Source: a virus
Strand: one strand, 5' to 3'
Virus record (IMG/VR): IMGVR_UViG_3300031746_003173
Coordinates: 1-26,087 of that record
Length of the DNA stretch: 26,087 bases
Shown: positions 1 through 26,087 of the stretch, one piece after another
How positions within the stretch are numbered: the stretch's first letter is position 1
How the letters are laid out: each line of letters opens with the position of its first letter
Notes under the pieces: model-generated
Databases searched by the model: none
What the model saw: only the letters and a program-made list of their open reading frames with translations
What the model was told of the DNA's origin: nothing
Made by a program: the position numbers and the translations under genes

Positions 1-48
1 GTGCGGAGTTCACTTTTCAAACAGGTAATTAGGCTGTTCTATCCCTTT
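1..48 (-). ncRNA. Repeated TAATTA-core RNA motif, copy A (partial)
   Basis: On the minus strand this reads GGGATAG, then a 5-bp hairpin AACAG/CTGTT with the 9-nt loop CCTAATTAC, then TGAAAAGTGAACTCC. The same layout recurs at 3319-3376 and 3950-4004, each time between tRNA genes. The window edge cuts the 3' part, so the closing stem seen in the other copies cannot be checked here. I do not recognise the family. Function unknown. Confidence 0.4.
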
Positions 49-54
49 CTATTA

Positions 55-125
55 AGCAGAATGTGAGACTCGGACTCACGCCTTTTCTATACCAAAGAAA
101 AATTCTTCCTCTAAACTAATCCTGC
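55..125 (-). tRNA. tRNA-Thr(GGU)
   Basis: Cloverleaf on the minus strand: acceptor GCAGGAT/ATTCTGC, T-arm GTGAG-TCCGAGT-CTCAC, anticodon arm TTTCT-TTGGTAT-AGAAA giving anticodon GGT. No CCA is encoded. It is 3 nt upstream-adjacent to tRNA-Leu(UAA), as expected of a co-transcribed array. Confidence 0.85.
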
Positions 126-128
126 GTG

Positions 129-213
129 TGCTTGTGAGAGGACTCGAACCTCCACGCTTTTTAAGGCGGCGGATTTTAAGTCCGCTGTGTACTACCACTT
201 TCACCACACAAGC
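129..213 (-). tRNA. tRNA-Leu(UAA)
   Basis: Acceptor GCTTGTG/CACAAGC, anticodon arm GCGGA-CTTAAAA-TCCGC (anticodon TAA), a long class II variable arm as expected for leucine, and T-arm loop TTCGAGT. Discriminator A; CCA not encoded. Confidence 0.92.
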
Positions 214-217
214 ATAG

Positions 218-290
218 TGCCTTCTGAGGGACTTGAACCCTCCTAACTAAGTTGAGAACTTAGTATACTATTCCTCTATATTAAGAAGGC
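218..290 (-). tRNA. tRNA-Glu(CUC)
   Basis: Acceptor GCCTTCT/AGAAGGC, anticodon arm CTAAG-TTCTCAA-CTTAG (anticodon CTC), T-arm GAGGG-TTCAAGT-CCCTC, discriminator A. The D-arm is weak (ATAT/GTAT) with GG in its loop. Confidence 0.85.
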
Positions 291-295
291 AAAGG

Positions 296-366
296 TGAGA
301 ACGGGGAATTACGATATCCCATTTGGAGATTGAAGGTCTCCTGTACTTCCTTTATACGACGCTCCC
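296..366 (-). tRNA. tRNA-Glu(UUC), degenerate T-arm
   Basis: Acceptor GGGAGCG/CGTTCTC (two G.U pairs), anticodon arm GGAGA-CCTTCAA-TCTCC (anticodon TTC). The T-arm GGGAT-ATCGTAA-TTCCC keeps the right length but has a non-consensus loop and one mismatch. Discriminator A. Confidence 0.8.
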
Positions 367-371
367 ATAAA

Positions 372-499
372 TCGGAGGCTAGGAGTTGAACCTAGTCGGG
401 CAGAACCGTATTAAACTGCCTGTGCCTTTTGTTTTTTGGTCGTCCAGTTCGGCTACTGGCATGCAGTGTTTTTGATGCGTTACCGTCACGCCTCCTCCG
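372..499 (-). ncRNA. tRNA-like RNA with an expanded centre (128 nt)
   Basis: The ends look like a tRNA: closing stem CGGAGG/CCTCCG, a D-arm-like hairpin GCGT-GACGGTA-ACGC right after the 5' strand, and a canonical T-arm CTAGG-TTCAACT-CCTAG before the 3' strand. Between D-arm and T-arm lie about 85 nt instead of about 22, with further hairpins (CCAGT-AGCCGA-ACTGG; GGCAG...CTGCC). I could not assign one anticodon arm. It may be a tRNA carrying an insertion or a tRNA-derived RNA of other function. Confidence 0.5.
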
Positions 500-506
500 C
501 TTACAG

Positions 507-582
507 TCCTGCCAACTGGCTTCGAACCAGTAAGACAACGATTTTTGAAATCGTTAGGTATGCCAATTCCCTTCATGGCAGG
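507..582 (-). tRNA. tRNA-Leu(CAA), short variable arm
   Basis: Acceptor CCTGCCA/TGGCAGG, leucine-like D-loop (GAATTGGCATA), anticodon arm ACGAT-TTCAAAA-ATCGT (anticodon CAA), T-arm ACTGG-TTCGAAG-CCAGT, discriminator A. The variable region is only about 6 nt, whereas leucine tRNAs normally have a long class II arm, so it is either reduced or not charged by the standard rule. Confidence 0.82.
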
Positions 583-590
583 ATAAGAGT

Positions 591-698
591 GGGTTTTTCC
601 TCAAGCTATGCCTAGCTTCTTGTATGCTGGTCACTTCACGAGCAACCTCCGGAGCATTTAGCTGTCGGTAATTAGCCGCTATTACAAGGGAAAAACCC
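591..698 (-). ncRNA. Structured RNA 'D' with 10-bp terminal stem
   Basis: A 108-nt segment between tRNA-Leu(CAA) and tRNA-Phe is closed by the perfect stem GGGTTTTTCC/GGAAAAACCC. Inside are a second helix CTTGTA/TACAAG, a hairpin AAGCT-AGGCAT-AGCTT near the 3' end, and the sequence ATAGCGGCTAATTACCG, which resembles the TAATTA core of the repeated motif. No convincing tRNA cloverleaf fits. Unrecognised family. Confidence 0.4.
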
Positions 699-706
699 TG
701 CTCTAG

Positions 707-779
707 TCCCAACCCTCAGAGTCGAACTGAGATTGCTCGTTCTTCAAACGAGTGCCTTGACCACCTTGGCTAGGATGGG
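707..779 (-). tRNA. tRNA-Phe(GAA)
   Basis: Acceptor CCCATCC/GGTTGGG with one mismatch, D-arm GCC...GGC, anticodon arm CTCGT-TTGAAGA-ACGAG (anticodon GAA), T-arm CTCAG-TTCGACT-CTGAG, discriminator A. Confidence 0.9.
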
Positions 780-785
780 AAATAG

Positions 786-856
786 CAGTAGGTGAGAGAT
801 TCGAACTCCCGCAAAACGTTTTGGAGACGTTTGTGCTACCGTTACACCAACCCACT
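786..856 (-). tRNA. tRNA-Trp(CCA)
   Basis: Acceptor AGTGGGT/ACCTACT, anticodon arm AACGT-CTCCAAA-ACGTT (anticodon CCA), T-arm GGGAG-TTCGAAT-CTCTC, discriminator G as usual for tryptophan. Confidence 0.92.
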
Positions 857-860
857 ATGT

Positions 861-1018
861 TTTTTGGTAGTCAGGAGTTTCACTTGATGCCGGAAGTCTC
901 GTGGATGATAACATCCCGTTTCAAGTACTAAGGGTCATGACTCCCGTTTCCTCTCTTTGCGGCTTCTCATAGCGATAAATTATCTATTGTGTAGTAGCCA
1001 CCACACCTCTACCAAAAA
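861..1018 (-). ncRNA. Structured RNA 'E' with 10-bp terminal stem
   Basis: The 158-nt gap between tRNA-Trp and tRNA-Asp is exactly spanned by a perfect stem TTTTTGGTAG/CTACCAAAAA. Internal hairpins include GGATG-TTAT-CATCC, GGG...CCC and ACTT-CCGGCATC-AAGT. It carries a GGCAT motif close to the 3' side, like elements 591-698 and 1590-1666. Not a tRNA by its fold; family not recognised. Confidence 0.4.
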
Positions 1019-1020
1019 GG

Positions 1021-1093
1021 CACTTACGAAGGGAGTTGAACCCTCTCTCTCTATATTGACAGTATAGAATGTTAACCGTTACACCACGTAAGT
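1021..1093 (-). tRNA. tRNA-Asp(GUC)
   Basis: Perfect acceptor ACTTACG/CGTAAGT, anticodon arm CTATA-CTGTCAA-TATAG (anticodon GTC), T-loop TTCAACT, discriminator G as usual for aspartate. Confidence 0.92.
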
Positions 1094-1101
1094 ATTATAA
1101 A

Positions 1102-1172
1102 TGGGAACATCTTTTATTAAACGACCCTGCTGACGAGGCAAGGGGTATAGCTGTCAGCTATACATCTTTCCC
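1102..1172 (-). tRNA. tRNA-Thr(CGU), degenerate
   Basis: The 70-nt unit plus discriminator A starts GGGAAAG and ends GTTCCC. An anticodon arm CTTGC-CTCGTCA-GCAGG gives anticodon CGT. The D-arm is replaced by a tight hairpin (GTATAGCT/AGCTATAC) and the T-arm TCGTT-TAATA-AAAGA is non-consensus. A competing reading takes the first hairpin as the anticodon arm (GAC, Val). Lies 3 nt from tRNA-Lys. Confidence 0.55.
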
Positions 1173-1175
1173 TAG

Positions 1176-1247
1176 TACTCCATGTCGGTACTGCCCCGAC
1201 TTCTGAGGTTTAAAAGACCTCTGCATCACGATTAATGCTTATGGAGT
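1176..1247 (-). tRNA. tRNA-Lys(UUU), unusual T-loop
   Basis: Perfect acceptor ACTCCAT/ATGGAGT, D-arm GCAT...ATGC, anticodon arm GAGGT-CTTTTAA-ACCTC (anticodon TTT), discriminator A. The T-arm GTCGG-GGCAGTA-CCGAC pairs perfectly but its loop lacks the TTCRANY consensus. The sister tRNA-Lys(CUU) at 2067-2138 has nearly the same T-loop, so this is a lineage trait and not an error. Confidence 0.88.
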
Positions 1248-1250
1248 ATA

Positions 1251-1286
1251 TTAAGTACCAATCTGTTTACGAGCTTTCCGTTTCAT
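1251..1286 (-). CDS. 11-codon mini-ORF MKRKARKQIGT with perfect ribosome site
   Basis: ATG at 1286-1284, TAA at 1253-1251. The sequence AAGGAGGT (complement of 1291-1298) sits 4 to 5 nt before the ATG, one of the best ribosome sites in the window. The peptide MKRKARKQIGT has five Lys/Arg in its first seven residues. It ends 3 nt before tRNA-Lys(UUU). It is not a recognisable protein. It could be a leader or ribosome-engaging peptide linked to lysine tRNA supply or to tmRNA action, or a remnant of a larger gene. Translation is inferred from the ribosome site only. Confidence 0.45.
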   Translation of the reverse strand: MKRKARKQIGT

Positions 1287-1298
1287 ATGTACCTCCTT

Positions 1299-1589
1299 AT
1301 TTTTTTAGATTTTCCTCGGTTACGCCTTCCGGGTTAGCGTCCCTTTTCCTGTGAGAGTGAGACTTTGTATCCATCCTACGCTGGTTATTATGTATTATCT
1401 GCTATCAAGACAGCCTATAACTTTTTACCACTGGACTGCGTTCACTACTGATATGATGGGAACTTTTCACCCGACATACTCTCACTTGTTGGTTGGCTGG
1501 CAACCCTTTCGGATTGTGCTTTTATCGAGTCACTCAGAATAAGGTTACGTTTACCCTATCCGTTGCGCCAACTTCACCGCTAATGATTT
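1299..1589 (-). ncRNA. Unassigned structured RNA region between tmRNA and tRNA-Lys
   Basis: About 290 nt without a tRNA or a credible gene but with strong pairing potential on the minus strand: a 9-bp hairpin GGATAGGGT-AAACGTA-ACCTTATTC; CAATCC-GAAA-GGGTTG with a GNRA loop; GGTTG-CCAGC-CAACC; and a long-range helix GTGAGAGT/ACTCTCAC enclosing about 110 nt. Large ornate RNAs such as ROOL and GOLLD are known beside phage tRNAs, but I cannot match their signatures by eye. It may be one RNA or several. Confidence 0.4.
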
Positions 1590-1666
1590 TTTGATAGCTG
1601 GTAATTCATGCCTTTGACTTCTTTACCCTAGAAACTGTGCTAGTTTCAGATAGACCAGCTATCAAA
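1590..1666 (-). ncRNA. Structured RNA 'H' with 13-bp terminal stem
   Basis: A 77-nt unit starting 1 nt after the tmRNA 3' end, closed by the perfect 13-bp stem TTTGATAGCTGGT/ACCAGCTATCAAA. It contains an anticodon-arm-like hairpin GAAAC-TAGCACA-GTTTC and the motif AAAGGCATGAA near the 3' side. The length is tRNA-like, but there is no D-arm and position 33 of the loop would be A, not U. A tRNA-Cys(GCA) reading is therefore doubtful. Confidence 0.4.
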
Positions 1667-1667
1667 G

Positions 1668-2062
1668 TGGACGTGCGGACTTCGAAGTCCGGTCCTAGAA
1701 TTCTTGGTTCAAGTTTTTTCTCTCTGGCAAGAGTCACCTATTTATTTAGTCTGGTAATCTGACTTTCTCTTTTTAAGGGAGAGTCCCCTTTGGGGTGACA
1801 GGTAAACCCGCCATCCTCCACCATCCCTTTTAAGGTTAAAGGGAAACCGTTGCCCGGTTCGGGATTTAACTCCACGTTGTCCGGTCCACCACCCACTTTA
1901 AAGAGAAGCGGGAACTTTGTTAACTGGAAGGCTAAAGAGTTGTTCAGCCAGCGAAACGTTTGTTTTGCCCTCAAAGAGAGCATCAGCAAGTGTGTATTCA
2001 GCAGTTAATTTTTTGCCAGAACCTTTTAGCTTACTATCCTAGTCGATGCCAATGTCACGCCC
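1668..2062 (-). ncRNA. ssrA: tmRNA (transfer-messenger RNA), phage-encoded
   Basis: A complete 395-nt tmRNA. The 5' end GGGCGTG pairs with 3' CACGTCC (then discriminator A), including the G3.U70 pair that directs alanylation. The 5' part carries TGGCATCGAC, matching the conserved tmRNA TGGATTCGAC block at the expected distance. The 3' domain GGAC-CGGAC-TTCGAA-GTCCG matches the tmRNA T-arm region, with a 6-nt loop. Helix P2 can form between TAGGAT and ATTCTA. Between them lie the tag frame and about 200 nt able to form pseudoknots. CCA is not encoded. It rescues stalled ribosomes with SmpB in known systems; no smpB gene is visible here, so the host protein would be used. It sits 4 nt from tRNA-Lys(CUU), in the same array. 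Confidence 0.92.
1898..2002 (-). other. tmRNA tag reading frame (34 codons)
   Basis: The resume codon is placed at GCT (2002-2000) because it follows TTAACT, like the TATAACT before the Bacillus subtilis resume codon. The frame reads AEYTLADALFEGKTN, then 19 more residues ending VNKVPASL, and stops at TAA (1900-1898). The first eight residues, AEYTLADA, look like an ordinary short tag of the AxxxxLAA kind, but no stop follows there. The terminal SL is unlike the usual LAA degradation signal. The choice of resume codon is an inference. Confidence 0.6.
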
Positions 2063-2066
2063 ATAG

Positions 2067-2138
2067 TGCACCATGTCGGTATTGCCCCGACTTCTAATGG
2101 TTAAGAGCCAATTGCATCGCTTGCAATGCTTATGGTGC
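2067..2138 (-). tRNA. tRNA-Lys(CUU), unusual T-loop
   Basis: Perfect acceptor GCACCAT/ATGGTGC, D-arm GCAT...ATGC, anticodon arm ATTGG-CTCTTAA-CCATT (anticodon CTT), T-arm GTCGG-GGCAATA-CCGAC, discriminator A. Close relative of the tRNA-Lys(UUU) at 1176-1247; the two flank the tmRNA block. Confidence 0.88.
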
Positions 2139-2179
2139 ATGGGTATTTCAGTTGTTAAGGTGCAATTTCTACGTACTAG

Positions 2180-2254
2180 CTGATGCGGAAGGAGTCGAAC
2201 CTTCATGATTCACCGATTAACAGTCGGGTACGTCTGCCTTTGCGTTACGCACCA
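2180..2254 (-). tRNA. tRNA-Asn(GUU)
   Basis: Acceptor TGGTGCG/CGCATCA, anticodon arm with loop CTGTTAA (anticodon GTT), T-arm GAAGG-TTCGACT-CCTTC, discriminator G as expected. First RNA gene downstream of the promoter at 2275-2303. Confidence 0.92.
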
Positions 2255-2274
2255 ATGTTTTTTGTTATATTACT

Positions 2275-2303
2275 ATTATATCACATATTTATTCATTTGT
2301 CAA
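2275..2303 (-). promoter_or_regulatory. Sigma-70/A promoter P1, upstream of the tRNA/tmRNA array
   Basis: On the minus strand TTGACA (2303-2298), 17-nt spacer, TATAAT (2280-2275), both hexamers perfect. The -35 is embedded in ACCCTTGACAAA, shared with other promoters of the window. It would drive tRNA-Asn, tRNA-Lys, the tmRNA and the RNAs to the left edge. Confidence 0.88.
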
Positions 2304-2306
2304 GGG

Positions 2307-2489
2307 TCAGAATACTTGTTCATCCCAAAAATCAGGATTTTCCTCAATCTCATCTTCTAAATCATGGAAAACCTCCTGTAGTGCCCACCAGTACATTTGT
2401 GGATTATCACAGCTTTCTAAACATTCTTTGACTAAGTAATTTCGTATGTTTGACCTAAAAAAACCAAAAATTATCTCATCTTTTTCCAT
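2307..2489 (-). CDS. Small acidic orphan protein (60 aa)
   Basis: A 60-residue, strongly acidic protein beginning MEKDEIIFGFF and ending PDFWDEQVF, rich in Trp, Phe and Glu/Asp in its second half. AGGAGA lies about 7 nt before the ATG, which fixes the start. It has no signal peptide, membrane segment or motif that I recognise. It sits between tRNA-Arg and promoter P1, inside the tRNA array, with the promoter starting just past its stop codon. Small acidic phage proteins sometimes act as inhibitors or DNA mimics, but nothing in the sequence points to a particular target. Real gene by ribosome site and clean spacing; function unknown. Confidence 0.7.
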   Translation of the reverse strand: MEKDEIIFGFFRSNIRNYLVKECLESCDNPQMYWWALQEVFHDLEDEIEENPDFWDEQVF

Positions 2490-2505
2490 TATAATCTCTC
2501 CTAAG

Positions 2506-2577
2506 AGCGCCCACAGAGACTCGAACTCTGATAAAGTGGTTCGTAGCCACCTAGTTTATCCATTAGCTTACAGGCGC
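2506..2577 (-). tRNA. tRNA-Arg(ACG)
   Basis: Acceptor GCGCCTG/TGGGCGC, anticodon arm GGTGG-CTACGAA-CCACT (anticodon ACG, presumably edited to inosine), T-arm CAGAG-TTCGAGT-CTCTG. Discriminator T. Confidence 0.9.
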
Positions 2578-2583
2578 ATAAGG

Positions 2584-2672
2584 CTGAGTCGGGGAGGCTC
2601 GAACTCCCACAACCTTGTTTAAGGGTTGGGCACGTTAGCAGTGTGCTGTGATACCAGTTACACCACGACTCA
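2584..2672 (-). tRNA. tRNA-Ser(GCU)
   Basis: Perfect acceptor TGAGTCG/CGACTCA, anticodon loop CTGCTAA (anticodon GCT), a long variable arm CAACC...GGTTG typical of serine, T-arm GGGAG-TTCGAGC-CTCCC, discriminator G. Confidence 0.92.
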
Positions 2673-2678
2673 ATGTAG

Positions 2679-2764
2679 AGGGTAGTACCGGATTCGCACC
2701 AGTGTACCTTTTCAGGTATATAGTTTTCGAGGCTATTGCAATCATCTGTCTCTGCCAACTACCC
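2679..2764 (-). tRNA. tRNA-Ser(CGA)
   Basis: Acceptor GGGTAGT/ACTACCC, anticodon arm ATAGC-CTCGAAA-ACTAT (anticodon CGA), class II variable arm TACCT-GAAA-AGGTA, T-arm ACTGG-TGCGAAT-CCGGT. Discriminator T, unusual for serine. Confidence 0.85.
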
Positions 2765-2773
2765 ATTATTCAG

Positions 2774-2860
2774 CGGGACAGGGGAGATTCGAACTCCCAC
2801 ACCTTATAACTAAGATGGATAGCTTTCCAAGCTACTGCGCTACCATTACGCCACCATCCC
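2774..2860 (-). tRNA. tRNA-Ser(GGA), overlapping the HNH gene
   Basis: Acceptor GGGATGG/CTGTCCC, anticodon arm GTAGC-TTGGAAA-GCTAT (anticodon GGA), long variable arm, T-arm GGGAG-TTCGAAT-CTCCC, discriminator G. Its first 15 nt (2860-2846) are also the last codons and stop of the HNH nuclease gene. Confidence 0.9.
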
Positions 2861-3289
2861 TTTTTTTATTTGATGAGGACAAATACCACTTCTTCTACCA
2901 CAATTACAATTATAACATAAAACTTGATATAAATCCGGTCTATATTCTAGCAATGCTTTTTGATATGCTTTTCTACCAGTTTCATTTTTATTATCTCTTG
3001 TTCTAGGAATTATATGGTCAAGAGTTAAAAATATTTCTTCTGTTTCTCCGCAACAATTACATTTTTTACCATACATTTCAATAAATTCGTGTTTTATTCT
3101 TATCAGATATTCTCTGTGATAATCATGCCTTTGCTGTTTGTGCTCGTCCCTATATTTTTTATTCTCTTCTCTTCTACTGGTATTAGAACAGGTTTTGCAC
3201 ATTGCTTGTAATCCAATTTTTCCTTTTAAAGTTCTTTTTGCAAAAGCAGAATCTTCTAAAAATTCTTTGCATTTTCCACATTTTTTCAT
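2846..3289 (-). CDS. HNH endonuclease (147 aa)
   Basis: A small HNH nuclease of the free-standing homing type. The N-terminus has a zinc-finger-like CGKC at residues 4-7 and CKTC at 31-34. The catalytic part has CNCC (77-80), the TLDHIIP core (DH at 91-92) and the second zinc pair CYNC (125-128). A basic linker rich in Lys/Arg/His (about 39-66) fits DNA binding. AGAGGAAAAA precedes the ATG. It lies inside the tRNA array, its stop overlapping tRNA-Ser(GGA) by 15 nt, and a structured RNA (3319-3376) lies just upstream. Such enzymes cut a specific site and spread by repair. Family assignment is firm; the target site is unknown. Confidence 0.9.
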   Translation of the reverse strand: MKKCGKCKEFLEDSAFAKRTLKGKIGLQAMCKTCSNTSRREENKKYRDEHKQQRHDYHREYLIRIKHEFIEMYGKKCNCCGETEEIFLTLDHIIPRTRDNKNETGRKAYQKALLEYRPDLYQVLCYNCNCGRRSGICPHQIKKGMVA

Positions 3290-3318
3290 TTTTTCCTCTA
3301 AAACCTCTAAAAATTATA

Positions 3319-3376
3319 GGGAGGAAACGAGAGGTTTACGCTTATCGGATAGGTAATTAAGCTATCCTATCCTCCC
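3319..3376 (-). ncRNA. Repeated TAATTA-core RNA motif, copy B
   Basis: 58 nt closed by the perfect stem GGGAGGA/TCCTCCC. Inside: TA, hairpin GGATAG-CTTAATTAC-CTATCC, then GATAAGCGTAAACCTC. The layout is acceptor-like stem, 2-nt linker, one arm and a single-stranded tail, shared with copy C (3950-4004) and, as far as visible, copy A (1-48). It is too short for a cloverleaf. No known family recognised. Confidence 0.45.
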
Positions 3377-3383
3377 CAATAGG

Positions 3384-3465
3384 AGGAAGATGATGGTAAC
3401 GCTCCATCGTCTTTTCAGACGGGCGTGTGTTCAAGACACGTTGAAAACTATTTTCCCCATCTTCC
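3384..3465 (-). tRNA. tRNA-Ser(UGA)
   Basis: Perfect acceptor GGAAGAT/ATCTTCC, anticodon arm CGTGT-CTTGAAC-ACACG (anticodon TGA), class II variable arm CGTCT-GAAA-AGACG, T-arm GATGG-AGCGTTA-CCATC with a non-consensus loop. Discriminator T. Confidence 0.87.
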
Positions 3466-3470
3466 ATTTG

Positions 3471-3542
3471 TACGCCCTAGCTGAGTCGAACAGCTATCCC
3501 ATGTGTGTAGAACATATGTAATTACCCTTATACCAAGGGCGT
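3471..3542 (-). tRNA. tRNA-Val(UAC)
   Basis: Perfect acceptor ACGCCCT/AGGGCGT, T-arm AGCTG-TTCGACT-CAGCT, anticodon arm TATGT-TCTACAC-ACATG giving TAC, with C in place of U33. Very similar to the tRNA at 3646-3717, which supports a valine pair. Confidence 0.82.
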
Positions 3543-3547
3543 GTATT

Positions 3548-3642
3548 GAAAATGGCTGTCCACGCTTTGACTAATTAGGGTCAGGCTGAAATGGGATTGC
3601 AAATTCCATCTTACTGTGTTGTACCCCCTACCCACCATTTTC
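3548..3642. ncRNA. Structured RNA 'K' with 8-bp terminal stem and TAATTA core
   Basis: 95 nt between the two valine tRNAs, closed by GAAAATGG/CCATTTTC. It has a GAC...GTC hairpin containing TAATTA, flanked by sequence like that of copies A-C, plus a 17-nt hairpin TGGGA-TTGCAAA-TTCCA. That hairpin looks like a Cys(GCA) anticodon arm on the plus strand or, with one mismatch, Ala(UGC) on the minus strand. No proper T-arm is found on either strand, so strand and identity stay open. Confidence 0.35.
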
Positions 3643-3645
3643 TAG

Positions 3646-3717
3646 TGCTCCCTAGCTGAGTCGAACAGCTATCGCTAGTATGTTAGACTAATGTAATCAC
3701 CCTTATACCAAGGGAGC
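3646..3717 (-). tRNA. tRNA-Val(AAC)
   Basis: Perfect acceptor GCTCCCT/AGGGAGC, anticodon arm TTAGT-CTAACAT-ACTAG (anticodon AAC), T-arm AGCTG-TTCGACT-CAGCT, discriminator A. Sister of tRNA-Val(UAC): identical T-arm and almost identical D-arm. A34 valine tRNAs are rare in bacteria. Confidence 0.85.
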
Positions 3718-3724
3718 AAATTTT

Positions 3725-3812
3725 AAGGCTAGTTGGCAACTCTTTCGAAAGGCAACTGGTCGAGGTTTGCCTAATTCGGTCTCACCAAATAACGTCCTGT
3801 TGCGCCAGCCTT
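3725..3812 (-). ncRNA. Unassigned structured RNA (88 nt)
   Basis: Closed by AAGGCT/AGCCTT, with GCAAC/GTTGC pairing inside, and containing a TTTCGAAAG segment like a T-loop plus CCGAATTAGG. Tandem with the tRNA-like unit 3816-3895. I could not find an anticodon arm of 5 bp with a 7-nt loop. Confidence 0.3.
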
Positions 3813-3815
3813 TAG

Positions 3816-3895
3816 ACCCCCGACAGCATTCGAAAACTGTGTTTCTAAATTGTAACTATTCATACAATTAGTGTTTTACTGTGAAACTACGGGGT
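3816..3895 (-). ncRNA. tRNA-like RNA, anticodon unclear (about 80 nt)
   Basis: Ends ACCCCG/CGGGGGT pair with one bulge, a D-arm GTTT-CACAGTA-AAAC follows the 5' strand, and a T-arm-like hairpin ACAG...CTGT holds TTCGAAT. The central arm is a long helix CTAA-TTGTA/TACAA-T-TTAG with the 8-nt loop TGAATAGT instead of a 7-nt anticodon loop. Probably a decayed or modified tRNA. The next 54 nt (3896-3949) are plain AT-rich spacer. Confidence 0.4.
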
Positions 3896-3949
3896 ATTAA
3901 TTATTAATTAATTATCTTGCTACACCAACAGAACCTCTTCCTTTTCCTC

Positions 3950-4004
3950 AAGAGAAGTACGAGGTTATACTTATCAAAAGGGTAATTATGCCCTTCTATC
4001 TCTT
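3950..4004 (-). ncRNA. Repeated TAATTA-core RNA motif, copy C
   Basis: 55 nt closed by AAGAGA/TCTCTT, then TAG, hairpin AAGGG-CATAATTAC-CCTTT and the tail TGATAAGTATAACCTC. Loop and tail match copies A and B, while the closing stem and hairpin stem differ in sequence and still pair, which is covariation in favour of an RNA. Confidence 0.45.
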
Positions 4005-4012
4005 TCCATACA

Positions 4013-4083
4013 TGGACTTTCCGAGAGTCGAACTCGGTTTTTCCGGGTGCAAACCGGACGTATGCCCGTCCTACTCAAAGCCC
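4013..4083 (-). tRNA. tRNA-Ala(UGC)
   Basis: Acceptor GGGCTTT/AAAGTCC with the G3.U70 alanine identity pair, anticodon arm TCCGG-TTTGCAC-CCGGA (anticodon TGC), T-arm CCGAG-TTCGACT-CTCGG, discriminator A. Confidence 0.92.
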
Positions 4084-4087
4084 GTAT

Positions 4088-4103
4088 TGCGGGTTTCCCC
4101 GCA
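4088..4103 (-). other. GNRA hairpin before tRNA-Ala
   Basis: TGCGGG-GAAA-CCCGCA on the minus strand: 6 bp, very stable, between the stop of the 47-aa gene and tRNA-Ala. No U-run follows, so it is not a classic terminator. It may protect the mRNA 3' end after processing at the tRNA. Confidence 0.5.
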
Positions 4104-4118
4104 GATTACTTTCAATTG

Positions 4119-4262
4119 TTAATGTGCTAAAGATGAACAAATACTTAATGCTAAAAGAAATAATATGAATATCATGAACATACAACCACAACCTTTAGTA
4201 CCATCACCTTTATTCTGGTTGCCTACTATCAACATAAAAGGTAAAAAATATTTGTTATCCAT
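4119..4262 (-). CDS. Micro-membrane protein (47 aa), possibly leaderless
   Basis: A 47-codon frame, MDNKYFLPFMLIVG at the start, then a short Gly/Lys/Cys-rich stretch (CGC at 25-27) and one hydrophobic helix at about 28-45 (MFMIFILFLLALSIC) before SSLAH and the stop. Promoter P2 ends 7 nt before the ATG, so the transcript would start at about the A of the ATG; there is no Shine-Dalgarno. It is the only frame that fills the P2 transcript before tRNA-Ala. Met10 or Met28 are alternative starts. Function unknown; phage micro-membrane proteins can act in lysis or superinfection exclusion, but nothing here shows it. Confidence 0.5.
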   Translation of the reverse strand: MDNKYFLPFMLIVGNQNKGDGTKGCGCMFMIFILFLLALSICSSLAH

Positions 4263-4269
4263 ATTACTA

Positions 4270-4298
4270 ATTATACCACACTTTTGCTATTTTGTCAA
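4270..4298 (-). promoter_or_regulatory. Sigma-70/A promoter P2
   Basis: TTGACA (4298-4293), 17 nt, TATAAT (4275-4270), in the context ACCCTTGACAAA and GTGTGGTATAATTA. Serves the 47-aa gene and tRNA-Ala. Confidence 0.88.
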
Positions 4299-4309
4299 GG
4301 GTCAATTTA

Positions 4310-4402
4310 TTATTTAATATTGCTCTTTTCTTCCCTTGCAAATATATATATGAGTATTACCAACCCAATTGTCAACAAATTCATACCAGCTAAGATATCC
4401 AT
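4310..4402 (-). CDS. Micro-membrane protein (30 aa)
   Basis: ATG at 4402, TAA at 4312-4310. GAGGAGGTG lies 5 nt before the ATG, an excellent ribosome site, and promoter P3 lies just upstream, so this tiny gene has its own expression unit. The peptide MDILAGMNLLTIGLVILIYI is one membrane helix (about 3-22) followed by the charged tail FAREEKSNIK, an N-out/C-in topology by the positive-inside rule with the charge at the C end. The stop is directly followed by promoter P2. Function unknown. Confidence 0.75.
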   Translation of the reverse strand: MDILAGMNLLTIGLVILIYIFAREEKSNIK

Positions 4403-4428
4403 AAAGCACCTCCTCGGTTCTTTATATA

Positions 4429-4457
4429 ATTATATCATAGTTTTATAAATTTGTCGA
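4429..4457 (-). promoter_or_regulatory. Sigma-70/A promoter P3
   Basis: TCGACA (4457-4452, one change from TTGACA), 17 nt, TATAAT (4434-4429). Followed by AGGAGG and the 30-aa gene. Confidence 0.82.
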
Positions 4458-4487
4458 TGGGCTAAACACAGTATTTTTAAGATAAAA

Positions 4488-4808
4488 TCATAGCATTTTA
4501 TAATGGTTTGGTTTTCTTATTCTCTTTCTCCCATCACTGCTATATACATTATATATAGGATTATATTTATCAATATAATATTGTTCATATATTAATAAAT
4601 CTTCAATATCATTAACTTCATAAACAATTTTAAACTCAAAGTTGTTTTCTCCATATTCGTCCCACGCTTTTTGTAAAAGTGTGTTGTAATGAAAATGGTG
4701 TTTTAAAGAAGTTCTATGCGCACTTATACGACCAACAATATTTTTCGATGAACCAATATAAGAGTTTCCATCTATTTTGTTTGTAATTCTATAAACACCT
4801 ACCATCAT
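4488..4808 (-). CDS. GIY-YIG homing-type endonuclease (106 aa)
   Basis: A compact GIY-YIG domain and nothing else: GVY at residues 4-6, YIG at 17-19, the conserved Arg in the GRISAHR stretch, and the YEQYYIDKYNPIYN end that holds the catalytic Glu. I start it at the ATG at 4808 and not at an upstream in-frame ATG (4850), because GGAGG (4818-4814) is 5 nt before 4808. That Shine-Dalgarno lies in the loop of the inverted repeat GTTAAC...GTTAAC, suggesting controlled translation. Unlike the three other GIY-YIG proteins of the window it has no NUMOD3 repeats and is more distant in sequence. It stops with TGA. Likely a free-standing homing nuclease. Confidence 0.88.
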   Translation of the reverse strand: MMVGVYRITNKIDGNSYIGSSKNIVGRISAHRTSLKHHFHYNTLLQKAWDEYGENNFEFKIVYEVNDIEDLLIYEQYYIDKYNPIYNVYSSDGRKRIRKPNHYKML

Positions 4809-4826
4809 GTTAACCTCCGAGTTAAC
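4809..4826 (-). promoter_or_regulatory. Hairpin holding the ribosome site of the GIY-YIG gene
   Basis: GTTAAC-TCGGAG-GTTAAC ends directly before the ATG and would keep the Shine-Dalgarno in or next to a 6-bp stem. In phage T4 the I-TevI ribosome site is likewise hidden in a hairpin in long transcripts. The role here is inferred. Confidence 0.5.
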
Positions 4827-4827
4827 A

Positions 4828-4862
4828 AGGGGAAGGGAGTGTCGGAGCACTCCTAAACCCCT
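4828..4862 (-). terminator. GC-rich hairpin after the 138-aa gene
   Basis: Minus strand: AGGGG...CCCCT outer stem and GGAGTG-CTCCGA-CACTCC inner stem. It lies between the stop at 4881 and the next gene. No U-tract follows, so termination is only possible, not proven; it may be an mRNA end stabiliser. Confidence 0.35.
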
Positions 4863-4880
4863 ATATCAGATTATGTATTG

Positions 4881-5297
4881 CTAATAAGGTCTTTCCACTA
4901 TTGTTAAACCAGATTTCTTTTGGGAAGCCAAATGCATATTTACCATACTTACAGTTGATTTGTAAGTTTTACCATTGCTGGCTTTCAACAATACAGCATA
5001 TTTCGGCTTTTTGGGGTCAAGATTGCAAACCGTATAGGTAATTCCTTTATAGTCAGTATAGCTATCACCAAGATTACCTTTGAAACCAATTAATTCTTTC
5101 ATCCACTCGAAAGCAGATGTATCTACTTTCTTTTCTCCGGTCTCTCCAACTTTTGTTGCAGTTAATTTGGCGTGAAACTCAATATCACCATAAGTAATGG
5201 CATGAAGTTCCAGTTTTACACCATACTTCTTTTCTAATTCCTTTACAGCTTTTTCAAAATCCTCACGAAACAGTTTTAATTCAGTTTTTTGAAACAT
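4881..5297 (-). CDS. Uncharacterised phage protein (138 aa)
   Basis: Soluble protein beginning MFQKTELKLFREDFEKAVKE, with a charged amphipathic helix (about 8-25), then a beta-rich half containing DYKGITYTVCNLDPKKPKYA (about 91-110). AAAGGAGAG lies before the ATG and promoter P4 lies 31 nt further up, so it is the first gene of its own transcript. The FREDFxxAVKxLExKYG opening is familiar from hypothetical proteins of large phages, but I know no function. It has no membrane segment, no signal peptide and no catalytic motif. The stop is TAG. Confidence 0.8.
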   Translation of the reverse strand: MFQKTELKLFREDFEKAVKELEKKYGVKLELHAITYGDIEFHAKLTATKVGETGEKKVDTSAFEWMKELIGFKGNLGDSYTDYKGITYTVCNLDPKKPKYAVLLKASNGKTYKSTVSMVNMHLASQKKSGLTIVERPY

Positions 5298-5327
5298 GTT
5301 TTTCTCTCCTTTATTCGGTATAATATA

Positions 5328-5356
5328 ATTATATCATACTTTGAGAGTTTTGTCAA
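5328..5356 (-). promoter_or_regulatory. Sigma-70/A promoter P4
   Basis: TTGACA (5356-5351), 17 nt, TATAAT (5333-5328), in the context ACCCTTGACAAAA, directly after the stop of the upstream 65-aa gene. Confidence 0.88.
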
Positions 5357-5367
5357 GGGTAAATTAT

Positions 5368-5565
5368 TTATTTTTTATGTTCTTCTTCATATTTTTTTGT
5401 ATAAGCATCATGCCTATCTGTGTATTCACCCCAAACTCTATCTACATCTTTTATCCAAAATTCTATATCGAGAGGATGAATATATTTTTTTTCTTGCAAC
5501 TTTATTATTCTATTAATCAAAATATCAAGTAGTTCCGTATCACTAATTTCAAAATCATTTTTCAT
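5368..5565 (-). CDS. Small orphan protein (65 aa)
   Basis: I take the ATG at 5565 (MKNDFEISDTELLDI), not the more upstream in-frame ATG at 5613, because GAGG lies 6 nt before 5565 and the start overlaps the previous stop as ATGAAAAATGA, a typical coupled junction. The protein is charged and helical, with a DTELLDILINRIIKLQEKK stretch (9-27) and a Glu/Lys-rich tail. No known domain recognised. Last gene of the P5 transcript (6274 to 5368). Confidence 0.7.
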   Translation of the reverse strand: MKNDFEISDTELLDILINRIIKLQEKKYIHPLDIEFWIKDVDRVWGEYTDRHDAYTKKYEEEHKK

Positions 5566-5767
5566 TATTTTCCTCTTTTTTATTGTCTGTATTATAAAAA
5601 CCTTTAGTACCATATATTACATTAATATTTCTAATTAGTTTTTTCACACTGCTCCCGCTACTACGACAACAAGGGCAATAAGGTTTGCAACCAACTAGAG
5701 TAGAATAAGGACCACTTATACTGAATACTGTATCACAAGTTTTGCACTGATAATCATAAGTAGGCAT
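5555..5767 (-). CDS. FmdB-like zinc-ribbon protein (70 aa)
   Basis: Begins MPTYDYQCKTCDTVFSI, the hallmark opening of FmdB/CxxC_CxxC_SSSS zinc ribbons, with CKTC at 8-11 and the second pair in CPCC at 31-34, followed by SSGSSVKKLI. It would bind one zinc ion. Such proteins are common in phages and bacteria; the original FmdB is a putative regulator but most members have no known role. Its start overlaps the stop of the previous gene (TAATG), with AGAAGGAAA upstream. Confidence 0.85.
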   Translation of the reverse strand: MPTYDYQCKTCDTVFSISGPYSTLVGCKPYCPCCRSSGSSVKKLIRNINVIYGTKGFYNTDNKKEENNEK

Positions 5768-5970
5768 TAAGGATTTCCTTCTTCTTTGCGATTTATTCTC
5801 ATTATAAATTCTGTTAACCTTCGTTCTGTTACATCATCTTCATAATAAAAAGGTTCTCCTTCAAAACCAGCAAAATTAGATAAAAGCTGTCCCAAACGCA
5901 AGTCTGGATTTCTGCGCCATATAACAGCAATCAAATTTAAAATCCTATCAATTCTAGCAGGGTCACGCAT
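5767..5970 (-). CDS. Small conserved 'MRDPxRI' protein (67 aa)
   Basis: Starts MRDPARIDRILNLIAVIWRR and continues NPDLRLGQLLSN (21-32) and FYYEDD (41-46). This pattern is typical of small uncharacterised bacterial and phage proteins annotated as DUF1040/YihD-like, recalled from memory. ATAGGAGA precedes the ATG, and the preceding gene ends just before it. No enzyme motif, no membrane segment. Part of the P5 transcript with the zinc-ribbon proteins on both sides. Confidence 0.75.
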   Translation of the reverse strand: MRDPARIDRILNLIAVIWRRNPDLRLGQLLSNFAGFEGEPFYYEDDVTERRLTEFIMRINRKEEGNP

Positions 5971-5971
5971 T

Positions 5972-6274
5972 TTAATCTCCTATTGGTGCACCACATTTAA
6001 TACATTCAAGGCTAGTTATTACATTAAGGCTTTTGCAATGCTCACAACGTATAATAACAGGTTTTTCATACATCCTTTTCCATAAATTTTCTGTAGAAAA
6101 GTCTACCATCCTATCTTTTATTGCCCATACTTCATCAGACAATCTAGAAGTAGTATGAGAAACATGTGCCATTTGTGTTGCTTTATCTTTGTTTGCTAGA
6201 TTTATTAATGCAAAAACTCCGGGTAATACGCAAATTGTACCCACAACAAGAGTGCTTATTAAAAAAGTATCCAT
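5972..6274 (-). CDS. Membrane-anchored zinc-ribbon protein (100 aa)
   Basis: An N-terminal membrane helix (about 4-27, FLISTLVVGTICVLPGVFAL), a middle soluble part of about 40 residues, and a C-terminal zinc ribbon: CEHC at 77-80 and CIKC at 91-94. AAGGAGAAATAAAT precedes the ATG and promoter P5 is directly upstream, so it leads the unit 6274-5368. Function unknown; the layout suggests a cytoplasmic ribbon domain tethered to the inner face of the membrane. Confidence 0.8.
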   Translation of the reverse strand: MDTFLISTLVVGTICVLPGVFALINLANKDKATQMAHVSHTTSRLSDEVWAIKDRMVDFSTENLWKRMYEKPVIIRCEHCKSLNVITSLECIKCGAPIGD

Positions 6275-6294
6275 ATTTATTTCTCCTTGCTTCT

Positions 6295-6323
6295 ATTATA
6301 CCACACTTTTATAAATTTGTCAA
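6295..6323 (-). promoter_or_regulatory. Sigma-70/A promoter P5
   Basis: TTGACA (6323-6318), 17 nt, TATAAT (6300-6295), in the context GTGTGGTATAAT as in P2. Drives the four small genes to 5368. Confidence 0.88.
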
Positions 6324-6331
6324 GTATCAAT

Positions 6332-7348
6332 TTATACTTGTGTCCATTCCCAACTTGCACCATTTAATTCAAAAGGATAGGGGGCATCAATTAGTCTTTC
6401 ATATAAAGGCAATGTTACTTCTTCGACTTTCTTATAAGCACTTTGTTCTAAAGCAAAATCATAACCAATGGTGTTTGCAACATTTTTATATTTAGAATAG
6501 TTACCAATCATTTCTTCTAAAGCATCTTCCCAATTTTTATAACCATTATCGGTCATAACACCAAAATCATGCATTTCGTCATATGTTGGATACTTTGTAG
6601 CAATAAAAGGTACTTTCAAAGCCATATATTCTAAAGCTTTAATCCAACTGCGCCTCTTATCATATTCACCTGCTAAGGGGCATAAGCCAATATCTAATGT
6701 TTTTAATAAAGAGCACCATACTTCCGCAGGTACAAAAGGTTGGAATATCTTATTTTTAACTTCTAATAATTCAAAAATCCTTTGGTCTCCACTGATGAGA
6801 ACCTTAACATTAGGATATTTTCTACATACTTTTCTAAGTCCTTGTAATACACCACTATCAAAAAAACTGGCATAATGAGACATGCTACCACACCAACCAA
6901 TAACAATCTCATCTTCTGGATGTGGATAAAGAGGTTTTACATCCATATATTTAGGCATATCTAAGAAATTATGTACAAAATAAGTTTTATTATACTTCGA
7001 CCAATCTTTAGCTAAATTTACAGATGGCACTTGCACACCTTTAACCATTTGTAAACCCCATTTAAATTGTTCAATTGGTCTAGGATTCATATAAGCTACT
7101 TGGTCTACACCTTTATCGTCTTTAAATCTCAATTCTCCATGTGTCCAAAAATTATAAGATATGTTTTGGGGATGCATAATATCATATGCATCATCAAAAA
7201 TAGCACCAATATTTTTTCCCCTTACTTTCCAATATTGCATCATAGTTATGGTATCCCCAAAATAATTTCTCTCTACCATAATTATATCAGCTTCATTACA
7301 CATTTTTTGGGATATTTCTGTATTTTGTACAAATTCATTAATAAACAT
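6332..7348 (-). CDS. GT-B (GT4-like) glycosyltransferase, main part of an interrupted gene
   Basis: 338 residues from the first in-frame ATG after the interruption. Visible features are GWCGS (151-155), typical of the start of the C-terminal Rossmann domain in GT-B enzymes, and KALEYMALKVPFIAT (237-251), the donor-binding region corresponding to the EX7E area of GT4 enzymes. The usual N-terminal Rossmann strand is missing here but is found just upstream in the same frame (7471-7349), separated by TGA ATA TGA. The ATG at 7348 has no good ribosome site. The whole would be about 379 aa, a normal size. It would transfer an activated sugar in the cytoplasm to a glycan or protein; donor and acceptor unknown. 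Either a recent pseudogene or a recoded gene. Confidence 0.8.
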   Translation of the reverse strand: MFINEFVQNTEISQKMCNEADIIMVERNYFGDTITMMQYWKVRGKNIGAIFDDAYDIMHPQNISYNFWTHGELRFKDDKGVDQVAYMNPRPIEQFKWGLQMVKGVQVPSVNLAKDWSKYNKTYFVHNFLDMPKYMDVKPLYPHPEDEIVIGWCGSMSHYASFFDSGVLQGLRKVCRKYPNVKVLISGDQRIFELLEVKNKIFQPFVPAEVWCSLLKTLDIGLCPLAGEYDKRRSWIKALEYMALKVPFIATKYPTYDEMHDFGVMTDNGYKNWEDALEEMIGNYSKYKNVANTIGYDFALEQSAYKKVEEVTLPLYERLIDAPYPFELNGASWEWTQV

Positions 7349-7471
7349 AGTATTAGCGGTATGCTTACCTGTAGCATTTATAGCCTTAGCAGGTATAATG
7401 CAGTTCCATTCGCTGCAATTTCATATTCACCACTCCTGAGGAGTATCGGCAAAGACATATAATACATTCAT
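7349..7471 (-). pseudogene. 5' part of the GT-B glycosyltransferase gene, with two in-frame TGA codons
   Basis: ATG at 7471 opens MNVLYVFADTPQEW, a typical first beta-strand and loop of a GT-B enzyme. Then come TGA (7429-7427), ATA, TGA (7423-7421), and the same frame continues NCSEWNCIIPAKAINATGKH straight into the frame of 6332-7348. TGA is used as a normal stop elsewhere in the window (5555, 10257, 15208, 18778, 19406), so simple reassignment is unlikely. The codon before the first TGA is TGG and another TGG lies 24 nt downstream, the geometry of a T4 gene 60-like bypass. The gene follows a GIY-YIG nuclease gene whose stop is 2 nt before this ATG. Confidence 0.7.
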
Positions 7472-7472
7472 A

Positions 7473-8120
7473 TTATTGTATGTCTCCGTTTAGTCCGATG
7501 CTCCTACAAGAGTGGTCTGCACCTTCCTTCCATGATTTGTTTGAAACAATGTCATAAATTGCCGTTTGACCAATATCATATTTTTTAGACAATTTTCTTA
7601 TAATATCCCACAAATAACCTTTATGATTATTTTTCATAGATTCTCCTTTATAAAATTTTCGTATCTTTCGTACCTTTTCCCAATCTAATTTTGATGGATT
7701 TTTATTACCAATTGCTATTTGAGACATTCTATTTTTTGTTTCAATAGAATGTTTTTTGCCATACATAGGATTATTTTTTCCACCATTTATCTCTTTAAAT
7801 TTTTCTTTTACCTCATCGGAATATGTTATTCCTAATGTAGAATTAACACATTCTAAAGATATATTATATACAAAATTATTATTATTTACAAAAAATTGTT
7901 CGTATTTTGTTAACTCAAAAGGTTCACAATATAATAATATTTGAAATCTAAAATTATCTTCTCCGTATTTATTATATGCATTTTGCAAATATCTATTTTT
8001 ATGTTCTCCTTTTCTCAGTGTTCTAAAGTGTTCTTGTTTTCTTTTATTTATATTCACAGATTGACCAAAGTATTTTTTTCTACTATATAAATTCTCTATA
8101 CAATATATTCCTCCTAACAT
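7473..8120 (-). CDS. GIY-YIG endonuclease with NUMOD3 and helix-turn-helix-like tail (215 aa)
   Basis: GIY at residues 4-6, YFG (variant of YIG) at 17-19, the shared block LQNAYNKYGEDNFRF (45-59) and ELTKYEQFF with the catalytic Glu. NUMOD3-like DNA-binding segments follow (NPMYGKKHS at about 117-125) and a C-terminal part with KYDIGQTAIYDIV that resembles a helix-turn-helix. ATAGGAGAATAAAAT precedes the ATG. It lies between two glycosyltransferase genes and ends 2 nt before the start of the interrupted one. Codon use is even more AT-rich than that of its neighbours. A free-standing homing nuclease. Confidence 0.9.
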   Translation of the reverse strand: MLGGIYCIENLYSRKKYFGQSVNINKRKQEHFRTLRKGEHKNRYLQNAYNKYGEDNFRFQILLYCEPFELTKYEQFFVNNNNFVYNISLECVNSTLGITYSDEVKEKFKEINGGKNNPMYGKKHSIETKNRMSQIAIGNKNPSKLDWEKVRKIRKFYKGESMKNNHKGYLWDIIRKLSKKYDIGQTAIYDIVSNKSWKEGADHSCRSIGLNGDIQ

Positions 8121-8131
8121 ATTTTATTCTC

Positions 8132-8959
8132 CTATAACCCATAATCTTCTGGTTTTAAATTTCTTGCTTTTAAAGCATTATTTTGATGCTCAGTAACCCA
8201 TACTAAGTTTTGTGCATAAGGTCTCCATTTTTTATATAGATATGGTAGGTGGTCTGTATAACCTTGACGAGAACCTGTCATTTGACTACCGTCTTGCCTA
8301 ATAGAGCATTCACAATCTACTAATTTTAATTCCCAAAAATGGAATTTTCTAGACATATGTACCCAAAAATCCCAATCCTCACTTGTGGTTAAGCTTTCAT
8401 CAAATCTGTAACCTGTATCATCAAGTGCTTTGCGTGAGAACATTGGGCAACAGCAAGGAGCAATATTTTGTATTAAAATTAAATCAAGATTAAAAGGGCT
8501 ATCCCAATAAAGCTGTTTATGCACACTTACATATCCATCTGTTCTTTTTTCCCATATATCTTGGAGCGCTCTACTATAAACAACATCTACATTAGCACCC
8601 GCAGACTTCAATTTTTCTACCATATACATTCTAAATTCTAATGTATAAGGAAGATGTATATCATCATCGTCTAATAAACAAATCCAATCTCCTGTAGCGT
8701 GAGATAATGCTACGTTCCTTGTACCCGCTAAATCTAGATTTTTTTCATTTTGAAAATATTTAATTCGTGGGTCATTAAATTTATCTACAATATCTTGTAC
8801 ATCTTCTCCTGCGTCATTTACTAAAATAATTTCTGTATTTCTATAAGATTGGGATAATACTGAACTAATTGCTCTAGGTAATAACCATTTACGATTGTGT
8901 GTAGGCATTAAAATACTAACCAAGGGGTCGCTCTTTGGTTTTACAATTCTTCTTCCCAT
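8132..8959 (-). CDS. GT2-family glycosyltransferase (275 aa)
   Basis: Classic GT-A enzyme: VSILMPTHNRKWLLPRAISS (14-33) is the donor-binding entry, VNDAGED (47-53) the first acidic motif, LAGTRNVALSHATGDW (78-93), and LDDDD (96-100) the metal-binding DxD. Later TSEDWDFWVH carries the usual ED catalytic region. Inverting transfer of a nucleotide-activated sugar is the family reaction; donor and acceptor unknown. AAAGGAGAAAT before the ATG and promoter P6 just upstream make it the first gene of its transcript. A GIY-YIG gene follows. No membrane segment, so it acts in the cytoplasm. Confidence 0.9.
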   Translation of the reverse strand: MGRRIVKPKSDPLVSILMPTHNRKWLLPRAISSVLSQSYRNTEIILVNDAGEDVQDIVDKFNDPRIKYFQNEKNLDLAGTRNVALSHATGDWICLLDDDDIHLPYTLEFRMYMVEKLKSAGANVDVVYSRALQDIWEKRTDGYVSVHKQLYWDSPFNLDLILIQNIAPCCCPMFSRKALDDTGYRFDESLTTSEDWDFWVHMSRKFHFWELKLVDCECSIRQDGSQMTGSRQGYTDHLPYLYKKWRPYAQNLVWVTEHQNNALKARNLKPEDYGL

Positions 8960-8994
8960 ATTTCTCCTTTAATTTTTATTCCAATTAACACTTA

Positions 8995-9023
8995 ATTATA
9001 CCATACTTTTTGATTTTTGTCAA
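8995..9023 (-). promoter_or_regulatory. Sigma-70/A promoter P6, within the glycan cluster
   Basis: TTGACA (9023-9018), 17 nt, TATAAT (9000-8995), in the context ATTACCCTTGACAAA. It restarts transcription after the methyltransferase gene 9031-9600 and feeds the genes 8959-6332. Confidence 0.9.
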
Positions 9024-9030
9024 GGGTAAT

Positions 9031-9600
9031 TTATAATCTTTTTAGCCAGCTAGAATCATCATATACTTTATCCGGCTCTCCAAATACTTCTATAACAGCT
9101 TTTGTTACATCAGTGTTTGCTAATTCTATAAAATAGTCATGCCCTGCTATAAAGCCACCCTTCTTTATTTTAGGTTTCCAATATTTTATATCTTTCTTAA
9201 CAGCTTCATAAGAATGGTCAGCATCTACATAAACAGCATCCAGATAACCATCCATGAACCTATAAGAAGCGTTTACACTTGTATCTTTAATTTTCACAAC
9301 ATTATGAAAATTAACCATATAAGCATCAAATTCGCTTTCAAAAGCTGGAATATAATCTACTCCAATTGTAGTCCATACATCTACAGAATATACCAACTCA
9401 CAATAATATGCAAATAAAGAAGTAGATACTCCAACATGAGCACCTAATTCACATACAATAGATTCTGAATTTAAATTTTCTTTTATTAAATCGTTTAAAC
9501 CAAACAATCTATTTACTCTTCTCCCATGTATCATGCCATCAGGGTCGCCTTCTGAATGTGGCATTCTTCTTTTCTCAAGAATGGTATCTAAATCAAGCAT
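9031..9600 (-). CDS. Class I SAM-dependent methyltransferase (189 aa)
   Basis: Resembles the Methyltransf_24 group found in sugar clusters. CELGAHVGVST (50-60) is the SAM-binding motif I, YVDADHSYEAVKKDI (124-138) the acidic motif with the conserved DxxHxYE, and KGGFIAGHDYF (147-157) the post-strand motif common to this group. Probably O-methylates a sugar, with metal bound by the Asp/His residues. GGAGATATAA ahead of the ATG overlaps the end of the preceding GT25-like gene. Directly followed by promoter P6, so it is the last gene of the upstream operon. Confidence 0.87.
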   Translation of the reverse strand: MLDLDTILEKRRMPHSEGDPDGMIHGRRVNRLFGLNDLIKENLNSESIVCELGAHVGVSTSLFAYYCELVYSVDVWTTIGVDYIPAFESEFDAYMVNFHNVVKIKDTSVNASYRFMDGYLDAVYVDADHSYEAVKKDIKYWKPKIKKGGFIAGHDYFIELANTDVTKAVIEVFGEPDKVYDDSSWLKRL

Positions 9601-10260
9601 TTATATCTCCTTTTTTACAAGATTAGTCCAATATCTTTGTAACATATAATCTTCATAGCGCATATTTGCATTCATAATATCGCTCCATCCTTCTCTTTGC
9701 ACTCCCATCATTGGAATGCTAACATAACAATTATTATTTGGTACTACTGTATCTGCATAAATAACATCTATCCATATTTGACCTATTTTAAAGTCTAAGG
9801 GTAAATACTCAAGCAATTTCTTAATGAATTTTTTATTTACACCATAACCTGCTGTGTTTTGTGCATGGGTTAATTTTGCTAGATGGTCTGTAACTTGATA
9901 GCAGGGTTTCAGAATATTTGCACATAAGTAGAACATATCCCAATCTAATTCATCTAATTCTGCACAAGCCATATTTATGTTCTGTTTAATATTATTCCCT
10001 ACAAATTTTATATCATCTTCAAAAATAAAAACATTGCTATCACTTTCTAAACCATATTTTAAACATTCAATATGCGCAAACATACAACCGAGGGCATCGT
10101 TAATTGCTTGATTAGGTGCACCTTTAATAAATACTCCGGGCATCCTGACAGGAGAAATTTCTAAACTCTCAAATTCTTTTTCAGCCAATACCCTCCTGTC
10201 TGTACGCTTATCTAAATTCATATAAATCATACTTTCAAATAGTTCATTAAATGTTTTCAT
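9601..10260 (-). CDS. GT25-family glycosyltransferase (219 aa)
   Basis: Matches the LPS/LOS GT25 pattern: IYMNLDKRTDRR (12-23), GCMFAHIECL (58-67, the usual GCxxSH), and VFIFEDDIKF (77-86) with the EDD metal motif. Members such as LgtB/LgtE-type enzymes add galactose or related sugars to surface glycans, and related enzymes glycosylate collagen; the donor here is unknown. AGAGGAGG precedes the ATG, which overlaps the stop of the upstream gene (ATGA), so the two are translationally coupled. Cytoplasmic, no membrane segment. Confidence 0.88.
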   Translation of the reverse strand: MKTFNELFESMIYMNLDKRTDRRVLAEKEFESLEISPVRMPGVFIKGAPNQAINDALGCMFAHIECLKYGLESDSNVFIFEDDIKFVGNNIKQNINMACAELDELDWDMFYLCANILKPCYQVTDHLAKLTHAQNTAGYGVNKKFIKKLLEYLPLDFKIGQIWIDVIYADTVVPNNNCYVSIPMMGVQREGWSDIMNANMRYEDYMLQRYWTNLVKKEI

Positions 10261-11093
10261 TTGCCTCCTCTCATTACAATATTGAGAGCATCATATACAG
10301 TATATTTTGATTTAAAACCTAGCTTTTTAATTTTGTCAACATTTAAATACATGTTTTTAGCTTGTACACTCCCTTGTTCAATTGGTACATCTACATATTT
10401 TATTCTACTGGTTGACATTAAATAATCTAGGCAATATATAATTAAGGCTACATATATAGATTTCACGCCTGTTCCTATATTATAGATTTCATTGAAATTG
10501 CCTTTCGTTGAGCATAAATTTATACCAGAACAAGCGTCGTCTACATATATATATTCTCTTAAAAAATCACCATTATTATAAAGAGTTATATCTCTATTTT
10601 CTTTTAATTCATTTATTAAATATTGAATAGAATTTTTTGTTTTTGTTACTTTATCATTTTCTCCAATCACGTTGCATAGTCTAAAAATGCGATATTTAAC
10701 ATTATATAATTCACAAAAAGCAACTAGAAGTTGTTCCGCTGTTCTTTTAGTAATAGAATAAAAACCAGTAGGATTGCATATAGCTGTTTCTTCTGCGGGT
10801 AAGTCTGTAGCACCATATACAGACCAAGTGGAAATCTGGTTAAAAACAAAATCAGTACCAAATTTTTCCTTAGCTTTATCTAATATTTCCAACATAACAA
10901 CAATATTAGACATTACATCTACACAAATATCATCCCGAAAAGCATAATTATCAGTTGTACTAATAAAATTAATAATATTATTAGTTGCTGGTACTCTTTG
11001 ATTCCTGCGCATTTTTATAGTATTGTCTGGATATAATTCACAAAATCTAGAACCTATAAAACCACTTGCACCAGCTATTGAAAATTTTTCCAT
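10257..11093 (-). CDS. NAD-dependent sugar epimerase/dehydratase, extended SDR (278 aa)
   Basis: Extended SDR fold: GASGFIGS (8-15) binds NAD(P), STWSVYG (88-94) gives the catalytic Ser region, and YSITK (112-116) is the YxxxK pair. The C-terminal part has REYIYVDDAC and IYNIGTG, typical of NDP-sugar epimerases and dehydratases. It is a little shorter than GalE/RfbB (about 310-350). The likely substrate is a nucleotide sugar; which one cannot be told. Ends in an ATGA overlap with the GT25 gene. Upstream ribosome site AAGGAAA. Supplies a donor for the cluster together with the DegT-type and RmlD-like proteins. Confidence 0.9.
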   Translation of the reverse strand: MEKFSIAGASGFIGSRFCELYPDNTIKMRRNQRVPATNNIINFISTTDNYAFRDDICVDVMSNIVVMLEILDKAKEKFGTDFVFNQISTWSVYGATDLPAEETAICNPTGFYSITKRTAEQLLVAFCELYNVKYRIFRLCNVIGENDKVTKTKNSIQYLINELKENRDITLYNNGDFLREYIYVDDACSGINLCSTKGNFNEIYNIGTGVKSIYVALIIYCLDYLMSTSRIKYVDVPIEQGSVQAKNMYLNVDKIKKLGFKSKYTVYDALNIVMRGGK

Positions 11094-11094
11094 T

Positions 11095-11961
11095 TTATTT
11101 CCTTAAGTAATCTTTATAAATATCATTTCTATGTTCAATAACATATTGGGGCAGACTTAATATAGACGCTTCTACAAAATTAGTTGGTCTACCAAACAGG
11201 TCACGCCCACTCGTTAAAGCATCGTTCATACTATTTTCAATGTTGCTTTTAACCTCAGTAGTATTAAAATACCATTCGCTGAATGTTTCAATCTTGTGTT
11301 TGATTGCATCTTTCCCGCCTTGATATGAAAAATGCCAACCGCCATGATGTAGTGTTGGTCCACGCCTTCTCATTTTGAGTTCACAAAAAGATACCTTTTT
11401 GAAGTTCTCAAAAGAGAGTAATGTAGGACCTAATTCTTCATGGTCTTTTTCAACATTCATATAATAATAAAACTGGCGTAAATTAAAATTATAAATATCG
11501 TTATGGTCATAACTATCTAAAACAAATTTTACCGCTTCGGGGTCAGCAATTTCATCTAAATCTGATAATAAAAGCATATCGTCTGCTTCACAATTTTGCA
11601 AAGCTATATATACACTTTCTTTTTCAAAAGTATCTCTACCGTATGGTGCATGCTCATGCCCCCACCAATCACCAGCTAAAACTCTTTGAAGAATAAATTT
11701 TTCTGTATCATTCCTACCCATTTCAGGGGTTAGATTAACATAATCACTCGGCAAGTCAGTATTCATTTGATAAATAAGTTTTCCCCAAAATTTTTCAAAT
11801 CTTCCCCAATTATCTTTTAAATAAAAGGGTTTTGGTGTACCATCCCAATAGCAATCAGATTCTGTTACTATAAAATAATCTACTACAGGGTCTAGAGTAT
11901 TTAATCTTAAATCTAATATATCAAGTTCATTACAAAACTGTGTTGCGCTATAAACTTTCAT
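11095..11961 (-). CDS. GT17-like glycosyltransferase (288 aa)
   Basis: Resembles the beta-1,4-N-acetylglucosaminyltransferase family GT17. FCNELDILDLRLNTLDPVVD (9-28) is the characteristic N-terminal segment, SDLDEI (133-138) the metal-binding core, and GGWHFSYQGG (207-216) the late conserved motif. The first member of the family (MGAT3) adds bisecting GlcNAc in animals; many bacterial and viral members exist with unknown acceptors. GAGGAG lies 8 nt before the ATG, and the start touches the stop of the radical SAM gene (ATAATG). Soluble, cytoplasmic. Confidence 0.87.
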   Translation of the reverse strand: MKVYSATQFCNELDILDLRLNTLDPVVDYFIVTESDCYWDGTPKPFYLKDNWGRFEKFWGKLIYQMNTDLPSDYVNLTPEMGRNDTEKFILQRVLAGDWWGHEHAPYGRDTFEKESVYIALQNCEADDMLLLSDLDEIADPEAVKFVLDSYDHNDIYNFNLRQFYYYMNVEKDHEELGPTLLSFENFKKVSFCELKMRRRGPTLHHGGWHFSYQGGKDAIKHKIETFSEWYFNTTEVKSNIENSMNDALTSGRDLFGRPTNFVEASILSLPQYVIEHRNDIYKDYLRK

Positions 11962-12980
11962 TATACAAACTCCTCATGTAATATGGTTTTGTCTTTGGTC
12001 TCATTAAACAAGTCTAAACCAAAGTATTTAAAATCTTCCAACATTTTTATATTATTATGAAAAACACAACCTTCACAATCTTCATACGGAGTAAAATGCA
12101 TTTCTATATTTTTATCTAAAAACTCTAATATATCTTCTGCTCTACAGATTCTATATTTATCATGAAAAAATCTGTTCTGGTCGTTTAATACAATACTGTC
12201 ACATGGATATACTGTACCACCATCTACTTCACTTAAATAAGGTCTGAAATATGACTGATGGCAGGTCGCAATCTTTTGTGCGTGATGGTTTTTATATTGA
12301 TGGAAAAAGCCATAAAGAGACAAACCATATTTATCAAACACAACAGATATTCTCTCATGCTCTTTTTCAAGTGCTTGTGTAGGTAAAAGGCAATCTGGTA
12401 AAACTCTTATATATTTAGCACCTAATTTTTCTTTTAGCATAGCCAAATCTTCTATCTTATCTTCTAATTCTCCTGCGCCATCTATAAAGGACATTCCGAT
12501 AGTTGTTTTTTCCTTATTGATTTTATTTAAAGGTAATGAAATCTTTTCTTTCCAACCTTCAAAGAAATTAACACTTACTCTAACCCAAGTAAAGGCATCC
12601 CAATCTTCTACTGCTTTTGAATTTGTACCATTAGTAATCAAAGCTAAAGATAAACACTGGTCATATTTTAACCAATGCACTAACTCATTAAATTGTTTGT
12701 AAAAAGTAGGTTCCCCTCCTCCTGTTATAATAACAGCTTCTAAACCTCTTGTTGATAGTTTTTCTATATAATCTTTAATCACATCTAGCTTGATATGATT
12801 TGGTTTTCTAAGTTTAACAGAACAATATTCACAAGATAAGTTACATTTACTTGTTGGAGATATATGAGTAGATATAACTGTGCTAGGATTACCTGTTTTA
12901 TAATTATTCATCTGGTAAGGATGCTTCCAAAATTTAATACCTGTCGAAGTATAATTATCTGCTATTTCTTTATTTTCCAT
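11961..12980 (-). CDS. Radical SAM enzyme with SPASM-like C-terminus (339 aa)
   Basis: The CNLSCEYC motif (46-53) supplies the three cysteines of the SAM-binding 4Fe-4S cluster and TGGGEP (86-91) the SAM contact. Further cysteines at 240, 260, 279, 302 and 305 (CDSIV, EDCEGC) look like ligands of an auxiliary cluster, as in SPASM/twitch enzymes. Such enzymes modify peptides, cofactors or sugars by radical chemistry. Here it lies between GT17-like and GT11-like genes, so a radical modification of a sugar or of a glycosylated protein is the most likely job (inference). It is related to the second radical SAM protein at 16487-17422. Start overlaps the upstream gene by 11 nt. Confidence 0.9.
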   Translation of the reverse strand: MENKEIADNYTSTGIKFWKHPYQMNNYKTGNPSTVISTHISPTSKCNLSCEYCSVKLRKPNHIKLDVIKDYIEKLSTRGLEAVIITGGGEPTFYKQFNELVHWLKYDQCLSLALITNGTNSKAVEDWDAFTWVRVSVNFFEGWKEKISLPLNKINKEKTTIGMSFIDGAGELEDKIEDLAMLKEKLGAKYIRVLPDCLLPTQALEKEHERISVVFDKYGLSLYGFFHQYKNHHAQKIATCHQSYFRPYLSEVDGGTVYPCDSIVLNDQNRFFHDKYRICRAEDILEFLDKNIEMHFTPYEDCEGCVFHNNIKMLEDFKYFGLDLFNETKDKTILHEEFV

Positions 12981-13842
12981 AAAGTGTACCGTCCTTATCT
13001 AAATAATTCCAGCCAAAAGTCCACATATCAGTATTTGCCCATTGACCAGTTGAAATATTATGCCTTGCCCAATAACGAGGGGCAATAACATATGGGTTAT
13101 TTTCGTTTAACCATGTTGGAAATATAGAAAACGAAGAATTAGAAAGAATTATGTTTTTAGCATTATTAATAGCATAATAATCACAACCAATAGACATGTG
13201 CATTACAAGTGTTGGTTCATCAAATAATGTACTTGCGTATACAGGGTCATCTGATACACATAAAAATCTCATGTTTGGATTTCTCTTTTTCATTATAGCA
13301 ATAGCTTTATCATAATAATCTTTTGTTAACAATAAACTAGGTATACCCCTATATTCTCCACCACGCACATTAATAACAGTAAGATTTTCATCTAAAAACA
13401 TATCGTGGTCTGATAATTGTTTTCTATATATTTCTGCATAATCGTCTCTAATATGAAACCATTCTTTGATGTTTTCTCTGTAACCTTGTACATATCTTGC
13501 ATCTTGGCAACAATCTATATATAGTTTTGTATTATCTTCTATATCAAAAATCTCAGGTTGAAAATAATGAAATGAAGTTTGCTCTCCATTCGGAAAAGTT
13601 ATCATTTGATGTTTTTCTTTCCAAATATATTTTATCCAATCTGGTACATCATTATATTTATGATTATGCTCTTTTCCATAATCTATTTCCATAAAACCCA
13701 TTTGGGCTTGTCCACCATAATAATCATATTCTGTAATAGGATTAAAACCCCATTCATACCCATTATGCTCTGCTACTGCTCTTGTAACAGCATATATCCA
13801 CATATGGTTGCCTAGATTTCCAGTAAAATTACTAATTATCAT
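12970..13842 (-). CDS. GT11-like fucosyltransferase family protein (290 aa)
   Basis: GNLGNHMWIYAVTRA (8-22) corresponds to the GGLGNQMFQYA opening of GT11, VINVRGGEYR (156-165) to the donor-binding VHVRRGDY block, and ILSNSSFSIFPTWL (232-245) to the late SNSSFSWWAAWL block. GT11 enzymes are alpha-1,2-fucosyltransferases using GDP-fucose; some phage and viral homologues may use other donors. The RGG in place of RRG is a deviation at a key donor-binding Arg. AAGGAGGATGA sits before the ATG, overlapping the stop of the methyltransferase gene. Cytoplasmic. Confidence 0.87.
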   Translation of the reverse strand: MIISNFTGNLGNHMWIYAVTRAVAEHNGYEWGFNPITEYDYYGGQAQMGFMEIDYGKEHNHKYNDVPDWIKYIWKEKHQMITFPNGEQTSFHYFQPEIFDIEDNTKLYIDCCQDARYVQGYRENIKEWFHIRDDYAEIYRKQLSDHDMFLDENLTVINVRGGEYRGIPSLLLTKDYYDKAIAIMKKRNPNMRFLCVSDDPVYASTLFDEPTLVMHMSIGCDYYAINNAKNIILSNSSFSIFPTWLNENNPYVIAPRYWARHNISTGQWANTDMWTFGWNYLDKDGTLYGK

Positions 13843-14467
13843 TCATCCTCCTTAGCGCAAACACTTGATTACCATTTTTTATATGTGCCCAATTATCTTT
13901 TAAACCCGGCACATGTGCGCATGATTTCCATATTTTCCAGTTACTTTCCAAAAATTTATTAATCCACCATAGTTCATCTTCGGCTATAACATGAGAAATA
14001 TCCGTATCATATTCTCTAATCCTATAAACTCCATTATCCCCAATTGGTACAACACACATTATAACAGGAGAAACTTTATAAATTTGATTTAATACTTCTG
14101 TAAGTTGCTTAGGCTGTAAATGCTCAAATACATCTTTTGATACAACATGAGTATATCTTCTATGCTCCCAACTAGCGGGGTCTGTACAATCCCAACAGCC
14201 TCTAGGTGCAAAAGAAAGTGCATACTCGCTAATATCACAACCATCACTAGGTATCTCTAATTCTCTAAGTGCTCTCACTAAAAAGCCTTTTGCACAACCG
14301 AAATCCAAAACACGGCAAGATTCATCTAAACCCAAATAATCAATAAACGCAAATGCTTCTCTATATGTGCGCCTAGGCATCCAATGATAATTAATTAACC
14401 AGCTTTTACCGGAGCCTATACCGTTCTCAAAATAATCCTTATCATAAAAAGAACCATCTATTTTCAA
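13832..14467 (-). CDS. Class I methyltransferase (211 aa), paralogue of 15208-16506 C-part
   Basis: The start codon is TTG (14467-14465), chosen because AGGAGG lies 6 nt upstream and the frame aligns with its paralogue. FYDKDYFENG (7-16) and YHWMPRRTYREAFAFIDYL (27-45) precede the SAM motif VLDFGCAKGFL (53-63) and GCDIS (76-80). HVPGLKDNW (about 187-195) is shared word for word with the paralogue. Probably methylates a sugar. The two copies flank the glycosyltransferase gene 14468-15211, pointing to duplication of a methyltransferase around it. Confidence 0.87.
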   Translation of the reverse strand: MKIDGSFYDKDYFENGIGSGKSWLINYHWMPRRTYREAFAFIDYLGLDESCRVLDFGCAKGFLVRALRELEIPSDGCDISEYALSFAPRGCWDCTDPASWEHRRYTHVVSKDVFEHLQPKQLTEVLNQIYKVSPVIMCVVPIGDNGVYRIREYDTDISHVIAEDELWWINKFLESNWKIWKSCAHVPGLKDNWAHIKNGNQVFALRRMNDN

Positions 14468-15211
14468 TTAATCCTCCTTAAGACCATAAACAATACTCAT
14501 CCAATCCACAAAAGGGGATAGTTCTAAACCAACATGGGATGCTTTTCCGGGAATGGGGCATACTAAAACTTTCTTTCCTGTAGTAAGCAATTCCCTAAAC
14601 ATCATAAACTCATATACTTTTTGTGGTGTACAATATTTAAGAATAATTGGTAAATCTTCTTGTAAAGTTTTTACTCTACAAGCAAAAGTAGATGTTGTAG
14701 AGTTAGGTCTTTTAAAATGAGAAGTATCTCCTAATACTACCTTGGTATCTTCTCCACCATCTTTAATTAAAGGATTATTACCACCTTTGTCTGAATCTAT
14801 ATATTTGTCTAGTGAATCATAAAGAGTTACATAATCCCCAATCTTTAAGCCTTCATATATATATTGTTTAGCATCAGGGGTATGAATATAATCATCTTCT
14901 ACGAAATAAATAATATTATCTGGTTTCAAAGACATTATTGCAGAATTTACAACATATAACCATATCCCAACATAACCAATTGAACTTAACCTAATATCTT
15001 TTACTCCCTTTGATTTTATAAATTCAATTATTTCAGGATTTGCATTATCCGCAAAAACAACCATATTATCAAACCCGAATATGTCAATAAAATTGTTGAA
15101 TAAACCTCTACGAGTAACTTTAGTTAAAAACGTACCACTTAAATCAGCACCACTACCAAACCTAGAAAATTCATTTGAAATTTTATAATAAGTGTGTATT
15201 ATTTCATTCAT
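14468..15211 (-). CDS. Putative GT-A glycosyltransferase (247 aa)
   Basis: A GT-A-like fold is suggested by VVFADNAN (51-58), FIKSKGVKDIRLSSIG (64-79) and especially YFVEDDYIH (102-110), an EDD metal motif after a hydrophobic strand, followed by GDYVTLYDSLD. No closer family name can be given. It starts with an ATG overlapping the stop of the GIY-YIG/methyltransferase fusion (ATGA) and ends next to the TTG start of the second methyltransferase, so the three are coupled. Soluble, cytoplasmic. Confidence 0.75.
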   Translation of the reverse strand: MNEIIHTYYKISNEFSRFGSGADLSGTFLTKVTRRGLFNNFIDIFGFDNMVVFADNANPEIIEFIKSKGVKDIRLSSIGYVGIWLYVVNSAIMSLKPDNIIYFVEDDYIHTPDAKQYIYEGLKIGDYVTLYDSLDKYIDSDKGGNNPLIKDGGEDTKVVLGDTSHFKRPNSTTSTFACRVKTLQEDLPIILKYCTPQKVYEFMMFRELLTTGKKVLVCPIPGKASHVGLELSPFVDWMSIVYGLKED

Positions 15212-16506
15212 ACATGCCTCTCTAAAACAAATACATGATTTCCATTTGGTACATAAGTCCAGTTATCTTTTAAACCGGGCACATGGGGACAATCCTTTAC
15301 AAGTTCCCAACCTTCTCTTTTAAATGCACCAGCCCACCATATCTCATTTTCAGCTATAAGGTGAGATACCTCTGTATGATATTCTGGAATTCTATATATC
15401 CCTTTGTCTCCCATTGGAATTACACACGCCATTCTATCTGCTACTTTAGCAAAACTTTTAAGCATTTTTGGTAATTGGTTGTGGGTTAAATGTTCCAGCA
15501 TATCTTTAATTAATATACAAGTATAACCATAATTAGCATGCTCATCCCACGAAAGCGGGTCTGTAGAATTCCAGCAACCTTCTGGTGCAAATGATAACGC
15601 ATAATTGCTAATATCACAACCATCAGCTTTTATTTCTAAAATTCTCAATGCTTTTATCAGATATCCCTTGGCTGTGCCAACTTCTAGAACATAATCATCA
15701 TGGTCTAAGCTTAGATAATCAATAAAAGCAAAAGCTTCTTTAAAACTTCTTTGGGGCATCCAGTGATAATTTTCTAGCCAACCTTTACCAGAACTCTTTC
15801 CATTCTCAAAATAATCAGCATCGTAAAAATCTCCTGTATATTCTTTTTCATTATTGTTATACATCACTTTCTTGTTTTTTCCTTTCCATCTGTTAGAGGG
15901 TTTACCTTTTTTGGCTTTAGATAAGTTTTTTCTATGCTCTTCTGTAAAAATTTTATTTTTTCCAGATTCCGACATTTTTTTTCTAGTTTCTTCTGAATAA
16001 TTTTTTCCTTTATTCCAAGGAATTGACCCTTTTTTATTTTTAGACATTTCTTTTTTACTTTTTTCAGAATGTTTTTTACCAAACATGGGATTTAAAGAAC
16101 CGAATCTATGCACCCCCAACATTGGATTTAAAAACCCATTGTTATAACGTTGGCACTGAGTAAAGGACAACTTCTCTTTGCTTTCTTTTGAAAGCGGAAC
16201 TCCTTTTCGAGTATTAACACACTCAATTAATATATTATAAGATGGTTTTAAGTTATCAACAAAAAATTGTTCATATCTAGTTAATTCAAAATATTCACAA
16301 TAAATAAGAACTTTAAAAATAAAATTATTTTCACCGTATTTATTATAAGCATTTTGTAAATGTGAGTTATGATGCCTGTTTCCTCTTAATTCCCAAAAAT
16401 GATTATATTTTCTTGTCTTTAATTTTGTACTCTGCCCTATATAAAAATCATTAGTTTTTCGATTTATTATTTGATAAATTCCAGAACTATACGAAGTCAA
16501 CATCAT
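15208..16506 (-). CDS. In-frame fusion: GIY-YIG/NUMOD3 endonuclease + methyltransferase (432 aa)
   Basis: Residues 1-213 are a full GIY-YIG homing nuclease: GIY 9-11, YIG 22-24, LQNAYNKYGENNF (50-62), ELTRYEQFF, then several NUMOD3 repeats (NPMFGKKHS, NKGKNYSEETRKKMSE). From Met215 the protein is a class I methyltransferase with FYDADYFENG (227-236), VLEVGTAKGYL (273-283) and GCDIS (296-300), a close paralogue of 13832-14467. No stop separates the halves. The inner ATG (15864-15862) has only a weak site (AAGAAAG), so the methyltransferase may be made as a fusion, from the inner start, or after cleavage. The fusion's own start has GGAAG and lies in the last codons of the radical SAM gene. Confidence 0.88.
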   Translation of the reverse strand: MMLTSYSSGIYQIINRKTNDFYIGQSTKLKTRKYNHFWELRGNRHHNSHLQNAYNKYGENNFIFKVLIYCEYFELTRYEQFFVDNLKPSYNILIECVNTRKGVPLSKESKEKLSFTQCQRYNNGFLNPMLGVHRFGSLNPMFGKKHSEKSKKEMSKNKKGSIPWNKGKNYSEETRKKMSESGKNKIFTEEHRKNLSKAKKGKPSNRWKGKNKKVMYNNNEKEYTGDFYDADYFENGKSSGKGWLENYHWMPQRSFKEAFAFIDYLSLDHDDYVLEVGTAKGYLIKALRILEIKADGCDISNYALSFAPEGCWNSTDPLSWDEHANYGYTCILIKDMLEHLTHNQLPKMLKSFAKVADRMACVIPMGDKGIYRIPEYHTEVSHLIAENEIWWAGAFKREGWELVKDCPHVPGLKDNWTYVPNGNHVFVLERHV

Positions 16507-17422
16507 CGACTTCCGTTAATAAATTATGTATATAATCATTTGTGTCTTTTCCGCAATTGCAGAAACTACAGCGATAACCCATATCATGAACCGGATTATC
16601 AATTAACCATTGTTCTAGTTCTGTTACTTTACAAACAGCAAAACTTTCTGGTATTAAACCAAAATGCTCAGGGGAAAGTTCAACAGATGGACATGGTAAG
16701 AAATTACCCTTCCAATCTATAGCTGCTCTAATCCAAAGCATATAACAACCTTGGGGTGCACCAATTTCTTTTCTAAAAAACAATAACGGTTTTCCAAGTC
16801 TTGTTACTTCATATTCCACTTTTTGTGCAAATAATTCCCCGCAGGGTCTCATTGGTGCAACTCTTATTATAGTATTTGTTTCTTTGGCAAACGCATATAA
16901 TTTTTCAAGTTCTTTTAAACTTTTATCATCATATACAATAAAAGACATACTCTTCTTCACATTATCTGGTATCCAATCCATTGCTGTTTTTCTTGCATAA
17001 TTTGCTGATTGTACACTTGGTCTAATCCATGTAAATTTCTCTAATGTTTTTTGGGGTATTGAACGCAAAGCTATTCCGTTAGTTACCAATGATAGTTTTA
17101 AACCTTTATCGTAGGCATAATAAACAGCTTCTTTAAAATAACTCCACAATAAAGGGTCTCCTCCACCAGATAATTCAAGTGCTTTTAAACCATATTTGGT
17201 TAAAACATCTACTGCAATAGAAAAATCTGTAAGAGATAACTCTTCATTATTTCTGGCTGTTTTTTTAAAACAGCAATATTCACAATCCAATTGGCAAAAA
17301 TTATTTGGAAATACTGAAACATGAAGCGGTCCAACTATTTCTCTTTTTTCTAGTTTTGCTAAATGGTCTTGATGATGCATAAGTTTTGAAATACCGGGAC
17401 GAAAGCTATTAGAATTATCCAT
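16487..17422 (-). CDS. Radical SAM enzyme (311 aa)
   Basis: CQLDCEYC (43-50) holds the three cysteines of the SAM cluster, and LSGGGDP (84-90) is the SAM-binding GGE/D motif. The C-terminal region has GCYMLW, CPSVE and CSFCNC, which can bind an auxiliary cluster. Overall layout and the HVSVFPNNFCQLDCEYC entry resemble the radical SAM protein at 11961-12980, so they are likely paralogues acting on related substrates. It sits between the tandem DUF3431-like genes and the nuclease/methyltransferase fusion, whose start overlaps its last 20 nt. Target unknown; modification of a glycan or carrier peptide is an inference from context. Confidence 0.9.
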   Translation of the reverse strand: MDNSNSFRPGISKLMHHQDHLAKLEKREIVGPLHVSVFPNNFCQLDCEYCCFKKTARNNEELSLTDFSIAVDVLTKYGLKALELSGGGDPLLWSYFKEAVYYAYDKGLKLSLVTNGIALRSIPQKTLEKFTWIRPSVQSANYARKTAMDWIPDNVKKSMSFIVYDDKSLKELEKLYAFAKETNTIIRVAPMRPCGELFAQKVEYEVTRLGKPLLFFRKEIGAPQGCYMLWIRAAIDWKGNFLPCPSVELSPEHFGLIPESFAVCKVTELEQWLIDNPVHDMGYRCSFCNCGKDTNDYIHNLLTEVDDVDFV

Positions 17423-17424
17423 CT

Positions 17425-18117
17425 TTATAAATTCCTTTGTTGTAATTGTAATTCACTATAAAACTCCCTTCTTACTTTATATGTACCTTTAAAAATATAA
17501 TATAACCCACGTTCTATTACAAAAGCCTCAGATGGGTCCTCTTTATCTAGACCGTTCATAAGACATACCCAAAAAAGATGGGGATATTGTAATATCTGTT
17601 TTTTCTCTACAATATATTGTGCGCCCGGTGCAAACTTGACTATTTCTAATTGTTTATAATCTTCAAAATAATAATGCATAAAAATATCAAACGACGCATA
17701 TACACATCTACGTTTATACTTCATATCATTCATATAGATATACCAACTATTATTTACTTCCCCAAAACTCCCATCAGTATATCTTGCTTCTCCGGGATTT
17801 ACTGGTGTATCTTTATAATATTCTATTGGTGTAAATTCTTCTCTATAAATTAATTTATCAAAAATATCTCTTCTACAATGGTCAAAGGGATTCCCTTCTA
17901 AAAAAGCAGTTAATTCTGATAAACTGTTATAAAAAGTACAAATAAAATATAATATATCATATATATTATAACCGTAGTTTGGAACTTTTATAATCCTAGC
18001 GTCTGCTGCTAATGTATCGCTTTTGTCAAATATAATATAATCATTCGTGTAATCTTTTATCCAAGATATATCATTGTTCCATGCGGAAACAACGAAAAAA
18101 GATTCTGGCTTATTCAT
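17425..18117 (-). CDS. DUF3431-like protein, copy 2 (230 aa)
   Basis: FFVVSAWNNDISWIKDYTND (7-26) and AFLEGNPFDHC (71-81) are the marks of DUF3431-type proteins (from memory: VVSRYNEDLxWL... and FLQGxPFDH). The C-terminal block QYIVEKKQILQYPHLFW is almost the same as in the neighbour 18110-18781. The opening SAWNND is degraded compared with SRFNES in the neighbour. DUF3431 proteins occur in sugar clusters and are thought to be GT-like, but no activity is established to my knowledge. It overlaps the neighbouring gene by 8 nt. Confidence 0.8.
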   Translation of the reverse strand: MNKPESFFVVSAWNNDISWIKDYTNDYIIFDKSDTLAADARIIKVPNYGYNIYDILYFICTFYNSLSELTAFLEGNPFDHCRRDIFDKLIYREEFTPIEYYKDTPVNPGEARYTDGSFGEVNNSWYIYMNDMKYKRRCVYASFDIFMHYYFEDYKQLEIVKFAPGAQYIVEKKQILQYPHLFWVCLMNGLDKEDPSEAFVIERGLYYIFKGTYKVRREFYSELQLQQRNL

Positions 18118-18781
18118 AAAATATATCCTTTAAGCTATATTCACCCATAAAAATATAATATAATGCACGTTCTATCAAATGTCCTTCTGTAGAATGATTT
18201 ATAACTAATTCATTCATTAAGCTTAACCAGAATTTTTTAGGATATTGTAATATCTGTTTCTTCTCAACAATATATTGACTACCCGGAGAAAATCTGAGCC
18301 ATTCTAAGCTAGTATAGTTTTTAAAATAAGTATTCATAAAATCATCAAAGGAGCCATATTTGCATATAGTGTTATTGGTTATATTATTAGCAGGAATAAT
18401 CCAATTATTATTTATTTCCATATAACCATAGGTATTTTCTTCCCTTTTCTCCCAACTATTATTAGGAGTTATACCTTGATACTCCAATGGTGTAAACACT
18501 TCTCTTTGAATTAGCACATCAAAAATTTCTTTTTTACAGTGGTCAAAAGGGTAGGCTTGTACAAAAGCAATTAATTCTGGCAAATTATCATATGCTATTG
18601 TGACAAAATGGAAAATGTCTCTTTGATTGCCTCCTATGTTTTCGGTATTAAAAATATGAGTATTAAAATCTTTAATAGGAATTCCTTTGTTATAAATTAA
18701 ATAATCTTTTGTATATTCCTTAATCCAATCAAATGATTCATTAAATCTGCTTACAATAAAAGATGCTTTTGTCTTAATCAT
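18110..18781 (-). CDS. DUF3431-like protein, copy 1 (223 aa)
   Basis: SFIVSRFNESFDWI (7-20), IYNKG (29-33), YDNLPELIAFVQAYPFDHC (64-82) and RFSPGSQYIVEKKQILQYP fit the DUF3431 pattern better than the tandem copy does. The two proteins are alike from end to end with highest identity near the C-terminus, so they arose by tandem duplication. The start overlaps the upstream methyltransferase stop (ATGA); ribosome site weak (AGGAA at long spacing), suggesting coupling. Function unknown, possibly sugar transfer. Confidence 0.82.
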   Translation of the reverse strand: MIKTKASFIVSRFNESFDWIKEYTKDYLIYNKGIPIKDFNTHIFNTENIGGNQRDIFHFVTIAYDNLPELIAFVQAYPFDHCKKEIFDVLIQREVFTPLEYQGITPNNSWEKREENTYGYMEINNNWIIPANNITNNTICKYGSFDDFMNTYFKNYTSLEWLRFSPGSQYIVEKKQILQYPKKFWLSLMNELVINHSTEGHLIERALYYIFMGEYSLKDIFYE

Positions 18782-19416
18782 TTTTTTATTATTATTCCTA
18801 ATTCAGCACCTATTATAGTTATTTCTTTAATTTCATGCACCATTTTATTCAGTCTTTCTTTTTCTATAAAATAAGAAAAAGGATAACGCATTATTAATGA
18901 AAACAACCATATCACAGTAGAAGAACGTATATCATCAAATTCTCTATATTTTCGTACAGTATATTCACCTAAATCTTCTATACAATAATACCCATTTGGT
19001 TTTAGTTTATCCCATAAATAATCAAAGCTTTTTTGCTGATGTGTGGAGAAATGAGAGCCATCGTCTATAATCATATCAAACATTATATTATTAAAAGTAT
19101 TATCTAAAAAGTTTTTATCTTCTTGCTTACCAATAAAAATCTTTATCCTATCGTTTTCTATATCTTCTTTTGATGTATAAATATTTTTACTGGAAAAATC
19201 ATCTATTCCGTATATCACAGCATTGGGAAAAAAATCATACCACATTTTATGTGATGCACCATTTTCTACACCTATCTCTAGTACATTTTCATATTCAAAT
19301 CTTTTATATTTTAAGAAATTATAATATGTAGTTGTATAACCATGTAAACTTTCGGCTATTCTCTTATCTGTACCATATTTTTCAGCCAGTACATCTAAAA
19401 AAGTTTCAGTCTCCAT
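18778..19416 (-). CDS. Class I methyltransferase of the macrocin-O-methyltransferase/CmcI-like type (212 aa)
   Basis: AEKYGTDKRIAESLHGYT (11-28) is the typical lead sequence, followed by VLEIGVENGASHKMWYDFFP (45-64) with the SAM site, IIDDGSHFSTHQ (116-127) with the metal-binding Asp/His group, and GYYCIEDL (142-149). These enzymes O-methylate sugar hydroxyls on glycans and antibiotics. The C-terminal 40 residues have no special motif. Overlaps the upstream O-methyltransferase gene by 11 nt and the downstream DUF3431 gene by ATGA. Confidence 0.88.
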   Translation of the reverse strand: METETFLDVLAEKYGTDKRIAESLHGYTTTYYNFLKYKRFEYENVLEIGVENGASHKMWYDFFPNAVIYGIDDFSSKNIYTSKEDIENDRIKIFIGKQEDKNFLDNTFNNIMFDMIIDDGSHFSTHQQKSFDYLWDKLKPNGYYCIEDLGEYTVRKYREFDDIRSSTVIWLFSLIMRYPFSYFIEKERLNKMVHEIKEITIIGAELGIIIKK

Positions 19417-20203
19417 TAATTTTATTCTCTAAAAGCAATACTTCTATATCATAAAATTTTTCTGCCAATATGTTAAAATGTTCAATTAATTTTGCAAGTA
19501 TAAATATATACGTATCTGGAAATCTCTCTGCTGTATTGTAGATAATATAACCAAATTTAGCTTTCAATAAAAAATTATCTACATAATAATGTTGCGTTTC
19601 TTCATCACATTCTGATAAAGAAGATGTGGCTATAAATAAATCCACACCTTCTATTGGTTTTATATATTTTAATTCTGCTGTTGTTATAAAAGTAATCTTA
19701 TTATATAATTCTGGAAAATTACTGAGATATTTTTTAGCTAAAGCTATTGGCGCTGGTAAATCTATCATAATATATTCATTGAAACTATAAATACTACTTA
19801 ATATCTTACAAAATCCCCCAAAGCCTCCTCCTATTTCAAGAATTTTCTTAGGTTTAAAATCTTTCATTATTACTCGCACATCACACAAATGGGATATATA
19901 GAGTAATGTACAGGGATTAATATTACTTACCATACCAAAATCCATTACTACGGGATTTCCATACTTATCATTTTCCTTAAATGATTTAATGTTATCTAAT
20001 AAAAATCTAATATTACCCCTTTTTATTATTCTCTCTAAATGAATTTCTCCAACAAGTCTTTGACCACCCTCTAATATTTTTATATATTCTTCGTCTTTTC
20101 TAAAATTAGAAAACGCATGCTCATCTTCAGAAAATAATCTGCATTTTTTTAAATACTTATCTCCCACTTCTTTATCTACAATCCAACCATCAAAATTACT
20201 CAT
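19406..20203 (-). CDS. Putative sugar O-methyltransferase (265 aa)
   Basis: ILEIGGGFGGFCKILS (121-136) and MIDLPAPIALAKKYL (146-160) are the combined SAM and acidic motifs seen in the 'putative sugar O-methyltransferase' group (TIGR04371-like, from memory), with SLSECDEETQHYYVDNF further on. The N-terminal 110 residues (RLVGEIHLERIIKRG) match the usual family lead-in. AAAGGAGTATAA is before the ATG. The product would methylate a hydroxyl of a deoxysugar or hexose. Neighbours are another methyltransferase and a GT. Confidence 0.85.
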   Translation of the reverse strand: MSNFDGWIVDKEVGDKYLKKCRLFSEDEHAFSNFRKDEEYIKILEGGQRLVGEIHLERIIKRGNIRFLLDNIKSFKENDKYGNPVVMDFGMVSNINPCTLLYISHLCDVRVIMKDFKPKKILEIGGGFGGFCKILSSIYSFNEYIMIDLPAPIALAKKYLSNFPELYNKITFITTAELKYIKPIEGVDLFIATSSLSECDEETQHYYVDNFLLKAKFGYIIYNTAERFPDTYIFILAKLIEHFNILAEKFYDIEVLLLENKINGD

Positions 20204-20944
20204 TTATACTCCTTTTATTATATTATCGTAATATGCATATAAAAAATTATAATTTCTATGAACTGCCCTATATTTTCCAATAGTCCACATATAAGAGTTC
20301 ACTCTTCTTTCAAAAGAATTGCCACCTTTTAGGGGATATTTATTTGAGTCGGGGTGCTCATAATGATATATATCCTGTTTAAATACTTTTGTTTTATAAA
20401 TATTAATTACATCAGAAAGTGTTTTGCATATATAGAATTTATCCAAAGTATAGCCTTCTGCGTTTGCTTCTTCTACAGCGCCTTTAGTGGGGTCTGTGCC
20501 CCACCAAGGCTGTGCAGAAATATAATCATCACTACTTTCCAATATATCTATACAATCAGTTATAAATTGTGAGTCTAAATTATCAATATTATTATCTTCA
20601 CTTACATGAAATAAATAATCGGCTTTTGTATAATATATACCTATAAAATGTTGTATAGAATAAAACATTCCTATTGGAAAATCCCAAGCCGAAAGATTAA
20701 AATGAGGAAGCGCATTTAAAATTTCATCATAGGCGATATAATACTTCACATCAGGATAATTTTTATTTAAAAGGCTTATTACTTCTTCCATACTGTCTTT
20801 ATCTCTTATGTTATTAATAATTACAGTTTTTTCTAAAAACTTTGTATCTGGAAAAAGACTTAAATAATGTTCTAATAAACCATCTTTTAATAATAATTTA
20901 TAAGAGTTTTGATAACAGGATGTTTGAAAACTGATTGTTGCCAT
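20204..20944 (-). CDS. Putative GT-A glycosyltransferase (246 aa)
   Basis: Begins MATISFQTSCYQNSYKLLL; KTVIINNIRDKDSM (39-52) and YLFHVSEDNNID (110-121) look like the nucleotide- and metal-binding segments of a GT-A fold, with SEDN in the place of DxD. The end has GGNSFERRVNSYMW, then a short Tyr-rich tail. I cannot place it in a named family. GTAGGAGAATAAAAA before the ATG. Single-domain, cytoplasmic. Confidence 0.7.
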   Translation of the reverse strand: MATISFQTSCYQNSYKLLLKDGLLEHYLSLFPDTKFLEKTVIINNIRDKDSMEEVISLLNKNYPDVKYYIAYDEILNALPHFNLSAWDFPIGMFYSIQHFIGIYYTKADYLFHVSEDNNIDNLDSQFITDCIDILESSDDYISAQPWWGTDPTKGAVEEANAEGYTLDKFYICKTLSDVINIYKTKVFKQDIYHYEHPDSNKYPLKGGNSFERRVNSYMWTIGKYRAVHRNYNFLYAYYDNIIKGV

Positions 20945-20947
20945 TTT

Positions 20948-21607
20948 TTATTCTCCTACTTTATAAGGTGGATAATTTTTGTGAAAACCAAAAGTTTTAA
21001 CCCCGAAATTTTCCATCACCGGGTTTTCATATGAAAATTTAGCAGCGACTTCAACTGGTGCATATTTTGTACCTAACGATAAAAATATTGTTCTATGATA
21101 ACAACATATATTTCCATCTTCATTATAATATCCCTGTTCCTGTACAAGATGTAGTTTATTATCTTCTGGTATATCTAATAACTTTTTGCTCCGTATAGAA
21201 AACCCACCGTTTCCAACTCTCACATGCTCGTTCCTATCACTCCATGCAATATAAGAATCTTCTTTCCATACCCAAGGTGCACCAATATAATCATATTCTA
21301 ACCATTTATAATTCCATACTTCGGGATGGATAACCCAAGAATCATATTGTATTAACAAACAATGACTTGTTTTAACATGATTAGTTAAATTTCTAAAAAC
21401 ATAATCATTATATTTTTCATAAGTATCCATTCTATTGCTTTTTTCAAAAATTATGTTTTCGGGCAAATCCTCTGGCTTTTCATGTGTAATTAATTTTACA
21501 GCACCAAAGTCTATCCCCTCACAACATTTTTGTATAGCTACAATAGTTTCAAAAATATGCTCCCCTGTTGGTGCAACTAGAGTTACATTAGGTATTTGTA
21601 TTTTCAT
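20948..21607 (-). CDS. DUF5672-family putative glycosyltransferase (219 aa)
   Basis: LLIQYDSWVIHPE (84-96), YDYIGAPWVWK (105-115) and VGNGGFSIRSKKLLD (131-145) are the hallmark blocks of DUF5672, with FGVK and FGFH at the end. The family is widespread in phage and bacterial glycan clusters and resembles GT-A enzymes; no donor is known. No clear ribosome site: its start lies within the last codons of the GT2 gene (20-nt overlap), so it is probably translated by coupling. Confidence 0.87.
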   Translation of the reverse strand: MKIQIPNVTLVAPTGEHIFETIVAIQKCCEGIDFGAVKLITHEKPEDLPENIIFEKSNRMDTYEKYNDYVFRNLTNHVKTSHCLLIQYDSWVIHPEVWNYKWLEYDYIGAPWVWKEDSYIAWSDRNEHVRVGNGGFSIRSKKLLDIPEDNKLHLVQEQGYYNEDGNICCYHRTIFLSLGTKYAPVEVAAKFSYENPVMENFGVKTFGFHKNYPPYKVGE

Positions 21608-22295
21608 TTTTTAAACCGTGTTTTGTTAATACATAATCTACTTCGGTATCAACTAGTTCTTGTGTTATTTTAGAAGTAGCTGATTTATCCCATAGATAAT
21701 TTACAACTGTTACTTGAGTAATAAATACAGGATTTCCATAATCTTTTATAAATCTATAATAATACTCGCAATCATAATAATATGTTAGATTAGTGTCGAA
21801 TTGTTGTATCGGTAGCATATTGCGAAAGGCTGTACAACTAGGAGTACCTATAGTGTTAATGGTATGTATACTCGGATTTAAATAAGGAGGATGATAAGAG
21901 AAAAAATTTTTCCTATCGTGAGTATGAATATAGCCTGTTGCAAGCCAATTTTCTGTACCATCAAGATGTTTTGATATGACCGATAAAGAATCGCTGTAAG
22001 CTAAATAATCATCCTGACAAAGTATTTTTATCCACTCCCCTTCACAATTGTTAATTGCATTATTAATATTTGCCGCTGCATTGCCAGCATCTTTTTTATT
22101 ATGAATATATTTTATATGTAATTTCCTTTTCCAACTATTGCACAAATCTCTTATTACAAAATCCTTTGATTGGTCAGATATTACTACTTCAAAATCTTCA
22201 AATAATTGTTCTTTCATTTTAACAAAAGAATATTCTAAACATTCTTTTCCAAAACCGTTGTATTCATATGTGGGGATACAAATAGATATTTTCAT
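21588..22295 (-). CDS. GT2-family glycosyltransferase (235 aa)
   Basis: ISICIPTYEYNGFG (3-16), VVISDQSKD (37-45), AGNAAANINNAINNCEGEW (70-88) and LCQDDYLA (92-99) give the usual GT2 order, with QDD as the metal motif. It is a minimal GT-A domain. GAGGAGAAAAT stands before the ATG. Immediately upstream lies the AP2-domain remnant whose TGA overlaps this ATG. Donor and acceptor unknown. Confidence 0.9.
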   Translation of the reverse strand: MKISICIPTYEYNGFGKECLEYSFVKMKEQLFEDFEVVISDQSKDFVIRDLCNSWKRKLHIKYIHNKKDAGNAAANINNAINNCEGEWIKILCQDDYLAYSDSLSVISKHLDGTENWLATGYIHTHDRKNFFSYHPPYLNPSIHTINTIGTPSCTAFRNMLPIQQFDTNLTYYYDCEYYYRFIKDYGNPVFITQVTVVNYLWDKSATSKITQELVDTEVDYVLTKHGLKNENTNT

Positions 22296-22402
22296 ATTTT
22301 CTCCTCTATATTATTTAATTTAGCATTTTTTCCATATAATTCTATAGCTTTTTTATTATAGGCTATAGCTGCATCTTTTTCAATTTTAAAAACTCCTTCA
22401 TT
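22292..22402 (-). pseudogene. C-terminal remnant of an AP2-domain homing endonuclease
   Basis: An open stretch of 36 codons with no start, reading EGVFKIEKDAAIAYNKKAI, then ELYGKNAKLNNIEEKI and TGA. This matches the end of the AP2 DNA-binding domain of phage HNH/AP2 nucleases (pattern G-x-F-x-x-x-x-x-AA-x-AYN-x-x-A-x-x-x-x-G-x-x-A-x-LN). It lies in another frame across the last 14 codons of the rmlD-like gene and the spacer. The rest of the nuclease is absent, so a deletion has joined its tail to the sugar gene. Confidence 0.75.
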
Positions 22403-23070
22403 TTAGTTATATTCATAGTTATATCTGTAGGCATTGTTGGGTCTAATATTCTATTGGTAGGAGCTACATCAGGTCTGGTTCTTTTAGCTAAATCATACAT
22501 TGATTTTTCTTCTGTACCAACATTGAATACCCCTTTTGCATCTTTGTTAATCAGTTTTATTATTAATTTTGCTATGATATCTGTATAATCAAAATTTCCA
22601 ACTTGTGTTGTAATAGCTTGCTCATAAGGAAAAGGATATGGTTTAAATGATGTTCTAATTAAAAGATAATCATCACAAATTGATTGTATATAGCCATCTG
22701 CTAATAATTTAGAATAAGTATACCAATTTCTCGCATGTAGTGGCACATCTTCTTCTGTAGCATTCGGAAAAGAATCAGCATATATATAATCCGTACTTAT
22801 ATGAACCAGTTTTTTATTAGTATACATACATAAGTTTGCTAAACGATAAACTGCTGTAAAATTTACTTCCATCATAGAATTTTTATTAGCAGAATATGTT
22901 TTTGTATTTGCAATGCAATTTATAATTGTATCATAATTAATCATTAAGCCAGCATACTCTGCTGTATCACGAAAATCAAAACCATTCTTTTCTCTACTGA
23001 TATAATCCCAATTCGTTTGTTTCACAATTTCTTTTCCTAATTGCCCATAACCAAGTACGAGATTAGACAT
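22363..23070 (-). CDS. RmlD-like NDP-sugar reductase/SDR (235 aa), 3' end altered
   Basis: LVLGYGQLGKEIV (4-16) binds NAD(P)H, INCIANTKT (50-58) and LVHISTDYIYADSFP (88-102) match dTDP-4-dehydrorhamnose reductase, and Y117xxxK121 is the catalytic pair. It is shorter than RmlD (about 290 aa). The C-terminal FLKLKKMQL overlaps an AP2-nuclease remnant in another frame, so the natural 3' end may have been lost in a recombination. It would reduce a 4-keto-deoxysugar nucleotide. AAGGAGTTTCCAA before the ATG; the start overlaps the DegT-type gene by 8 nt, matching a shared deoxysugar pathway. Confidence 0.85.
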   Translation of the reverse strand: MSNLVLGYGQLGKEIVKQTNWDYISREKNGFDFRDTAEYAGLMINYDTIINCIANTKTYSANKNSMMEVNFTAVYRLANLCMYTNKKLVHISTDYIYADSFPNATEEDVPLHARNWYTYSKLLADGYIQSICDDYLLIRTSFKPYPFPYEQAITTQVGNFDYTDIIAKLIIKLINKDAKGVFNVGTEEKSMYDLAKRTRPDVAPTNRILDPTMPTDITMNITKMKEFLKLKKMQL

Positions 23071-24370
23071 TTGGAAACTCCTTCAAAACATTATCTATAT
23101 ATTTAAATACTTTTTCATCGTAATGAGGAGATGCACCAACAAAAAATACCAAATCAAATACCATATCTGCTTTAGGAAAATCTTTGTGATTTCCTAACAA
23201 CGAATATCCTTTATGCATTAATATGTTTCCAGCAAAATAATTACGTGTTTGAATTTTATTGTTCTCTAAATATTTTACTAATTTCTCTTTTTGCTCTTTT
23301 GTAGCGCATATAAAAGGAGTACCGAACCAACTTGTATCTGCATCTTTATAAGTAACAGGAACTTCAATATTATTTATATGCTTAACGAAAATTGCTGATA
23401 TAACTCCTCTACTTTCCTTTCTCTTTCTAATAATTTCATTTAATTTATCAATTTGTACAATACCGATTGCGCCTTGTAAATCGAGGGGTTTTAAATTATA
23501 CCCCATATAATCAAATACATATTTATGGTCTATAATACCATCATACGCTGGCAACCATCTGTCAAAACGATGATTGCAAATACCATTAGGTAATAGATTC
23601 TCAGTACCAGAACATACGCAAGCTCTTCCCCAAGACGCTAAACTCCTAGCTATATTGGCTACTTCACGAATATCAGTAGTAATCATACCCCCTTCTCCTG
23701 TAGAGATTGTATGCGCAGGATAAAAAGAGTGGGAAGATGTTACCGCATATTCCCCTAACCATTTGTCTTTCCATTTTGTACCTAGACTATCACAACAATC
23801 TAGAATTAATTTTAAATTATATTTCTCACATATAAAAATTAAATCGTCTATATTAGGTGGATTTCCCAATACTGGTGATAAAAATATTGCTCTAGTATAA
23901 GGTGTGATTTTATTTTCAATAAGAGATAAATCAAAATTAAGAGTGTCCTTTTCTATATCTATAAATACAGGCACTAAACCATTTTGGGATATAACAGAAA
24001 TGGTTGTTGGAAAGCCAACAACCGAAACAATTATTTCATCACCATCTTGCCAATTATAATATTTTTTTAAGGTAGCAATCATTATTAAATTTGCACTTGA
24101 ACCAGAGTTCACCATTACACCAAATAACTGATGTATCTTTTTAGAAAATTTGCTTTCAAATTCTCTTACTTTCTCTCCGGCTGAGAACCATTTCCCAACT
24201 AAAAGAGATTCAATTGCAGCTACAACTTCATCTTCTGACCAGTACATTCCCGAATAAAAAATTTGACTTTCACCGGGGACAAATTCCTTAGAATTATACG
24301 CATATTCTAGAATAGGATAGTCTAAACTTAACTTCTCTATAAGTTTTTTTATATCTTTGTTGAAGTCCAT
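23063..24370 (-). CDS. DegT/DnrJ-fold E1-like 3-dehydrase for dideoxysugar synthesis (435 aa)
   Basis: A PLP/PMP-fold sugar enzyme. SFYPAHTISTGEGG (215-228) has His220 where aminotransferases have the PLP-binding Lys; this His is diagnostic for E1/RfbH/ColD-type enzymes that remove the 3-hydroxyl of CDP- or GDP-4-keto-6-deoxyhexoses. Cysteines at 193, 251, 253 and 265 match the E1 [2Fe-2S] pattern C-X57-C-X1-C-X7-C (from memory) except that the last gap is X11. The length (435) equals that of E1. The partner reductase E3 is not in the window. The product would be a 3,6-dideoxyhexose donor. A GIY-YIG gene lies immediately upstream and overlaps the start by 22 nt. Confidence 0.9.
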   Translation of the reverse strand: MDFNKDIKKLIEKLSLDYPILEYAYNSKEFVPGESQIFYSGMYWSEDEVVAAIESLLVGKWFSAGEKVREFESKFSKKIHQLFGVMVNSGSSANLIMIATLKKYYNWQDGDEIIVSVVGFPTTISVISQNGLVPVFIDIEKDTLNFDLSLIENKITPYTRAIFLSPVLGNPPNIDDLIFICEKYNLKLILDCCDSLGTKWKDKWLGEYAVTSSHSFYPAHTISTGEGGMITTDIREVANIARSLASWGRACVCSGTENLLPNGICNHRFDRWLPAYDGIIDHKYVFDYMGYNLKPLDLQGAIGIVQIDKLNEIIRKRKESRGVISAIFVKHINNIEVPVTYKDADTSWFGTPFICATKEQKEKLVKYLENNKIQTRNYFAGNILMHKGYSLLGNHKDFPKADMVFDLVFFVGASPHYDEKVFKYIDNVLKEFPNV

Positions 24371-24939
24371 GTTCCATTGTTCCTTCTTTTTCTTTTCTTA
24401 GAAGCATCAGACATTTTCTTTTTTGTCTCTTCTGATTTTAATTTCCCTTTTCTAGACATACTCATCTTTTCTCTAGTGTTATCAGGCAGATGCCTTCCTA
24501 AACTATAAGTGTTACCAATAAGAGATTTAGATATTTTTGTTTTTATTTCTTCCGATAAAGAAATTCCTTTTTTCTTGCTAGGTTTTCCTTTATTTTTATC
24601 AGATATATTTTTTTTAAATTCTTCTGAACGTGATAATCCTTTATTACTATCAACACTTTCCCTAATATTATAAGAAAGATTTAATTTTTTATAATATTTA
24701 TCGAAAAATTTTTCGTAACGTGTTAGTTCGAAGTTTTCGCAATACATCAAAATCGAAAACTCAAAACTATTTTTTCCATACTTGTTATATGCATTTTGTA
24801 AATGATTATTATTATGCTTATTGTTTTTTAAATCTAAAAAATGTTTAATTTTTCTCTTCTTTAAATTAACACTTTGCCCAATATAGCATTTATTATTAAC
24901 CAAATTTTTGATTTTATAAATACCTTTATCTATATTCAT
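24349..24939 (-). CDS. GIY-YIG endonuclease with NUMOD3 repeats (196 aa)
   Basis: GIY (6-8), YIG (19-21), HLQNAYNKYGKNSFEF and ELTRYEKFF with the catalytic Glu, then NUMOD3 repeats (LSRSEEFKKNISDKNKGKPS; LSEEIKTKISKSL; REKMSMSRKGK). Very close to the nuclease halves at 7473-8120 and 15208-16506. Both its ends overlap glycan genes (14 nt and 22 nt), so it is inserted precisely at a gene junction and reuses the coupling. AAAGGA is 4 nt before the ATG. Confidence 0.92.
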   Translation of the reverse strand: MNIDKGIYKIKNLVNNKCYIGQSVNLKKRKIKHFLDLKNNKHNNNHLQNAYNKYGKNSFEFSILMYCENFELTRYEKFFDKYYKKLNLSYNIRESVDSNKGLSRSEEFKKNISDKNKGKPSKKKGISLSEEIKTKISKSLIGNTYSLGRHLPDNTREKMSMSRKGKLKSEETKKKMSDASKKRKRRNNGTWTSTKI

Positions 24940-25783
24940 ATGTTCCTTTATTTGGCTCTAAGAAATCTATATCTACTTCTTGGTGACAAGCATTTGATAC
25001 AAAACCATCAAAAAGATTATGGTCTATTCTATAGCCAGCTTCGTACAATATAAGCAGATTTTCTATGCTATATCTAGGATTTACCCCTGCTCTATTATTA
25101 TTATCTGTTTGGACTCTATTAATGGGGTCACAGAAAGCAACAGACTTCCTAAAACTCAATAAAAAACCTAGATGATTAAAAAATTTTACATTAATGCTCA
25201 TTAACCACTCTAAGGAATTCGGATTATTATATGGAAGATTTTCTAATAACCCTTTAATATCTTCTACTCTATATACAGAACTTGATACTTCTAAAGGATA
25301 AGCAAAATCTCCGATACCAACTTCTTTCCAATTAAAACCATATATGTTTGACCCCAATGGTTGCATAGCAGGAATACCATTATCAACTGACAATGAATAA
25401 CAATAGGTTGTATTTTCTCCTAGTCTAAGAGAAAACCCTATTGCCCCTTGGCACATATCAAGAAAATTACATATGTTTTTAATAGAAAACTTTTTAGTAA
25501 ATATACAGTCATCTACTAAGAATAAAACATATCTTTTATTCTTCAAACAATCCAATAAATTTAATTTAAAATCTGTTTCTTTTAAAAATCTAATATTAGG
25601 ATGCTCTTTAGAAACTTGATTATAAGCTTTTTCAAATCTCTCAGAAGAGGTTTTATAAATAACTATTTCATTGTCGTATCGTTGAATTGAATTTTTTTCG
25701 TAACTTGTAAGTGTTAAATCTAACTGTAAAGGGCGGTCTTTAGAAAAAATTACTACTGTTATATTATTCTTTGTTATCGGCAT
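24926..25783 (-). CDS. GT-A-type glycosyltransferase (285 aa)
   Basis: ITVVIFSKDRPLQLDLTLTS (8-27) is a GT2-like start and YVLFLVDDCIFTKKF (85-99) holds a DD metal motif; later blocks LGENTTYCYSL and FNWKEVGIGDFAYPLEVSSS suggest the acceptor domain seen in phage GT-A proteins. The remaining C-terminal 80 residues include NPRYSIENLL. No named subfamily assigned. Begins inside the end of the 65-aa membrane protein gene (20-nt overlap). Ends overlapping the GIY-YIG gene. Confidence 0.8.
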   Translation of the reverse strand: MPITKNNITVVIFSKDRPLQLDLTLTSYEKNSIQRYDNEIVIYKTSSERFEKAYNQVSKEHPNIRFLKETDFKLNLLDCLKNKRYVLFLVDDCIFTKKFSIKNICNFLDMCQGAIGFSLRLGENTTYCYSLSVDNGIPAMQPLGSNIYGFNWKEVGIGDFAYPLEVSSSVYRVEDIKGLLENLPYNNPNSLEWLMSINVKFFNHLGFLLSFRKSVAFCDPINRVQTDNNNRAGVNPRYSIENLLILYEAGYRIDHNLFDGFVSNACHQEVDIDFLEPNKGTYEYR

Positions 25784-25961
25784 TGTTTTCTAACACCTTC
25801 TCGCAAACCTCAAATGATTGTCCATACTTATTAATGTATTGGTATAAATAAAACTCTAAACATTTATTACATTCCAATGTTGTTCTATATCTCCACCATT
25901 GATGAATTATCATTCCGCTAAGTATAAAAATTATAACAACAACAACCCAAATAGGTATCAT
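25764..25961 (-). CDS. Small membrane protein (65 aa)
   Basis: MIPIWVVVVIIFILSGMII is one N-terminal membrane helix, then HQWWRYRTT (basic, cytoplasmic side) and a polar tail with CNKC at 32-35 and a third Cys, so a small metal site is possible. GGAGGAGTA precedes the ATG. Upstream gene stop is 12 nt away; the glycosyltransferase gene begins inside it. It might anchor glycosylation enzymes at the membrane, but this is only suggested by position. Confidence 0.75.
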   Translation of the reverse strand: MIPIWVVVVIIFILSGMIIHQWWRYRTTLECNKCLEFYLYQYINKYGQSFEVCEKVLENNADNKE

Positions 25962-25973
25962 TACTCCTCCTTT

Positions 25974-26087
25974 CTAGTCCCATAAACTTTCAAAATGTAT
26001 TTTTAATAAATCTAAAGCTCTTTCTACCTTTTTGTATTCTTCCCTTTCTTTTTCGTAATCAAAAATTTCCCATAACTTATTGTATAT
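25974..26087 (-). CDS. C-terminal end of an unknown gene (partial, 37 codons visible)
   Basis: The frame enters from the right edge and ends at TAG (25976-25974). Visible residues read IYNKLWEIFDYEKEREEYKK, then VERALDLLKIHFESLWD: charged, helical, probably coiled coil. The next gene follows after 12 nt with its own ribosome site. No function can be given. Confidence 0.65.
   Translation of the reverse strand: MYNKLWEIFDYEKEREEYKKVERALDLLKIHFESLWD

Follow-up and report, generated by a model that had tools for sequence, protein, structure and literature searches.

A probable one-piece tmRNA gene of the alanine type within the tRNA array of an IMG/VR virus record

The ssrA-encoded tmRNA of Escherichia coli combines an acceptor stem carrying the G3.U70 pair with a UGG..UCGAC block, the connector helix P2 and a stop codon placed in a hairpin after the tag. 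Stop codons of tmRNA tags commonly sit in P5, and the pseudoknots 3′ of the tag vary across the tmRNA family. In the E. coli molecule, A86 and U85 lie upstream of the resume codon, and A86 is nearly universal and essential (PMC2481249). tmRNAs are already known from phages, among them phage G, mycobacteriophages and many aquatic phages (PMC4131195; PMC9004378); ARAGORN reported them in 402 of 18,146 phage genomes (PMC9004378), and they account for 79 of 97,179 unique database sequences (PMC11915505).

The DNA analyzed here, an IMG/VR virus record 26,087 bases long, is referred to below as the window. On its minus strand, tRNA genes are densely packed in an array within the first 4.1 kb, where ARAGORN called 15 tRNAs and Rfam one more (2138-2067). 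An initial annotation had placed a phage tmRNA of 395 nt inside this array, with the paired ends GGGCGTG/CACGTCC, the G3.U70 alanine signal, a TGGCATCGAC block and a tmRNA-like 3′ arm. All of these elements are present, and the gene runs on the minus strand (1668-2062, discriminator A at 1668 included). The 5′ strand of acceptor stem P1 (GGGCGUG, 2056-2062) and its 3′ strand (CACGUCC, 1669-1675) form seven of seven pairs, with G3.U70 as the alanine signal, and the copy of the gene on the IMG/VR contig L014 has the same stem. A conserved block of the UGG..UCGAC type, the equivalent of the D-arm (2042-2051), follows the 5′ acceptor strand and reads UGGCAUCGAC in the window and UGGCAAUCGAC in L014; an anticodon arm is lacking. 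Directly before the 3′ acceptor strand lies a T-arm (CGGAC-UUCGAA-GUCCG, 1676-1691) with a 5-bp stem and a UUCRA-type loop, UUCGAA, of six instead of seven nucleotides. CCA is encoded neither for the tmRNA nor for the tRNAs of the array. A permuted (two-piece) tmRNA was considered and rejected: the order of the pieces is ordinary, the 3′ acceptor piece not preceding the 5′ piece, and RF04321 reached only 10.6 bits, at another place. Judged from its sequence, the element read from 2062 to 1668 is a one-piece tmRNA gene of the alanine type, carried by a viral record within a tRNA array.

The search with Rfam and ARAGORN proposed in the initial annotation gave a full-length match with agreeing ends, at scores under both default thresholds. 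The Rfam model RF00023 matched positions 1665-2062 of the minus strand with 31.1 bits (E 6.4e-10 in 4.5 kb), which lies below the curated cut-off of 47 bits, an operational rule and not a biological defining feature, and under that rule there is no Rfam call. We did not rely on the E-values of this model, because they are too generous: T-arm-only matches elsewhere, including those in control genomes, scored 11-20 bits and still received E-values of 1e-4 down to 1e-6. ARAGORN made no tmRNA call on the gene at its default setting; at 96% of the default threshold, c[1667,2062] was the sole tmRNA of the window, with exact acceptor ends and the label 'tmRNAp'. At 92%, the homologue (L014, 15024-15451) was likewise reported alone and with exact acceptor ends, whereas none of 100 randomized windows of the same composition gave a tmRNA at either 95% or 90%. 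The sub-threshold ARAGORN calls with their random controls are better evidence than the Rfam E-value, and independent of it. A motif combining elements of the tRNA-like domain, set up after the target had been seen and of imperfect sensitivity (it misses the tmRNA of contig L051), was run over 0.94 Mb of strand and matched only the window and contigs L014/L015; none of 300 randomized windows contained it. The idea of a viral tmRNA gene inside a tRNA array is thus borne out by RF00023, by sub-threshold ARAGORN and by the 16 surrounding tRNAs.

The homologue was reached through a 138-residue neighboring protein, which led to the IMG/VR contigs L014 and L015; across the 2.2 kb that were compared, these two do not differ. 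The order tRNA-Asn, tRNA-Lys(CUU), tmRNA, tRNA-Lys(UUU)-like sequence, tRNA-Asp is common to the window and to L014/L015. In the window, a tRNA-Lys(CUU)-like gene (2067-2138; RF00005, 38.3 bits; anticodon assigned by eye) lies a few nucleotides upstream of the tmRNA, at the place where L014 has a tRNA-Lys(CUU), and is preceded by tRNA-Asn (2179-2254, ARAGORN), which opens the unit. A putative sigma-70-type promoter (2303-2275 on the minus strand; TTGACA-17-TATAAT, 12 of 12 positions, with a TG element) heads the unit of tRNA-Asn, tRNA-Lys and tmRNA, at a distance of about 20 nt from tRNA-Asn; the same hexamers lie upstream of tRNA-Asn in L014. A second perfect promoter of this kind (4298-4270) is found ahead of the whole array, and L014 has the same hexamers at the same places. 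As to the suggestion of the initial annotation that the phage copy could rescue ribosomes late in infection, when host tmRNA is limiting, the promoters point only to the ability of the host polymerase to transcribe the unit. No SmpB gene is present on these contigs, which are fragments; with CCA not encoded either, host SmpB, alanyl-tRNA synthetase (AlaRS) and nucleotidyltransferase would be needed.

We consider it highly probable that this is a viral one-piece tmRNA that is co-transcribed with tRNA-Asn and tRNA-Lys, charged with alanine by the host, and used with host SmpB to rescue ribosomes while adding a tag that ends in VPASL. Host RNA polymerase would transcribe the three genes together, and the tmRNA would be cut out of the transcript; a host enzyme would add CCA, and host AlaRS would recognize G3.U70 and attach alanine. 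With host SmpB, the tmRNA would then enter stalled ribosomes, replace the broken message and add a tag of 29-34 residues to the unfinished protein. Such rescue would be of value to a virus whose infection brings heavy transcription and mRNA decay. Processing, charging, use of SmpB and tagging are steps that we infer for the window tmRNA; the tRNA-like domain, the promoter and the gene order, together with a possible P2, a conserved frame that has a stop yet no start, and the compensation in hairpin B (see below), can be read from the DNA itself.

Several further features of the array and its surroundings were recorded. Positions 3470-3542 (minus) encode a tRNA with the anticodon CUA (tRNA-Pyl according to ARAGORN), close in sequence to the neighboring tRNA-Val and likely an amber suppressor. 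Stop-codon recoding in the virus was considered and rejected: of the 32 genes in the window, five have TAG as their stop, and none continues for more than about 11 codons. Within 1193-2956 of L014, one gene ends in TAG and the next gene follows in frame three codons on, so that suppression of the amber codon would join both proteins into one; the arrangement may be due to chance. Directly 3′ of the tmRNA lies a stretch of about 77 nt (1590-1666, minus) whose ends form a perfect inverted repeat of 13 bp (TTTGATAGCTGGT/ACCAGCTATCAAA); L014 lacks it at the corresponding position, and it may be an insertion or an unusual tRNA-like element. An 11-codon mini-ORF behind AAGGAGG (MKRKARKQIGT at 1251-1286, minus; MKRKARKQSCN at about 15653-15688 in L014) sits between the tmRNA and the tRNA-Lys(UUU)-like sequence, in a stretch that is 94% conserved between the two viruses. 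That tRNA-Lys(UUU)-like sequence (1176-1249, minus) was missed by both ARAGORN and Rfam and has a T-loop of the type GGCAGUA, similar to the GGCAAUA loop of the tRNA-Lys at 2067-2138. Another possible tRNA, with an insertion, lies at 362-500 (minus); it has the ends GGAGGC..GCCUCC and a T-arm-like CTAGGTTCAACTCCTAG, and was called by no tool. Finally, a radical-SAM protein (11961-12980, minus) is 47.5% identical over its full length to that of Pelagibacter phage HTVC008M, a hint of an aquatic myophage.

The predicted tag frame begins at the GCU codon at 2002, spans 34 codons (1901-2002), reads AEYTLADALFEGKTNVSLAEQLFSLPVNKVPASL and ends at a UAA stop codon (1898-1900). Resumption at a second GCU (1987-1985), the choice of ARAGORN, would use the same frame and the same stop and give 29 residues. 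L014 reads the same except that its tag ends in VSVSL instead of VPASL, neither being LAA, and the four changes in the frame are two silent and two coding ones; conservation with L014 ends just past the stop codon. The first candidate resume site (AAUUAACU followed by GCU) has A at position −4 and U at −5, as in E. coli. Since no ATG, GTG or TTG separates the resume codon from the preceding stop codon of its frame, ordinary initiation is unlikely. For L014, ARAGORN placed another tag within the diverged stretch, a proposal which we rejected because the frame from GCU 2002 is conserved. The most frequent length of tmRNA tags is ten residues (PMC11915505), compared with 29 or 34 here, and the ALAA ending of the E. 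coli tag, which is read by proteases (PMC3985003), is absent from the window tag. The tag has no Pfam match, and an AlphaFold model of the tag alone (two short helices, pLDDT 68) was too weak to use. The proposal that a phage copy could set its own tag gains support from this long, unusual and conserved frame. One may go further and suppose that the virus writes a long non-LAA tag so that rescued proteins escape the usual host degradation or meet another fate, and that the gene is a permuted tmRNA returned to one piece, a return suggested by the resemblance of its tRNA-like domain to that of permuted viral tmRNAs. We regard this combined reading as unlikely; that the window tag confers a fate different from that of an LAA tag is a guess, and the recycling of ribosomes would be the likelier and more certain benefit to the virus.

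Within the RNA, connector helix P2 can form with six plus five pairs in both copies, the outer 5′ strand UAGGAU (2036-2041) pairing with 1696-1701 and the inner 5′ strand GGUUC (2019-2023) with 1706-1710. Hairpin A (1892-1912) is P5-like and holds the tag stop codon. Two possible H-type pseudoknots follow 3′ of the tag, AAGGG/CCCUU with CUCU/AGAG (1767-1790) and AGUC/GACU with UUACC/GGUGA (1734-1764). None of the pairs of P2 or of these pseudoknots varies between the two copies, so that the comparison, lacking covariation, neither supports nor weakens them. Folding of the whole RNA is better than that of shuffled sequences (z −3.0 and −2.6). The molecule thus allows P2 and pseudoknots, the folding whose failure would, according to the initial annotation, speak against a tmRNA; PK1 upstream of the tag, with a weak candidate of 4 + 4 pairs that competes with inner P2, is doubtful, and plastid tmRNA forms without PK1 exist (PMC3985003). 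The doubtful PK1 and the unusual 6-nt T-loop would fit an RNA whose tRNA-like domain acts as a decoy, binding SmpB, a synthetase or EF-Tu and preventing trans-translation in the host, its inner part being irrelevant; such a tRNA-like-domain-only RNA is known from mycobacteriophage DS6A and inhibits tmRNA (PMC4131195; PMC11915505). A decoy would require neither a tag frame kept up to its stop, with half of the changes in it silent, nor a canonical resume context, and we consider it a distinctly slim prospect next to a tmRNA that adds a tag.

The window and L014 genes are 83% identical overall, and this identity is unevenly spread: the 5′ part as far as the UAA of the tag, stop included, is about 97% identical, almost nothing is shared over about 100 columns just 3′ of that stop, and a closing stretch of some 120 columns again reaches almost 100%. 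In the diverged part, hairpin B (1824-1844), aligned by its flanks, keeps all seven of its pairs even though three of them have both bases replaced in L014, and we take these compensatory changes, which can be judged from the two sequences, as evidence for selection on the RNA. Sub-threshold scores and the label 'tmRNAp' might be expected of a decayed tmRNA copy, for instance of host DNA picked up with the tRNAs. Decay would, however, hardly leave tmRNA regions about 97-100% identical while the neighboring proteins of the two viruses are 73-76% identical, nor a changing hairpin B that stays paired, and we judge this origin to be very improbable. Least credible of all is that the locus is no tmRNA but a protein-coding stretch (an 83-aa ORF, 1738-1989, minus) or a wcaG-like structured RNA, since the ORF, although present in the window, has no Pfam match and in L014 meets a TAG soon after the diverged part starts, the wcaG (RF01761) matches, although found at the same place in both copies, score 23.6 (window) and 26.4 bits (L014) against a cut-off of 42, and neither accounts for the acceptor stem, P2 and the T-arm; the ORF was rejected as a gene. 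The weak wcaG matches (1809-1920, minus; 15194-15308 in L014) fall where the two sequences differ, and have in common a hairpin with a CUCU..UAAA loop followed by GUGGUG.

The family of this tmRNA comprises two distinct sequences, that of the window and that of L014/L015. The L014 copy itself has no RF00023 match even at E 10. Among scans with strict and looser 5′ patterns, one looser scan gave no true match and another only the L014/L015 contigs, and T-arm patterns added no further one-piece homologue. Tag-codon patterns run against viral and genome collections yielded no accepted relative, a match in Barnesiella (L030) being taken as chance, and a profile of the tag with its flank found none in genomes. 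A profile of the neighboring glycosyltransferase matched only the L014 contig and one sequence at 23%, and blastn and tblastn in phages and plasmids returned only tRNA-Leu or chance-like matches.

Divergent viral tmRNAs can thus fall just under the thresholds of both standard tools, and the census of phage tmRNAs may be low because such copies sit just below them. The conserved non-LAA tag of 29-34 residues makes it directly testable whether viruses alter the fate of rescued proteins or only regain ribosomes.

Bacillus phage G, run as a control, provides a close parallel: its tmRNA (JN638751, 412060-412371) is likewise viral, in one piece and located in a tRNA array, adjoins a stop-anticodon tRNA just as the window gene lies near one, and encodes a tag (AKLNITNNELQVA) also without an LAA ending. 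It scores 67.6 bits and is found by default ARAGORN, in contrast to the 31.1 bits and the missed default call in the window; its tag has 13 residues compared with 29-34, and no relation was detected beyond the tRNA-like domain. The mycobacteriophage tmRNAs (Bxz1 and others) and the RNA of DS6A, likened here by description, are also phage-borne (PMC4131195). With E. coli ssrA the window gene shares the G3.U70 acceptor, the UGG..UCGAC block, the A and U found at −4 and −5 of the resume codon and the stop codon in a hairpin after the tag, and P2 of E. coli has a possible counterpart in it; the E. coli gene differs by its clear PK1, its 7-nt T-loop and its ten-residue tag ANDENYALAA, the last residues of which are a protease signal (PMC3985003). 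The permuted viral tmRNAs (aquatic phages, Melnitz; PMC9004378) resemble the window gene in their 6-nt UUCGAA T-loop and their GUGAAAUGGGAUCGAC-like 5′ block, and differ in their two-piece order and in their tags of 10-14 residues (as read by ARAGORN), most of which end in LAA. Permuted two-piece genes were also observed in the IMG/VR contigs L019 (331-640, minus), L031, L034, L035, L045, L047, L049 and L050, several with a 6-nt T-loop, and the acceptor GGGCGUG/CACGUCC of the L019 gene is identical to that of the window. A scan that selected for the 6-nt loop and one acceptor type found UUCGAA T-loops in about twenty other viral contigs, all classifiable ones being permuted two-piece genes; the pattern was absent from 198 Bacteroidota genomes, a result for one acceptor pattern and one phylum that we do not use as proof. 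These sequence likenesses give a hint only that the tRNA-like domain of the window gene may be related to that of permuted tmRNAs. What sets the gene apart from the known systems is the combination of a non-LAA tag of 29-34 residues, a 6-nt T-loop found in these scans otherwise only in permuted viral tmRNAs, and the lack of a clear PK1.
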